Assembly (NCBI RefSeq): GCF_002005405.1
Contig: NZ_CP019728.1
Span: 1,426,001 to 1,490,000 of the forward strand
DNA length: 64,000 nt
Direction: 5' to 3'
From: Jeotgalibaca dankookensis
Lineage (GTDB): Bacteria; Bacillota; Bacilli; Lactobacillales; Aerococcaceae
A model generated the notes under the pieces. That model was not told the DNA's origin. It made no database searches and worked only from the letters and a program-made list of their open reading frames with translations. Positions 1 to 64,000 of this stretch are shown piece after piece. How positions within the stretch are numbered: the first letter of the stretch is position 1; each line of letters starts with the position of its first letter. The position numbers and the translations under genes were made by a program.

Positions 1-688
1 CAGCCGCGCCTAATGAAGTAATCACCCAATCAATCTGATTGTAACGTGGTGTTTCCAGTATTTCTTGCCACTCTGAAGGATTCGTTGATAACTCCTTGTT
101 TTCAATGGCACTTAATTCATCATAATTGGGTTTGATTGCCGCAATTTTTAGCGAAGAATCTTCTAATACTTCAATCAAAACGGACCCCGATGTATCAAGT
201 ACGACTGGTATATCTTTTTGATTTGCTAAAGAGATAAGACGTTTGTAAACATCCGCTGTCATACCTTTTGGTAAACTGCCAGAAATTGTTAACACAGAAA
301 TATTTTCAGTTTCTAAGAGTTGCTGGAAATATTCTAAAAAAGCTGCTGTTTCTTCTTCAGAAATATGAGGTCCTTTTTCTAGTATTTCTGTTTGTTTCCC
401 CTCATGCAGAATGGCAATACAGTTTCTAGATTCTTTATTGATTTTAAAGAAATATTCACGTAAGTGCTGCTCAGCTAATTTTTCGGTTATAAAATTACCG
501 AGCGTTCCACCGATGATGCCTGTCGCACCCACTTCTAAACCTAAGTCATGAATCACACGTGCCACATTCAAACCTTTCCCCCCAGCAGTTTTGCTGACAT
601 CCGTAACCCGGTTAACATCGTCTAATAGAAAGGTTTCTAAACGGTAGCCGATATCTACTGATGGGTTCATTGTGACTGTTAATATCAT
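1..688 (-). CDS. lacC: Tagatose-6-phosphate kinase (PfkB family), 3' end cut by window edge
   Basis: Reading the minus strand from an ATG at 688 gives an open frame of 229 codons to base 1, so the C-terminus is missing. The product starts MILTVTMNPSVDIGYRLE, contains the PfkB sugar-binding segment TAGGKGLNVARV, and carries RNCIAIL, KPNYDEL and VITSLGAA. This pattern fits LacC more closely than 1-phosphofructokinase FruK. LacC phosphorylates tagatose-6-phosphate to the 1,6-bisphosphate in the cytosol. It starts 16 bases after the ROK gene and is the last visible gene of the operon. It fits AgaS upstream, which makes tagatose-6-phosphate from galactosamine-6-phosphate. The missing end would hold the GAGD catalytic motif, so activity cannot be judged. 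An aldolase gene is expected next but lies outside. Confidence 0.85.
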   Translation of the reverse strand, partial: MILTVTMNPSVDIGYRLETFLLDDVNRVTDVSKTAGGKGLNVARVIHDLGLEVGATGIIGGTLGNFITEKLAEQHLREYFFKINKESRNCIAILHEGKQTEILEKGPHISEEETAAFLEYFQQLLETENISVLTISGSLPKGMTADVYKRLISLANQKDIPVVLDTSGSVLIEVLEDSSLKIAAIKPNYDELSAIENKELSTNPSEWQEILETPRYNQIDWVITSLGAA

Positions 689-703
689 TTCTTACTTCAC
701 CCC

Positions 704-1606
704 CTAATCTAGCGTATAGAAAACACTCACTCCAGCGCCCACTAAACCTGATAAATGTTTAAAATGGCTAATTGAGATATCTTTGAGAATGTGTTTTTGG
801 TCTGGCAAGAGCCATGTTTCCATATTTTCTTTGATAAGTTCAATGAAGAATGGATTATTGGTTGCGACGCTTCCTCCAAAAACAATATGGTGTGGATCCA
901 ATAAAGCTACAATCGCATACACTTTTTCTGCAATGGCTTGTGCTGCTCCATCGATAATTTCTTGGTAATGCGTAGCGACTTGATAATTTTCAAACATTAT
1001 TTTTGCAGTGATAGCACTATCAGCTGTTTGTAATTGGTAAGCCCGTTCCATTCCTGGGCCAGAGACGACTTCTTCTAAGCGTTTTTTCTCACCATCAAAA
1101 GGTGAAACAATAGGGATTTGCCCCACCTCACCAGAAAAACCTGCCCCACGAATAAAGCGTTTATGCTGAATAAAAGAACTCGCTATTCCTGTACTAATAG
1201 TGATATAGGTAAATAATTCTTCATCTGAAACTTTTTTTTCATCCCATTCCGCTAATGCTGCCATCCGCACATCATTATCAATAGCTACGTTTGAAACAGG
1301 AAAATCTTCTTTTAAACGCTTTGACACTGGAAAATTAGCCCACGGAATATTAGCTTGATAAATGGCTAACCCCTTTTTGGAATCTACTAAACCTGGAACC
1401 CCTGCGCCAATTCCTTCAATGGACTCCCATCCAAGAGAGGCATCACTCATTACTTGAGAAATCGCTGTTTTAACAGAGGCATACATCGTTTCTGCATCCC
1501 TAACATCACTCTTAACAGAGTAGCTACTCACAATTTCTCCATCTTTTGATATAAGACCTGCAGCAACTTTTGTGCCCCCGATATCTAATCCAATCGCATA
1601 TTGCAT
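704..1606 (-). CDS. ROK-family protein, probable sugar kinase lacking the zinc motif
   Basis: The 300-residue product begins MQYAIGLDIGGTKVAAGLI, the ATP-binding DxGGT signature of ROK kinases, and has a second phosphate-binding segment with TISTGIASS near residue 140. There is no N-terminal helix-turn-helix, so it is a kinase-like rather than repressor-type ROK protein. The usual GExGH plus Cys-rich zinc site is absent: the sequence reads GEVGQ and no cysteines follow. It sits between PTS IID and lacC in the GalN(Ac) operon. Its substrate is not evident, because the PTS already phosphorylates the sugar. It could act on unphosphorylated hexosamine or another intermediate. The family assignment is firm and the role unknown. 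Confidence 0.8.
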   Translation of the reverse strand: MQYAIGLDIGGTKVAAGLISKDGEIVSSYSVKSDVRDAETMYASVKTAISQVMSDASLGWESIEGIGAGVPGLVDSKKGLAIYQANIPWANFPVSKRLKEDFPVSNVAIDNDVRMAALAEWDEKKVSDEELFTYITISTGIASSFIQHKRFIRGAGFSGEVGQIPIVSPFDGEKKRLEEVVSGPGMERAYQLQTADSAITAKIMFENYQVATHYQEIIDGAAQAIAEKVYAIVALLDPHHIVFGGSVATNNPFFIELIKENMETWLLPDQKHILKDISISHFKHLSGLVGAGVSVFYTLD

Positions 1607-1693
1607 AAAAGCCTCCTTGCTTTTCTCTTTTTTAGCTCGTTTAAGAAAAGAAGCTCTACAATTTGACTTGTAGAGCTCAATTTAATTGTGCTT

Positions 1694-2710
1694 TTACCAG
1701 ATAGATGGCCAAATTCCGAATCCGGAACCTAATAAACCAAGAATCAAGAGGAAGACAATTCCTTTAAGTGGTGTCCAGTTGTATTTAACAAACATAAAGT
1801 AAAGAAGTAAGGTTAATACAAGTGGAATAATTTGTGGTAAAATACCATCTAAAATTTCTTGAATATCAATAACAACAGGTACTTCGTCAAATTCATTATA
1901 AGTAACGGAATAGTTACCATTTGAAAGCTCTCTAACGGCAGACCCTTCTGCTAGTTCTCTTTCACCCGTTTCTTCATTGGTGGTATATAAAAGGTCATCG
2001 TAAAGTGCTAATTCATTCTCAGAAAGAACTGTGGTAATTTCAACAGGTTCAAAGGTTGAACCGTTTGGAATAACAATGTCCAAAGCAGTTGCTCCGTACA
2101 AACTTGTTAAAGATCCAACTACGAAAATACCAAGAATACTTGCTGCTCGCGTAAACTCTTTAGCGTTTGCAGTTAAAATTCCAATGGCTTCTGTCCCAAT
2201 CTTGTAAGACCAGTGCATCAAAATAAAACGAATCGCGAACTGAGCAATGTTAAAGATTGCTAAGAATATGAAAGGAGCGGCAAGGTTACCGGTTAAAGCC
2301 ATATTTGAAGTAATCCCTGCTGTAATAGGAACGAGAGTAAACCAGAATAAAGCATCTCCAATCCCGCCTAAAGGACCCATAGCTGCAACACGCACAGCAC
2401 GAATCGTTGGGATATCCGCTTTATTTTGTTCAAGTGATAGTACAATCCCCATTACAAAAGTTACTAAAAATGGATGCGTATTAAAGAACTCTAAGTTATG
2501 AGACATAGACGCAGATAAATCTTCATCATTAGTATGAATTTTTTCTAACCCGGGTAGAATTCCGTATAACCATCCACCTGCTTGCATCCGTTCATAGTTA
2601 AATGACGCTTGTAAGAATAGGGAACGCCAAACCATTTTGTTTAAGGTTTTTTTATCAAGCATTTCACTCGGTGTTTGATTTTGATAAGTATCTGGAATAT
2701 TATATGCCAT
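1694..2710 (-). CDS. PTS mannose-family IID component (GalN/GalNAc operon)
   Basis: This membrane component works with IIC to carry sugar through the PTS permease. The start at 2710 (MAYNIPD) follows a GGAGG and overlaps the end of the IIC gene by 11 bases; a longer GTG-initiated reading would swallow the ribosome site. The product, about 338 residues, has the family segments LQASFNYERMQAGGW and the long hydrophobic C-terminal helices. An acidic, soluble stretch at about residues 215-282 makes it longer than the roughly 280-residue enterobacterial ManZ. The neighbours (IIC, IIB, IIA, AgaS) point to galactosamine or N-acetylgalactosamine as substrate (inference). Confidence 0.9.
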   Translation of the reverse strand: MAYNIPDTYQNQTPSEMLDKKTLNKMVWRSLFLQASFNYERMQAGGWLYGILPGLEKIHTNDEDLSASMSHNLEFFNTHPFLVTFVMGIVLSLEQNKADIPTIRAVRVAAMGPLGGIGDALFWFTLVPITAGITSNMALTGNLAAPFIFLAIFNIAQFAIRFILMHWSYKIGTEAIGILTANAKEFTRAASILGIFVVGSLTSLYGATALDIVIPNGSTFEPVEITTVLSENELALYDDLLYTTNEETGERELAEGSAVRELSNGNYSVTYNEFDEVPVVIDIQEILDGILPQIIPLVLTLLLYFMFVKYNWTPLKGIVFLLILGLLGSGFGIWPSIW

Positions 2711-3506
2711 CTTCGTAGTCGCCTCCACTCATATTATCATTTGGTGCTAGTTTGAATTTGGATTGAAGTTGGAAATCCCAATATGCAAATGCAAAACCAA
2801 TAAAGGCAAGTAAGAGAAGTGCGGAACCACTTATTGATGGGATACCGGCCATAACGTTTGCCAAAGCAAATCCCATAAAGTAGAAGCCCCATAGTTCACG
2901 TGAAACCATAACTTTCAAGAGAATTGCGAACCCGACATAACGCATCATGCCCCCAGCTGCTGATAGTCCAGCCATTAACCATTCTGGAATGGCATTAACA
3001 ACAGTTTCACCAAAGGTTGCGCCACCTACAAAGAATAATGTTACAATAATTCCAAAAATTGCTCCAATTGCAGCCATTGCACCAAAGTTAATCCAAACAA
3101 TTTTCTTTGGATTGGCTTCGTGAGCTGCTTTGTCGGCAACAGTCATTAAGGGTGAAGCAAGTGTAAAGAGAAGGGTTACTGCATATTGTCCGAGCAGTGA
3201 AAACGGAACTGCAGTTGCTACCGCTACCGTTGGCTCTAATTTTAAACTAATTGCCAAAACAGTTGCCATAATCCCACCAATAACAGCGTTAGGCGGTTGT
3301 GCTCCCCCTACTGGCATATTCCCGATGGTCATTAACTGATAGGTACCCCCAACAATCAAACCTGTTTGAACATCGCCTAAAACGGCTCCAACCACAGGTC
3401 CCATTACAATCGGTTGATATAAAGATTCTAAAAAGCTAAATTGGTCAATCGCAGCCACAAATGTGACGAGGAAGACAAGGATGACTTGAATAACATTAAT
3501 ATCCAT
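2700..3506 (-). CDS. PTS mannose-family IIC component (GalN/GalNAc operon)
   Basis: This integral membrane permease of 268 residues begins MDINVIQVILVFLV and has several hydrophobic helices rich in Gly and Ala. It includes the QFSFLESLYQPIVMGPVVG segment typical of ManY/AgaC proteins. The start at 3506 was chosen because GGAG lies about seven bases upstream; an in-frame start 18 bases earlier has no ribosome site. It is co-transcribed with IIB (upstream) and IID (downstream, overlapping) and forms the sugar channel with IID. Confidence 0.9.
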   Translation of the reverse strand: MDINVIQVILVFLVTFVAAIDQFSFLESLYQPIVMGPVVGAVLGDVQTGLIVGGTYQLMTIGNMPVGGAQPPNAVIGGIMATVLAISLKLEPTVAVATAVPFSLLGQYAVTLLFTLASPLMTVADKAAHEANPKKIVWINFGAMAAIGAIFGIIVTLFFVGGATFGETVVNAIPEWLMAGLSAAGGMMRYVGFAILLKVMVSRELWGFYFMGFALANVMAGIPSISGSALLLLAFIGFAFAYWDFQLQSKFKLAPNDNMSGGDYEDGI

Positions 3507-3534
3507 ATTTTTTCTCCACTCCAATCAATTTGAA

Positions 3535-4014
3535 TTAGGAATTAAATAACTTCGAGGTATCTTCTGCAGCAATAGACGGAACACGTCTGATCTCTAGTTC
3601 TACCCCTTTTTCTTGCATTTTTTTGAAAGCCTCAACATCTGCATCGTCAACCGCAACCGATGTGGCAACTTGTCTTTTTCCTTCAGACATGTGCATGTTC
3701 CCAACGTTTACTTTCTTGATTGGAACCCCCCCTTCAATTAATCTTAAAGCGTCAGTTGGTGATTCTACAATAATAAAGATTTTCTGACGATCGGCTGCTT
3801 TATGAATAACTTCGATTGTTTTATCAATAGTAAAATAGCGTGTTGCGACACCATTGGGAGCTGCCATATCCATTAAACCTTGTCGCATTTTGTCTTCAGC
3901 AACTTTATCATTGGCTACGAGAAGTAAGTTCGATCCTACTGAGGAATTCCATTGTGTAGCTACTTGTCCATGAATTAAACGGTTATCAATACGCGTTAAT
4001 AAAATATTTGGCAT
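3535..4014 (-). CDS. PTS mannose-family IIB component (GalN/GalNAc operon)
   Basis: This cytosolic phosphocarrier has 159 residues, the normal size for a free IIB. The N-terminus reads MPNILLTRIDNRLIHGQVAT; the histidine in NRLIHGQ is the phosphorylated residue in this family. It receives phosphate from the IIA encoded two genes upstream and passes it to the sugar bound by IIC-IID. A ribosome site (AGGAG) lies just before the ATG at 4014. Confidence 0.92.
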   Translation of the reverse strand: MPNILLTRIDNRLIHGQVATQWNSSVGSNLLLVANDKVAEDKMRQGLMDMAAPNGVATRYFTIDKTIEVIHKAADRQKIFIIVESPTDALRLIEGGVPIKKVNVGNMHMSEGKRQVATSVAVDDADVEAFKKMQEKGVELEIRRVPSIAAEDTSKLFNS

Positions 4015-4045
4015 TTTATATTCTCCTTTTAATAAATATTAGATT

Positions 4046-4333
4046 TTATTTGATAATTTCTGAAATCGCAAAACGGGAGACAGTGATAATCGCACCGGAT
4101 TTGACTTTAATATCGACGGTTTCGTCTCTGACCGCGCTCACTTCTCCATAAAGGCCGTTACTAAAAATAACTTGTTGACCTTTTTGTAAAGACTGATGTA
4201 ATGTTTCAAAATGTCCGCGTCTTTTTTTCATACCTTTTAGATTGACGAAATAATAAACAATCATTGCGAGCGCAACCAATACAATCAGAGCAATTGATGC
4301 TGAAAGAATCGATATCCAAAAGCTATTTGCCAT
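4046..4333 (-). CDS. YajC-like small membrane protein inside the PTS operon
   Basis: This 95-residue protein has one N-terminal membrane helix (about residues 7-30), a basic KKRRGH segment, then a small beta-rich domain containing GQQVIFSNGLYGEV. That is the layout of YajC, the SecDF accessory subunit. It starts at the last base of the IIA stop codon (TAATG overlap), so it is translationally coupled to the PTS. YajC-like genes recur in hexosamine or glycosaminoglycan PTS operons of streptococci (established knowledge). A role in assembling the PTS membrane subunits is only an inference. Confidence 0.75.
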   Translation of the reverse strand: MANSFWISILSASIALIVLVALAMIVYYFVNLKGMKKRRGHFETLHQSLQKGQQVIFSNGLYGEVSAVRDETVDIKVKSGAIITVSRFAISEIIK

Positions 4334-4776
4334 TAGATTCCCTCCGAATCTTCGGTATCTTGGCTTTCTGGTTCTAAATCAGATAAGCGAACATGTTGAA
4401 CGCCTTCTTTTCCAATCTCTGTAGCACGCGTTGCTAAATTAACAGCATCCGTCTCAAACATTCGTAACATACTGATTTCAATTAACATCGGTAGATTCGT
4501 TCCCGTTAAAACTTGAACATTTTTAAAATCAGCCGCAGCTAACATTGCAGTTCGAAAGGGTGTGCCTCCCAGTAAATCACTAAAGACAATGACGCCTTCT
4601 GTTTCTTCTAATGTGTGCGCAATTGCTTGTCTTACTTCTGATTCGTACTCTTCTAAAGGTTCTCCCTCTTTGAAGGCAACTATTTCAAGTTTTTCTTGCG
4701 GTCCGGCAATCATTTGAAGCGCTTTTAGCATTCCTGGTGCAAACTCACCATGCCCTGTAATGACACATCCAATCAT
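4333..4776 (-). CDS. PTS mannose-family IIA component (GalN/GalNAc operon)
   Basis: This 147-residue cytosolic IIA begins MIGCVITGHGEFAPGML. His9 in GHGEF is the residue phosphorylated by HPr in the ManX family. The segment VIVFSDLLGGTPFRTA matches the conserved core of the fold. It follows agaS with a gap of 36 bases and overlaps the YajC-like gene by one base. The separate IIA and IIB genes contrast with the fused IIAB of the second mannose PTS in this window. Confidence 0.92.
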   Translation of the reverse strand: MIGCVITGHGEFAPGMLKALQMIAGPQEKLEIVAFKEGEPLEEYESEVRQAIAHTLEETEGVIVFSDLLGGTPFRTAMLAAADFKNVQVLTGTNLPMLIEISMLRMFETDAVNLATRATEIGKEGVQHVRLSDLEPESQDTEDSEGI

Positions 4777-4812
4777 CTACATCCCTCTTCCCTTGTACTA
4801 GTTTTAATCGAT

Positions 4813-5982
4813 TTATCTTTTATAGTCATATATGGTGACACCCTTAACAACCCGGTTAACCGTTCCACTTGGGCTTGGAGTATCTGGTTTATTATCAACT
4901 TTTAATGCTGCTAATAAGGAAACAACTTGTCCAAATACCGTGTAAGGTAGTGCTAAATAGGCATCTGGTAAGTTTTGATAATTCATCGCGAATGTAAAGT
5001 GAGACCCTTCAAATTTAGTACCTTGTTCCACTTGTACAGCTGCTACGGTATTCGCAATTTTATCAGCGTTTAACTCGTTTAACATGTCTAAATCATATTG
5101 ACGTGTGTAATAGTCATTAGAGACAAGTAAAAATACAAGTGTGTGCTCATCTACAAATGATTTTGGACCATGACGGAAACCAAGTGAACTATCAAATGCT
5201 GTGGCAAGTTTTCCTGCTGTCAATTCTAAAATTTTAAGCTGCACTTCACGGGCAATTCCGGCTAACGGACCTGATCCCAAGTAAACAACTCGGTTAAAAT
5301 CACGGTCAATCCATGCTTGAATTTCTTTCTCTCTGGAGAAAATATCAGCAGTCATTGCTTCCATTTGAGAGACGTAATTTTGTTTTTCTTCTATTGATGC
5401 TGGATCAAAAACGAGGGCAGCTGTTAGTGTCATAGATGTGAAACTACCTGTCATCGCAAAACCTTGATCATTTGTTTTAGCCGGCATCATTAAAAGTAGA
5501 TTGTTTGGGTCACCTTCCGCACGTTTGGCTAGTTGTCCTTCTGGCGCACAAGTGATGGTCATCTGATAAAAATCATCAACTAATTGACTTCCTAATTCAA
5601 CACTCGCGATACTTTCTGGACTGTTCCCACTACGAGCAAAGGAAATTAAAATAGTAGGCGCATCTTTTTTAAAGTAGCTAGCTGGATTCGTTACTAAATT
5701 AGTAGTTGGAACTGCTTGGAAATCAAATGCGGATTCATCGCCTACTTCTTTCAAGTGAGGTAAAACCGTATCGCCTACATAAGCTGAACTACCAGCACCC
5801 GTTAAAATAACGCGTAATTTTTGATGTTTTTCTTTTAATTGATTCAAATATTTTTCAATATTATCAGCTTGTCCTTTGTAAGTTTCAAAGGCCTCTTGCC
5901 ATATTTCAGGCTGCTGCTTGATTTCCCGAACGGTAATTTCTGCACCTAACTTTTCTAATTCTTTCTTGTTTAATTCAAACAT
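4813..5982 (-). CDS. agaS: SIS-domain galactosamine-6-phosphate deaminase/isomerase AgaS
   Basis: The 389-residue protein carries two sugar-isomerase domains. The first includes ILTGAGSSAYVGDT and SFARSGNSPESIA, both phosphosugar-binding loops; the second has GSGPLAGIAREVQLK and the FRHGPKSF motif. These are typical of AgaS, which converts galactosamine-6-phosphate to tagatose-6-phosphate and ammonia. The presence of lacC at the far end of the same operon supports this. No N-acetylgalactosamine-6-phosphate deacetylase (AgaA) is seen, so the operon could serve galactosamine or borrow a deacetylase from elsewhere. It starts one base after the gntR stop, with TAGGAGG overlapping the end of gntR. 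Confidence 0.88.
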   Translation of the reverse strand: MFELNKKELEKLGAEITVREIKQQPEIWQEAFETYKGQADNIEKYLNQLKEKHQKLRVILTGAGSSAYVGDTVLPHLKEVGDESAFDFQAVPTTNLVTNPASYFKKDAPTILISFARSGNSPESIASVELGSQLVDDFYQMTITCAPEGQLAKRAEGDPNNLLLMMPAKTNDQGFAMTGSFTSMTLTAALVFDPASIEEKQNYVSQMEAMTADIFSREKEIQAWIDRDFNRVVYLGSGPLAGIAREVQLKILELTAGKLATAFDSSLGFRHGPKSFVDEHTLVFLLVSNDYYTRQYDLDMLNELNADKIANTVAAVQVEQGTKFEGSHFTFAMNYQNLPDAYLALPYTVFGQVVSLLAALKVDNKPDTPSPSGTVNRVVKGVTIYDYKR

Positions 5983-5983
5983 T

Positions 5984-6727
5984 TTAATTTCCTCCTAGTC
6001 GTTTGTTGAAATGCTGTATTTTATAAATAAATTGGTCACCCCGAGCAACACTAATTGTATACTCAATAATTTTATTATCATTATTATAGGTTGTTCTAAA
6101 AATACGTAAACAAGCAGCCCCATATGGAACGTCTAAACGTTTTGCTTCTTTTTCCTGTGTTAGAGAAGCAAAAAACTCTTCATCCGCATATTTGATTTCT
6201 TGCTGGTATCTATCTGAAAATAAATCATAAAGCGGCATCGTTTCTAACAATTCAACCGTTAAATTAGGAAACAAATTTGCTGGAATAAAACTTGTTTCGT
6301 ATAACATTTTCATATTGTCTGCTGAACGGAGACGTTTTAATTTATAAACTTCATCGTTGGTTGATATTTGTAAATTTTCAGCTATATAAGGAATTGCTTT
6401 TACTTTTTCAAAGGAAAGAATATCTGTATGTGGGCTTTTTCCAAGTTGCTTCATCTGTTCTGTAAAACTAAAAGCATTAGATAGATTTTTCATCTCTTTC
6501 CAAAGACCAGAAACAAAGGTTCCTTTTCCATGTCGTTTGTAAATAAAGCCTGTTTCTTCTAATTCACTCAAGGCGGCGCGAACGGTCGTACGACTTACAT
6601 TATACTTGTCACAGATTTCACGTTCTGATAACATCTTTTCATTTTCCGTTAAGCTTGTTTTAATGTAGTCAATGAGTAACATTACAAGTTGGTTATATAA
6701 AGGGATCGCACTTTTTTTGTTAAGCAT
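5984..6727 (-). CDS. GntR/HutC-family regulator of the GalN(Ac) PTS operon
   Basis: This 247-residue repressor-type protein has an N-terminal winged helix (LSEREICDKYNVSRTTVRAA, about residues 39-58) and a C-terminal UTRA effector domain with KLKRLRSADNMKMLYETSFI. It is the first gene of the operon and directly precedes agaS. The promoter immediately upstream has an 18-bp perfect-arm palindrome at the transcription start, the likely site for this protein. The effector is probably a hexosamine phosphate, by analogy with NagR/YvoA and AgaR-type UTRA proteins (inference). Confidence 0.88.
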   Translation of the reverse strand: MLNKKSAIPLYNQLVMLLIDYIKTSLTENEKMLSEREICDKYNVSRTTVRAALSELEETGFIYKRHGKGTFVSGLWKEMKNLSNAFSFTEQMKQLGKSPHTDILSFEKVKAIPYIAENLQISTNDEVYKLKRLRSADNMKMLYETSFIPANLFPNLTVELLETMPLYDLFSDRYQQEIKYADEEFFASLTQEKEAKRLDVPYGAACLRIFRTTYNNDNKIIEYTISVARGDQFIYKIQHFNKRLGGN

Positions 6728-6757
6728 TCGATGTCCCTCCTTTTTTCCTTTTACTCC

Positions 6758-6775
6758 AACTGGTAACTACCAGTT
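6758..6775. promoter_or_regulatory. Palindromic operator, probable GntR site
   Basis: The arms AACTGGT and ACCAGTT are perfect reverse complements around a 4-base centre. HutC-type GntR regulators bind related TGGT...ACCA palindromes. It lies just downstream of the -10 of the gntR-agaS promoter, a position fit for repression and autoregulation. Confidence 0.7.
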
Positions 6776-6783
6776 ATAAATCA

Positions 6784-6812
6784 ATAATAATGGTTTCGCT
6801 TTCATTTGTCAA
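6784..6812 (-). promoter_or_regulatory. Promoter of the GalN(Ac) operon with embedded cre-like site
   Basis: On the minus strand TTGACA (6807-6812) and TATTAT (6784-6789) are separated by 17 bases. The spacer region 6789-6806 matches the CcpA cre consensus WTGNAARCGNWWWCAWW with one mismatch (core TGAAAGCGAAACCA). Binding there would block polymerase, giving carbon catabolite repression. Together with the palindrome just downstream this indicates dual control. Confidence 0.75.
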
Positions 6813-6845
6813 CACAAATATTTTAAGGTGTAACTATTCATTAAT

Positions 6846-6856
6846 TTTGGTATACT
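6846..6856 (+). promoter_or_regulatory. Extended -10 promoter of the flavodoxin gene
   Basis: TTTTGG followed by TATACT gives a TG-extended -10 (TATACT at 6851-6856) about 38 bases before the flavodoxin ATG. No convincing -35 is present, which is normal for extended -10 promoters. Confidence 0.55.
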
Positions 6857-6893
6857 TTTGTCAATAGTTATAAGAGAAGGGATGATCTTTAAA

Positions 6894-7352
6894 ATGGCAC
6901 AAGCACTAATTGTATTTGCAAGTCTGACTGGAAATACAGAAGAAATAGCTGAAATTACTGCAGATTTTTTTAAGGAGAAAGGCGTGGATGTTGATGTTGT
7001 TGACTGCGTCCAAGCGGATCCGGCGGACTATGAAACCTACGACTATTGCATTGCGGCGAGTTATACTTACGGCGTCGATGGTGATTTGCCTGACGAAATT
7101 CTTGATTTTTATGAAGAATTAGAAGACATTGATTTGACGGGGAAAATTTATGGCGTTGTCGGTTCTGGCGATACCTTCTACGAGCAATTTTGTACAGCTG
7201 TTGATGACTTTGAACAACAATTTGAAAAAACAGGTGCGCTTAAGGGTGCTACGGGTGTGAAAGTTGACTTAAATGCCGAAGAAGAAGATGTGGCAAATTT
7301 AAAAGTATTTGTTGAGACAATGATTCAGACGTACGAAACTCAATTAAGTTAG
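6894..7352 (+). CDS. Flavodoxin
   Basis: This 152-residue FMN electron carrier begins MAQALIVFASLTGNTEEIAE; the SLTGNTE loop binds the FMN phosphate. Later segments AASYTYGVDGDLPDE and VVGSGDTFYEQFC are the other FMN loops of short-chain flavodoxins. The ATG at 6894 was chosen because AGAAGGG sits 12-20 bases before it; the upstream in-frame start at 6858 has no ribosome site and falls in the promoter. The coiled-coil gene follows after 11 bases, so the two are probably co-transcribed. Confidence 0.93.
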   Translation: MAQALIVFASLTGNTEEIAEITADFFKEKGVDVDVVDCVQADPADYETYDYCIAASYTYGVDGDLPDEILDFYEELEDIDLTGKIYGVVGSGDTFYEQFCTAVDDFEQQFEKTGALKGATGVKVDLNAEEEDVANLKVFVETMIQTYETQLS

Positions 7353-7363
7353 GCGGTACTCAG

Positions 7364-8272
7364 TTGAATCCACTAAAAAATTCAAAAGACCTTGAAATGG
7401 AATATGAAATCTTACTTCTACAACTAGGTTCTCTATCTCGCAAATACAATAATGCCGAAGAAACATTCTTGAAATTGAAAGAGAATCTCGACCATGCCAT
7501 TAAAATATTAGAGGAAAAAAATATTTATATAGAAAAATTAAAACGGCAATCCTTCTCAAATTCCGTGATGAAAATACTTGGTCAATACGACAACAAAGTC
7601 AATTCTGAAATGAACGAGGCTGTTGTTGCAAAACTTGAATTTGATAAAGCTTATATCTTAAAATTATCCGGTCATCGTGAGATGGAAATATTAAAAGAAG
7701 AAATTGAAGAAAAAAAATTACGATTAAAAGAAGTGAAAAATCAACTCCTCCACTCTCGTCAAAATGCCTCACCGACTCTTTCGGTTCGTGAACAAGAGGC
7801 ATTAAAATTACAATACGAGTACAACCAAGTACTCGAAGCTGAGGATGCTGCTTATCAGTTACTAGAAGTGATTAGCGATATCAAAGGCTATTTAGATACA
7901 TCAGAGACTATTTCTAATTGGGAATTGATTACCGAAATCGATAACCTTCTTAAATACGTCAATCAAAATCAACTCGATCGTGCAGAAGCGATCCTCTTAA
8001 GCTTAGAAAGAAAAATTCAAAATTTAGAACGTGAGCTTTCTGACTTAAATTATATCTATAAAAAACACAACCAAACCTTAACAACAGCTGCTTCTGCCCT
8101 CGAAAAATTCTTCGAAGATTTATTTTCTGATTGGTCCACTAAAGGTGTGATAGAAAAAAATCTACACCATCTAAAACTTCTAGAAGACGGTGTTATACAA
8201 ATTATCGATTTCCTTACGATTCATAAGAAAAAATTGGAAAATAAATATCTTTCTCTCATTTCGAACAATTAA
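7364..8272 (+). CDS. Coiled-coil protein of unknown function
   Basis: This 302-residue protein, with a TTG start at 7364 behind AGGCGG, is almost entirely predicted helix with long heptad-like stretches. Charged coils run through about residues 1-60, 100-140 and 205-235, and there is a hydrophobic patch near LEDGVIQIIDFL at the C-terminus. It has no signal peptide, membrane helix or cysteine cluster that I can see. I do not recognise the family. It is very lysine- and glutamate-rich and ends just before the hairpin-rich unit at 8295-8394. The only context is co-transcription with flavodoxin. A cytosolic structural or scaffolding role is possible but unproven. Confidence 0.7.
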   Translation: MNPLKNSKDLEMEYEILLLQLGSLSRKYNNAEETFLKLKENLDHAIKILEEKNIYIEKLKRQSFSNSVMKILGQYDNKVNSEMNEAVVAKLEFDKAYILKLSGHREMEILKEEIEEKKLRLKEVKNQLLHSRQNASPTLSVREQEALKLQYEYNQVLEAEDAAYQLLEVISDIKGYLDTSETISNWELITEIDNLLKYVNQNQLDRAEAILLSLERKIQNLERELSDLNYIYKKHNQTLTTAASALEKFFEDLFSDWSTKGVIEKNLHHLKLLEDGVIQIIDFLTIHKKKLENKYLSLISNN

Positions 8273-8294
8273 TCTTTTTCTATTTCTCAAAACA

Positions 8295-8394
8295 TGCTAT
8301 AATTTAAGTGGTTACAATCAATGTAACTTTAGTAATTAAATCCCCCCAAGATTTAATTATTTGGGTCCTTCGGCTTCGGCTGGAGGATTTTTTT
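8295..8394 (+). ncRNA. Candidate small RNA or terminator region with its own promoter
   Basis: A TG-extended -10 (TGCTATAAT, 8295-8303) is followed within 100 bases by three hairpins. They are GTTACA/TGTAAC (8311-8327), a perfect 10-bp stem TAATTAAATC/GATTTAATTA (8333-8359), and a 9-bp stem with a UUCG loop (8366-8387) ending in seven T (8388-8394). The last is a good intrinsic terminator and may simply end the flavodoxin operon. The promoter just before it would give an RNA of about 85 bases. The CCCAA at 8345-8349 can alternatively pair with TTGGG at 8361-8365, an attenuator-like option. Confidence 0.45.
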
Positions 8395-8414
8395 GGTCTA
8401 TTTTCAGTCTACTA

Positions 8415-8423
8415 TGGTATGAT
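8415..8423 (+). promoter_or_regulatory. Extended -10 promoter of pepS
   Basis: TGGTATGAT is a TG-extended -10 hexamer 36 bases before the chosen pepS start and beyond the preceding terminator, so pepS has its own promoter. Confidence 0.45.
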
Positions 8424-8458
8424 TAATCTTATAAAAACTAAAAGGAGTGTCGTATGAT

Positions 8459-9703
8459 ATGGTCTTACCAAATTTTAAAGAAAATTTGCAGAAATATGCA
8501 AAACTATTAGTTTCAAAAGGAATTAATGTTCAGGATGGTCATACAGTTATTATTAATATTGATGTTGATCAAGCTGAGTTTGCACGTCTATTGACTAAAG
8601 AAGCGTATCAATTGGGTGCAGAAGAAGTTATCGTTAAATGGACAGACGATGAAATTACTCGTGAAAAATACTTGCATACCCCTCAAGAAGTTCTAACTAA
8701 TATTCCGCAATATAAAATTGACGAATCAGAGGCGTTGATTAAACGTAAAGCAAGTCGCTTATCAGTTCGTTCCGCCGATCCTGATGCTTTGAATGGCGTA
8801 GATAGCTCTAAACTCGCTGCAACCATGAAAGCAACTTCTGAAGCACTTATGGCGCAACGTATCGCGACACAAGCAAACAAAGTATCTTGGACAGTTGCCG
8901 CTGCTTCTGGTGCTGCTTGGGCGGCTAAAGTTTTCCCTGAATTAGAAACAGAAGAAGAACAAGTTGATGCACTCTGGAATGAAATTTTCAAAACCTGTCG
9001 TGTTTACGAAGCCGATCCAGTTAAAGCATGGGATGAACATGAAGAACGTTTGCGTTCAAAAGCTTCCGTCTTGAACGAAGAACAATTTGACGCGCTTCAT
9101 TATACAACGCCAGAAGGAACTGATTTAACAGTGGGTATGCCAGAAAACCATATTTGGGATTCTGCTGGTGCTATTAATGCGCAAGGCGAAGTTTTCGTAG
9201 CAAATATGCCAACAGAAGAAGTTTTCTCTGCTCCAGATGGTCGCCGTGCTGAAGGAGTAGTTAAATCAACCAAACCTTTAAGTTACAGTGGCAATATCAT
9301 TGAAGGAATGACTTTTACTTTTAAAGATGGTGCTGTTGTTGACGTTACTGCTGACAAAGGAGAACAAGTTCTTAAGCATTTAGTTGAGGACAATGAAGGC
9401 GCTCGTCGCCTCGGTGAAGTTGCTTTAGTTCCACATCAATCCCCTATCTCTCAATCAGGTTTAGTATTCTTTAATACCTTATTTGATGAAAATGCTTCTA
9501 ACCATTTAGCATTAGGATCTGCTTACGCGTTCTCAATTGAAGGCGGAACAGAAATGTCTCAAGAGGAGTTAGCAGAACATGGGATTAACCGTTCAAATGT
9601 TCACGTTGACTTTATGATTGGATCTGAAACGATGAATATCGATGGTATTCGTAAAGATGGTTCGCGTGTCGCTATCTTCCGTAATGGAGACTGGGCATTT
9701 TAA
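8459..9703 (+). CDS. pepS: Aminopeptidase PepS (M29 family)
   Basis: This 414-residue metallo-aminopeptidase releases N-terminal residues from peptides in the cytosol. Family marks include LPENHIWDSAG-like EGTDLTVGMPENHIWDS, NMPTEEVFSAPD, and the C-terminal LALGSAYAFSIEGG and HVDFMIGS segments holding metal ligands. The ATG at 8459 was chosen over the GTG at 8447 because the GTG overlaps the AAAGGAG ribosome site. The gene is monocistronic, with its own promoter and a strong shared terminator after it. Confidence 0.92.
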   Translation: MVLPNFKENLQKYAKLLVSKGINVQDGHTVIINIDVDQAEFARLLTKEAYQLGAEEVIVKWTDDEITREKYLHTPQEVLTNIPQYKIDESEALIKRKASRLSVRSADPDALNGVDSSKLAATMKATSEALMAQRIATQANKVSWTVAAASGAAWAAKVFPELETEEEQVDALWNEIFKTCRVYEADPVKAWDEHEERLRSKASVLNEEQFDALHYTTPEGTDLTVGMPENHIWDSAGAINAQGEVFVANMPTEEVFSAPDGRRAEGVVKSTKPLSYSGNIIEGMTFTFKDGAVVDVTADKGEQVLKHLVEDNEGARRLGEVALVPHQSPISQSGLVFFNTLFDENASNHLALGSAYAFSIEGGTEMSQEELAEHGINRSNVHVDFMIGSETMNIDGIRKDGSRVAIFRNGDWAF

Positions 9704-9722
9704 TTAGAGATTTTCAATACAA

Positions 9723-9754
9723 AAAGAGCTTAAAGCAGGTGCTTTAAGCTCTTT
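9723..9754. terminator. Bidirectional terminator between pepS and the CoA-transferase gene
   Basis: A perfect 15-bp stem (AAAGAGCTTAAAGCA at 9723-9737, its complement at 9740-9754) has A-rich and T-rich flanks. It lies between convergent genes and can stop transcription from both. Confidence 0.85.
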
Positions 9755-9759
9755 AACTA

Positions 9760-11052
9760 TTACTGATTGATTAATTTTTTATCAATTGCTTTTTGTCGCA
9801 ATTCATCTCGGAATTTCGGATGCGCAATTTTGATTAAAGCCTGAGCACGTTCACTGAATGTTTTACCAATTAATTCAGCTTTACCGTATTCTGTTACCAC
9901 AGTGTCAATATCATTTTTTGATGTTGATACAATTGACCCTAATGCCAATTCCGAAACGATGGTAGAAATTTCGTCATTTTTAGCAGTAGAATAAAGACAG
10001 ATGATACCGCGACCATTTTTTGTTAAACGAACACCTTTTGTGAAGTCAGCTTGCCCACCTGTTGATGAGTACAAAACCCCTCCAACAGATTCTGAGTTAC
10101 ATTGACCATAAAAGTCAACTTCAACGGTTGAGTTAATTGAAACAAGATTATCTACTTTAGCAATATTCATGAGACTATTTGTTTCATCACACGGTAGCAT
10201 AAGAATATCTTCATTGTTATCCATAAATTCATACAATCGTTTTGAGCCGATTGCGAAAGTGGACACTGTTTTACCTGGATGAGTAGGATTAAATTTATTT
10301 GTTACAACACCTTTTTCAACTAAATCAACTAATTTATCAGGTAACATCTCGCTATAAATACCAAGATCTTTTTTGTCCATTAGATACTCCATCACAGCAT
10401 TTGGCATCGAACCAAATCCAATTTGTAAGGTTGCACCATCTGAAACCGTATCTGCGATGATTTTCCCAATTGCTAAGTCTTTTTCTTTCAAAACAGGTGT
10501 TGGCAATTCTGGTAAATCAACTGTATTTTCAACTAAGGCGTCGACTTGGCTAATATGAATATTATTTTTTGTACCAAAGGTCCGTGGCATGTTCTCGTTG
10601 ACTTCTAAAATAATTGTTTTAGCATGTTCAATCAACGATGCTACGTAGGAGGGACTGGTCCCTAAAGAGAAGTTTCCATCCTTATCCATAGGCGAAACAG
10701 TTGCCATGATGACAGGATGTGGGGAACGCTTCAATAACAGGGATGGAATATCAGAGAAGTGGTTCGGCAAGAAATCAACGAATCCTTCGCGATAATATTT
10801 ACGGTCTGCTCCCGATAAGAAGATTGATACTTGTTGTAGCTTATCTTGTTCAATATCTAAAGGTGCTGAACTAGGTAACATTCGGTGTAAGTAGTTACCT
10901 GCTAATTTTTCATTCGTTGGAATAGCTGCTAATAAGGCTGGTGGTTCACCAGGATTAATAGGAAATACAATTTCTTCGCCTGCTTCTACCAACTGTACCG
11001 CACGCTCAGGCGTTGTCAGTTTCTCTTGATATAATTTTTTATAGTCCGTCAT
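9760..11052 (-). CDS. Acetyl-CoA hydrolase / 4-hydroxybutyrate CoA-transferase family
   Basis: This 430-residue protein has the two-domain CoA-transferase fold. The segment STVEVDFYGQ places the likely catalytic glutamate at residue 311. QIGFGSMPNAV (about 210-220), GGQADFTKG and the C-terminal VVTEYGKAELIGKTFSERA complete the family pattern. Members move CoA between acetate and butyryl-, 4-hydroxybutyryl- or propionyl-CoA; the exact acid cannot be told from sequence. It is the last gene of the thiolase operon, 26 bases after crotonase. It would activate fatty acid substrates or release butyrate-type products, depending on flux direction. Confidence 0.85.
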   Translation of the reverse strand: MTDYKKLYQEKLTTPERAVQLVEAGEEIVFPINPGEPPALLAAIPTNEKLAGNYLHRMLPSSAPLDIEQDKLQQVSIFLSGADRKYYREGFVDFLPNHFSDIPSLLLKRSPHPVIMATVSPMDKDGNFSLGTSPSYVASLIEHAKTIILEVNENMPRTFGTKNNIHISQVDALVENTVDLPELPTPVLKEKDLAIGKIIADTVSDGATLQIGFGSMPNAVMEYLMDKKDLGIYSEMLPDKLVDLVEKGVVTNKFNPTHPGKTVSTFAIGSKRLYEFMDNNEDILMLPCDETNSLMNIAKVDNLVSINSTVEVDFYGQCNSESVGGVLYSSTGGQADFTKGVRLTKNGRGIICLYSTAKNDEISTIVSELALGSIVSTSKNDIDTVVTEYGKAELIGKTFSERAQALIKIAHPKFRDELRQKAIDKKLINQ

Positions 11053-11078
11053 AAGGAAGTCCCTCCAAATATCTTGTT

Positions 11079-11864
11079 TTATTTATTTTTGAAAGTGGCT
11101 TTACGTTTTTCAGTGAAAGCGGTCATGCCTTCTTTTTGATCTTCTGTTGAAAATAAAATTCCGAACATTTCTGCTTCTAAAGCGAGTGCGTGTGAAAGGT
11201 CCATTTCAAGTCCGCGGTTAATTGCTTCCTTACTTGCCTTCACTGCTAATGGTGCTTGTTTTAGGATCATAGTAGCCATTTTATTAGCTTCATCAAGTAA
11301 TTCTTCAATCGGAACCACAGCATTTAAAAGGCCAATTGTTTCAGCCTCTTCTGACTTAATAACTTTACCAGTATAAATAAGCTCTTTTGCCTTGGCTGGC
11401 CCAACTAGTCGACTCAAGCGTTGAGTCCCACCAAAACCGGGGATAATTCCTAGGCCTACTTCTGGTTGACCGAATTTTGCATTCTCACTCCCAATACGGA
11501 TATCACAAGCAAGAGCTAATTCACATCCACCACCTAATGCAAAGCCATTTACAGCTGCGATGGTTGGTTGACTTAAATTATCTAACAATGAGAATACCTT
11601 ATTCCCAAAATTAGAAAACTCACGTCCGGCAAGCGCATGTTTTTCTTTCATTTCTTTGATGTCTGCACCTGCTACAAAGGCTTTTTCGCCTGAACCAGTA
11701 ACAATTAGTACATGAATATCTTTATCTTGGTCAATGGCGATAAAAGCATCGTGCAGTTCTTGAAGAACTTGCGAATTAAGTGCATTTAAGCTTTTAGGGC
11801 GGTTAATTGTTAGTGTTCCAATCCCATCTTTTTTTTCAATAAGTAAGGTTTCATACTGTTTCAT
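11079..11864 (-). CDS. Enoyl-CoA hydratase (crotonase family)
   Basis: This 261-residue cytosolic enzyme hydrates enoyl-CoA to 3-hydroxyacyl-CoA. The oxyanion loops AGADIKEM and ALGGGCELALACD are present. Both catalytic glutamates of active hydratases can be placed, in GGGCELAL and in GQPEVGLGIIPGFGGTQRL. It lies 11 bases after the 3-hydroxyacyl-CoA dehydrogenase gene in the same operon. Short-chain (crotonyl-CoA) specificity is likely from its similarity to clostridial Crt, but not proven. Confidence 0.92.
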   Translation of the reverse strand: MKQYETLLIEKKDGIGTLTINRPKSLNALNSQVLQELHDAFIAIDQDKDIHVLIVTGSGEKAFVAGADIKEMKEKHALAGREFSNFGNKVFSLLDNLSQPTIAAVNGFALGGGCELALACDIRIGSENAKFGQPEVGLGIIPGFGGTQRLSRLVGPAKAKELIYTGKVIKSEEAETIGLLNAVVPIEELLDEANKMATMILKQAPLAVKASKEAINRGLEMDLSHALALEAEMFGILFSTEDQKEGMTAFTEKRKATFKNK

Positions 11865-11875
11865 TTTTATTCCCC

Positions 11876-12727
11876 CTATTTATAACTGTAAAATCCTTGA
11901 CCTGTTTTTTTACCTAAGCGACCTGCTTCAACGTATTTTTTCAATAATGGACAAGGACGATATTTGGAGTCACTAAATCCTTCATATAGAACTTCCATAA
12001 TCGCTAAGCACACATCTAAACCAATATAATCAGCGAGTGCAATTGGTCCCATTGGGTGGTTTGCACCTAGTTTCATGGCTTCGTCAACCTCTTCGGCTGA
12101 TGCAACACCTTCATAGACGGTATAAATTGCTTCATTAATCATAGGAATTAAAATCCGGTTTACTGCAAAACCTGGTGAGTCTTTTACATCAATACCGACT
12201 TTACCGATTTTTTTAGTTAAATCGAAAATAGCTTCAGCTGTTTCTTGACTTGTTGTTAAGGCACGGTTTACTTCTACCAATTTCATGACTGGAACTGGGT
12301 TGAAGAAATGCATACCAATCACACGGTCAGGACGTTTTGTAGCATTGGCAATTTCTGTTACTGATAGTGAAGAGGTATTACTTGCTAAAATTGTCTCAGC
12401 AGGAGTGATTTCGTCTAGTTTACGGAAAATATCAAGTTTAATTGTTTTATTTTCCGTTGCAGCTTCGATAACAAGTTGTACATCTTTTGCGTCTGCATAA
12501 TCCGTTGAGAGTGTAAAACGCTCTAAAATCGCTGTTTTATCTTCTTCTGTCTTGCGTTCTTTTTGAATATCACGATCTAGCTGTTTTGCAATCTTCTCAA
12601 TTGCTTTATCTAAAAATTCTTGTTTAATATCATTTAGAATAACTTGGTATCCTGTTTCTGCCATTACTTGTGCAATACCGCTTCCCATTGTTCCAGAACC
12701 GATAACCATTATTTTGTTGATTTCCAT
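11876..12727 (-). CDS. 3-hydroxybutyryl-CoA dehydrogenase
   Basis: The 283-residue enzyme begins MEINKIMVIGSGTMGSGIAQ, the NAD(P)-binding Rossmann loop. It carries the catalytic His region GMHFFNPVPVMKLVEV and the C-terminal helical domain with HPMGPIALADYIGLDV. It interconverts acetoacetyl-CoA and 3-hydroxybutyryl-CoA. The start at 12727 follows AAAGGAG; an upstream in-frame ATG at 12751 would overlap the preceding gene and lacks a ribosome site. The length matches clostridial Hbd. Confidence 0.93.
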   Translation of the reverse strand: MEINKIMVIGSGTMGSGIAQVMAETGYQVILNDIKQEFLDKAIEKIAKQLDRDIQKERKTEEDKTAILERFTLSTDYADAKDVQLVIEAATENKTIKLDIFRKLDEITPAETILASNTSSLSVTEIANATKRPDRVIGMHFFNPVPVMKLVEVNRALTTSQETAEAIFDLTKKIGKVGIDVKDSPGFAVNRILIPMINEAIYTVYEGVASAEEVDEAMKLGANHPMGPIALADYIGLDVCLAIMEVLYEGFSDSKYRPCPLLKKYVEAGRLGKKTGQGFYSYK

Positions 12728-12731
12728 TAAA

Positions 12732-13877
12732 TTATTCTCCTTTATTGTCATGTATCCGCTTTAACCAAGGTTTTGACATGAGTGTCATTTGGGTGTGACT
12801 ACTACCACCGTAGATTTGGGTGAGTTTTGAATCACGAACATATCGCTCAATGGCATTATCTCTCATATATCCGTATCCCCCCGTTAGTAGCATCGCCATC
12901 TCTGCTGTTTCAACCGCCACGTTAGAGGCTTTTAGCTTCACGAGAGCCGGCAAACAAATTTCATCTGGGTTAAAAACTTCGATTTTTTCAAGGATAGCTT
13001 CGGCTGCATAAATTTCTGAATATGCAGTTGCCATTTTGTACTGATTATTTGGTAAATCAATCAACCGTTGTCCAAACCGGCGATCTTGTTGCATGTAGGC
13101 TAAAGTACGTTCAAATACCCCTTGTGCCAGACCAATTGCTTGAGCTGCTACAAATACTTTATTATAATTTTTGATTGCATAAACTTGCTCTTTTCCACCA
13201 GGCTTACCACCTAATACAGCATCTTTGGACAAGTGAACACGTTCAAAATTTAATTGGGCAACAGGAAGTCCGCGTATACCCATTTTTTCTTCTTGGGGAC
13301 CAATTGTTAGTCCCGGCGTATCGCAAGGTACTAGGAAAATCCCATAATCTTCCTCACCATTTAACAAACGGGTGCGGGCTGCCACTGAATAAATGCCTGC
13401 TTTACCTGCTAATGAGATAAAATGTTTGGCACCAGTTAATTCCCACCCATCCTCTTTTTCAATCGCTGTTGTTTCAATTTTTTCTAAGTTACTTCCAATG
13501 TCTATTTCATTCATGGCAAAAGCCCCTAGTAGTTCTCCACTCAAAAGAGCCGGTAAATACAAGTTTTTTTGCTCTTGCGTTCCGTAGTCGTGAATGGGTG
13601 TAATACCAAAGGAAATTTGCGTTAGTAATACACTAGAAGTAGAAGCACACTCTTTGGAGACAAGTCGGATAACTTCTAAAGTGTCTTGTAGCGTTCCGTC
13701 AAGCCCACCGTTACAGCGGTAGAATGGGATACGTAACACGCCTAAATCAGCTAGATAATAAACTGTTTCTTCCGGAAAAACTTCATTCTTATCAATTTCT
13801 TTCGCTTGATCCCGCACAACAGTTTCTGAATACTCTTGAACGTTGTGAATGATGCCATCAATGGGACGTGTTACCAT
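12732..13877 (-). CDS. Acyl-CoA dehydrogenase-like protein missing the catalytic glutamate
   Basis: This 381-residue flavoprotein-family member has the alpha-beta-alpha layout. GWELTGAKHFISLAG (about 144-158), MGIRGLPVAQLNF (199-211), RRFGQ and LTGGYGYMRDNAIERYVRD (331-349) mark it. The catalytic glutamate of most members, in a YEGT motif, is replaced: residues 355-359 read IYGGS. The alternative glutamate used by isovaleryl-CoA dehydrogenase aligns to Asn239. The FAD/substrate motif usually TEPxAGSD reads NEIDIGSN. It is in the thiolase operon, 25 bases after thiolase, so it is probably made, but its activity is doubtful or atypical. It could act on an unusual substrate or bind acyl-CoA without oxidation. 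Confidence 0.85.
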   Translation of the reverse strand: MVTRPIDGIIHNVQEYSETVVRDQAKEIDKNEVFPEETVYYLADLGVLRIPFYRCNGGLDGTLQDTLEVIRLVSKECASTSSVLLTQISFGITPIHDYGTQEQKNLYLPALLSGELLGAFAMNEIDIGSNLEKIETTAIEKEDGWELTGAKHFISLAGKAGIYSVAARTRLLNGEEDYGIFLVPCDTPGLTIGPQEEKMGIRGLPVAQLNFERVHLSKDAVLGGKPGGKEQVYAIKNYNKVFVAAQAIGLAQGVFERTLAYMQQDRRFGQRLIDLPNNQYKMATAYSEIYAAEAILEKIEVFNPDEICLPALVKLKASNVAVETAEMAMLLTGGYGYMRDNAIERYVRDSKLTQIYGGSSHTQMTLMSKPWLKRIHDNKGE

Positions 13878-13902
13878 CCTAATTCCTCCTCTAACTATTT
13901 AC

Positions 13903-15084
13903 TTATCTTTCTACAACTAAAGCAATTCCTTGTCCGCCACCAATACATAGGGTAGCTAAACCGCGTTTCGAATCACGTTTTTTCATTTCATGTAAGAGTG
14001 TTACAAGGATACGAGCGCCACTTGCACCAATTGGGTGTCCGAGGGCTATCGCACCACCATTAACGTTAGTAATACTTGTGTCTAAGCCAAGGTCTGTAAT
14101 AACACTTAACGCTTGCGCCGCAAATGCTTCGTTTGCTTCAATTAATTCTAAATCAGATACTTCTAGATTTGCTTTTTTCAATGCTTTTTTGGTTGCTGGA
14201 ATTGGTCCACAACCCATAATTTTCGGTTCTACTCCCGCACTTGCATAAGACTTGATTGTTGCCATCGGTTCAAATCCTAGCTCTTCAGCTTTTTCTTTTG
14301 ACATAACAATGACTACTGCTGCGCCATCATTTAATCCGGATGAATTTCCAGCTGTAACGGTTCCGCCATCACGTTTGAAAGCAGGTTTAAGTTTACTCAT
14401 AGATTCCATAGTTGTTCCAAAGCGAGGATATTCGTCTGTATCAAAAACAACAGGTTCGCCTCTTCTTTGTGGGACTGGGAACGGAATAATTTCATCTTTA
14501 AAACGGCCTGATTTAATTGCTTTTTCAGCATTATTTTGACTCAATACAGCTAATTCATCTTGTTGTTGTCTGGTAAAACCGTATTTTTCAACGATGTTTT
14601 CTGCTGTCATACCCATATGAATGTCATTAAAAGCATCCATCAACCCATCTTTAAGCATGGTATCAACCATTTTTGTATCACCCATACGTGCACCCCAACG
14701 CGCATCGTTCACAACGTAAGGCGCTTGACTCATCACTTCGGTTCCACCGGCGATCACAATTTCGTTGTCCCCTGCAATAATAGATTGTGCTGCTAATGCC
14801 ACTGTTTTTAACCCTGAACCACACACTTTATTAATTGTAAATGATGGAACGTGTTTTGGAATCCCTGAGTTAACAGCTACTTGACGTGCTACGTTTTGTC
14901 CGAGCCCTGCGCTCAATACATTACCAAAAATTAATTCATCGACTAGGCTAGGATCTAGATTAATACTTGCCATTGCTTCTTTAACAGCATGCGCTCCTAA
15001 ATCAACAGCTGAAACATTTTTCAATGCTCCTCCAAAAGCTCCCATTGGTGTTCTTAGTGCTTGTACAATAACTACTTCACGCAT
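13903..15084 (-). CDS. Acetyl-CoA C-acetyltransferase (thiolase)
   Basis: This 393-residue biosynthetic-type thiolase joins two acetyl-CoA to acetoacetyl-CoA or cleaves the product. Cys88 in [10 protein letters not shown] is the acyl-accepting residue, the histidine is in [17 protein letters not shown], and the second cysteine in [12 protein letters not shown]. The start at 15084 gives MREVVIV with GGAGG eight bases upstream; the ATG just before it (15087) is nearly as good. It is the first gene of the five-gene operon running down to the CoA-transferase. Confidence 0.93.
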
Positions 15085-15147
15085 CATATATTCCTCCATT
15101 TATCTTTTTTAAACATTCCATTATGTATCATTTGTAAGTGTAAGGGG

Positions 15148-15221
15148 TGAAACGTTTACAATGTTATGATACCGTTGTTTATGATCTAGGTCTACAAAGT
15201 TTCTTTTAAGATATCTATAAG
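15148..15221 (-). promoter_or_regulatory. Control region of the thiolase operon
   Basis: This stretch upstream of thiolase holds a near-cre sequence (TGTAAACGTTTCA read on the minus strand, 15148-15160) that is one base short of the CcpA consensus. It also holds an AGATATCT palindrome (15209-15216) and a CTATAAG motif (15215-15221). CTATAAG recurs in the dyad upstream of the second acyl-CoA dehydrogenase gene. No clear -35/-10 pair was placed. LysR or CcpA control is an inference. Confidence 0.35.
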
Positions 15222-15256
15222 TTAAGTTAATACTCTTAAGAGATTCATGGTATTTA

Positions 15257-15284
15257 AAAAGACTAGATTGTTTTCTAGTCTTTT
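15257..15284 (-). terminator. Terminator of the LysR gene
   Basis: An 11-bp perfect stem (AAAAGACTAGA/TCTAGTCTTTT) with a 6-base loop lies just after the LysR stop. On the minus strand it is followed by a T run. Confidence 0.8.
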
Positions 15285-15306
15285 GTTTGTAGGTTATTTT
15301 GACTAA

Positions 15307-16209
15307 TTAGTCTATTGGTTGGTAAAAATAATTTAGCATTTCTTCATGCAAATAAGCTTCAACTGGGCTATAGCTTTGTTTTATAGGGCGGCACAGTAAA
15401 ACATTAAAGGGAATCGGATCATTAAATCTTTTCATAGCAACATCTTCAATTTTTAAATACCGTTTAATTGGAGCAGGTAAGATGGCAATAATATCAGAGT
15501 GATAGGTTGTCTCCACTAAAAAGTCCCAGGAAGCAGATGTTAAAGTAATGGCCGTTTCTGATTTTTTACTTTTTAATTTTTCTGAAACAAGTTTATTGGT
15601 AATAAAGGACTCTCTAAAAGTAGCTATCTGGTAGGGGTTTAAGTCTTGCCAGCTAATCTCTTCTTTTTTTGATAGAGCGTGGATTGGGTTCATAAAGGCG
15701 GTATATTCATCAATTTGGATTACGTGTTCTTCATAGCTTTTAGGGTCTAAACCAGTTGGTGCGACTAAAACGGCATAATCTAAATCTTTTTCAAAGAGCA
15801 TTCGTTTCAGTTCATACGAGCCCTCTTCAATAATTTCTATTTTGACGTCGGGGTTTTCAACAATAAAACGTGAGAAAAAATTTGAAAATAAAACGGTTAA
15901 AACCAATGAGGGTAGACCAATTCGAATCGTTCCTTTTTGTTTTGCTGATTCTTTTCGAACCATCTCCTGCATCTCTTCATACATAGAAACAATTTTTTGT
16001 GCGTATTCATAAACTTTTTGTCCACTTGGGGAAAGTTCTTCTAGTCGGCTATTTTTACGAATGAATAACTCGATTTCTTCGTCGCGCTCGAAGTTTGTCA
16101 CAAATTGGCTTAAGGCGGATTGTGAAATATGAATTCTTCGAGCTGCCAATGATAAATTACAACCACATTCTACAATTGTGATGAGATAATACATCTGAGT
16201 GATGTCCAT
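15307..16209 (-). CDS. LysR-family transcriptional regulator
   Basis: This 300-residue regulator has an N-terminal helix-turn-helix (NLSLAARRIHISQSALSQFV, about residues 18-37) and a C-terminal periplasmic-binding-like effector domain from about residue 90. It lies between the thiolase operon and the second acyl-CoA dehydrogenase gene, all on the same strand, each with its own terminator. Control of the flanking acyl-CoA genes is likely from position but not proven; the effector may be an acyl-CoA or fatty acid. Confidence 0.88.
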   Translation of the reverse strand: MDITQMYYLITIVECGCNLSLAARRIHISQSALSQFVTNFERDEEIELFIRKNSRLEELSPSGQKVYEYAQKIVSMYEEMQEMVRKESAKQKGTIRIGLPSLVLTVLFSNFFSRFIVENPDVKIEIIEEGSYELKRMLFEKDLDYAVLVAPTGLDPKSYEEHVIQIDEYTAFMNPIHALSKKEEISWQDLNPYQIATFRESFITNKLVSEKLKSKKSETAITLTSASWDFLVETTYHSDIIAILPAPIKRYLKIEDVAMKRFNDPIPFNVLLCRPIKQSYSPVEAYLHEEMLNYFYQPID

Positions 16210-16294
16210 CGCGCTCTCTCCTTACAATTTTCTTAACTCATGAATATTCCTACTCTATTATACCTTTAATGTATTTAAAAAGGACAAAAAAAAA

Positions 16295-16321
16295 AGAGGC
16301 CTACTTAAAAGTAGCCTCCTT
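16295..16321 (-). terminator. Terminator of the second acyl-CoA dehydrogenase gene
   Basis: On the minus strand GAGGCTACTT pairs with AAGTAGGCCTC (one bulge) and is followed by about eleven T. It sits just after the dehydrogenase stop. Confidence 0.8.
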
Positions 16322-16332
16322 TGAAAAATATT

Positions 16333-17550
16333 TTAAACGAATGCACTCTCACCAGTTAAGTAGCGGCCTACAATTAATGCGTTAATTTCATGTGTTCCTT
16401 CGTAGGAATAGATGGCTTCAGCATCTGTAAAGAAGCGAGCAACATCTGTATCTAGAGTGATACCATTTCCACCTACAACTTCACGAGCCAGTGCTACAGT
16501 TTCACGCATACGAAGCGCATTGTGCATTTTTGACATAGCGGAATTTACTTCTGAATAATTTCCTTCTTCTTGTAATTGCGCTAAGCGAACCGAATATGAA
16601 AGACATGCTGTTACATTTGCTTGCATAATGGAAAGTTTTTCTTGAACTAATTGGAATGAACCAATTTTCTTACCAAATTGTTCACGCTCTTTTACATAAC
16701 GCAACGCTGCTTCAAAAGCACCTGCTGCTAAACCAGTAGCAAGATGAGATATGTCTGCGCGTGTTGTTCTTAAGATTGCTGCAACATCTCTAAAGCCATG
16801 GATATTTGGTAGACGACGGTCTTCACTAACTTCAACATTAATCATAGTAATGTGGCCATTTGGAACCATACGCAGTGATACTTTATTTTTAATATTTTCA
16901 ACGGTTAGACCTTCGGCTTTTCCTGGAACGACGAAAGCTTTTACTTTGTTATCTTCAACGTCACGAGCAAAGATAACAATCTCATCCGCATTTTTCGCGC
17001 CACCAATCCAGCGTTTCTCTCCATTTAAAATCCAATTGTCACCATCGCGACGTGCGCTTGTTGCTAAGCCACCAGCAATATCAGAACCGTGTAGTGGTTC
17101 TGTTAAACCGAAACAAGTTAGGTTTTCAAAGGACGTTACTTTTGGAGCCCAGCGATCAATCTGTTCTTTTGTACCACCATATAGAAGTGCTGCGTAGAAT
17201 AGACCACCATGGACTGTATAAAGCGTTGCAAATGATGGATCCATTTTAGCTAGTTCAAAATAACGGAATACATTAAATAACTCACTTGTTTTAAGTTCGT
17301 CTTCACGTCCCTCAAACAATCTTTTATCATTCATGAATCCTACTTTGGTTATTTCTTCCCATGCATGAAATGGAAACTCTGCTTTTTCTGTATACTCTGT
17401 TAAGATTGGATAAACATTTTTTTCTAGCGACTCGCGTAGTTCTTTCAGAACTTCTAGTTCACCATCAGTTAAATCATTTGAATATCCGAACAAATCTGTT
17501 GGATAAAATTCTTTTGTATCTACTGGTCTTGCTGTTTTTTCTGCTGCCAT
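16333..17550 (-). CDS. Acyl-CoA dehydrogenase (canonical active site)
   Basis: This 405-residue FAD enzyme has TEPLHGSDIAGG, the MVPNGHITMINVEV segment, REQFGKKIGSFQLVQ, GGNGITLDTDVARFF and the catalytic SYEGTHEIN motif with Glu384. These are the hallmarks of an active dehydrogenase. The C-terminal pattern resembles glutaryl-CoA dehydrogenase and plant short-chain acyl-CoA oxidase 4. It converts acyl-CoA to enoyl-CoA, passing electrons to an acceptor, normally EtfAB, which is not encoded in this window. It is monocistronic, with its own terminator and an upstream dyad at 17642-17668. It contrasts with the operon paralogue at 12732-13877, which lacks the glutamate. Confidence 0.9.
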   Translation of the reverse strand: MAAEKTARPVDTKEFYPTDLFGYSNDLTDGELEVLKELRESLEKNVYPILTEYTEKAEFPFHAWEEITKVGFMNDKRLFEGREDELKTSELFNVFRYFELAKMDPSFATLYTVHGGLFYAALLYGGTKEQIDRWAPKVTSFENLTCFGLTEPLHGSDIAGGLATSARRDGDNWILNGEKRWIGGAKNADEIVIFARDVEDNKVKAFVVPGKAEGLTVENIKNKVSLRMVPNGHITMINVEVSEDRRLPNIHGFRDVAAILRTTRADISHLATGLAAGAFEAALRYVKEREQFGKKIGSFQLVQEKLSIMQANVTACLSYSVRLAQLQEEGNYSEVNSAMSKMHNALRMRETVALAREVVGGNGITLDTDVARFFTDAEAIYSYEGTHEINALIVGRYLTGESAFV

Positions 17551-17641
17551 TTTGGTAGCCTCTTTTCTATTTATTTTATTTTTTTACAAACCCCTTAACC
17601 GCTTACATATAGAGTTTAATACATCCTATCTATTAGGTCTA

Positions 17642-17668
17642 CTTATAGAAATTGATAGAAGCTATAAG
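17642..17668. promoter_or_regulatory. Dyad CTTATAG-N13-CTATAAG upstream of acyl-CoA dehydrogenase
   Basis: Perfect 7-base arms (17642-17648 and 17662-17668) lie about 90 bases before the dehydrogenase start, in the only gap between it and the ytnP-like gene. The spacing is compatible with a LysR-type regulator site. The downstream sequence 17600-17607 contains a TGTAAGCG half of a cre site. Confidence 0.4.
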
Positions 17669-17673
17669 TAAAA

Positions 17674-18531
17674 CTAAATGTATCTTTTTTTACTGCGTTT
17701 CAAGGTAGCGATCATTTCTTTTCCTTCTTTATCCCATTGAATCATCCGGTAAACAACGTCATGGTAAAAGATAAATTTATAACCATTTTTATAAGCTTCT
17801 GCTAACCAAGCTTGTTTGGCGTAGATGGTATCCATTGGATAATCATCGTAAGCCATTACCCAAAGTGGATTTTGTTGGGCGTGGATTGGCATAATATCTG
17901 CCATATGTAGGAGTGTCTCATTGCCCTGAGTTAACTTAATAATGGCATGTCCCCTACTATGGCCACCCGTATGGTACATCGTTATACCGGGCACAACTTC
18001 TAATTCTTTTTCAAAAGTGACCACCTGATCTTGAATCGCTTCCCAATTCTGTTTCCAGTAGGTACTCTTAGAACGAATATTGGGCTCACGTACTTCATCC
18101 CATTCAATTTGCGTCATATAAATTGTTGCATTTGGAAAAGATGACACCAACTGGTCTTTCTCATACCGCGTTAATCCGGTGGCATGATCAAAATGCATAT
18201 GGGTCATCAATACTACGTCAATATCTGCTCGTGTTAAATTTAAAGATTCCAAACTTTCTTCAATAGTTGACTCTTCGTGGACACCAAAATTTCTTTTTTG
18301 TTTTTCTGTTAACTTACCCTTTTCAATCCCGCTATCAATTAAATAATTTTTGCCTTGGTACTGAATTAATATCGGTTCCGTCGCATTTTCAATTTGATTG
18401 TTATCATTTGAAGCATATTTACGGCTCCATAGTGGTTTGGGAACAACACCAAAGATAGCACCCCCATCATAAGACACTACTCCACCATCCAACCAGGTTA
18501 AAGTCATATCATGAAACTGTAAAGTATCCAT
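17674..18531 (-). CDS. ytnP: YtnP-like quorum-quenching lactonase (metallo-beta-lactamase fold)
   Basis: This 285-residue hydrolase has the metal-binding motif HMHFDH at residues 111-116, a second ligand set in HTGGHSRGH (187-195), and the bridging aspartate in HMADIMP near residue 212. The segments [17 protein letters not shown] and [13 protein letters not shown] closely resemble Bacillus subtilis YtnP, a lactonase that interferes with signalling by other bacteria. The start at 18531 follows AAAGGGG by eight bases; a TTG two codons earlier is less likely. It follows the CoA-transferase-like gene by 27 bases, so they form one unit. In this setting it might instead act on an acyl lactone or thioester (inference). 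Confidence 0.82.
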
Positions 18532-18558
18532 ATTCAAGTCCCCTTTCTAACTTACCCT

Positions 18559-19146
18559 TTAAACTTTTTCTAATATTCCCTCATGGACTTTTTCTACTAC
18601 ATAATCAACAAAAATTCCTGGCGTTTGCGGAATCGTCGACTCAAATTCATTAGCCTCCACAACTTCTAAGGCTTCTACAACAGTTGTTTGTGATGCTAGT
18701 GCCATTAGATTGTTCATATTCCTATTTGTATATTTTGCTACCATATTACCGTGTCTATCAACCTTATTAGCAAACAGTAATGCAACGTCTGCATAATAGT
18801 TAGAATTTTGACCAAAACCAGCTTGTAATAACTTTTGATAAAGTTCTTCTTGAGGTAGAAGTTCCACTTCTAATTCACCAGCTTGTATTTGTCGTTTAGC
18901 CTCTTGATTGGTTCTAATATAGGATACAATTATTTTTTTAAATTGTTTGGCTGCTACCATTTTACCGGGACCTAGGTTAGTAAAACCGGTATCATTTGCA
19001 ATTAACGTTAAATCCTTGACTCCACTTTTTACGATTGCATCAATCAGACTTTCAGGTAAGTCACTACCCAAAAACCCCCCAATCATTATCACTGCTCCAT
19101 CTTCAATAGTATTTATCGCTTCTTCTATTGTTATGAGTTTATTCAT
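18559..19146 (-). CDS. Shortened CoA-transferase subunit A-like protein (orphan)
   Basis: This 195-residue protein matches 3-oxoacid CoA-transferase subunit A (AtoD/ScoA): AVIMIGGFLGSDLPESLIDA, GVKDLTLIANDTGFTNLGPG, IGTN-like IRTNQEAKR and VDRHGNMVAKYTNRNMN. The family is normally 215-230 residues. The glycine-rich loop with TPTGVGT that should follow the GELEVELLPQ segment is missing, an internal loss of about 28-30 residues. No B subunit, which carries the catalytic glutamate, is encoded nearby. It may therefore be inactive alone, or have a changed role. It is followed by ytnP. No frameshift is visible and the reading frame is intact. Confidence 0.75.
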   Translation of the reverse strand: MNKLITIEEAINTIEDGAVIMIGGFLGSDLPESLIDAIVKSGVKDLTLIANDTGFTNLGPGKMVAAKQFKKIIVSYIRTNQEAKRQIQAGELEVELLPQEELYQKLLQAGFGQNSNYYADVALLFANKVDRHGNMVAKYTNRNMNNLMALASQTTVVEALEVVEANEFESTIPQTPGIFVDYVVEKVHEGILEKV

Positions 19147-19234
19147 CTTGCAACCTCCGCTAGCACTTTAATCATGTTTGTAAGAACGCTCTCTTTCTTC
19201 TACACTCTAATCGTTGAAACATTAAAATGCCACT

Positions 19235-19261
19235 AGCTAATTATAATACTCCTTATTAGCT
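19235..19261. promoter_or_regulatory. Dyad around a -10 in the rpoN / CoA-transferase-like divergent region
   Basis: AGCTAAT (19235-19241) and ATTAGCT (19255-19261) flank a TATAAT (19242-19247), a likely -10 of rpoN on the plus strand. A protein binding the dyad could control either divergent gene. Confidence 0.4.
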
Positions 19262-19344
19262 CAGGTTATAGAGGGTTCTATTTTATTCTGTTATTTATTT
19301 AATGTGCCCGTGTGGTAATATGGAAGCAGAAAGAGGTGTTCGTT

Positions 19345-20643
19345 ATGGAGTTTAATCAGCAATACACGCAAAAACAAACTCAAAAACAAACCTACGTCCC
19401 CAACTTAGTACAAGGGATGGAAATTTTACAGCTGAACCGAATGGATTTGGCAACTTATTTAAACCGTATCCTATTAGGAAACCCCTTTATTGAAATGAAC
19501 ATTAATGAACCTTTAACAATCTCCGCTAAAGATGTGTCTAATAATGATGTATCTGCTATTATTGAACAAACGTCTGTTTACCAGATTTCTCTTTATGAAT
19601 TTTTACAAGAACAGATTTACCTTTTATATAAAGATACTACTTTACGCCAGTTAATTTTTTGGTGGATGAGTCAACTAGATGAACGTGGCTATGTGACCAA
19701 ATCTCTATCAGAAGCGGAGATGGAAACTGGTGCTTCTCAAATAGCTTTGTTGGATGCTTTAACTTTATTGCAACAGTTGGATCCACCTGGTATCGCCGCA
19801 CGTACCTTGCAAGAATGTTTAATGATTCAAACAGATCGTTCTGACTTTGCACCGAATATCGCTTACTTGGTTCTAGAAGAGCACTACGATGATCTCATCC
19901 ATAAGCGTTGGAAAAAAATATCGAGCCATTATGATGTGTCTTTAGAGGATGTTAAAGCTGTTTATGAGTATGTTCAAGGCCTAACGACGGCACCGGCTGA
20001 AGCTTTTGAATCGCGTTCCAAAAAAATTCCTTACATTGTCCCAGAGCTTATGGTTGAATTAATTGATTCTAATCTCATAGTCAAAGAAACTAAATATAAA
20101 ACACCTTTATTAACTTTAAACACCACTTATTTTAACGATATGAAAGCCGTCGATGATAAAGAAGTTTCCGCCTATGTTACAGCTAAGAAACAAGAATTCG
20201 AGCAGCTACAGGCTAGTTTAATCAAACGTAAAAAAACAATTTTAAAGGTTGGAACGGCAATTATTATGCATCAGCAGGCTTTTTTTATCAATGAAGAGAG
20301 TCCTTTGAAGCCACTTCAGTTAAAGGATTTAGCCGCAATTTATCAACTCAGTGAATCGACGATTAGTCGTGCTGTTCGTGATACCTTTGTCCAAACACCT
20401 AAAGGAATTTTTGAACTGCGATCCTTTTTGTCAAGGCGTATGCAAGATACCGACCAATCTCGCGATGATGTTTTGAAGATTATTGAAAATTTGATTGCGG
20501 AAGAAGATAAAGCGTCACCACTTTCAGATCAAAAATTAGTAGCATTATTAGAAGAACAAAGGATTCCTGTCTCACGTAGAGCGATTGCGAAATATCGTCA
20601 ACAACTTCAAATCCCTTCGTCAACCAAGCGTAAAATAAGATAG
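19345..20643 (+). CDS. rpoN: RNA polymerase sigma-54 factor RpoN
   Basis: This 432-residue protein has the three sigma-54 parts. The N-terminal activator-interacting region is Gln-rich (QQYTQKQTQKQTYVPNLVQG), then comes the core-binding domain, and the C-terminal DNA-binding domain has the helix LSESTISRAVRDTFVQTPKG. The RpoN box SRRAIAKYRQ is at residues 410-419. The ATG at 19345 follows GAAAGAGGTG; an earlier GTG at 19312 has no ribosome site. The sigma factor would read the -24/-12 promoter at 24183-24199, driven by the LevR-type activator encoded next to it. Confidence 0.95.
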   Translation: MEFNQQYTQKQTQKQTYVPNLVQGMEILQLNRMDLATYLNRILLGNPFIEMNINEPLTISAKDVSNNDVSAIIEQTSVYQISLYEFLQEQIYLLYKDTTLRQLIFWWMSQLDERGYVTKSLSEAEMETGASQIALLDALTLLQQLDPPGIAARTLQECLMIQTDRSDFAPNIAYLVLEEHYDDLIHKRWKKISSHYDVSLEDVKAVYEYVQGLTTAPAEAFESRSKKIPYIVPELMVELIDSNLIVKETKYKTPLLTLNTTYFNDMKAVDDKEVSAYVTAKKQEFEQLQASLIKRKKTILKVGTAIIMHQQAFFINEESPLKPLQLKDLAAIYQLSESTISRAVRDTFVQTPKGIFELRSFLSRRMQDTDQSRDDVLKIIENLIAEEDKASPLSDQKLVALLEEQRIPVSRRAIAKYRQQLQIPSSTKRKIR

Positions 20644-20669
20644 AATCATCATCAGAATATCAAAATAGG

Positions 20670-20709
20670 CCGCTAGTGATGAAATTTCAAGAAAAATCAT
20701 CACTAGCGG
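20670..20709 (+). terminator. First twin hairpin, probable rpoN terminator
   Basis: Perfect 13-bp stem CCGCTAGTGATGA/TCATCACTAGCGG starts 27 bases after the rpoN stop and is followed by TTTTAATATTTTT. It shares its arm sequence with the second hairpin at 20723-20758. Confidence 0.7.
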
Positions 20710-20722
20710 TTTTAATATTTTT

Positions 20723-20758
20723 GCTAGTGATGAAATTACTCCATATTTCATCACTAGC
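20723..20758. repeat. Second twin hairpin with the same arm sequence
   Basis: Perfect 14-bp stem GCTAGTGATGAAAT/ATTTCATCACTAGC. GCTAGTGATGA thus occurs four times in alternating orientation within 90 bases. A smaller palindrome CTAAT-GATG-ATTAG follows near 20776-20789. Confidence 0.75.
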
Positions 20759-20794
20759 CAGTAAATGATAGATTCTAATGATGATTAGCGCAAC

Positions 20795-20829
20795 AAAAAA
20801 GCCATCTGAAATTTTCAGATGGCTTTTTT
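20795..20829. terminator. Terminator between rpoN and the mannose PTS operon
   Basis: 16-bp stem AAAAAAGCCATCTGAA with its complement (20814-20829), loop of 3 bases, and T runs on either strand. It ends the PTS operon on the minus strand. Confidence 0.88.
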
Positions 20830-20836
20830 TTATAAA

Positions 20837-21775
20837 TTATCCAAAGATTCCTAATACATAACCGATAATTCCGACTACGAAAAGACCAAAGATAATTGTA
20901 ATTGGGCTAACTTTTTTACGTAACAACCAGATACATAGTAGTGTTAATAGTAATGGTGCAATACCTGGTAATAAAGAGTCCAATGTATTTTGGATGGTGG
21001 TAACTTGTTGCGGTTCAATACTTAAACCGGATTGGATTTCAGTTACTACATTTTTAAGCATATCGCCTGAAACCACACCTTCATTGGCTGCATCCGCAAC
21101 TGCTTGGAAATTGACCATATCTTGTGGGTCAACATCCACACGGCTTAATACCATTGGGAAGTTCATATTTGTCCAACGTGGTACAAGCACACCCATGATA
21201 AACATACCTAGAACTGATGCACCTTGTGTTAATTTTTGCATCAACCCACCGGATAGGTTTTGGGCAATATTCCCACCTTGTACATATCCTAATTCTTGTG
21301 AATACCATAGGAAAGCCATACGAATAAGGTTCCATGCTAGGAAGAAAATGATTGGTCCAAGATAATTTTTACTCAATGCTAATGAAGCTGCAAAGGCACC
21401 TAATACAGGACGAAGTGTTCCCCAGAAGATTGGGTCACCCACACCAGCTAAAGGTCCCATCATCCCAATTTTTACACCTTGGATAGCGGCGTTATCAATA
21501 TCACGACCAGCTGCTCTTTCTTCTTCCAAAGTCAATGTTACACCCAGTACCGGTGCAGCTAGATAAGGATGTGTATTAAAGAATTCCAAGTGACGTTTCA
21601 ATGCTTGGGCACGGTCTTCTTTTGTTGTGTAAAGTTTTTTAAGTGCTGGAATCATTGCATATGCCCAACCAACGTTTTGCATACGTTCAAAGTTCCAAGA
21701 TGCTTGTAGGAACTGACTTCTCCAGAAAACTGTTAGACGATCTTTTTTGGTTAATTTATAATTTTTTTCAGACAT
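20837..21775 (-). CDS. PTS mannose-type IID component (sigma-54 operon)
   Basis: This 312-residue membrane protein has SQFLQASWNFERMQNVGWAY, the conserved HLEFFNTHPYLAAPVLGVTL segment, and C-terminal hydrophobic helices ending near the last residue. It pairs with the IIC encoded upstream. IIC and IID of the mannose PTS are known receptors of class IIa bacteriocins in Listeria and enterococci. The gene is last in the operon, before the terminator at 20795-20829. The order IIB, IIAB, IIC, IID matches the enterococcal mpt operon. Confidence 0.93.
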   Translation of the reverse strand: MSEKNYKLTKKDRLTVFWRSQFLQASWNFERMQNVGWAYAMIPALKKLYTTKEDRAQALKRHLEFFNTHPYLAAPVLGVTLTLEEERAAGRDIDNAAIQGVKIGMMGPLAGVGDPIFWGTLRPVLGAFAASLALSKNYLGPIIFFLAWNLIRMAFLWYSQELGYVQGGNIAQNLSGGLMQKLTQGASVLGMFIMGVLVPRWTNMNFPMVLSRVDVDPQDMVNFQAVADAANEGVVSGDMLKNVVTEIQSGLSIEPQQVTTIQNTLDSLLPGIAPLLLTLLCIWLLRKKVSPITIIFGLFVVGIIGYVLGIFG

Positions 21776-21793
21776 TATTTCATCGCTCCTTTT

Positions 21794-22600
21794 TTAGTAA
21801 TCATTTAAGATATCGTCGAGTGGATCGCCGCCATTGCTTGAAGATCCACCGCCACCGCCGCCACTGCCTTGGTTAAACTCAGGTGAGAATTGTAGGTATA
21901 GAAGTGCTAGTACAACACCAATAATCCCCATTGCGATTAAGTTCAAATCTCCAATTGCAGATAGCGCAAATCCTAGAGCGAAGAAGATCCATAGTTTTGG
22001 TGTCGCCATCATGTTGATAACCATTGCGTAACCAACTGCTACGATGAATCCACCTGCTACAGCTAGACCACCAGTTAACCAGTCTGGAATACTATTCAAT
22101 GCATTTGTAACAAGTTCTGCTGGTACTGCTAAAATAATTGCTGCTGGAATCATGATACGTAAACCTTGTAATACAAGGGCACTTAAGTGATAAAGCTCTA
22201 CGCCACGGAATGATCCTTCGGCTGCTTTTCTATCGGCACCATGTGCAAACGCAACAGTTGCAGTACGTACAAACATAGTTAGTACTTGACCTGCCACTGC
22301 CAATGGAATTGCTAAGGCAATCCCTTCAGTAATACTTGCGCCATTGACGGTTACAAGAATAGCTGATGCTACTGATGCTAAAGCCGCATCCGGTGCTACC
22401 GCTGCCCCAATGTTCATCCATCCAAGTGCAATCAATTGAAGCGTTCCACCTAAAAGAAGTCCTTCTAGTGGCTTACCTGTTGCGAGCCCGATTAATGTAG
22501 CTGCTACGATTGGTTGGTGAAATTGGAATTGGTCCAAAATCCCTTCCATTCCGGCAATAAATGCAACGATTAATATTAAAATAACTGTGATAATACTCAT
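21794..22600 (-). CDS. PTS mannose-type IIC component (sigma-54 operon)
   Basis: This 268-residue sugar channel has multiple membrane helices (MSIITVILILIVAFIAGMEG at the N-terminus) and DQFQFHQPIVAATLIGLATG. After the last helix it ends in a Gly/Ser-rich tail with six successive glycines, followed by an acidic DPLDDILNDY end, as in many Lactobacillales ManY proteins. It works with IID. The substrate is mannose/glucose, inferred from the IIAB and LevR context. Confidence 0.93.
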   Translation of the reverse strand: MSIITVILILIVAFIAGMEGILDQFQFHQPIVAATLIGLATGKPLEGLLLGGTLQLIALGWMNIGAAVAPDAALASVASAILVTVNGASITEGIALAIPLAVAGQVLTMFVRTATVAFAHGADRKAAEGSFRGVELYHLSALVLQGLRIMIPAAIILAVPAELVTNALNSIPDWLTGGLAVAGGFIVAVGYAMVINMMATPKLWIFFALGFALSAIGDLNLIAMGIIGVVLALLYLQFSPEFNQGSGGGGGGSSSNGGDPLDDILNDY

Positions 22601-22631
22601 ATCAATATTCCCTCCTTATTTCCTATGCTTA

Positions 22632-23600
22632 TTAGTTGAATTTTGCTTTTTTCATTAATTCCCAGAGATTTTTACGTTGGTCTGCCGGAACTTTACGTAC
22701 GTCAAATGTGACCCCTTTATCACGTAGAGCTTCCAAAGCTTTAACGTCTTCTTTATCAACAGAAAGCACATTGTTAATCATTATTTTACCTTCTGAATGG
22801 GCCATTGAGCCGATGTTTACTTCTTTAATTCCAACGCCACCTTCAACAACGCGAAGAATATCGGTTGGGTTTTCAAATAATAGAAGTGCGCGTGTTGCAC
22901 CAAACCGTGGATCATTCCAAATTTCAATCATTTTAGAAATAGGAATCACGTTTGCTTTAATACCTGGAGGTGCTGCTTGGGTAATCAATGATTTACGCAA
23001 GTCGTCTTTCGCAACTTGGTCCGATACAACAATAATACGTGTCGGTTTAACATCTTTAGACCAAGCTGTTGCAACTTGACCATGAAGCAAACGTGAGTCT
23101 AAACGGGCTAAGGCGATATCAATCTGACCTGACCCAACAACGGTTCCTTCTGGTAAAGCTTGCATGGGTTGTTTTGTTTCTGTTGCTACTTTTGGTTCTT
23201 CATATAATTCTTCTGGTTTTACTTTAATGTTTTCTTTTGCGACTGGCACAATTGCTCTGGCGATATCATGTGAACTATCCATTGCAAAACGTGAAGTGAT
23301 AGCTTCAATGACCATAGGTAAGTTTAATCCAGCTACAATTGCCCATTGTTCTTGATGTTGATCAAAAAGGGTTGTTGCTTGGTTAAAAGGTGTTCCACCC
23401 CATAAGTCTGCTAGTAATAATACCTCTTCTGTGTCAAAACTTTTTGCTGCCGCTTCAATTTTAGCACGAATGTCATCTGGTCCTTCGCTTGGTTGTAAGG
23501 TTACTGCTGCAATATTTTCTTGTTCTCCTACAATCATGGTTGCTGATTGAAGAATGCCTACTGCAAAATCTCCGTGGCTTGCTAATATAATTCCAACCAT
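22632..23600 (-). CDS. PTS mannose-type IIAB fusion (sigma-54 operon)
   Basis: The 322-residue protein joins a IIA domain (residues 1 to about 130; His9 in ASHGDFAVG) and a IIB domain (from about residue 160; the active histidine in DSRLLHGQVAT). A proline/alanine/glutamate-rich linker separates the domains. Phosphate passes from HPr to His9 and then to the IIB histidine. It follows the separate IIB gene by 11 bases, so the operon encodes two IIB domains, as in enterococci. Confidence 0.93.
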   Translation of the reverse strand: MVGIILASHGDFAVGILQSATMIVGEQENIAAVTLQPSEGPDDIRAKIEAAAKSFDTEEVLLLADLWGGTPFNQATTLFDQHQEQWAIVAGLNLPMVIEAITSRFAMDSSHDIARAIVPVAKENIKVKPEELYEEPKVATETKQPMQALPEGTVVGSGQIDIALARLDSRLLHGQVATAWSKDVKPTRIIVVSDQVAKDDLRKSLITQAAPPGIKANVIPISKMIEIWNDPRFGATRALLLFENPTDILRVVEGGVGIKEVNIGSMAHSEGKIMINNVLSVDKEDVKALEALRDKGVTFDVRKVPADQRKNLWELMKKAKFN

Positions 23601-23611
23601 TCATTTCCCTC

Positions 23612-24103
23612 CTAAATATAACTGCCTTTTTTTAATACATCCATTAATAATTGTTTCCGATCACTGGGAACTTTTCGAATTTCCAATTCAATCCTTTGCT
23701 GATCCAAATATTTAAACGCATCAATGTCTTCTTGATTAACAGAAACAAAATGCGTCACCATTTGTTTTCCGTCTGTAAACTTCATCCCACCAATGTTAAC
23801 TGTTTGAAAATTAATCCCATTTTTATAAATTGTGACGACATCTGCGGGATTTGTAAATAAGAGCATGACTTTAACATCTTTAAGCATGGGGTTCATATAA
23901 ATATCAATGAGTTTATTCAAAGTTATGACATGTGCTTTTATACCAGGTGGTGCTGCTTGGCTCAACAGTGTTTTTTGAATGGGATTAGCTGCTACTTCGT
24001 CACTGACAACAATAATTCGGCTAATCCGATTATCTTTTGCCCACGTTATCGCAACTTGACCGTGAATCAACCGATCATCTATTCGGATTAATTGGATGTC
24101 CAT
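23612..24103 (-). CDS. PTS mannose-type IIB component, first gene of the sigma-54 operon
   Basis: This 163-residue free IIB begins MDIQLIRIDDRLIHGQVAIT, with the phosphorylated histidine in RLIHGQ. The start at 24103 follows AAGGAG by six bases; an ATG 48 bases earlier lies in the leader with no ribosome site. It duplicates the IIB domain of the IIAB protein encoded next. The sigma-54 promoter is 80 bases upstream. Confidence 0.9.
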   Translation of the reverse strand: MDIQLIRIDDRLIHGQVAITWAKDNRISRIIVVSDEVAANPIQKTLLSQAAPPGIKAHVITLNKLIDIYMNPMLKDVKVMLLFTNPADVVTIYKNGINFQTVNIGGMKFTDGKQMVTHFVSVNQEDIDAFKYLDQQRIELEIRKVPSDRKQLLMDVLKKGSYI

Positions 24104-24182
24104 AGTATTCTCCTTCCAATCGGTAGACGTCTCTCCTTTCTTCATATACATGAGAACAGATTATGCCCCTTATCTATATATA

Positions 24183-24199
24183 AGCAAGAAGCGTGCCAA
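24183..24199 (-). promoter_or_regulatory. Sigma-54 (-24/-12) promoter of the mannose PTS operon
   Basis: Read on the minus strand the sequence is TTGGCAC (24193-24199), five bases, TTGCT (24183-24187). This is an exact match to the TGGCAC-N5-TTGCW consensus with GG and GC at the correct 10-base spacing. It lies upstream of the IIB gene and downstream (on this strand) of the activator gene. RpoN is encoded at 19345-20643. Confidence 0.92.
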
Positions 24200-24251
24200 C
24201 TTGTATTAGTGTTTTTTCGCTATCTAACAGCCTTTACAACTATACACAAAT

Positions 24252-24278
24252 AAAAACACACTAAGTAAGTGTGTTTTT
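24252..24278 (-). terminator. Terminator of the LevR-type activator gene
   Basis: Perfect 11-bp stem AAAAACACACT/AGTGTGTTTTT with a 5-base loop, 21 bases beyond the activator stop and just upstream of the sigma-54 promoter. Confidence 0.82.
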
Positions 24279-24298
24279 AGTGTATTTTCTCATTTTAT

Positions 24299-27130
24299 TT
24301 AGTCAAACAGTGTATCAATTTCTTCGATTTTTGCCTTTTCTTTCTCAATGAAATAGCTGATATAAAGATACTCATTCACAGGTATTTTAATTTTCAGTGC
24401 ATGTTCGAATTTTTTAATTTCATTTAGAAGCATGGGATTCATTTGTTGATCCCCTACAATTTTAGGTTTTGCTAAACTGTCTTGGTGAACCAATCGTTCA
24501 ATAACACCTGCCATATGCAAAGAGAGATTTATGTGAAAAGCATAACCCGGTTCTGGCTCGGCTTGGAAGGCACGACACGCAACTACAAAGTCCCAAATGA
24601 AAGGAAAAATTTTATTGGTATTTAAGAAAGTATAATTCGTTTCTATGAAATTTTTAATAAATTGTTTTGCTGCGGTAACATCTTCAAGTGTTTGACTTGG
24701 TTCAACATCCACTAGATGATTTAATTTTCCAAGCACGTTTTCAACATCATTTTCAATAAAGTTTTCTAACGGAATAAAAGGTGCCGATAATTTAGGATTA
24801 ATGACACCCGTTGTAGCTACAATGGTATAGTCCTCTTCCCATAAGGCAATATTGGCCTTTAAATCGGTAATGGAACTGGTTAATACTCTAAGTGGATTAC
24901 CTGGTTGCTTTGCTAATGGCTTTTCAATAATCTCTTTTAGTTTTTGCGCAGTCCCTTCCCCACTTGCACAGATGGCAACTAAAACAGGAGATTTATATAG
25001 CGATTGTATTTTGTTTTTATTTTCAATAGCGGTACTTGAGTAGCCCAGAAAACGGTCTAAGCTTTCGTGTAGTAAATCAATATCAGCATCCACTAAAGAA
25101 GCCTTACGTGCTGCTTCTAGAACGAGAGCGGTTGAGACCATATCAATGGTTCGGATATGAACCCCTGTTTCTTGCGTGAGATTTGATTCAAAGGTTGTGA
25201 GGGAGCCCATATCTACTAGTAATAAAACCCCATTTCCTTCATTTGCTTGTACAACGGCTTGTTTAACCTTTTCATAAGCGACTCGCGGTGACATATCAAG
25301 GGGCATATCTACCGCAATAATACCGCTTAACTCTAACAACTCTTCTGCGACTTGCGCCATACTTGTAGCGGTAGAGTTGCCGTGCGCAACGATTACTAAA
25401 CCTACTCGGCCCATTGTTTGCTCTTCTTGTAGAGAAACTAGTAGGACAGCGAGGTAATAGACTTCACTCTCTGGTACTTCAATATCGAAGTGACGAGCAA
25501 TGCGCTCCTTCAATAAAGTGGCTACTTCGATTTCAGTCGTGTAGCCCATCGCCATTTCCTTTATACGATCATTCAGTTGGCGCACTTCACCTGTTTCAAT
25601 TTTATTTAAAAAGGCACTGATATGCAGGCTAACCGCATAAATATAATTGTGTTTAAAAGACGTAGCAAGCGCCGTTTCAATTTCTTTAGAAACACTATGC
25701 ACAAACTGAATGACATCTTTAGAAACCACGTCGGCTAAACGAGAATCTGTTTCCAAAGAAAAACCATGATTGCGATAAAAGGACTTGAGATGAACATTAA
25801 TATCTGTTGAAATATATTGGTTAATTGATTCTTGATCCAACCCTTCAGCTTCTAACAAAGTGGCCTTATCACCAATAATATCATAGAGATTATAAGGGAG
25901 TTCATAAGCATCTTCACTTCCAATTTGATAGAAGGGTTCATTTGGATAAACTGTAATTTGCGCCTCTGTTATTTTTGAAAGAGCGGAGCGATAGCGTGCA
26001 TTGGATGATTTGTTAATCAGGTAAGCACGGATACTTTCCGGTAGATCACGTGCGGTTAAGGTAATATTATCTTGATCGAGTTGGTTCATAAACCCACGGG
26101 CACAAACCAACTGAATACCCGATTTTAACTGGCCAATATTTCCATAGCCAACACTAGCTATTAGTGCTTTAATGACGTCTTCACTTAAGGTAATTTGTTT
26201 TTGAATACGTGTAGCCTCTAAACTGGTTAATAACTTAACGAGATCTAACTGCTCGCCAGCTGAACGTTTCTTAAAGGATGGTAATTGAATGACAATTGGA
26301 ATCCGTCTCATAAAAGTATCTAAAAATGTCGAGCGCGGATCTTCTGTCGTAGCGCAGACAATTCGTACGGTTGACGTACGTGATTTTCCAGACTCACCGA
26401 GACGACTATACATACCAGTATCCATAAAATAAAAAATCATTTCCTGTCCTTCTGGTGGTAAGCGGTGAATTTCGTCTAAGAACAACATACCGAGATCAGC
26501 TTGCTGAATCAAGCCTTCTTTATCTGCGTTAGCGCCGGTAAAAGCTCCTTGGCTATAACCAAATAAATGACTCATTAAGAGTTGAGGGTTATTAGCATAA
26601 TCAGCACAATTAAAAACGATCAATTCCTTATCACTCGAAATAATTCCATTGCTCTGTGCGTAATGGAACATAGCATGAGCAAAGTACGATTTCCCTGAAC
26701 CGGTTGGACCAGTAATCAAGGTATTTAATCCTTTAGGTGGATAAAGAACAGCTGCTTTTGCTTGTTCAACTGCATTTTTCATACTACCAGAAGCACCAAT
26801 CATAGAACGAAAGACATCTGTTTCATTATGCGTTTTTCTTTTTACTTTGGCTTGAGGAGTCACTGCTTCTTTATAGCTCGGTACGTGTTTGGTAAGTGGC
26901 TGATGCGGTTCTAGGTTTACGTGGTAATATCGGACGGGACGACCCTCTGTCTTCGCCAACTTCCCTTCCCTTACTAATTGATTAAGATCTTTAGAAACAT
27001 TACTGCGTTGAATATCAAGTGCCTCAGCGACTAATTTTGTTGTAAGGCCTTGCCCACTGTCTATTTCCCATTCTGTTAACGTGTGGGTATTTTCCTTTAC
27101 ATAACGATAAATACGGTTGATACGATTCAC
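24299..27130 (-). CDS. LevR/ManR-type sigma-54 activator with PRD and EIIA domains
   Basis: This 943-residue regulator has an N-terminal winged helix (1 to about 65) and a AAA+ sigma-54 interaction domain with Walker A GPTGSGKS (141-148), GAFTGA (195-200) and Walker B LFLDE (216-220). Next come a PRD (about 450-560), an EIIA-Man-like domain starting near VGLVIVAHGNSTAT, a IIB-like stretch with VAICASGEGTAQKLKE, and a C-terminal PRD containing HINLSLH. Phosphorylation of PRD and EIIA histidines by HPr and the PTS sets activity. It should activate RpoN polymerase at 24183-24199. It is monocistronic, with a dyad over its own promoter. Confidence 0.95.
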   Translation of the reverse strand: MNRINRIYRYVKENTHTLTEWEIDSGQGLTTKLVAEALDIQRSNVSKDLNQLVREGKLAKTEGRPVRYYHVNLEPHQPLTKHVPSYKEAVTPQAKVKRKTHNETDVFRSMIGASGSMKNAVEQAKAAVLYPPKGLNTLITGPTGSGKSYFAHAMFHYAQSNGIISSDKELIVFNCADYANNPQLLMSHLFGYSQGAFTGANADKEGLIQQADLGMLFLDEIHRLPPEGQEMIFYFMDTGMYSRLGESGKSRTSTVRIVCATTEDPRSTFLDTFMRRIPIVIQLPSFKKRSAGEQLDLVKLLTSLEATRIQKQITLSEDVIKALIASVGYGNIGQLKSGIQLVCARGFMNQLDQDNITLTARDLPESIRAYLINKSSNARYRSALSKITEAQITVYPNEPFYQIGSEDAYELPYNLYDIIGDKATLLEAEGLDQESINQYISTDINVHLKSFYRNHGFSLETDSRLADVVSKDVIQFVHSVSKEIETALATSFKHNYIYAVSLHISAFLNKIETGEVRQLNDRIKEMAMGYTTEIEVATLLKERIARHFDIEVPESEVYYLAVLLVSLQEEQTMGRVGLVIVAHGNSTATSMAQVAEELLELSGIIAVDMPLDMSPRVAYEKVKQAVVQANEGNGVLLLVDMGSLTTFESNLTQETGVHIRTIDMVSTALVLEAARKASLVDADIDLLHESLDRFLGYSSTAIENKNKIQSLYKSPVLVAICASGEGTAQKLKEIIEKPLAKQPGNPLRVLTSSITDLKANIALWEEDYTIVATTGVINPKLSAPFIPLENFIENDVENVLGKLNHLVDVEPSQTLEDVTAAKQFIKNFIETNYTFLNTNKIFPFIWDFVVACRAFQAEPEPGYAFHINLSLHMAGVIERLVHQDSLAKPKIVGDQQMNPMLLNEIKKFEHALKIKIPVNEYLYISYFIEKEKAKIEEIDTLFD

Positions 27131-27150
27131 AGTGTGTCGCCTCCTATGGC

Positions 27151-27179
27151 TAGTGTATGATACTATCTATTATACACTA
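27151..27179. promoter_or_regulatory. Dyad over the activator gene promoter
   Basis: TAGTGTAT (27151-27158) and ATACACTA (27172-27179) are perfect 8-base arms. The -10 TATAAT on the minus strand lies in the upstream arm. A bound protein would cover the promoter, suggesting autoregulation. Confidence 0.55.
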
Positions 27180-27200
27180 TTTTTATCCGTCTCCCCACAA

Positions 27201-27231
27201 AAAAACCAAAGCTTTCCCAGCTTTGGTTTTT
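27201..27231 (-). terminator. Terminator of map
   Basis: Stem AAAAACCAAAGCT with its complement at 27219-27231 and a 5-base loop, directly after the map stop; T-rich on the minus strand. Confidence 0.82.
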
Positions 27232-27236
27232 ATACA

Positions 27237-27989
27237 TTAATCTTGTTCAGTTAGTATTTTCGGACCATCACTCGTAATAGCAATGGTATGCTCAAATTGG
27301 CAACTAATTCCGCCATCTCTTGTACGCGCCGTCCAACCATTTTTATCCATTTTCGAACGCCACGTTCCGGTGTTCACCATTGGTTCAATTGTCAGCGTCA
27401 TACCCTCTTTTAAACGTAATCCTTTGCCAGCCTCACCATAATGTGGAACAGCTGGACTTTCATGCATGGTGGGTCCAATACCGTGACCAATAAACTCACG
27501 AACGACTGAAAATCCTTCTGCTTCAACGTAGGTTTGAATAGCATGTCCAATATCACCAATGCGATTTCCAACGGTCGCTTGCTCAATACCCAAATAAAGA
27601 GCTTTCTTAGTTACTTCTAGTAAGTGGTCAAGTTCTGGTGTGGATTCTCCAACGATATAAGTCCAGCATGAATCTGCCATAGCGCCTTTGTAATTGACAA
27701 CTGTATCTACTTTGACCATGTCCCCATCTTTAAGTACTTCGTTACGAACCGGGAAACCGTGGCAAATTTCATCATTGACACTGGTACATGTTGCATATTC
27801 ATACCCTTCAAAGCCAATTTGTTCAGGGATTGCACCTGCATCACGAATTGCTTTTTCAACAAATTCATTGATTGCCATTGTTGTCATACCTGGTTTGATA
27901 AAGTCCCGTAAAGAAACATGGATACCGGCTAGTATTTTCCCAGCTTCTTCCATCGCTTCAATTTCACGTGGTGATTTTAATGTGATCAT
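27237..27989 (-). CDS. map: Type I methionine aminopeptidase
   Basis: This 250-residue enzyme removes the initiator methionine from new proteins. Metal ligands can be placed in VKVDTVVNYKGAMADS, EFIGHGIGPTMHESPAVPHY and LTIEPMV, with the last glutamate in SCQFEHTIAI. The length is normal for the bacterial type I enzyme. It is monocistronic and divergent from manA, with AGGAGG before the ATG at 27989. Confidence 0.95.
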   Translation of the reverse strand: MITLKSPREIEAMEEAGKILAGIHVSLRDFIKPGMTTMAINEFVEKAIRDAGAIPEQIGFEGYEYATCTSVNDEICHGFPVRNEVLKDGDMVKVDTVVNYKGAMADSCWTYIVGESTPELDHLLEVTKKALYLGIEQATVGNRIGDIGHAIQTYVEAEGFSVVREFIGHGIGPTMHESPAVPHYGEAGKGLRLKEGMTLTIEPMVNTGTWRSKMDKNGWTARTRDGGISCQFEHTIAITSDGPKILTEQD

Positions 27990-28147
27990 TTATAACTTCC
28001 TCCATTATCCTTACTTTTGCTATTCAATTATACCATTGAATCTGTGGAATAGAAAAAATATTATCTCGCCAGATGATGGGTTGGAAGTACCAACAAACTT
28101 GTAATTCTGTTAAAGTAGAGGTAACAGTATATTAAAGGAGGAATAAC

Positions 28148-29095
28148 ATGCAAGAACCATTATTTATACAACCCGTACTTCAAGAAAAAATGTGGGGTGG
28201 AACTAAACTCCGTGATATTTATGGCTATAAAATCCCTAGCGAGCACACGGGTGAATGTTGGGCAATTAGTGCTCATCCAGACGGTGTCGGCAAAATTACG
28301 ATTGGAACGTTCGCTGGAATGGGTCTTGATGAACTCTATCAAACACATCCTGAATTATTCGGACATCCAACTTCTCCTGTTTTCCCGCTATTAACTAAAA
28401 TTATTGACGCGGCGGATGCCTTATCGGTTCAAGTACATCCAGATGATGCTTATGCTCTTAAAAATGAAGGAGAACTAGGTAAAACGGAATGTTGGTATGT
28501 AATTGATGCTGATGAAGGAGCAGAAATTGTTTATGGCCACACAGCACAATCACGTCAAGAGTTTGAAGACCTTGTTGAAGCAGGTAAATGGGAACAACTC
28601 TTACGCTATATTCCAGTTAAAAAAGGTGATTTCTTTTTTGTTCCCAGCGGAACCATTCATGCAATTGGTGCGGGGATTACTATTCTAGAAACACAACAAA
28701 GTAGTAACACTACTTACCGTGTTTATGATTTTGATCGTTTGGACCAAGCGGGACATGCTCGGGATCTACATATTGAAGCGTCATTAGCTGTCACAACTAT
28801 TCCGCATCAAGACCCAGAAAACCATTTCCAAACAGAAGGTGCGGTAACGACCTTTATTGAGAGTGAGTATTTTAATGTATATAAATGGGATATTTCTAAT
28901 ACTTTTGACTACCATCAAGAGGCCCCTTATACACTCTTCAGCGTCTTAGAAGGTCAAGGAGAATTATCTATTACCGACAACTCCTATTCCATTGGTAAAG
29001 GTATGCATTTTATTTTACCGCATGATATTGATTCTGTTCGCTTTACCGGACAACTCGAAATGATTGTCTCAACCCCTGGTCCTAAAAGCCAATAA
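28148..29095 (+). CDS. manA: Mannose-6-phosphate isomerase (class I)
   Basis: This 315-residue zinc enzyme converts mannose-6-phosphate to fructose-6-phosphate. Zinc ligands are in SVQVHPDDAYA and GKTECWYVIDA, and the active-site segment is HAIGAGITILETQQSSNTTYRVYDFDR-like (HAIGAGITILETQQ, then TYRVYDFDR). The short Firmicutes type fits. It would channel the product of the mannose PTS encoded 4 kb away. AGGAGG precedes the ATG. The M20 amidohydrolase gene follows after 17 bases. Confidence 0.94.
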   Translation: MQEPLFIQPVLQEKMWGGTKLRDIYGYKIPSEHTGECWAISAHPDGVGKITIGTFAGMGLDELYQTHPELFGHPTSPVFPLLTKIIDAADALSVQVHPDDAYALKNEGELGKTECWYVIDADEGAEIVYGHTAQSRQEFEDLVEAGKWEQLLRYIPVKKGDFFFVPSGTIHAIGAGITILETQQSSNTTYRVYDFDRLDQAGHARDLHIEASLAVTTIPHQDPENHFQTEGAVTTFIESEYFNVYKWDISNTFDYHQEAPYTLFSVLEGQGELSITDNSYSIGKGMHFILPHDIDSVRFTGQLEMIVSTPGPKSQ

Positions 29096-29112
29096 GTAAA
29101 AAAGGAGCTGAT

Positions 29113-30294
29113 ATGATGAACTTACTAGACCGTTTGAAAGAAAAACTAGCGGAAAAAGAAGGACGCATGATTGAAATTCGTCGCTACCTCCATCAACATC
29201 CAGAACTTTCTTTTCACGAAGAAAATACTGCTCATTATATTGCTGAGTTTTATCAGGACGTGCCTATTGATGCGATTGAAACCAATTATGGAGGCCAGCG
29301 TGGGGTTGTGGTCACTATTAAAGGGGGACAACCTGGGGAAACCATTGCGATTCGTGCTGATTTCGATGCTTTACCCATTACTGAAGAAACCGGACTTCCT
29401 TTCGCTTCCCAAAATCCTGGTGTCATGCATGCATGCGGACATGATGGCCACACGGCTTATATGTTAATTTTAGTTGAAACCTTAGCTGAAATGAAAGATC
29501 AGTTAAAAGGAACCATTCGTGTGATTCATCAGCCTGCTGAAGAAGTTCCTCCAGGTGGGGCACTGGGGATGATTCAAGCTGGCGTCATGGAGGATGTGGA
29601 TGCTGTTTTTGGAATACACCTGATGGCGAACGTAGAAACGGGAAAAATTCTTTATCGCCCTGGCAATACTCAGACTGGTCGCGCCTACTTTAAATTGGAA
29701 ATTCAAGGCAAAGGCGGTCATGGTTCTTCTCCGCATACAGCAAATGATGCCATTGTAGCAGCTAGTTCCTTCGTTATGAACATTCAAACGATTGTCAGCC
29801 GCCGTGTCAATCCTTTTGATACCGCTGTTGTCACTGTTGGATCTTTTGACGGTAAAGGTAGCTTTAACGTCATCAAAGATGCCGTTACCCTAGAAGGTGA
29901 TGTACGCAGCATGTCTGAGGAAACGCGCTTATTAGTTGAGGAAGAGATGCATCATTTTGTAGCCGGTTTAGAGGCTGGTTATGGTGTCCAAGCTGAACTT
30001 ACCTATTCTCATGATTATCCAGTCTTATACAATGATCCAGAAATAACAGAAGCGGTAAAACAAGCTCTTGTGGAAGCTGAGATAGCTGAAATCTTAGAAG
30101 CAGAACCGCAGCCACCATCAGAAGATTTTGCTTATTATTTAAAAGAAAAACCAGGTAGCTTTTTCTATGTAGGAGCTAAACCATCTAACGGAAAAGACTA
30201 TCCCCACCATCATCCAAAATTTGTTATTAATGAAGATAGCCTCTTGCTCTCTGCAAAAGCAATGGCTGCTGTTGTTACCCGTTTCTGTAGTTAA
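29113..30294 (+). CDS. M20 family amidohydrolase (N-acyl amino acid or hippurate type)
   Basis: This 393-residue cytosolic zinc hydrolase shows the M20D pattern. IRADFDALPI and MHACGHDGHTA carry metal ligands, HQPAEEVPPGG the catalytic Glu pair, and IQGKGGHGSSPH the dimerisation-domain histidine. The C-terminal PSEDFAYYLKEKPG and PHHHPKFVI complete it. Likely substrates are N-acyl amino acids or peptidyl amides, but the exact one is unknown. AAGGAG lies before ATGATG; the first ATG is taken. It is probably co-transcribed with manA. Confidence 0.88.
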   Translation: MMNLLDRLKEKLAEKEGRMIEIRRYLHQHPELSFHEENTAHYIAEFYQDVPIDAIETNYGGQRGVVVTIKGGQPGETIAIRADFDALPITEETGLPFASQNPGVMHACGHDGHTAYMLILVETLAEMKDQLKGTIRVIHQPAEEVPPGGALGMIQAGVMEDVDAVFGIHLMANVETGKILYRPGNTQTGRAYFKLEIQGKGGHGSSPHTANDAIVAASSFVMNIQTIVSRRVNPFDTAVVTVGSFDGKGSFNVIKDAVTLEGDVRSMSEETRLLVEEEMHHFVAGLEAGYGVQAELTYSHDYPVLYNDPEITEAVKQALVEAEIAEILEAEPQPPSEDFAYYLKEKPGSFFYVGAKPSNGKDYPHHHPKFVINEDSLLLSAKAMAAVVTRFCS

Positions 30295-30321
30295 TATAGA
30301 TAGTACTTGTTTATTTAATAC

Positions 30322-30339
30322 AAAGAGGCTGGGACAAAA
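30322..30339 (+). repeat. Left terminal inverted repeat of the IS
   Basis: AAAGAGGCTGGGACAAAA, the exact reverse complement of 32064-32081. Confidence 0.85.
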
Positions 30340-30350
30340 TATCTCAGCTA

Positions 30351-30395
30351 ACCAAAAAGATGAATGAGTTCAAAAAACTCAATCATCTTTTTGGT
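30351..30395. terminator. Hairpin inside the left IS end
   Basis: A 13-bp outer stem (ACCAAAAAGATGA at 30351-30363, complement at 30383-30395) and a 5-bp inner stem GAGTT/AACTC. It can end the manA-M20 transcript entering the element and the transposase transcript leaving it. Confidence 0.65.
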
Positions 30396-30422
30396 TTTGT
30401 ATTAAAAAGTCGCGTAATTCTG

Positions 30423-31945
30423 TTAACTAGCCTTCCTTAGATTATATTTTCTCAAGTTATTGGCCATCAAGGCCAATTCAATATCAACTTTTACCTTTTC
30501 TTTTCCACGTAAATGGAATCGAGTGAAACCCAAATTAGCCTTTATCTGGCCAAAAACAGGCTCAACATCGATTTTGCGTTGTGCAAAAATCCGAGACCCT
30601 TCGGGCGATAAAAGCTTACTCGTTTCTTGTTCTTTTAATTCCTCATAGTGCCAATTATAGTTAAATGATTTTTGGGGGGCTTCTTCCGGATTAGTCGGTT
30701 TATATACATGGATTATCTGAACGAAACCACTCGTGTTCTTCTTGCGGCTGATATGGCTGAAATAATATTTCGTACCATCCGGATGGACAAAATAATTTTC
30801 TTCCGCCACATACTCCCAATTTTTTCTGTTTTTATCTGATGATTTATAACTACGCTTTTGTTCTTTATCAAACGCATTATATTTGATAAGGTGTTCCACA
30901 TCAATTTGGTCCAAGTAATCCAGGTTTCCCTCACTGCCATATCCAGCATCAGCTACAATGGTCTTCGGTAAAATGGTCAAGGAATCTACAAAAGGGATGA
31001 GTGTCCGCGTATCCGTAGGATTAGGAAACACCCGACGGCCAAAGCGAATTGGTTTTCAGTACCAATTTGAATATTGTATCCTGCCTTAAGTTGTCCATTT
31101 TGCATATAGTCATCTTTCATTCGCATAAACGTAGCGTCGGTATCCGTTTTTGAGAAGCTGTTCCGATCCTCAAAAACTTCTTCATACGCCGCATATTTTT
31201 TCTTACGTGGAATAAAGTCATTGACCAATTTACGCAAGTGTTTCTTTAGCGTCCGTCGTCTTTGCTTTTTAGGGTTTTTCCCTTTAACTGGATTCGCCTC
31301 GATGTCACTAGACAGGTCTTGAATTTCTTGCTCAATGATAGTGGCAATTTCTTCCAACTCAGCGGTGGACTGTTCATCAGAATCATCAATCTGCATGGCT
31401 TGGTCAACCAATGGTTGAATTTCTTCCTTAAAGTACTGCATCGCCTTTTCTTTAAGGGAAGCTTTGTATCTCTCAATGGCCTTTTTCCAGACAAAAGAAA
31501 ACTTATTGGCATTTGCTTCAATTTTCGTGCCATCAACGAAGAGGGTTTCCATCGTGACCATATTTTCTGTCTTCAGTTTCGCAGCAAATTCCGCAAACAA
31601 TTCCGGTAACAGATTTTGGCAAAACAGTGATGACCGAAACCGGTTGATTGTACGGTAGGAAATCGTTTCTTGGCTTACCAACCACATCATAGCGATGTTC
31701 TCCAACATCGTCTTTTCCATTTTCCGTCCCGAGAAGATACCTTCCGAGTAAGCGAATAACAAAGCCTTGATAAGCAAACGCGGGTGATAACCAGGCCTTC
31801 CTTCGGAAGCCTCGAATAAAGGATAGGCAGACCAATCTAACGATTCAATAAATTCATCGATAACAAAAACAAGATGGTCTTGGGGAAGCAAAGCGGATAA
31901 TTCCAATGGTAAAGTGGTTTGGTTTGTGTTATATTTTTTATACAT
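30423..31945 (-). pseudogene. IS1182-family transposase, split by a -1 frameshift
   Basis: The N-terminal part (31945 to 30986, 319 residues) reads well through the family DUF772-like domain and into [20 protein letters not shown]. It then goes out of frame near 31034. The rest ([16 protein letters not shown] onward, to 30423) continues in the -1 frame with the C-terminal catalytic region including VEPVFGQIKANLGFTRFHLRG. One lost G in a run of G (GTCGGG-TGTTTCC) explains the change. No heptameric slippery site is obvious there, so a decayed gene or a sequencing error is likelier than programmed frameshifting. Confidence 0.75.
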
Positions 31946-31946
31946 A

Positions 31947-32002
31947 AGAAAGCCCCTCCTGAATGTATTTGTCGTTATTTACATTATACTAGGTGGCTTT
32001 CT
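31947..32002 (-). promoter_or_regulatory. Transposase promoter, RBS and read-through-blocking inverted repeat
   Basis: The -10 TATAAT on the minus strand is at 31983-31988. The ribosome site AGGAGGGG is at 31953-31960. An arm overlapping it (31947-31954) is a perfect 8-base complement of 31995-32002, which lies upstream of the -10. Only transcripts entering from outside could form this stem and hide the ribosome site. Confidence 0.5.
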
Positions 32003-32019
32003 TTTTTTATACCAATAAC

Positions 32020-32054
32020 AAAGCAGCCCGGAAGAAAAACTTCCGGGCTGCTTT
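32020..32054. terminator. Strong hairpin inside the right IS end
   Basis: A perfect 15-bp GC-rich stem (AAAGCAGCCCGGAAG at 32020-32034, complement at 32040-32054) with a 5-base loop and T run on the plus strand. It would stop transcription entering from rpsI. Confidence 0.75.
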
Positions 32055-32063
32055 TTAGCTAGG

Positions 32064-32081
32064 TTTTGTCCCAGCCTCTTT
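32064..32081 (-). repeat. Right terminal inverted repeat of the IS
   Basis: Exact reverse complement of 30322-30339; 58 bases from the rpsI stop codon. Confidence 0.85.
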
Positions 32082-32139
32082 TCTTTATTCAGAGACTCAG
32101 TTTTTTCCCAGCCCCTTGAATGTTGATATATAAATAATA

Positions 32140-32532
32140 TTAACGTTTTGAGAATTGTCCTGCTTTACGCGCTTTTTTCAAACCTGGCTTCTTACGTTCT
32201 ACCATACGTGGGTCACGTGTTAGAAGACCGGCTGCTTTAAGCGGTGCGCGGAAGTCTGGATCTACTGTAAGTAGGGCACGAGAAATCCCGTGACGAGCTG
32301 CTCCAGCTTGTCCTGTAAAGCCACCACCGTTAACGTTAACGTAGATGTCATAGCTTCCTAGTGTATCAGTAATGTTTAATGGTTGTTTGATTACTTCGTA
32401 CAAGTAAGGGAATGGGATATATTCTTCCATATCTTTCTTGTTGAAAATAATTTTTCCTGTTCCGGGTACAAGACGTACGCGAGCAGTTGAGTTTTTACGG
32501 CGACCAGTGCCGATATATTGTGCTTGTGCCAT
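32140..32532 (-). CDS. rpsI: 30S ribosomal protein S9
   Basis: The 130-residue S9 starts [20 protein letters not shown] and ends with the basic tail [12 protein letters not shown] that reaches the ribosomal P-site. [19 protein letters not shown] is the conserved core. It follows rplM by 13 bases, the standard L13-S9 pair. Its natural terminator appears displaced or replaced by the IS element downstream. Confidence 0.97.
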
Positions 32533-32545
32533 TTATATTCCCTCC

Positions 32546-32989
32546 TTAAATTAGGTTAGTGATATCTAAAACTTCTGGTTGTTGTGCTGCATGTGGGTGA
32601 GTTTCTTCACCATACACATGTAGTTTTCTAAATTGGTCAGAACCTAGTGGTCCTTTTGGAAGCATTCCTTTAATAGAATATTCCATTAGACGACGAGAAT
32701 TCTTAGCACGCAATTCTCCAGCAGAAATTTGTTTTAGTCCACCGATATAGCCTGAGTGGCGAGAATAGATTTTATCTGTTGCTTTTTTACCTGTTAGTTT
32801 AACTTTATCTGCATTAATGATGATAACAAAGTCACCTGTATCCACATTTGGAGTATAAGTTGGTTTGTTTTTACCACGCAAGATTGATGCTGCAATTGAT
32901 GAAATACGTCCCATAGGAACGTCTGTTGCATCGATTACGTACCATTTGCGTTCGATTTCGTTGGTCTTAGCCATGTATGTTGTACGCAC
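32546..32989 (-). CDS. rplM: 50S ribosomal protein L13
   Basis: This 147-residue early assembly protein of the large subunit contains [15 protein letters not shown] and KMLPKGPLG-like [23 protein letters not shown] start at 32989 gives [11 protein letters not shown] with GGAGG eight bases upstream and the usual length. The ATG at 33004 would include the ribosome site. It is the first gene of the L13-S9 operon. Confidence 0.95.
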
Positions 32990-33074
32990 GTTCATTTCCT
33001 CCATATTCTCTTATCTGAATGTTTGATCCATCTGAGTTTCCGGGGCTCTTGTGGGGCAAACAATACCGTCTTAT

Positions 33075-33103
33075 ATAATACTTCATATATCCGTTTTTGT
33101 CAA
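33075..33103 (-). promoter_or_regulatory. rplM-rpsI promoter
   Basis: TTGACA (33098-33103), 17 bases, TATTAT (33075-33080) on the minus strand. The roughly 75-base leader down to the GTG start contains GCCCC/GGGGC-type complementarity and could be a ribosomal protein leader. Confidence 0.8.
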
Positions 33104-33149
33104 ATGGTTACAAAGATTTTTTTATTTTAAAAATTACACTAAATAAGAA

Positions 33150-33185
33150 ATCCCCTTATCAGGATTTCTTACCTGATAAGGGGAT
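33150..33185 (-). terminator. Terminator of nanA
   Basis: Perfect 14-bp stem ATCCCCTTATCAGG/CCTGATAAGGGGAT with an 8-base loop, 12 bases after the nanA stop, T-rich on the minus strand. Confidence 0.85.
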
Positions 33186-33196
33186 CCATTGCTTTA

Positions 33197-34117
33197 TTAT
33201 TTAACGTATTTTTTGATTGTTTCTGTAATCATTTCTGCTGCTTCTTTAGCGATTGCTAGATCGTCTTCTACAAGAGCTGGTAGCGGCTCACGTACAGAAC
33301 CTAAGTCAAGGTCTTCGTTGATACGTAAAACTTCTTTGATCATACCATACATATTCCCGTGACCAGAAACAAGTTTACTAATAATACGGTTAATCGCATA
33401 TTGTAATTCTTTAGCAGTTTCTAGCTCTTTGTTTTTAATTAATTCATCTAATGCTAGGAACAATTCTGGCATTGCACCATAAGTTCCACCAATTCCACCA
33501 TTTGCGCCCATAATACGGCCACCTAGGAATTGCTCATCTGGTCCGTTAAAGACGATATAATCGTCACCGCTTGCTGATGCGAAAGTTTCAATATCTTGAA
33601 CTGGCATAGAAGAATTTTTAACACCGATAACGCGTGGGTTTTTACGCATTTCTTCATAAAGAGCTGGTGTTAAATTAACGCCTGCTAGTTGTGGAATATT
33701 ATAAATAATAAAATCTGTTTCAGGCGCTGCATCACTCATGTCATTCCAGTATTTTGCAATTGCGTATTCTGGTAGACGGAAGTAGATAGGTGGAATAGCT
33801 GCAATGGCATCCACGCCTAATTTTTCAGCATGTTTTGCTAATTCAATACTATCGCGTGTGTTGTTACATGCCACATGAGCGATAATGGTCAATTTGCCTT
33901 CTGCTGCTTCCACAACGTTTTCTAAAACAACTTTACGGTCTGCAACACTTTGGTAAATACATTCACCAGAAGAACCGTTTACATAAACACCTTTAACGCC
34001 TTTTTCAATATGGAATTTTGTTAGAGCTTGTACTCTTTCTGGACTGATTTCTCCTTGATCATCGTAGCAAGCATAAAAAGCAGGAATAACACCTTTGTAT
34101 TTGTTTAAGTCTCTCAT
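33197..34117 (-). CDS. nanA: N-acetylneuraminate lyase
   Basis: This 306-residue TIM-barrel aldolase cleaves sialic acid to N-acetylmannosamine and pyruvate. Tyr139 in FIIYNIP and the Schiff-base Lys167 in VIGVKNSS are in place. GVYVNGSSGE (43-52) binds the pyruvate carboxylate, and GANGGIGGTYGAMP matches sialate lyases. It follows the RpiR regulator on the same strand. No nanE, nanK or transporter gene is adjacent, so the pathway must be completed elsewhere. Other N-acetylneuraminate lyase subgroup members (dihydrodipicolinate synthase-like) are less likely. Confidence 0.88.
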   Translation of the reverse strand: MRDLNKYKGVIPAFYACYDDQGEISPERVQALTKFHIEKGVKGVYVNGSSGECIYQSVADRKVVLENVVEAAEGKLTIIAHVACNNTRDSIELAKHAEKLGVDAIAAIPPIYFRLPEYAIAKYWNDMSDAAPETDFIIYNIPQLAGVNLTPALYEEMRKNPRVIGVKNSSMPVQDIETFASASGDDYIVFNGPDEQFLGGRIMGANGGIGGTYGAMPELFLALDELIKNKELETAKELQYAINRIISKLVSGHGNMYGMIKEVLRINEDLDLGSVREPLPALVEDDLAIAKEAAEMITETIKKYVK

Positions 34118-34196
34118 TATTATAATCTCCTTTGATTACTATTTTTTTAGTTTTTTAATAAGATTTTATTTTTTAATTCATTATGGAGTTGATCTG

Positions 34197-34235
34197 TTTA
34201 TTATTTGCACCCCCTTTCATTTGCCCCATAATAAA
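34197..34235. repeat. Inverted repeat between rpiR and nanA
   Basis: TTTATTAT (34197-34204) and ATAATAAA (34228-34235) are perfect 8-base arms around a C-rich centre with two similar TTTGC-CCC segments. It lies between the RpiR gene end and the nanA start and could be an operator or a messenger hairpin. Confidence 0.45.
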
Positions 34236-34251
34236 GAAATGATTAACGTTT

Positions 34252-35088
34252 TTAAAATAATTTATCCACGACAGCCTTGGTACTTTTGCGGTGGTTCTCC
34301 ACACTTACTTCTTTGTTTCGGCTATAGTAAGTTTGGAAGAGCAAATCAATTAAGAATAATTGACCGATTTTTACCGAAGCAGAACCACCTTCTAATGGTG
34401 ATTCCTTCGTACCACAAAGTAAGAAAGCATCCACATAAGTCATTAAGGGTGATTGTTTAAAGCTCGTAATACACACTACCTTTACCCCTGCTTCTTTTGC
34501 TTTTTCAGCTATGTGTACAATATCTTTTGTGGCGCCAGAATAAGAAAATAAAACGAGTAAATCTTTTGGTGACGCTAAAGCAATCGCCATCGCTTGCATA
34601 TGAGGATCTGGGATAATATTGACTTTATTAGTAATTCGTATAAAGCGATTCCAAGCATCTTGAGCCATCTGTAAGCTGTCACCGACACCGAAAAAGTAAA
34701 TATTATTGGATTCTTCCATCATATTAACGATTTGTTCTAGCATGTTGGAATCAAGTAATTGGTAAGATTCCTCTGTCGCTTGAATGTGTTTTTGCCTGAT
34801 GACATCTTCGATCTTACTCAGATTGTGTGTACGTTCGTTATTTTCTTCGGATGCTAAATATAAAGCAAGTTGCATTTTAAACTCTTGGTAACCTTGGAAG
34901 CCCATTGTTCTACAAAAGCGATAAACACTTGTTTCACCTACCGTACATTCATCGGCTAAATCCGTAATGGATAAATAGACTACCTTTTCAGTATTAGCGA
35001 GAATAAAGTCTGCTACTTTCTTTTCTGCCTTAGTCAGTTGGTTATAGTTCGTTTTGATTTGTAGCGTTAGCCCTAATTTTTTAGTCAT
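34252..35088 (-). CDS. RpiR-family regulator next to nanA
   Basis: This 278-residue regulator has an N-terminal HTH_6 domain (KVADFILANTEKVVYLSITD through VGETSVYRFCRTMGFQGYQE) and a C-terminal SIS domain with NIYFFGVGDS and VLFSYSGATKDIV that binds phosphosugars. The ATG at 35088 follows AAAGGAG; the upstream in-frame start at 35115 lacks a ribosome site. By position it should control nanA, with N-acetylmannosamine-6-phosphate the likely effector (inference, as in NanR-type RpiR proteins). Confidence 0.88.
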   Translation of the reverse strand: MTKKLGLTLQIKTNYNQLTKAEKKVADFILANTEKVVYLSITDLADECTVGETSVYRFCRTMGFQGYQEFKMQLALYLASEENNERTHNLSKIEDVIRQKHIQATEESYQLLDSNMLEQIVNMMEESNNIYFFGVGDSLQMAQDAWNRFIRITNKVNIIPDPHMQAMAIALASPKDLLVLFSYSGATKDIVHIAEKAKEAGVKVVCITSFKQSPLMTYVDAFLLCGTKESPLEGGSASVKIGQLFLIDLLFQTYYSRNKEVSVENHRKSTKAVVDKLF

Positions 35089-35132
35089 AGACTTCTCCTT
35101 TGGCAGGTTTTTCATATCTATTCCCTTAAATC

Positions 35133-35146
35133 TGAATACGTTTACA
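35133..35146. promoter_or_regulatory. cre-like site upstream of rpiR
   Basis: The minus strand reads TGTAAACGTATTCA, a near match to the CcpA consensus. It lies 45 bases before the rpiR start, so carbon catabolite control is likely. Confidence 0.5.
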
Positions 35147-35213
35147 TTATAAAGGAAGGGATTTCTTTTTGCAACATAAAAATAAAAGATATTTCTTTTT
35201 TAGATGTTTAAAT

Positions 35214-35245
35214 AAAAAAAGCACTCTCCCAAGGGGAAAGTACTT
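35214..35245 (-). terminator. Terminator after the small protein gene
   Basis: Stem AAGTACTTTCCC/GGGAGAGTGCTT on the minus strand (G-T pairs included), followed by seven T. It ends the long minus-strand operon. Confidence 0.75.
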
Positions 35246-35272
35246 CATAATTTACCATAAATTCAATTACTC

Positions 35273-35401
35273 TTACTTATTATATATTTTCGGTCCTTTA
35301 CGCATGAATTTTGCGTCATTTTTTGGGACATTGATATTTTTTGATTTTCCACCGGATTGCTTATTCTTTATTAATGCTAACATTTTTTCTTTCTTATTCA
35401 T
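35273..35401 (-). CDS. Small basic protein of 42 residues
   Basis: An ATG at 35401 behind a strong GGAGGAG opens a frame of 42 codons to TAA at 35273. The product starts MNKKEKMLALIKNKQSGG and ends in KFMRKGPKIYNK. It is rich in Lys and Asn with no membrane helix. It lies 24 bases after truA and before a good terminator, so it is the last gene of the truA transcript. I believe similar short Lys-rich proteins occur in other Lactobacillales, but I cannot name a family. A nucleic-acid-binding role is only a guess. Confidence 0.6.
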   Translation of the reverse strand: MNKKEKMLALIKNKQSGGKSKNINVPKNDAKFMRKGPKIYNK

Positions 35402-35425
35402 CTGTAACTCCTCCTTTACTTGTGA

Positions 35426-36199
35426 TTAAAGATTTTCTTTGAAACTTTCATCATAGTAAACGTCTACGAGATACAGACCTTTTCCGGATGCTGTTGGTCC
35501 TGCTGCGTTGCGATCTTTCACTTCAAGCAGCCGATCGATTTCTTCTGGTTTTTTAAGTCCATCTGCTATTTGCAAACAAGTCCCTACGAAAATACGAATC
35601 ATATTATATAAAAAACCATTTCCAATAAAGGTAAAAACTAACTCGTTATTCGCTTCGTCTCGTTCAACTTTAGCCACGTAAACGGTTCGCACCAAATTTT
35701 CTTTATCGGTTCTTGTCGAGCAAAAACTCGTGAAGTCATGCTCTCCTTCTAGTTTTGATAAAGCTAGAGCGAGATTATCTTCGTTCATGCGGTAAGGGTG
35801 GTGTAGGGTATAGAAGCGTTTGAAAGGATCCGCAAACCGATTTAAGTCGACCCGATAAATGTATTTTTTCCCTTTGGCGGAATAACGCGCATGGAAATCA
35901 TCCACTACCTTTTCGACTTGTTTAATAGAAATGTCCGCCGGCAACATACTATTGACGGCGAGTCGTAAGGATTCTGGTTTAATGGAAATAGGTAAATCGA
36001 AATGAATCACCTGTCCTAGTGCGTGAACGCCAGAATCCGTCCGACCAGATGCAGTAATCTTAATAGTCTGGCCTTTCATCATCTTCTTCAAGGCTTTTTC
36101 GATTTCTTCTTGAACACTTTTCCCATTTATTTGAATTTGATAGCCCACATAGTTGGTGCCATCATATTGGACTAGACATTTATAACGTTGGGTTGACAT
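35426..36199 (-). CDS. truA: tRNA pseudouridine synthase A
   Basis: This 257-residue enzyme makes pseudouridine at positions 38-40 of tRNA anticodon stems. The catalytic aspartate is in ASGRTDSGVHALGQV. The N-terminus RYKCLVQYDGTNYVGYQIQ and the ATGxxLY-type ASGKGLYLVDVYY complete the pattern. It follows ecfT, the usual Firmicutes neighbour, by 18 bases. Confidence 0.95.
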   Translation of the reverse strand: MSTQRYKCLVQYDGTNYVGYQIQINGKSVQEEIEKALKKMMKGQTIKITASGRTDSGVHALGQVIHFDLPISIKPESLRLAVNSMLPADISIKQVEKVVDDFHARYSAKGKKYIYRVDLNRFADPFKRFYTLHHPYRMNEDNLALALSKLEGEHDFTSFCSTRTDKENLVRTVYVAKVERDEANNELVFTFIGNGFLYNMIRIFVGTCLQIADGLKKPEEIDRLLEVKDRNAAGPTASGKGLYLVDVYYDESFKENL

Positions 36200-36217
36200 A
36201 TGACAATCCTTTCAAAA

Positions 36218-37015
36218 TTAATTTCTAATATAAAGTAAAACAAAAGTTAAGACCACAAACGCAAGGATAGCGAGTGAATCACGCACCTTCCAATCTAACT
36301 CTCGGTACTTTGTTCTGCCTTCCCCACCCTTATAACCACGTGCTTCCATCGCATTTGCGAGCTCATCAGCACGGTTAAACGAACTGACAAAGAGTGGTAC
36401 TAGGATTGGGGTGACAGCTTTCATTTGTTGAATAATATTTCCTTCCCCAAAATCAACACCACGAGCCCGTTGTGCATTCATAATCTTTGATGCTTCATCC
36501 ATTAAGGTTGGAACAAACCGGAGTGCTATGGACAACATAAGCGCTAACTCGTGTACGGGAACTTTAAATCGTTTCAAAGGACCTAGCAGTGATTCGATGG
36601 CATCGGTTAAGGATATCGGCATTGTCGTTAATGTAAGCAAGGTGGACATAAAAATAATCAGCACAAAACGCATAAAAATAAAAGCCCCGTTCATCAATCC
36701 AAAAGAAGTAATATTTAAGATTCCAAAACTAAAGTATGTGGTTCCACCGGTAGTAAATAGTATCTGCAAAATAACCGTAAAAGAAATGAGCCAAATAAGA
36801 GGTTTTACACCATTTATGAATACCTTAAACGGAATATCTGATAAATAAACACATAGGAAGGTAAACAGAGTCATCGCCAAGTAACTCCAAAAGTTATTAG
36901 CTAGAAAAATAACAATAATAAAATAGAACGTACCAATTAATTTAGTTCGAGGGTCTAATCGATGTACAATCGAATCCCCTTGTATATAGCGACCAAACAG
37001 CATTTTCTCAAGCAT
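36218..37015 (-). CDS. ecfT: Energy-coupling factor transmembrane protein EcfT
   Basis: This 265-residue integral membrane subunit has several helices and the cytosolic coupling motifs AQRARG (in [12 protein letters not shown]) and ANAMEARGY that touch the ATPases. It links EcfA1/A2 to interchangeable S components for vitamins or metals. The start at 37015 ([10 protein letters not shown]) overlaps the ecfA2 end by 8 bases and follows GAAGG. Confidence 0.93.
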
Positions 37016-37883
37016 CTTGGCCACCTTCTTTCAATTTGGCAATAATTGCTGCAGCCAATTTACTTGTTCCTAAGGGATGTTGTTCGGCAAAATCAATACC
37101 AGTTTCTTGTGTAAAAGTTTGTAAAAACTGGAGGGATGCTGGTAAGCCCAACTGTTTTTCTTGGAGCCATTCAGCATGCTTAAATATCTCTTCTGGCGTC
37201 CCTGTTTTAACGACTGTCCCTTTTTCCATGATGATGACATGATCGGCGTAGGTAGCAACGTCATCCATCTGGTGGGTAACTAAAACGATAGTAATACCTT
37301 TTTCATCGTGTAACCTTTTAAACATGGTCATAATCTCACGCCGCCCAGCTGGATCCAGACCAGCTGTTGGCTCGTCTAAAACAAGTACTTCTGGTTTCAT
37401 TGCTAAAACACCGGCTATGGCAACACGACGCATTTGTCCACCTGATAAATCAAAAGGAGAGCGTTCAAGGAAAGATTCGTCCAAACCTACTAAAGGCAGT
37501 GTTTCCTTGGCTAAAGCGAGTCCTTCTTCTTCAGAAGCACCAAAGTTCATCGGTCCAAAAGCAATATCTTTCGCAATCGTTTCTTCAAATAATTGCGATT
37601 CAGGAAATTGAAAAACAATCCCTACTTTTTGCCGGATGTATTTCAAATTTTTATTGTTGGTTTTGTTGTTAATAACTCGGTCACCAATCGTTACAGTGCC
37701 TTTAGTGGGTTTTAACAAGGCATTGAGGTGTTGAATCACTGTAGACTTTCCGCTGCCTGTATGACCAATTAAAGCCGTATACCCGCCCTCAGGTATAGCG
37801 AGGTTAACATCATAGAGGGCGCGGCTCTCAAAAGGCGTGCCTGCTCCATAAGAATACCCTACTTCTTTGAGAGTAATGTCCAT
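37008..37883 (-). CDS. ecfA2: ECF transporter ATPase EcfA2
   Basis: This 291-residue ABC ATPase has Walker [10 protein letters not shown], signature [13 protein letters not shown] and Walker [13 protein letters not shown], and an H-loop in LVTHQMDDV. The start at 37883 follows GGAG and overlaps the ecfA1 end by 25 bases. It forms the heterodimer with EcfA1 that powers EcfT. Confidence 0.93.
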
Positions 37884-38701
37884 AACCACTCCACCATCCC
37901 TTCCTCGGTTAAATAGCCCTCCGGTACTTTTAAACCTTGACGCGATAATTGGTATTTGAGTTTTTCAGGGAAGGGAATGTCTAACCCCATATTAATAATA
38001 TCAGCTCCGACTGCAAATATTTCTTCAGGACGCCCAATTCGTTCTAAATGCCCCTCTTGCATTACAAAAATACGGTTGGCTTGTGCTGCCTCATCAATAT
38101 CATGTGTAATCGATATAACCGTCAAGTTACGTTCTGCTTTCAATTTTTGAATGGTTTGGATAACTTCTTTTCGTCCTTTGGGGTCTAACATAGTAGTAGC
38201 CTCATCTAGAATAATGATTTCAGGGGCTAAAGCAATTATACCGGCAATCGCAACCCGTTGCTTTTGTCCACCTGATAAGCGCGCTGGTTCTTTATCCATA
38301 AACTCGTGCATATTAACCGTTTTGACGGCATCTTCTACGCGCTTCAACATTTCTTCTCGTGGTACACCAATATTCTCTAATCCAAAGGCAACGTCATCTT
38401 GAACCGTTGATCCGACAAACTGATTATCAGGGTTTTGAAAAACCATACCAACTCTTGTACGAATGTCCCATACGGTCTCCTCAGTCAATGTGATGCCATC
38501 AATAATCACTTGACCCACGCTCGCCTCAATTAAACCGTTAATCGTTTTTGCTAAGGTTGATTTACCCGATCCATTGGGACCAATGATTGCAATCCACTCA
38601 CCTCTATTAATTGAAAAAGAAACATCATTAAGAGCAGGACGTAAGTCTTCTTCAGAATAAGTAAATGAAATATTTTTTAATTGAACCATTTCTTCCATCA
38701 T
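37859..38701 (-). CDS. ecfA1: ECF transporter ATPase EcfA1
   Basis: This roughly 280-residue ABC ATPase has Walker [10 protein letters not shown], signature [13 protein letters not shown] and Walker [14 protein letters not shown]. The start was set at 38701 because of the TAGGA six bases upstream; an in-frame ATG at 38722 lacks a good site. First of the three ECF genes downstream of the ribosomal cluster, after the rplQ terminators, so it is probably expressed from its own promoter or by read-through. Confidence 0.92.
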
Positions 38702-38860
38702 CGTTAATCCTACTTCCTTCATACATTAATCTATCCGTATTTTATAGATGAATGCCCTACTTAATAAAGCATTTGTCACCTATCTAGTATACTGTAAAGA
38801 CTAGTAAAATGCATTACAAAGTAAACGAATACCGTTCGTTCCCTAAAAAAATTCACAAAA

Positions 38861-38886
38861 AAAAGTGAGGCGTTCGCCTCACTTTT
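38861..38886 (-). terminator. Intrinsic terminator after rplQ (second)
   Basis: AAAAGTGAGGC and its complement with a 4-base loop, followed on the minus strand by a T run. It ends the ribosomal transcript or forms the last block before ecfA1. Confidence 0.85.
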
Positions 38887-38915
38887 AACCTCGTTGAACG
38901 GGAGATTATAGTTAG

Positions 38916-39060
38916 AAAAAAAAATAGAGCTGAACTTGTTGTCCATCTCTTCTCACAATCAAATGGTGAGCCGCTTACGAAAATTCAAAAATTTTCGTAA
39001 GGGTCCACGAGCTAGACTCGACATTCTCAACCTTTCGGAAGAAGTCATCATCATAACGCT
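38916..39060 (-). ncRNA. Structured 3' region of rplQ, probable L17 downstream element
   Basis: After the rplQ stop the minus strand folds into CGAG-CTCG, a perfect 12-bp stem (CTTACGAAAATT at 38974-38985, complement at 38990-39001), a CTCAC/GTGAG hairpin, and a terminator stem (38927-38949) followed by about nine T. A conserved RNA called the L17 downstream element is known directly after rplQ in lactic acid bacteria and Listeria. The place and number of hairpins fit, but I could not test it against the model. Confidence 0.6.
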
Positions 39061-39084
39061 CTTTTCATCTGAAAATGTTTATTA

Positions 39085-39465
39085 TTAAACGAATTCAATG
39101 ATAACCATTGGCGCTGCGTCACCGCGGCGTGCTTCTGTTTTAAGAATACGTGTGTATCCACCTTGACGGTCAGTATAACGCTCTGCCAAGCCATTGAAAA
39201 GTTTTTGTAATGCACTTTCAACAACGATTTCTTCGTCTTCTTCACGGACATCTGCCATTTCGTTGCGAACAAATTTAGCTGCTGCACGACGAGAAGCGAT
39301 GTCGCCACGTTTACCTAGTGTAATCATTTTTTCAACTGTTTTACGAACTTCTTTAGCGCGAGCTTCAGTTGTTACGATACGTTCGTTGATAATTAAATCA
39401 GTAGTTAAATCGCGTAGCATAGCTTTTCTTTGTGAACTTGTACGTCCTAATTTACGATAAGCCAT
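39085..39465 (-). CDS. rplQ: 50S ribosomal protein L17
   Basis: The 126-residue product [20 protein letters not shown] is the standard N-terminus, lining the exit side of the large subunit. It follows rpoA by 27 bases and is the last gene of the long ribosomal transcript, followed by the structured element at 38916-39060. Confidence 0.97.
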
Positions 39466-39492
39466 TTCTGGTAATCCTCCTTTGTTGCAGTA

Positions 39493-40437
39493 CTAGTCCT
39501 CTTGGCGTAAACCTAAATCTAATTCAGTTAATTTATTTTTAACTTCATCGAGTGATTTACGTCCGAGATTACGCACTTTAATCATTTCTGCTTCTGACTT
39601 TTCAGTCAATTCTTGAATTGTGTTGATTCCTGCACGTTTCAAACAGTTGTATGAACGAACAGAAAGATCGAGTTCTTCGATAGTCATTTCAAGCATTTTC
39701 TCTTTTTGAGTTTCCTCTTTTTCAACCATTACCTCTACCTTGCGAGCTTCATCAGTAAGGTTAACGAAAATGTTTAAATGTTCTGTAAGGATTTTAGCTG
39801 CTAGACTGAGGGCTTCTTCCGGATTAACGGAACCATCTGTCCAAACATCTAACGTTAGTTTGTCATACATGTTTTGTTGACCAATACGTGTATTCTCAAC
39901 TTGGTAGTTGACCTTTTTAACAGGCGTGAAAATCGAATCTACAGGGATAACACCAATTGGCATATTCTCTGTTTTGTTGTGTTCAGAACGAACATAACCG
40001 CGACCGTTTTTCGCGTCCATACGTACATGAAAATGTGCGCCTTCAGCTACAGTACAAATGTATAAATCAGGGTTTAATACTTCTATATCACTATCGTGAT
40101 TGATATCCGCTGCAGTTACGACTGCTGGACCTTTTACATCAATTTCAATTGTCTTATCTTCTGAGGTAAAGAATTTCAAAGCTAATTGTTTTATGTTTAA
40201 GACGATTTGTGTAACATCTTCTAACACACCTTCAATTGCTGAATATTCATGCAGGACACCATCAATTTGAATGGTAGATACAGCAGTACCTGGTAAAGAA
40301 GACAAGAGAATACGACGTAATGAGTTACCAAGCGTTGTCCCATATCCCCGTTCAAGTGGTTCTACAACGAATTTGCCAAATGTAGCATCTTCGCTGATCT
40401 CAATCGTTTCAATTCTTGGTTTTTCAATTTCGATCAT
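39493..40437 (-). CDS. rpoA: RNA polymerase alpha subunit
   Basis: This 314-residue subunit has the N-terminal assembly domain with [20 protein letters not shown] and a C-terminal domain (about 245-314) with [20 protein letters not shown] and [12 protein letters not shown] that binds UP elements and activators. It lies in the usual place between rpsK and rplQ. Confidence 0.98.
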
Positions 40438-40508
40438 ATGTCAATATACCCCTTTCAAAACGGTCGTTCATCCTAGTGAGGCCATTTCGATATACCATCT
40501 GGATAAAA

Positions 40509-40895
40509 TTATACCCGGCGACGTTTCGGTGGACGGCATCCATTGTGAGGAATAGGAGTAACATCACGAATAGCTGTAACTTCCAATCCTGCAGCTTGAA
40601 GAGCACGGATTGCTGATTCACGTCCTGAACCAGGACCTTTAACTGCAACTTCTACAGTCTTCATTCCGTTTTCCATTGCTACTTTTGCTGTTGCTTCTGC
40701 TGCCATTTGTGCTGCAAATGGTGTAGATTTACGAGAACCTCTAAAGCCTAACGCTCCTGCTGATGACCATGAAATAGCATTTCCATGAACGTCAGTAATC
40801 ATAACGATAGTGTTGTTAAATGTAGAACGAATGTGTGCTACACCTGACTCAATATTCTTTTTTACACGACGTTTGCGTGATACTTTTTTAGCCAT
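40509..40895 (-). CDS. rpsK: 30S ribosomal protein S11
   Basis: The 128-residue S11 lines the platform and the mRNA exit with S7. Conserved [30 protein letters not shown] and the basic C-terminal end [10 protein letters not shown] are present. It follows rpsM by 26 bases. Confidence 0.98.
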
Positions 40896-40921
40896 GAAGT
40901 TTTAACCTCCTTCACTTATTC

Positions 40922-41287
40922 TTATTTTTTCTTACCAGCGATTGCTTTTGCGCGACCTTTACGGGTACGTGCATTATTTTTTGTGTTTTGTCCACGAACT
41001 GGCAAACCACGACGGTGACGAACACCTCTATAAGAACCGATTTCCATCAAACGTTTGATGTTTAAGCTGACTTCACGACGTAAGTCACCTTCGATTTTTA
41101 GTTTATCCACTTCTGAACGAATGCGATCTAATTCATCGTTTGTTAGGTCACGAACACGAGTTTCTTCTGAAACGTCTGCAGCAGCCAAAACTTTTTGAGC
41201 TGTTGTATTTCCGATTCCGAAAATATATGTTAATGAGATAACGATGCGTTTGTCACGCGGAATATCTACTCCAGCGATACGAGCCAT
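40922..41287 (-). CDS. rpsM: 30S ribosomal protein S13
   Basis: The 121-residue S13 starts [20 protein letters not shown] and contains [11 protein letters not shown]. Its basic tail ([16 protein letters not shown]) contacts the P-site tRNA. It forms the head of the small subunit and follows rpmJ. Confidence 0.98.
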
Positions 41288-41307
41288 TGAATGGCACCTC
41301 CTTGTTA

Positions 41308-41421
41308 TTATCCTTGGCGTTGTTTGTGTTTAGGATTTTCGCAAATCACCATAACACGGCCGTTTCTGCGAATGACTTTACATTTTTCACAAATAGGCTT
41401 TACTGATGCTCTAACTTTCAT
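41308..41421 (-). CDS. rpmJ: 50S ribosomal protein L36
   Basis: A 37-codon frame from ATG 41421 to TAA 41308 gives a product starting [19 protein letters not shown]. Cys11, Cys14, Cys27 and His32 form the zinc-binding pattern of the standard L36. It sits between infA and rpsM, its usual place. Confidence 0.95.
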
Positions 41422-41454
41422 TCTTATTTCCTCCTTTAAAATGATGGAGTGGCA

Positions 41455-41673
41455 TTATTTGAAACGATATGTGATACGGCCGCGTGTAAGATCGTACGGG
41501 GATAATTCCACCGTTACTTTATCTCCAGGCAGAATACGGATGTAGTTCATCCGGATTTTTCCAGACACATGTGCAAGCACAATATGGCCGTTTTCAAGTT
41601 CAACCTTAAACATTGCATTTGGCAAAGTTTCAGCGACTATTCCTTCAATTTCAATGACATCATCTTTCGCCAT
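41455..41673 (-). CDS. infA: Translation initiation factor IF-1
   Basis: This 72-residue OB-fold protein starts [20 protein letters not shown] and contains [16 protein letters not shown], typical of IF-1, which occupies the ribosomal A-site during initiation. AGGAGG lies before the ATG. A separate promoter is seen at 41749-41776. Confidence 0.97.
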
Positions 41674-41748
41674 TTTTATACCTCCTCACATTCTGCTGAC
41701 CTGATTAAGTATGTCTTGTCGTTGCATTTATTTTACACTAACTGCTAT

Positions 41749-41776
41749 ATTATAGCATAATAAACAGCTATTGCAA
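41749..41776 (-). promoter_or_regulatory. Internal promoter for infA-rpmJ-rpsM-rpsK-rpoA-rplQ
   Basis: TTGCAA (41771-41776), 16 bases, TG-extended TATAAT (41749-41754) on the minus strand, in the gap after adk. Confidence 0.75.
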
Positions 41777-41811
41777 AGATAATGTTTAACAAAAACACGC
41801 CTTACTCTTGT

Positions 41812-42474
<663 letters not shown>

Positions 42475-42524
42475 TTATACAAATGCAAGTTGTGGTAGTG
42501 GGGCATTACCCCACACACAGCTTA

Positions 42525-43817
42525 CTATTGAATAAATCCTTGATAATTGCGTTTCACCAATCGTCCTTCAATTTGTCGTGCAGTATCTAAAGCGACACCC
42601 ACTACAATTAATAGACTAGTTCCTCCAAGAGCTAATGTGTCTGGAAGGTTCCATAATGATGATGCTACAATTGGCAACAGGGCAATCAAGCCTAGAAACA
42701 CGGCACCGACCGTACTTAAACGCATCAGCATACCTGTAATATAATCTTCTGTTTCTCTTCCGGGGCGTACACTTGGAATGTAAGCACCTGATCTTTGTAG
42801 ATTTTCTGCCATTTTTTCAGGATTAATCTGAATCAAAGCATAAAAATACGTGAAGACAACAATTAAGATTGTGTAAATGACAGCTCCAATAGGCTCACGG
42901 AAGTTAAATATAGTATTTAACACGGTGTACCATGTTGTTTCACTCGAACTAGCTGCAAAAAAACCTAAGATTGTTTGCGGCGTCATCATGAATGAGCTGG
43001 CAAATATTACCGGGATAACTCCAGCAGAGTTAATTTTTAATGGTAAATGTGCTGCCTGGTTTGATCCAGTTGCTCTTTTTGAATATTGAATCGGAATTCT
43101 ACGTTCAGCTTGTTGAATAAACACTACGAAAATTACGAGCATAATGATTGCAACAAGCAAAGCTGCTGCAAAAATAATGTTGGTTGTTAGCTGGTCTCCT
43201 GCATCAACAAATCGATCTTGATAAAAGGTTACCAAGTCGCTCGGGATACGTGCCACAATACCAGAAAAGATGATGAGAGAAGTCCCATTACCAATTCCAT
43301 GCTGCGTGATGGAGTCACCAATAAAGATAACAAACATCGAACCAGCAGTCATTATCAAAGCGATAGTGAGGTAGGTTGACAGTCCAGGATCTCGAATCAA
43401 TCCCAAATTGGATAATTGATTGAAACCAATGGAAATACCGATAGATTGTAGAAAGGCAAGTACTACAGCCATGTATTTCGTTGTTTGATTCAACTTTCTT
43501 CTACCCACGTCCCCTTGTTTCGACCATTCTGTAAATTTAGGAATGATATCCATTTGGAGAAGTTGAACAACGATAGAAGCAGTAATGTATGGTGAGACAC
43601 CTAGAGCAAAAATGGAGTACTGACTAAGTGCTCCACCACCGAAAGTATTTAGTAAACTAAACAATCCAGTTGTTGCTAGATTTTTAATGGCGCCTGCATC
43701 AACACCTGGCACAGTTACATGCGTTCCAATTCGAAACACAATTAACATAGACAAGGTGAAGAATATTCTATTCCTAATGTCCTTAGTCTGAAATGCTGTT
43801 TTCAGAAGTTTAAACAT
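42525..43817 (-). CDS. secY: Protein translocase subunit SecY
   Basis: The 430-residue channel has ten predicted membrane helices. Marks are GVSPYITASIVVQLL, TKYMAVVLAFLQ, the VIFIQQAERRIPIQY-like cytosolic loop and MLMRLSTVGAVFLG. It starts one base before the rplO stop ends (TAATG overlap), giving translational coupling. No secE or secG is here. Confidence 0.97.
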   Translation of the reverse strand: MFKLLKTAFQTKDIRNRIFFTLSMLIVFRIGTHVTVPGVDAGAIKNLATTGLFSLLNTFGGGALSQYSIFALGVSPYITASIVVQLLQMDIIPKFTEWSKQGDVGRRKLNQTTKYMAVVLAFLQSIGISIGFNQLSNLGLIRDPGLSTYLTIALIMTAGSMFVIFIGDSITQHGIGNGTSLIIFSGIVARIPSDLVTFYQDRFVDAGDQLTTNIIFAAALLVAIIMLVIFVVFIQQAERRIPIQYSKRATGSNQAAHLPLKINSAGVIPVIFASSFMMTPQTILGFFAASSSETTWYTVLNTIFNFREPIGAVIYTILIVVFTYFYALIQINPEKMAENLQRSGAYIPSVRPGRETEDYITGMLMRLSTVGAVFLGLIALLPIVASSLWNLPDTLALGGTSLLIVVGVALDTARQIEGRLVKRNYQGFIQ

Positions 43818-44257
43818 TAGATCACCTCAACAGTTCCACCTGCAGCCAGAATTGCTTCTTTTGCTGCTTCTGAAAATTGATGTGCTTTAACAGATAGTTT
43901 TTTCTCAATTGCACCTTTAGCTAAAATTTTGATGCCGGATTTTTCATCACGGACAACGCCTGTTTCAACTAACAATGCTGGAGTAACTTCTGTACCTTCT
44001 TCGAAACGATTTAATGTTTCTAAGTTAACTACTGCGTACTCTTTATTATTGATATTTGTAAATCCACGTTTTGGAATACGACGGAACAATGGTTGTTGTC
44101 CACCTTCAAAACCTAGTCTTACTCCACCACCTGAACGAGCTTTTTGACCTTTATGTCCACGTCCGGATGTTTTACCATTACCAGATGATGAGCCACGGCC
44201 AACGCGGTTACGTACTTTACGAGAACCTTCTGCGGGTTGCAATTCATGAAGTTTCAT
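43817..44257 (-). CDS. rplO: 50S ribosomal protein L15
   Basis: The 146-residue L15 starts [20 protein letters not shown] and has the Gly-rich basic N-terminal arm [20 protein letters not shown]. It overlaps secY by one base. Confidence 0.97.
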
Positions 44258-44290
44258 ATTTCTTGGGCACCTCCTTCATTATTGATTTGG

Positions 44291-44473
44291 TTATTTTACT
44301 TCTTCAACTTCGACTAAATGGCTAATTGTTTTAACCATGCCAGTGATTGCGTCGTTGACAGGTTTCACAACAGACTTGCCAATTTTGTTTAGGCCAAGAG
44401 CCTTTGCAGTATCTTTTTGGTTTTGAGGACGTCCAATCACGCTGCGCTTTAAAGTGATCTTTAATTCTGCCAT
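44291..44473 (-). CDS. rpmD: 50S ribosomal protein L30
   Basis: This 60-residue L30 ([20 protein letters not shown]) is the short bacterial form, placed between rpsE and rplO as usual. Confidence 0.95.
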
Positions 44474-44487
44474 TATGTGTATCCCCC

Positions 44488-44988
44488 TTAACCTGTAATT
44501 TCGTCTACGGATTTGCCACGTAATGCAGCAACTTCCTCAACTCTTTTTAATTGTGTTAAACCGTCAACAGTAGCGCGAACCATGTTGATTGGTGTGCTTG
44601 ATCCTAGAGATTTGGATGTGATGTCAGCAATACCTGCTAATTCAACAATAGCACGTACAGGACCTCCAGCAGAAACCCCAGAACCGGATAGAGCTGGCTT
44701 CAACAGAACGTGTCCGCCATTAAAACGTCCAACAGATGCATGAGGAATTGTTGTTCCAACTGTAGGGACTTCAATCAAGTTTTTCTTAGCAGATTCGATT
44801 GCTTTACGAATTGCTTCAGGAACTTCTGCAGCTTTACCTGTTCCAAAACCAACGTGGCCATTTTTGTCACCAACTACTACTAAAGCAGAAAAACGTAAAC
44901 GACGTCCACCTTTAACAACTTTAGTAACGCGGTTAATCGCAACAACGCGATCTTCTAAATCTAAATTTGATGGGTCAATGTATACCAT
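44488..44988 (-). CDS. rpsE: 30S ribosomal protein S5
   Basis: The 166-residue S5 has the double-stranded-RNA-like domain ([20 protein letters not shown]) and the C-terminal domain with [14 protein letters not shown]. The loop VVKGGRR, where spectinomycin resistance changes arise, looks wild type. Confidence 0.97.
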
Positions 44989-45008
44989 GTGTGGGTATCC
45001 TCCTTTTC

Positions 45009-45365
45009 TTAGAAATCTAGTCCGTTTTCACGTGCAGCTTCAGCCAATGCTTGTACACGGCCGTGGTATAGATAGCCACCGCGGTCAAAGACAACTTTTC
45101 CAAGTCCTTTTTCCTTCGCGCGTTCAGCAATAACTTTACCTACAACTGCTGCATCTTCTATTTTTGTACCATTTTCTTTTACATCTAATTTACTAGAGGC
45201 ACTTGCTAGCGTCACACCCGCTACGTCATCAATTAATTGAGCGTAGATGTGTTTATTAGAACGGAATACGTTCAAGCGTGGGCACAAAGCAGTACCAGAA
45301 ATTTTTCTTCTTACACGAGCATGTCTAGATAGACGTACTTTATTTTTATCTGGTTTCGTAATCAC
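45009..45365 (-). CDS. rplR: 50S ribosomal protein L18
   Basis: This 118-residue 5S rRNA-binding protein starts [20 protein letters not shown] from a GTG at 45365 with GAGGTGA upstream. The GTG three codons earlier is itself within the ribosome site. [20 protein letters not shown] is conserved. Confidence 0.93.
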
Positions 45366-45419
45366 AATTGTCACCTCTTTAATTTTAATTTTTAGGCTGC
45401 AAAAAATAATAACTGGAAA

Positions 45420-45956
45420 TTATTTACCAGTTTTACCTTCTTTGCGGCGGATAATTTCGTCAACATACTTAATCCCTTTGCCTTTATATGGCTCTGGTGG
45501 ACGTACGCCACGAACGTTAGCTGCTAGAGCGCCAACTTTTTCTTTGTTTACGCCAGAAATAACAATTTTAGTGTTTGAAGGTACTTCCACAAGTACATCT
45601 TCTTCTGGAGTAAATTCAACGGGATGAGAGTAACCAACGTTCAATACAAGTTTTTTACCTTGTAATTGAGCACGGTAACCAACCCCAACTAAGTCTAGTT
45701 CTTTCTTAAATCCTTCTGAAACACCTACTACCATATTGTTAAATAGGGCACGGACTGTTCCGTGAAGTGACTTTGTGAACTTTTCTTCGTTAGGACGAGT
45801 AAAAGTTACAATATTATCTTCAATATTAATTGTAATCAAGTCACTGAATGTTTGAGTTAATTCGCCTTTAGGGCCTTTAACAACAATCGTGTTTCCATCT
45901 TGAGTTACGGTTACGCCAGCTGGGATTTCTACTAGTTTATTACCAATACGACTCAC
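45420..45956 (-). CDS. rplF: 50S ribosomal protein L6
   Basis: The 178-residue L6 starts [19 protein letters not shown] and ends near [16 protein letters not shown], the conserved 23S-binding signature. Confidence 0.97.
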
Positions 45957-45996
45957 AGGGCTGCACCTCCTTGTTTTTTTATGGGATCAGATTGGA

Positions 45997-46395
45997 TTAC
46001 CAAACGTAAGCCAATACTTCTCCACCAATGTTTTTAGCTCTTGCTTCTTTGTCTGTAAAAACACCTTCAGATGTTGATACAATTGCGATTCCAAGTCCGT
46101 TTAATACGCGCGGAACATCGCCAGCTTTAGCGAATACACGCAAACCTGGTTTAGAAATACGTTTTAGTCCAGTAATAACGCGTTCGTTATCTGCACCATA
46201 TTTCATGAATACACGAATAACATTTTGTTTGTCATCTTCGATGACATCGTAGTTTTTGATAAATCCTTCATTTTTAAGGATTTTTGCGATTTCCAACTTC
46301 ATGTTAGAAGCAGGTACCTCAAGACTCGCATGGCGAACCATGTTAGCATTACGAATACGAGTAAGGAAATCTGCGATTGGATCTGTCATAACCAT
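45997..46395 (-). CDS. rpsH: 30S ribosomal protein S8
   Basis: The 132-residue S8 ([20 protein letters not shown]) binds 16S rRNA early in assembly. The ATG at 46395 has GGAGG nine bases upstream. The C-terminal [19 protein letters not shown] is conserved. In E. coli S8 represses its own operon; no such leader was identified here. Confidence 0.97.
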
Positions 46396-46429
46396 TAACT
46401 TTTACCTCCTTCTTACGGGTTATCGCTGA

Positions 46430-46615
46430 TTACCAGCTTGCTTTCTTCATACCAGGGATTTGACCTTTGTAAGCTAGTTCTCGCAAACAAATACGGCACA
46501 ATTTGAACTTACGGTAAACAGAACGTGGTCGTCCACAACGTTGGCAACGTGAATGTTCTTGAGTAGAAAATTTAGCAGGGCGTTCACTTTTTGCGACCAT
46601 AGATTTTTTAGCCAT
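46430..46615 (-). CDS. rpsN: 30S ribosomal protein S14 type Z (zinc-binding)
   Basis: This 61-residue S14 has two CxxC pairs (CQRCGRP and CRICLREL) that hold zinc, the C+ form. GMKKASW is the usual C-terminus. A longer zinc-free copy may exist elsewhere. Confidence 0.95.
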
Positions 46616-46633
46616 TTACATTGCTCCCTTCGA

Positions 46634-47173
46634 TTATTTTTGGAATGGCATTCCTAATTGCGTTAGCATTTCTTTTGATTCTTCATCTGTGTTTGCAGTT
46701 GTAACAATAACAATATCCATACCGCGCACTTTGTCAACTCTATCATAGTCAACTTCAGGGAAAATCAATTGTTCTTTAACACCTAGTGTATAGTTTCCAC
46801 GTCCATCGAAGGAACGCTTGCTGATACCACGGAAGTCACGCACACGTGGTAGTGAAACTGTAACTAGTTTGTCTAAGAAGTCGTACATTCTTTCGCCACG
46901 TAGGGTTACTTTTGTTCCGATAGCCATACCTTCACGTAGACGATATGCAGCGATTGATTTTTTTGCGTATGTGATAATTGGTTTTTGACCTGAGATCAAA
47001 GTTAATTCTTCAACAGCTTTTTCCAATGATTTAGCATTTGAAACAGCTTCACCAACACCCATGTTAATAACAATTTTATCAACTTTAGGTACTTGCATGA
47101 TTGAAGTATAACCAAATTTTTCCATCATTGATGGTGTAATTTCTTTAGTGTATTTTTCTTTCAAACGGTTCAT
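46634..47173 (-). CDS. rplE: 50S ribosomal protein L5
   Basis: The 179-residue L5 contacts 5S rRNA and the P-site t[19 protein letters not shown] and [15 protein letters not shown] are family marks. It follows rplX by 27 bases. Confidence 0.97.
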
Positions 47174-47200
47174 TTAACGAAATCCTCCCTTCTTAAATAA

Positions 47201-47509
47201 TTAGCCGATAACTTCGCCGGTCTTCTTAGCAAAGCGGACTTTTTTACCGTCTTCAACTTTGTAACCCACTTTTGTTGGTTCACCAGTTTTAGGATCGATT
47301 AGCATCACGTTTGAAACGTGAACGGAAGCTTCTTCTTCAAGAATACCGCCAGTTGCGTTTGTTTGAGAAGCTTTACGGTGCTTCTTAACTATGTTGATGC
47401 CTTCTACGATGACACGGTCTTTTTTAGGCAACGTTTTAAGGATTACGCCTTCTTTGCCTTTATCTTTTCCAGTAATAACTTTGACTTTATCGCCAACTTT
47501 TACGTGCAT
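47201..47509 (-). CDS. rplX: 50S ribosomal protein L24
   Basis: The 102-residue L24 starts [20 protein letters not shown] (KOW motif) at 47509, nine bases after AAGGAGGTG; an upstream in-frame start at 47530 contains that site and is rejected. It is an assembly initiator for the large subunit. Confidence 0.95.
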
Positions 47510-47542
47510 AAGTTGTTGCACCTCCTTCAATAATACGGTTTA

Positions 47543-47911
47543 TTACAATACTTCTGGAGCAAGGGAAACAATCTTCATGTAGTTACTATCGCGTAATTCA
47601 CGAGCAACTGGTCCAAAGATACGTGTTCCACGTGGGCTTTTGTCGTCACGGATAATCACACATGCATTTTCATCGAATTTTATGTATGAACCATCTTTAC
47701 GATGAGCACCTGATTTTGTACGAACAATAACAGCTTTAACAATTTCACCTTTTTTGACAACACCACCGGGTGTAGCTTGTTTAACTGATGCAACAATAAC
47801 GTCGCCAATATTAGCATACTTACGTCCAGAGCCACCCAATACCTTGATTGCAAGAACTTCTCTAGCACCAGAGTTATCGGCAACTTTTAAACGAGATTCT
47901 GTTTGGATCAC
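47543..47911 (-). CDS. rplN: 50S ribosomal protein L14
   Basis: The 122-residue L14 starts [20 protein letters not shown] and carries [20 protein letters not shown]. It faces the bridge region between subunits. Confidence 0.97.
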
Positions 47912-47954
47912 TTCAGTTTCCTCCTTCCGGATTAGGGATTACTTCAAATTTAAA

Positions 47955-48221
47955 TTAGATAATTACAGATTCTTCTACGATATCCAGCAAACGGAAGTGT
48001 TTAGTTGCGGACAACGGACGAGTTTCCATAATTTTTACAACGTCACCCATTTTAGCTTGGTTGTTTTCATCATGTGCTTTAAACTTTTTAGAATAGCGCA
48101 CACGTTTACCGTATGTAGGATGGTTTTTGTATGTAGATACTTCTACAACAATTGTTTTGTCCATCTTATCGGAAACAACTTTACCTTGGTAGACTTTACG
48201 TTGATTACGTTCTTCAGTCAT
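47955..48221 (-). CDS. rpsQ: 30S ribosomal protein S17
   Basis: The 88-residue S17 ([20 protein letters not shown]) has the OB-fold segment [19 protein letters not shown] and the [19 protein letters not shown] end. Its place between rpmC and rplN is standard. Confidence 0.97.
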
Positions 48222-48245
48222 TTATTAGTCTCCTCCTTTGCTGAA

Positions 48246-48443
48246 TTACTGATTTTGCAATTCTTGCTGACGCAAAACTGTTTTAATGCGCGCAATTGAT
48301 TTGCGAACTTCTTTTAGTCGGGCAGTATTTTCAAGTTGCCCCGTAGCAAGTTGGAATCGTAGATTGAAAAGCTCTTCCTTGAAAGATGCTTCTTTTTCAA
48401 TCATTTCAGCAGTGGATAATTCTTTGATTTCATTAGCCTTCAT
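48246..48443 (-). CDS. rpmC: 50S ribosomal protein L29
   Basis: This 65-residue helical protein starts [20 protein letters not shown] at 48443, behind GGTGGTGA. The start overlaps the end of rplP by 11 bases. Confidence 0.93.
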
Positions 48444-48867
48444 TCGATTCACCACCAATTTCTGTACGTTTTACTATTTTTGTTTTAATTGGCAATTTAT
48501 GTGATGCCAAACGTAAAGCTTCACGTGCTACTTCTTCAGAAACGCCGCCAACTTCAAACATGATTTTACCACGTTTAACAGGGGAAACCCAACCTTCTGG
48601 AGCACCTTTACCTTTACCCATACGAACACCAATAGCTTTAGATGTATAAGATTTGTGAGGGAAGATTTTAATCCAAACTTTCCCACCACGTTTCATGTAA
48701 CGAGTCATTGCAATACGAGCTGCTTCAATCTGACGGTTTGTGATCCAACTTGAACCTACTGCTTGTAAACCGTACTCACCAAAAGCAACTTCTTTACCAC
48801 CTTTTGCTTCTCCGCGCATTTTTCCACGGAATTCACGACGGTGTTTTACACGTTTAGGTACTAACAT
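48433..48867 (-). CDS. rplP: 50S ribosomal protein L16
   Basis: The 144-residue L16 starts [39 protein letters not shown] and [19 protein letters not shown] are conserved. It sits near the A-site finger. Confidence 0.97.
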
Positions 48868-48870
48868 TGA

Positions 48871-49527
48871 TTATTTCCCTCCTTTCTGTGTTTCTTTACG
48901 AGCTGGTAATACCTCTCCACGATAAATCCAGACTTTAACGCCGATTTTTCCGTAAGTAGTATCTGCTTCTTCCCATGCATAGTCAATATCTGCACGTAAT
49001 GTATGCAACGGAACTGATCCTTCAGAGTGAACCTCTTTACGAGCCATGTCCGCTCCATTTAAACGACCTGATACCATTGTTTTGATACCTTTAGCGCCTG
49101 AACGCATTGTACGTTGGATTGCTTGTTTTTGTGCACGACGGAAAGCAACACGACTTTCAAGTTGTTTTGCAATTCCTTCTGCAACAAGTTTAGCGTCCAA
49201 ATCTGCTCTTTTAATTTCAACAATATTAATATGAACACGTTTGTTAGTTAGAGCGTTAAGGTTTTTACGTAGTTTTTCAACTTCAGATCCACCTTTACCA
49301 ATAACCATACCTGGCTTAGCAGTGTGAATAGAAATGTTAACACGGTTAGCAGCACGTTCAATTTCAACACGTGAAACTGAAGATTCGCTAAGGTTTTTAG
49401 CAATATATTCACGAATTTTCAAGTCTTCATGTAAGAAATTAGCGAAGTCTTTCTCTGCGTACCATTTTGCATCCCAGTCACGAATAATGCCTATACGCAT
49501 TCCGATTGGATTAATTTTTTGACCCAC
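48871..49527 (-). CDS. rpsC: 30S ribosomal protein S3
   Basis: The 218-residue S3 starts [20 protein letters not shown], with a KH domain containing [16 protein letters not shown]. It forms the mRNA entry channel and helicase with S4 and S5. Confidence 0.97.
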
Positions 49528-49530
49528 AGA

Positions 49531-49887
49531 TTATCCCTCCTTCTTTTCTGATACCACAACTGTAATGTGGCTCGTACGTTTCATGATTGGTGAAGCTGAA
49601 CCTTTTGCACGTGGGCGGAAACGTTTCATAGTTGCACCCTCGTTAACATAAGCTTCACTTACTACCAAGTTTTCAATATCTAAATCATAATTATGTTCTG
49701 CGTTTGCAATAGCTGACATTAAAACTTTTTCCACTACTGGTGAAGCACCACGTGGTGTCAATTTTAAAATAGAAATTGCTTCTCCAATACTTTTCCCTCT
49801 GATAAGATCCACTACTAGTCGAACCTTACGAGGTGCGATGCGAACAGTATTAGCAGTTGCTCTTGCAGCTGTGATTTGTTCTGCCAT
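49531..49887 (-). CDS. rplV: 50S ribosomal protein L22
   Basis: The 118-residue L22 lines the exit tunnel. [20 protein letters not shown] and the loop [15 protein letters not shown], where macrolide-resistance insertions arise, look normal. Confidence 0.97.
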
Positions 49888-49907
49888 GTTTATTCCTCCC
49901 CTCGTAA

Positions 49908-50189
49908 TTAACGACGTCCTGTTTTCTTATCGGTTGATGCATGTCCACGATATGTTCTTGTAGGAGCGAATTCTCCCAATTTGTGTCCAACCATATCCTC
50001 TTGGATATAAACTGGAACGTGTTTTCTTCCATCATATACTGCGATTGTTAGGCCAATGAATTGTGGGAAGATTGTTGAACGACGTGACCAAGTTTTAACA
50101 ACTTGTTTCTTCTCGCTCTTTCTTGCCACTTCAACTTTTTTCATAAGATGCTCATCAGCGAAAGGTCCTTTTTTCAAGCTACGACTCAT
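49908..50189 (-). CDS. rpsS: 30S ribosomal protein S19
   Basis: The 93-residue S19 starts [19 protein letters not shown] at 50189, seven bases after GGAGG. The C-terminal [20 protein letters not shown] is conserved. Confidence 0.96.
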
Positions 50190-50235
50190 GGTGAAGCCTC
50201 CTTCCAAATCTCTTCATTTCATATCAAGTTACGAT

Positions 50236-51066
50236 TTATTTTTTACGTCCACGAACAATTAGCTTGCTTGACTTAGCTTTTTTATTACGAGTCTTCATAC
50301 CAATTGTAGGTTTGCCCCATGGAGATCTTGGAGATGTAAGTCCGATTGGTGCTTTACCTTCACCACCACCGTGTGGGTGATCATTCGGGTTCATAACAGA
50401 TCCACGTACAGTAGGTCTTTTACCTAACCAACGGTTACGTCCTGCTTTACCAATGTTGATTAATTCGTGTTGTTCGTTACCAACTGTACCAATTGTAGCA
50501 CGACAAGCTGAAAAAATCATACGTACTTCGCCTGAATTCAAACGAACGAGTGTGTATTTTTCTTCTTGTCCTAAAACTTGTGCTGAAGTACCAGCTGAAC
50601 GAATCAATTGTCCACCTTTACCAGGTTTCATTTCAATGTTGTGAATGAAAGTACCAACTGGAATATTTACCAATGGTAATGCATTCCCTACTTTGATATC
50701 AACATTTTCCCCTGATTCGATTTTTTGACCAACTTGAATCCCTTTAGGTGCAATGATATATGTTTTAACACCGTTTGAGTAATGAATTAATGCGATATTA
50801 GCTGTACGGTTTGGATCGTATTCAACAGACGCAACAGTTCCGACTACTCCGTCAGTGTTACGTTTGAAATCGATAATACGGTACGAGCGTTTATGTCCAC
50901 CAGCTTGGTGACGGACAGTGATTTTACCTTGGTTATTACGACCGGCATGTTTGTTATTTTTTTCTAACAAAGTTTTTTCAGGTGTTGTTTTCGTAATTTC
51001 TGCGAAATCAGAACCTGTCATATTACGACGGCCGTTTGTGGTAGGTTTGTATTTCTTAATCGCCAC
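50236..51066 (-). CDS. rplB: 50S ribosomal protein L2
   Basis: The 276-residue L2 starts [20 protein letters not shown] and carries the peptidyl-transferase-linked segment [20 protein letters not shown] with the conserved histidine. Confidence 0.98.
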
Positions 51067-51110
51067 GTTGTTTTCCCTCCTATGTATTAATGTAGGTAAT
51101 TAAATAGTTC

Positions 51111-51398
51111 TTATTCTTCGTCGAATAGTTCGATTCCTTTTGAACTTTCAGTCAAAGTCACGATTGCTTTACGACGTTTCTTTGTATAGCCTTGATGTCT
51201 GCCCATACGTTTCAATTTGCCGCGTACATTCATAATGTTAACTTTCTCAACTTCTACTCCAAACACTTTTTCAACTGCTTGTTTCACGTGAGTTTTGTTC
51301 GCACGAACGTTTACTTCGAAGGTATATTTTTTATCGTCCATTACAAGCATGGAAGCTTCAGTAATTACGGGACGTAAAATGATATCGTGTAATTCCAT
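51111..51398 (-). CDS. rplW: 50S ribosomal protein L23
   Basis: The 95-residue L23 ([20 protein letters not shown]) lies at the tunnel exit and docks trigger factor and SRP. It overlaps the rplD stop by one base. Confidence 0.96.
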
Positions 51399-52021
51399 TA
51401 TTGAAGAGCCTCCTCTACCTTAGAAAGAGCAGCTTGTGTTAGAACTAGTTTGTTGTTAGATACAATATCTAATACATTCAGACCGTTTTCTCCCAATACA
51501 GTAACATTAGGTAGGTTACGTGCTGACAATGTTGCGAAGTCGTTATCCGTATCCATAACTACTAATACTTTGGAGTCAACATTTAAGTTCGTTAACACTT
51601 TTGCAAATTCTTTTGTTTTTGGTGCGTCGAAAGTTAATTGATCCAATACAATCAAGTTTCCTTCAGCAACTTTTTGTGAAAGTGCTGATTTAAGAGCTAA
51701 ACGACGAACTTTTTTGTTTAATTTATATTGGTAAGAACGAGGTGTTGGTCCGAAGACAACGCCACCGCCAACCCATTGTGGTGAACGGATAGATCCTTGA
51801 CGTGCACGACCTGTTCCTTTTTGACGCCATGGTTTACGACCACCACCGCGTACGGCGCTACGGTTTTTAACTGCGTGTGTTCCTTGTCTTAATGAAGCAC
51901 GTTGCATAATAATTGCATCAAAAATGACGCTTTCGTTTGGTTCGATACCGAAGATATCTTCGTTTAATGTTACCTCACCATTTGTTGTACCATCTTGTTT
52001 AAATAAACTTACGTTAGGCAT
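51398..52021 (-). CDS. rplD: 50S ribosomal protein L4
   Basis: The 207-residue L4 has the extended tunnel loop [20 protein letters not shown]4 represses its own S10 operon in some bacteria; a structured leader is present upstream of rpsJ. Confidence 0.97.
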
Positions 52022-52048
52022 ATTTCTCGCTCCTCCTTTCTAGAATAT

Positions 52049-52684
52049 TTATTTAGCAGCTTTATGAGCTGAACGAATTTCGATTAGTGATTTTTTAGAT
52101 CCAGGTACGTTTCCTTTAATAAGGATTACGTTGTTCTCTACATCTACTTTAACAATTTCTAAGTTTTGAATCGTTGTACGATCGCCACCCATTTGACCAG
52201 CAAGCTTTTTCCCTTTGAAAACGCGTGATGGATCAGATGCGCCACCCATTGAACCAGGGCGACGGTGGTAACGAGAACCGTGTGTTTCTGGTCCACGAGA
52301 TTGGCCATGACGTTTAATTACGCCTTGGTAACCGTGTCCTTTAGATGTACCAGTGACATCAATGATGTCTCCTGCTTGAAATACATCTACTGTAATTTCT
52401 TTTCCTACTTCGTACTCTCCCAGCTCAACATCTTTGAATTCCTTAATGAAGCGCTTAGGGGCAGTTTTTGCTTTTGCTGCATGACCTTTAGCAGGTTTGT
52501 TTGTCAAAACTTCACGTTTATCTTGGTAACCTAATTGAATTGCTTCGTATCCATCAGTTTCTACTGTTTTAACTTGTAGAACTACGTTTGGAGTAGCTTC
52601 GATCACTGTTACTGGTACTAGTTCACCATTTTCAGTAAAGAATTGCGTCATACCTACTTTTTTGCCTAAGATTCCTTTGGTCAT
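52049..52684 (-). CDS. rplC: 50S ribosomal protein L3
   Basis: The 211-residue L3 starts [20 protein letters not shown]. The segment [20 protein letters not shown] holds the glutamine methylated in some bacteria. [20 protein letters not shown] is conserved. Confidence 0.97.
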
Positions 52685-52735
52685 GGTAACACCTCCGTTG
52701 TTTTTAGTTTTTTAAAATTTTGGGTTAATCATAAA

Positions 52736-53044
52736 CTATAGTTTGATTTCGATGTCTACGCCAGATGGTAAATCTAGTTTCATCAATGCATCAACGGTTT
52801 TACTTGTTGGGTTGATGATATCAATCAAACGTTTGTGCGTTAGAATCTCGAATTGCTCACGTGAATCTTTATATTTATGTGGTGAACGAATCACTGTATA
52901 CAATTCTCTTTCAGTAGGCAATGGAATTGGACCTGAAACAGAAGCTCCTGTTCTTTTAGCCGTTTCCACAATCTTGTCTGCTGATTGATCTAGTGCGCGG
53001 TGTTCGTAAGCTTTTAAGCGAATACGAATTTTTTGTTTTGCCAT
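52736..53044 (-). CDS. rpsJ: 30S ribosomal protein S10
   Basis: The 102-residue S10 (NusE) starts [20 protein letters not shown] at 53044, behind GAAGGAGGG; the in-frame ATG at 53065 precedes that site. It is the first gene of the S10 operon and also an antitermination factor. Confidence 0.97.
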
Positions 53045-53059
53045 GTTATTTCCCTCCTT

Positions 53060-53213
53060 CGTCATATGTAAATCATAAGACTAGCTCCACGAAAATTTAA
53101 CCGGCCTCGCCCTCCGTGGCAAAGCGTCCGGGCGTGTCGCAACCTCTCGTTTCTTAGCTAGAGTCCCAAAAGCTGAGACCACTTGTGTTTGTTACTTTCG
53201 TAATTTCACACTT
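53060..53213 (-). promoter_or_regulatory. rpsJ leader RNA, multi-stem
   Basis: Between the promoter and rpsJ the 5' leader of about 160 bases is GC-rich, unlike its neighbours. It is closed by CTAGCT/AGCTAG (53081-53086, 53156-53161) with an inner CGCCC/GGGCG stem (53108-53112, 53130-53134). This three- or four-way shape suits autogenous control of the S10 operon, for example by L4 (inference). No terminator with a T run was found inside. Confidence 0.45.
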
Positions 53214-53217
53214 GATT

Positions 53218-53246
53218 AGTATACAGGGTATTGAATACTTTTGCAA
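53218..53246 (-). promoter_or_regulatory. S10 operon promoter
   Basis: TTGCAA (53241-53246), 17 bases, TATACT (53218-53223) on the minus strand. Identical hexamers and spacing are found upstream of tuf. Confidence 0.8.
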
Positions 53247-53345
53247 GTCTTTTTATTTATAAATGTTTAATTAATTTTATATGCCTCTTTATATAGTAGA
53301 AATGATATTTATGGGACTTTTTTATAGTTGTTTTACAACATAAAA

Positions 53346-53377
53346 AAACAGATAGAGAGCGTACTCTCTATCTGTTT
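53346..53377 (-). terminator. Terminator of tuf
   Basis: Perfect 14-bp stem AAACAGATAGAGAG with its complement, loop CGTA, T-rich on the minus strand, just after the tuf stop. Confidence 0.88.
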
Positions 53378-53390
53378 AAATTCGTATTAA

Positions 53391-54578
53391 TTAGCCGTCG
53401 ATAGTAGAAACAACGCCGGATCCTACTGTACGTCCACCTTCACGAACTGAGAAACGAGTTCCGTCTTCAATAGCGATTGGGTGAATTAATTCAACTTGCA
53501 TTTTTACGTTATCGCCAGGCATAACCATTTCCACGCCTTCTGGTAACTCAACAACACCAGTTACGTCAGTTGTACGGAAATAGAATTGTGGGCGGTAGTT
53601 TGAGAAGAATGGAGTATGACGTCCGCCTTCTTCTTTAGATAGTACATAAACTTCAGCTGTAAATTTAGTATGCGGTGTGATTGTACCTGGTTTAGCAAGT
53701 ACTTGTCCACGTTGAATGTCATCACGTTGAACACCACGTAGCAATGCACCAATGTTGTCGCCAGCTTCAGCGTAATCCAACAATTTACGGAACATTTCTA
53801 CACCAGTTACAGTAGATTTTTTAACGTCTTCTTCGATACCAACAATTTCAACTTCGTCTCCGACTTTGATTTGTCCACGTTCTACACGTCCTGTTGCTAC
53901 AGTACCACGACCAGTAATTGAGAATACGTCCTCAACTGGCATCATGAATGGTTTGTCTGTATCACGAACTGGGTTTGGAATGTATGTATCAACAGCTTCC
54001 ATCAATTCTAGGATTTTAGCTTCGTATTCTTCAACGCCTTCTAGAGCTTTCAATGCAGAACCAGCAATAACTGGAGTGTCATCACCAGGGAAGTCGTAGT
54101 CAGATAATAGATCGCGAACTTCCATTTCTACTAATTCAAGCAATTCTTCGTCGTCAACCATGTCCATTTTGTTCAAGAAAACAACGATGTATGGAACACC
54201 AACGTTACGTGACAATAGGATATGTTCACGAGTTTGTGGCATTGGACCATCAGCTGCAGATACAACTAAGATAGCGCCGTCCATTTGTGCAGCACCAGTA
54301 ATCATGTTCTTAACGTAGTCCGCGTGACCTGGGCAGTCCACGTGAGCATAGTGACGAGCAGGTGTTTCGTATTCTACGTGAGAAGTGTTAATTGTAATTC
54401 CACGTTCTCTTTCTTCTGGAGCGTTATCTACTGATGCGTAGTCAACTGCTGCTCCACCGTAGTTTTTAGCCAAAACTGTTGTGATTGCTGCTGTTAGAGT
54501 TGTTTTACCGTGGTCAACGTGTCCAATAGTCCCAACGTTAACATGGGGTTTTGAACGGTCGAATTTTTCTTTAGCCAT
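53391..54578 (-). CDS. tuf: Elongation factor Tu
   Basis: The 395-residue GTPase delivers aminoacyl-tRNA. G1 is GHVDHGKT, G3 DCPGHADY and G4 NKMD; the hydrophobic gate and domain II-III motifs are intact. It has its own promoter and terminator, separate from rpsL-rpsG-fusA. Confidence 0.98.
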
Positions 54579-54653
54579 TATTAATTTCCTCCTAATATAA
54601 GTATGTGTTTTATTTTATAGACTACTGCAAATTCGAGTCGCCTATCACTATAA

Positions 54654-54682
54654 AGTATACTGACCGCGACATCAAATTGCAA
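54654..54682 (-). promoter_or_regulatory. tuf promoter
   Basis: TTGCAA (54677-54682), 17 bases, TATACT (54654-54659) on the minus strand, between fusA and tuf. Confidence 0.8.
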
Positions 54683-54710
54683 TATTTCAATCTTTTATTA
54701 GAAACAATGA

Positions 54711-56795
54711 TTAAGCATTTTTACCGCTTTTTTCAATGATTTCTTCTTGAATTGATTTTGGAACTGCTTCGTAATGATCAAATGTCATTGTAAAGGTTCC
54801 GCGTCCTTGTGTAGCTGAACGAATTGTTGTTGCGTAACCAAACATTTCTGATAAAGGAATACTTCCTTTAACGATTTGTGCGTTACCACGAGCAGTTGTA
54901 CCTTCGATACGTCCGCGACGTGCACTTACGTGTCCCATTACATCTCCTAAATATTCTTCAGGAACTGTAATTTCTACAGCCATCATCGGTTCTAAAATAG
55001 CAGGGTCAGCTTTCTTAGCAGCATTACGCAATGCTAGAGAAGCAGCAACCTTAAATGCTGTTTCAGACGAGTCAACATCATGGTAAGAACCATCATATAG
55101 CTTCGCTTTTACGTCAACTAATGGATATCCAGCAAGAACACCATTTTCCATTGAGTCTTTCAAACCTGCTTCAACTGCTGGGACGTATTCACGAGGAACA
55201 ACCCCACCAACGATTGCATTTTCGAATTCAAAGCCAGCGCCTTCTTCGTTAGGTGAAAATTCAATCCAAACGTGTCCGAATTGTCCTTTACCACCTGATT
55301 GACGAACGAATTTACCTTCAGCTTGAACAGTCTTACGGAATGCTTCACGATATGAAACTTGTGGAGCACCTACAGAAGCTTCTACCTTAAACTCACGTAG
55401 CATACGGTCAACGATGATATCCAAATGCAACTCTCCCATACCGGCAATAACAGTTTGACCTGTTTCTACGTTTGTATGTGCACGGAAGGTTGGATCTTCT
55501 TCAGATAGTTTTTGTAATGCTACGCCCATTTTGTCTTGGTCTGCTTTTGATTTAGGCTCAATTGCAACTTCGATAACTGGTTCTGGGAATTCCATTGTTT
55601 CAAGGATGATATGACGTTTTTCGTCACATAGCGTATCCCCTGTACCGGTATCTTTCAATCCAACTGCTGCAGCGATATCTCCAGAGAATACCTCAGGAAT
55701 TTCGCTTCGGCTGTTCGCATGCATTTGTAGGATACGTCCTACACGCTCACGTTTACCTTTTGTAGCATTATAGACATAAGAACCAGATTGTAATGTTCCA
55801 GAATAGACACGGAAGAATGTTAAACGACCAACAAACGGGTCAGTCATAACTTTAAATGCAAGTGCTGCAAATGGCTCATCATCATCTGATGGAACCGCAA
55901 CTTCTTCGTCTGTTTCAGGAATAATACCTGTAATAGCAGCAACATCAGTTGGTGCTGGTAGGTAATCAATAACAGCATCTAGAGCCAATTGAACACCTTT
56001 ATTTTTAAATGCTGAAGCACAAAGTACAGGGAAGAATTCTACGTTAACTGTTGCGCGACGGATACCAGCTTTTAATTCATCAATAGTGATTTCTTCACCT
56101 TCAAGGTATTTCATCATCATTTCTTCGTCTGTTTCCGCAACAGCTTCAATTAATTTTGTATTCCACTCTTCTGCAATTTCTAAGTACTCCGCTGGAATAT
56201 CTTCTTCATGGTATTCCCTACCGTCTTCTGAATCATAAATTTCTGCTTTCATTTGTACCAAGTCAATGATCCCAGTGAAGTTATCTTCAGATCCAATTGG
56301 TAATTGGATTGGGTGAGCATTAGCATCAAGGCGGTCATGAAGCGTACTGTTTGAATACAAGAAGTCAGCACCTATTTTGTCCATTTTGTTGATTAGAACA
56401 ATACGAGGAACACCGTATGTTGTTGCTTGACGCCAAACTGTTTCAGTTTGAGGCTCAACACCTGATTGAGCATCTAACAATGCAACAGCGCCGTCTAGCA
56501 CACGTAGAGAACGTTCCACTTCGACTGTAAAGTCAACGTGACCCGGAGTATCAATGATATTTACGCGGTGACCTTTCCACTGTGCAGTTGTAGCTGCGGA
56601 AGTAATCGTAATTCCACGTTCTTGCTCTTGTGCCATCCAGTCCATTTGTGCCCCACCATCGTGAGTTTCACCAATTTTATGGATTCGACCAGTGTAATAA
56701 AGGATACGTTCAGTTGTCGTTGTTTTACCAGCGTCAATATGAGCCATGATTCCGATATTTCTCGTGTTAGTTAGAGAGAATTCTCTTTTTCCCAT
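54711..56795 (-). CDS. fusA: Elongation factor G
   Basis: The 694-residue translocase has G1 [11 protein letters not shown]3 DTPGHVDF and G4 NKMD, then domains II-V. The domain IV loop [13 protein letters not shown]-like ([16 protein letters not shown]) is intact. It is third in the rpsL-rpsG-fusA operon. Confidence 0.98.
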
Positions 56796-56860
56796 GTGCG
56801 TCGTACACCTCTTTCAGTTTATTATTTGTTAATTCATAAAAGATATAGTTAAAAAAGTGA

Positions 56861-57331
56861 TTACCAACGATAGTGAGCGAACGCTCTGTTGGCATCTGCC
56901 ATTTTGTGTACATCTTCGCGTTTACGAACAGATGCACCTGTGTTGTTTGCTGCATCCATGATTTCTTTAGCTAATCTTTCTTCCATGGTATCTTCACCAC
57001 GTAGACGAGAGTAGTTTACTAGCCAACGAAGTGCTAAGGCTGTACGACGTTCTGGACGAACTTCGACCGGCACTTGATAGTTAGAACCCCCTACACGACG
57101 AGCTTTTACTTCTAGAACAGGCATGATATTTTTCATTGCTTGTTCGTAAACTTCAATTGGTTCATTACCAGTTGAATCTTTGATGATGTCAAATGCATTA
57201 TATAAAATAGTTGCTGCTTTTCCGCGTTTTCCATCAACCATTAGGCGGTTGATTGTGCGAGTAACCAATTTAGAATTGTAAATTGGGTCTGGCATAACTT
57301 CACGTTTAGCGACTGGACCTTTACGAGGCAT
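56861..57331 (-). CDS. rpsG: 30S ribosomal protein S7
   Basis: The 156-residue S7 starts [20 protein letters not shown] and ends in RAFAHYRW. It organises the head of the small subunit and is 29 bases after the rpsL end region (37 bases). Confidence 0.97.
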
Positions 57332-57368
57332 ACTGACTCCTCCTTCCTAGAGAATGTTTTATATGTGA

Positions 57369-57791
57369 TTATTTTTTACTTGCTTTAGGTTTTTTAGCAC
57401 CGTATTTTGAACGTGATTGCATACGGCCATTTACACCAGCTGTATCCAAAGCACCACGTACGATATGGTAACGTACCCCTGGTAAGTCTTTTACACGTCC
57501 ACCGCGAATAAGTACCACGCTATGTTCTTGTAAGTTATGACCAATACCTGGAATATAAGCTGTTACTTCCAAAAGGTTTGATAAACGCACACGCGCATAT
57601 TTACGCAAAGCCGAGTTAGGTTTTTTAGGAGTCATTGTTCCAACACGCGTACAAACACCACGTTTTTGAGGTGAGTTTGTATATGTTACTTCTTTTTTAG
57701 CACTGTTATATCCTCTTCCTAAAGCAGGAGTATCGGATTTTTGAACAGTAGATTTACGAGGTTTGCGAACTAATTGATTAATTGTAGGCAT
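57369..57791 (-). CDS. rpsL: 30S ribosomal protein S12
   Basis: The 140-residue S12 has [18 protein letters not shown] and the later [20 protein letters not shown] with wild-type lysines at both streptomycin-resistance positions. A promoter at 57970-57998 drives rpsL-rpsG-fusA through a leader of about 170 bases that contains a GGxCCAC/GTGGxCC stem. Confidence 0.98.
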
Positions 57792-57969
57792 TTTGTTTCC
57801 TCCTTCCTCATTTCATAATTTTCTTGGTCCACACATCCAGGTGGTCCTTATTTGTCGAAAAATAAATAATCGAACAAAATTCGATTTTAATTTGGTGTGT
57901 AAAGGTATGCAACCAGCCAGAACGACTGAATTTCTTTTTCAGGAAACTGTGCACAAATTCACCTTTGTA

Positions 57970-57998
57970 ATAGTACCATGCTTATTTTAATCCGTCAA
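57970..57998 (-). promoter_or_regulatory. rpsL-rpsG-fusA promoter
   Basis: TTGACG (57993-57998), 17 bases, TG-extended TACTAT (57970-57975) on the minus strand. Confidence 0.78.
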
Positions 57999-58007
57999 CA
58001 CTAAAAT

Positions 58008-58039
58008 AAAAAAAGATGATTTTTTTATCATCTTTTTTT
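58008..58039 (-). terminator. Terminator of lysS
   Basis: 13-bp stem AAAAAAAGATGAT with its complement, a 6-base loop and T run on the minus strand, 9 bases beyond the lysS stop. Confidence 0.82.
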
Positions 58040-58047
58040 ATCTACAC

Positions 58048-59592
<1,545 letters not shown>

Positions 59593-59640
59593 CTATATTG
59601 CCAAGAAACACGTGAAATTGCAAGACGTCCATTGCATTTT

Positions 59641-60519
59641 TTATATTTTTGCTAATAATTCGGTTAGTTCTGCTTCATCATAGTAGTATTTGTTCTCACA
59701 GAAATGACAAACAACTTCCGCTCCGTGATCTTCTTCAATAATCGTTTGGAGTTCTTCTCGACCAATTGCCGCAAGTCCGTCTTTAAAGCGTTCGCGAGAA
59801 CAGTCACATTTGAATTGAACGGGCATTTTTTCAATAAAACGCACATTATCTTTACCTAGTATTTTTATTAAAACATCTTCAGGTTTTGCGCCATCTTCCA
59901 TAAATCGTGACACAAGCGGTAAATCTGCTATGTTTTTCTCGATTTGACTAATGGCTGCATCCGTTGCGCCAGGTAAGACTTGAATCATAAAACCACCGGC
60001 TACTTTGATGGAGTCATCCGTATCCACCAAGACGCTCAAGCCAACCGCTGAAGGAATTTGTTCGGAGTTTACCATATAATAAGTAAAATCTTCTCCTAAC
60101 TCCCCACTTACAAGTGGGACTTGCCCAGTAAAGGGTTCTTTTAACCCTAAGTCTTTAATAACCGACAACGTTCCTTCCGTTCCAACAACCGCCCGAACAT
60201 CTAACTTGCCATTTTCATTTAAAGGTAAGCTAACATTTGGGTTTTGGATATAAGCACGCACGTCTCCTTGGCCATTAGCTCCTGCCACGATTCTACCGCC
60301 TAATCCATTCCCGTTAATCATAACGGTCATTTTATCATCATTTTTTAACCCAGTTGTTGCGATAAGGAGTGTTCCTACCATCGCTCTTCCAAGTGCTGCT
60401 GAAGAAGCACTCCAAGTATCGTGACGTCGTTGCGCTTCAGCAACTGTTTGAGTAGCATCTACTGCATATACACGGAATTGACTATCGTAAGCCAACCCTT
60501 TTACTAAATAATCTGTCAT
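59641..60519 (-). CDS. hslO: Redox-regulated chaperone Hsp33
   Basis: This 292-residue holdase has C-terminal redox cysteines in FKCDCSRERF and VVCHFCENKYYY that bind zinc when reduced and open under oxidative stress. It lies between ftsH and lysS, as in other Lactobacillales. Confidence 0.95.
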   Translation of the reverse strand: MTDYLVKGLAYDSQFRVYAVDATQTVAEAQRRHDTWSASSAALGRAMVGTLLIATTGLKNDDKMTVMINGNGLGGRIVAGANGQGDVRAYIQNPNVSLPLNENGKLDVRAVVGTEGTLSVIKDLGLKEPFTGQVPLVSGELGEDFTYYMVNSEQIPSAVGLSVLVDTDDSIKVAGGFMIQVLPGATDAAISQIEKNIADLPLVSRFMEDGAKPEDVLIKILGKDNVRFIEKMPVQFKCDCSRERFKDGLAAIGREELQTIIEEDHGAEVVCHFCENKYYYDEAELTELLAKI

Positions 60520-60609
60520 TTTTTCCTCCTATAAAGGGTATCCCTTTTTTTAACATATTTATATTCTACTACAGCTTTTAGTATTACCAAATAACTTGCC
60601 TAGAAAAGA

Positions 60610-60641
60610 ATAGAGTGAGAAGTTCAGGAACCTCCCACTCT
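60610..60641 (-). terminator. Hairpin after ftsH
   Basis: Imperfect 14-bp stem AGAGTGGGAGGTTC/GAACTTCTCACTCT (minus strand), nine bases past the ftsH stop, followed by a T-rich stretch. Confidence 0.65.
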
Positions 60642-60649
60642 AAACTTTT

Positions 60650-62707
60650 CTATTCTTCTTCGGAAGATTTCTCTTCTCGTTCTTCTTCTTCATGTTCCTC
60701 TTCTTGCTCTTCTTGACGTTTTGCTTCTTTTTTTTCTAAAGCACGTTTGGCTTGATCAAATGAAGCTGCTGATTCACTTGGGTATTCTTCATCACCTTTT
60801 TCAACTGGCATTTCGCCTGTCTCAAAAAGGCTCTTGATTGTTTTCTCATCCAAGGTCTCAAGTTCAAGAAGTTTTTCAGCAATCAGGTTGAGTTGTTCAC
60901 GATGTTTGGTAATGATAGCTCGTGCTTCTTCGTGGGCTTCTCCCATGATACGGCGAACTTCGGAATCAATTTGGTAAGCAATATCTTCAGAATAAGCGCG
61001 TTTAGAGCCGTAATCACGGCCTACAAAAACCTGGCTATTTCCTTCATATTGAACGGTACCTAGTTTTTCACTCATCCCATATTCAGTAACCATACTTCGA
61101 ACCAAGTTTGTCGCTTGTTGGAAGTCATTACTTGCACCGGTTGTTTGAGCGTCAAAGACAATCTCTTCAGCTAAACGTCCACCTAGAAGTCCAACAACTT
61201 GCTCAAACAGCTCAGTTTTCGTCATCAAGAAACGGTCTTCTTTTGGAAGCATAATTGCATAGCCACCAGCACGTCCACGCGGCACAATTGTAACTTTGTG
61301 AACCGTTCGGGCGTCGCTCAAGACCATTCCAACTACGGTATGACCCGCTTCGTGATAGGCTACCATCTTACGCTCTTGCTTACTGATTGTTTTATCCTTT
61401 TTAGCAGGTCCAGCAATAACTCGGTCGTGTGCTTCATCAATATCAAGAGCATCAATAACCGTTTTACCACGTCGTGCTGCTACTAAAGCTGACTCATTTA
61501 ATAAGTTTTCTAAATCTGCTCCAGTAAATCCTGGAGTTTGTTGCGCGATGACTTGCAAATCAACATCATTAGCAATTGGCTTGTTACGAGCATGAACTTT
61601 CAGAATTGCTTTTCGTCCTTTTACATCAGGACGGCCAACTAAAACTTGGCGGTCGAAACGACCTGGGCGAAGCAAAGCGGGATCGAGGACGTCCGAACGG
61701 TTGGTTGCCGCAATGACAATCACACCTTCGTTACCTTGGAACCCATCCATCTCAACCAATAGTTGGTTTAAGGTTTGTTCACGCTCATCATGTCCGCCAC
61801 CCATACCAGCGCCACGTTGACGACCAACTGCATCGATTTCATCAATAAAGATAATAGATGGTGCAGCTTTTTTAGCATTTTCAAATAAGTCACGAACACG
61901 ACTTGCTCCAACCCCAACAAACATCTCTACAAATTCAGAACCTGAAATGGAGAAGAATGGAACGCCAGCTTCACCAGCAACTGCTTTAGCTAGTAGTGTC
62001 TTCCCGGTCCCTGGTGGCCCTTCTAAAAGAACACCTGCGGGAATACGTGCACCGAGTGCTGTGAAACGTCGTGGATCTTTCAAGAATTCTACAACTTCTA
62101 CTAATTCTTGTTTTTCTTCTTCAGCTCCAGCAACATCAGAGAAGCGCACTTTAACGTTTGTCTTAGAGACATCTTCATTTTTCGTTTTACCGAAATTCAT
62201 AACGTTACGGCCGCCGCCACCTTTGGCACCACCTTGGCCCATCATCATGTACATAAAGAATATAAAGATAACAAGTGGTAGAATTGTAAACAAGAGACTC
62301 ACCCAGGCACCTGATTGATCTTGTTCGACAACAGTGATTTCAGTATTGGTTTGTTCAGCTAATTCGCCGATTTTACCTAGCGTTGCGTCATTTGGTAATA
62401 CGACCGTCGTAAAGGCTGTCGTAGTTGCTTCGGTATCATCAAAGAGAATAAGATTGGCTGCGCTTGATTCATTCGCAATTTCACGTTCTTCTCGATATTC
62501 CCCTACAACCTCCCAAACACCTGCGCCTGGCTGCATACTAAATTCTTTGATTTCTTCGTTCTCTAACTCATTGACAAATTCTGTCGTGGTAATCGCTTGA
62601 CTGGCTTCAGTTCCTGTACCATTTGTAACCATTGTTACAACAGCGACAACTGCTAGGAAGATAAGGATCCAGAATCCAGTGCTTTTAAAAAGTTTATTGT
62701 TTTTCAT
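60650..62707 (-). CDS. ftsH: ATP-dependent zinc metalloprotease FtsH
   Basis: This 685-residue membrane protease degrades unfolded and short-lived membrane and cytosolic proteins. Membrane helices lie at about 11-28 and 135-155. Walker A GPPGTGKT is at 230-237, the zinc motif HEAGH at 452-456, and the second-region [11 protein letters not shown] (Walker B) about 287-294. The C-terminal 30 residues are nearly all Glu, Lys and Arg. An inverted repeat is upstream (62762-62792). Confidence 0.97.
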
Positions 62708-62761
62708 ATGACCCTCCTTGCAGATAGAATGCCTCTTTGGGCTCTTATCTTACACGTATTG

Positions 62762-62792
62762 TGAGATTCAAGTTGCATGAAGATGAATCTCA
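62762..62792. promoter_or_regulatory. Inverted repeat upstream of ftsH
   Basis: TGAGATTC (62762-62769) and GAATCTCA (62785-62792), perfect 8-base arms with a 15-base centre, between hpt and ftsH. It is not a CIRCE or CtsR site; it may control ftsH. Confidence 0.4.
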
Positions 62793-62830
62793 ATAATGAT
62801 AACATATCTGACCTATTTTCACTATTGGTT

Positions 62831-63370
62831 TTACTTATAAATTTCTTCTTTTAAAACACCGATATAAGGAAGGTTCCGATATTTTTCATCAAAGTCCAAG
62901 CCATAGCCCACTACAAATTCATTTGGCACATTGATTCCAACCCAATCCGCTTTTAAATCCACTACACGGCGTTCTTTTTTATCTAATAATGTGACAATCT
63001 TAATTGATTTCGCTTTTCGATAACGGAATAATTCAATGAGATGACTCAATGTCCGACCGGTATCAATAATATCTTCCACAACCAACACATGGCGACCTTC
63101 TATCGATGTATCGAGGTCTTTTAATATTTTAACATCTCCGGTTGATTCTATTCCAGAACCATAACTTGAAACATCCATGAAATCCAGTTCCAGATCACAA
63201 TCCATTTTACGGGACAAGTCAGTCATGAACATAACGGCTCCCTTTAGTACGCCGATGACAAGTGGATATTTCCCTTCATACTCTTTTGTCAAGATTTCAC
63301 CTAAATCAGCGGTTACCTTCGAAATGTCTTCTTCTGAATACAATACTTCTTTAATATCTGGATGTAACAT
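62831..63370 (-). CDS. hpt: Hypoxanthine phosphoribosyltransferase
   Basis: This 179-residue purine salvage enzyme has the PRPP loop [29 protein letters not shown] and the flexible loop before it. It makes IMP or GMP from hypoxanthine or guanine. The start overlaps tilS by 20 bases. Confidence 0.96.
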
Positions 63371-64000
63371 TTTGCACCTCTTCTTTTTTTATAACTGCTA
63401 TTTTAAACTCACCTTGATCATGCAACCAAATGGATGTTGCATAACCTGGTACCCATAGTACTTTCCCCGTATAATCCGTTATAACCCATACGCGCTCACG
63501 CTTTTCAATGGGAACTTTACCATCAATAAGTATCCTTGAAATTTTTTTAGTAAATGGACGCTTCTTATTGAGTTGGATGATATCTCCAGGCTGCCAATAT
63601 CTAATAATGAGCGGTAAAACAACTTCCGTGGGTTTCATATAAAATACTGATTCTTCAGTAACAAGTTGTTTTTTTGATAAAAACAACCCTATTCTACCAT
63701 TAAAAGGTAAATCTAACCATTCATTTAAATGAATTTCTGCTTGAAACGGTTTTACCATCGCTTTTTCTTTTTTCTGTGGTTCAAACAAAATCAAATCATA
63801 ACGTCTTTTAGCAACTCCACCTGAAAAACTCAGACTGGCTTGTGGTTTATCCCCTTTTAACAGATGTAATATTTTTTCGACGTGTTGCCGCTGTGTAGGC
63901 AATACCCAAACTTGCGTTAAAAAGTAGGTTAGGATGAGCCTTTGCATGGCTTCCTTTTGTTTTAGAAATAGGGGGATAGAGAGTACCCATTGCTTGCCTT
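63351..64000 (-). CDS. tilS: tRNA(Ile)-lysidine synthetase, 5' end cut by window edge
   Basis: The frame stays open from base 64000 down to 63351, so the start lies outside. Residues seen include the TilS C-terminal domain pattern ([47 protein letters not shown]). The enzyme makes lysidine at position 34 of tRNA-Ile. The catalytic N-terminal SGGVDS domain is not in the window. It overlaps hpt, the classic tilS-hpt-ftsH arrangement. Confidence 0.88.

Follow-up and report, generated by a model that had tools for sequence, protein, structure and literature searches.

What can a protein with the acyl-CoA dehydrogenase (ACAD) fold contribute to a short-chain acyl-CoA operon when both glutamate positions known to supply the catalytic base in this superfamily hold other residues? 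The question is raised by ACADx, a 381-residue protein encoded in a 64,000-nucleotide stretch of Jeotgalibaca dankookensis (contig NZ_CP019728.1, positions 1,426,001 to 1,490,000; the whole stretch is called the window below). Several ACAD branches are known to have lost the glutamate of the YEG motif and, in the cases that have been solved, this loss proved to accompany the use of another base, an altered chemistry or a changed role. No paper was found in the literature on the clade to which ACADx belongs; as base-less proteins of the ACAD superfamily are already known, this clade is a further variant among them.

The locus of ACADx and its natural counterparts

The ACADx reading frame begins with an ATG and is free of internal stops. 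Its product matches the N-terminal, middle and C-terminal ACAD domains (PF02771, PF02770 and PF00441), all above the cut-off, which places it within the ACAD superfamily fold. From the point of view of sequence as well as of predicted fold, the nearest solved relatives are butyryl-CoA and short-chain acyl-CoA dehydrogenases (5ol2, 9w60, 2vig and, for MmgC, 5lnx), with which the three domains are held in common; against 9w61, with the butyryl-CoA dehydrogenase fold, the prediction reaches a TM score of 0.82, in a model of which the overall fold alone was used (AlphaFold, three input sequences; pLDDT 65 on average and under 50 for residues 353-381). Alignment confirmed what the first-pass annotation had read from the letters: Gly357, within QIYGGSS, takes the place of the MCAD-type catalytic glutamate (MCAD 376), Asn239 falls on the helix-G glutamate position of the IVD/LCAD enzymes, and the TEPxAGSD segment has become NEIDIGSN (residues 123-130).

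The second place of ACADx in the operon, also noted in that annotation, was found again in a minus-strand run that reads thiolase, ACADx, 3-hydroxybutyryl-CoA dehydrogenase (Hbd), crotonase and CoA-transferase (Table 1), where the longest Hbd reading frame and the ACADx stop overlap by 20 nt. For the CoA-transferase, the eleven top-ranking solved relatives are themselves CoA-transferases, nearly all of them named 4-hydroxybutyrate CoA-transferase.

Table 1. Genes of the ACADx locus, with positions counted within the window
Feature	Position	Strand	Remarks
CoA-transferase, 4-hydroxybutyrate / butyryl-CoA:acetate type	9760..11052	minus	TIGR03948 294.4 bits, below cut-off 674.8
Short-chain enoyl-CoA hydratase (crotonase)	11079..11864	minus	NF004475 391.3 bits, just below cut-off 394
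3-Hydroxybutyryl-CoA dehydrogenase (Hbd)	11876..12751	minus	NF004474 464.1 bits, cut-off 408
ACADx, base-less acyl-CoA dehydrogenase-like protein, 381 aa	12732..13877	minus	Gly357 and Asn239 at the known base positions
Thiolase, acetyl-CoA C-acetyltransferase family, first in run	13903..15099	minus	TIGR01930 503.6 bits, cut-off 240.55
LysR-type regulator	15307..16209	minus	Evolutionary rate covaries with ACADx
FadE, staphylococcal type, YEGT base intact	16333..17550	minus	NF052270 632.3 bits, cut-off 600
YtnP-family MBL-fold lactonase	17674..18537	minus	NF047919 454.6 bits, cut-off 425
Acetate CoA-transferase alpha-subunit-like ORF, 195 aa	18559..19146	minus	TIGR02429 138.2 bits, cut-off 128.5, in two stretches

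The arrangement of this operon with the LysR, FadE and lactonase genes recurs across families of Lactobacillales and, as judged from sequence, ACADx is a member of a clade resembling the SCAD/butyryl-CoA dehydrogenases, set inside a LysR-linked locus for short-chain acyl-CoA beta-oxidation. Some features vary around this core. Next to the acetate CoA-transferase alpha-like frame no beta subunit is encoded, and the frame is possibly a remnant; intact pairs occur at other loci (e.g., L060). In several loci an aquaporin-family (MIP) gene adjoins the lactonase gene (L067:3669-4328 and the corresponding cluster of L068 and L072), where a function in the transport of substrate or peroxide is conceivable.

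Operons naturally devoid of ACADx were also found. In L151 the order is FadE, LysR, thiolase, Hbd, crotonase, CoA-transferase and YtnP, with 36 bp between thiolase and Hbd, and L152 is a close variant that likewise has no ACADx. From these sister operons it follows that the core pathway does not need ACADx, which is an add-on. Three genomes with divergent copies (G008, G027 and G036, in L020-L022) were counted as ACADx-bearing, which leaves 14 FadE-only genomes among the 395 of the order.

Loss of the base and remodelling of the active site

The searches covered 100 relatives, 395 genomes of the order and 398 genomes of the class and, once near-duplicates were removed, returned 42 distinct members, all from Lactobacillales. 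The comparison with close homologues that the first-pass annotation had proposed as a check gave a clear picture: position 357 is Gly in 40 members and Ala in two, and position 239 is occupied by N, M, I or L and by an acid in none, whereas in all 25 of the nearest canonical homologues from Bacilli these two positions hold Glu and Gly, respectively. Since the absence of a glutamate at both the MCAD and the IVD/LCAD position is shared by all 42 sequences, a mutation particular to one species or a sequencing error was rejected as its origin. In a tree of 51 sequences a single branch (SH-aLRT 100, stem length 1.12) divides the 26 sampled ACADx members from the canonical SCAD-like enzymes and from FadE; a single loss of the catalytic glutamate followed by long retention is the simplest history of the clade.

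Acidic residues present in at least 80% of the members are found at positions 29, 124, 197, 274, 284, 306, 326, 344 and 349, of which 29, 124, 284, 344 and 349 are also common to the canonical enzymes. Only E197, D274, E306 and E326 are enriched in the clade and none of them is at a known base position; a replacement base thus appears not to be conserved. The possibilities raised in the first-pass annotation, a reaction of another kind or a binding of acyl-CoA that does not lead to its oxidation, are in keeping with this clade-wide loss. That ACADx is instead an ordinary dehydrogenase with an unrecognised base is very unlikely: the fold and the CoA-site residues (Asn237/Asp and Lys240/Arg) are mostly kept, as that reading would expect, but no clade-specific conserved acid occurs at the known pocket positions, the adjacent FadE already covers dehydrogenation, and an electron-transfer flavoprotein (ETF) is absent from the genome. 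ACADx is very probably not a base-driven alpha,beta-dehydrogenase of the ordinary kind, to judge from these residues.

The FAD and CoA sites were compared through MCAD residues, with the roles generally assigned to them in the family. With respect to the short-chain and butyryl-CoA dehydrogenases, ACADx has Gly in place of Glu, lacks an equivalent of Arg281, has mostly Asn for the Thr of the TEP motif (the MCAD Thr136 equivalent is mostly Asn or Ser in the clade) and carries Thr86 and Gln87 on the acyl-pocket helix, a near-invariant pair specific to the clade; the CoA-site residues are mostly the same (K/R at 240, N/D at 237). Tyr356 is kept in 39 and Glu124 in all of the 42 members, and Ser155, at the position that contacts flavin N5 (the MCAD Thr168 equivalent), is Ser in 40. 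With position 357 held small rather than drifting, these residues kept and the Thr86/Gln87 pair newly gained, the site seems to have been remodelled and not to have decayed. Where the FAD site meets ADP-ribose it is altered: the equivalent of Arg281 is lost in 42 of 42 members (D, E, K, V, N or F), an invariant Arg266 lying one residue later. The equivalent of Gln349 is present in 20. Binding of FAD is likely, though not certain.

Selection on the gene was also considered. For the close pairs where dN/dS could be computed, ACADx gives values of 0.06-0.12, which match or slightly exceed those of the other genes in the operon, and its overall evolutionary rate is about 2.7 times that of the thiolase (1.2 times for FadE). 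ACADx is under purifying selection, yet freer than its neighbours. The rapid evolution and the clean absence from the sister operons could suggest a decaying pseudo-enzyme whose role is gone; this is highly improbable in view of the open reading frames of the members examined, a dN/dS of about 0.1 and 29 residues invariant across 22 aligned members.

FadE and the fate of the electrons

A search for PF01012 and PF00766 in the Jeotgalibaca genome (99.99% complete) detected neither of these ETF domains; its controls were positive in 10 of 14 genomes. The short-chain and butyryl-CoA dehydrogenases differ from ACADx also in this respect. Among the 38 genomes of the order sample in which ACADx was found at E 1e-40, 37 have FadE and six have ETF, and in one of these six (G096) the ETF genes are about 60 kb from ACADx, beside a different ACAD. 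For these reasons ETF was rejected as a partner of ACADx, and the earlier suggestion that Etf-like proteins might be bound does not fit a clade whose genomes mostly lack them.

It is strongly implied that the dehydrogenation step of the pathway belongs to the adjacent FadE, which bears the glutamate. As the closest solved relative of FadE is an oxidase, Arabidopsis ACX4 (2ix5, E 1.8e-82), and the genome is without ETF, this enzyme may pass its electrons straight to O2. How FadE disposes of electrons in hosts without ETF is a question that the locus itself raises, and an electron acceptor goes unmentioned in the main text of two papers on the Staphylococcus aureus fad operon. The same situation is met in two other Lactobacillales genomes (G072 and G086, loci L018 and L019), which have a Glu-bearing ACAD (IGEGTSEIQ) and no detectable ETF. 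In L074, two genes after the base-less ACADx, a 634-residue fusion (14607-16511) joins an acyl-CoA dehydrogenase that has the glutamate to an ETF-alpha FAD-binding domain and a rubredoxin domain. A FabK-like/nitronate-monooxygenase (NMO) gene is found near several FadE or ACADx loci (L153:14751-15758, L154:12709-13680, L155:13083-15006, L156:13353-14345, and also L074, L077, L141 and L142), and its flavoprotein product is a possible redox partner.

This last gene may come into play in one alternative, in which ACADx would be an enoyl-CoA reductase: its flavin, reduced by a second flavoprotein, for instance the FabK-like/NMO one, would reduce a 2-enoyl-CoA, the alpha-proton being given by the solvent. 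ACADx does stand where bcd would be in a thl-bcd-hbd-crt-like operon, the NMO genes lie near ACADx in the last four of these loci, and the Carn branch of the ACADs is likewise devoid of the YEG glutamate (PMC8360864). However, NMO genes are also near the ACADx-free FadE loci (L153-L156), the operon of the window has none in a genome that also lacks ETF, and the sister operons persist without ACADx. Such a reductase is unlikely.

A different relation with FadE is suggested by the alpha2beta2 ACADs of mycobacteria, where ACADx would correspond to the Glu-less accessory subunit. Hetero-ACADs with one glutamate per pair are known (PMC8399759), FadE is encoded nearby in the ACADx loci examined, and the steroid enzymes ChsE4-ChsE5 and ChsE1-ChsE2 resemble the ACADx/FadE pair in that a Glu-less and a Glu-bearing ACAD share one locus. 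In the alpha2beta2 enzymes, however, it is the beta subunit, the one without the base, that holds FAD by its ADP-ribose end (PMC11153573). These contacts are not kept in ACADx, which has lost the canonical Arg, while the FadE of the window retains its own (in EREQFG), so that the division of the FAD site would be reversed and a heterotetramer with FadE is disfavoured. Moreover, FadE also occurs alone, one genome (G322) has ACADx and no FadE of the staphylococcal type, and the branch rates of the two proteins, compared after removal of the operon-wide rate, covary only slightly (r from -0.05 to 0.31). The role of FadE subunit is, on balance, distinctly unlikely.

Base-free chemistry and the link with the LysR regulator

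The ACAD branches that have lost the YEG glutamate include the isovaleryl one, where another Glu takes over, the desulfinase (AGG motif), which eliminates sulfite, the pimeloyl (Pim) branch (YGG), the Carn branch (SGG) and benzylmalonyl-CoA dehydrogenase IaaF (GGG), for which a base-free decarboxylation has been proposed and which uses neither ETF nor dyes (PMC8360864). ACADx shares with IaaF the missing glutamate, although its motif is YGG, with the Tyr kept, and no iaa pathway was seen in its operon. The YGG motif is common to the pimeloyl branch, but the model of the pimeloyl-CoA dehydrogenase small subunit (TIGR03203) gives ACADx only 74.4 bits against a cut-off of 652.7. The 3-sulfinopropionyl-CoA desulfinase (5af7/5ahs) has a similar Glu-less fold (AGG motif; TM 0.82, 27% identity) and a redox-neutral reaction; the score of ACADx in the corresponding model (NF042439) is 177.7 bits for a cut-off of 600. 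With the acryloyl-CoA reductase AcrC model (NF042972) 245.1 bits were obtained, the cut-off being 640. ACADx fits none of these named equivalog families, its scores being far under the cut-offs.

By analogy with these enzymes, the likeliest mechanism, to which we assign a probability of roughly one in three (0.36), is that ACADx, with FAD and a short CoA thioester bound, carries out a base-free flavin chemistry on a substituted short acyl-CoA. In such a mechanism the binding of FAD and of the thioester would be retained, the reaction would begin with the loss of a substituent and not with removal of the alpha-proton, and the outcome would be a redox-neutral elimination or decarboxylation, as in other base-less ACADs. 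The substituted acyl-CoA, perhaps derived from a lactone or a hydroxy acid, would in this way enter the route formed by crotonase, Hbd and thiolase. An origin of this type is plausible because a lactonase and a CoA-transferase are encoded in the locus; it is not proven by them, since both also occur without ACADx. Some points count against base-free chemistry: with the changes at the Arg281 and Gln349 equivalents the retention of FAD is not certain, and the lactonase and the 4-hydroxybutyrate-type CoA-transferase are each missing from some ACADx loci, both being present in the ACADx-free L151.

Two known ways of handling hydroxylated acyl-CoAs were considered and set aside. 4-Hydroxybutyryl-CoA dehydratase is an Fe-S enzyme of the HpaB type; as regards chemistry of this kind, no conserved cysteine is found in the clade alignment. 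The presence of lactonase and CoA-transferase also called to mind ACAD10/ACAD11 and LvaC, in which redox-neutral flavin chemistry on an ACAD fold brings 4-hydroxy acids into beta-oxidation with the help of a kinase, an Asp that acts as base and Arg/His residues that bind phosphate (PMC12440821). This mechanism was rejected, since ACADx has neither the catalytic Asp nor the residues for phosphate, and a kinase was not seen among the genes of its operon; Gly357, Ile235, Val243 and Gln246 stand at these positions, the last three being placed by the published spacing relative to the conserved Arg, which is Lys240 in ACADx (PMC12440821).

A purely enzymatic role leaves one observation unexplained, namely the covariation between ACADx and the LysR regulator. 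Their residual branch-rate covariation is the highest obtained for ACADx (with 35 taxa r is 0.66, with the 29 in synteny 0.50, and on alternative topologies 0.41-0.65), that with Hbd being 0.31-0.44; in the syntenic set the rank correlation is only 0.22-0.28, and several other gene pairs match this one in significance. As a lead, the coupling of ACADx with LysR, in rate covariation and adjacency, is stronger than that with FadE. ACADx could then be a sensor or co-regulator that binds short acyl-CoA, and possibly FAD, without turnover and signals to the adjacent LysR protein. Besides the covariation, the two genes remain neighbours even in loci where the pathway genes no longer lie beside them (L074, L076, L077 and L140-L142), a LysR orthologue of at least 295 bits is present in 30/30 ACADx genomes tested, in 2/14 FadE-only genomes and in 0/36 others, and the fast evolution of ACADx would also suit a binding or regulatory role. 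On the other hand, LysR proteins scoring 305-308 bits stand beside FadE in loci without ACADx (L150 and L151), which means that the regulator does not need it; the rank correlation is low, Hbd covaries with ACADx as well, and the co-inheritance of neighbours can mimic coupling. Moreover, no DNA-binding domain was found in ACADx by Pfam domain search. A sensor role is therefore rather unlikely, and slightly less probable still is its more specific form, in which ACADx would be a dedicated acyl-CoA sensor, possibly of flavin redox state, that controls the short-chain beta-oxidation operon together with LysR in hosts mostly devoid of ETF.

Whichever role applies, the base-less clade of these lactic-acid-type bacteria is tied to one operon, and natural operons without ACADx serve as its comparison. 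With a clade restricted in this way and such counterparts at hand, a clean experiment on what an ACAD fold does without its base is possible.
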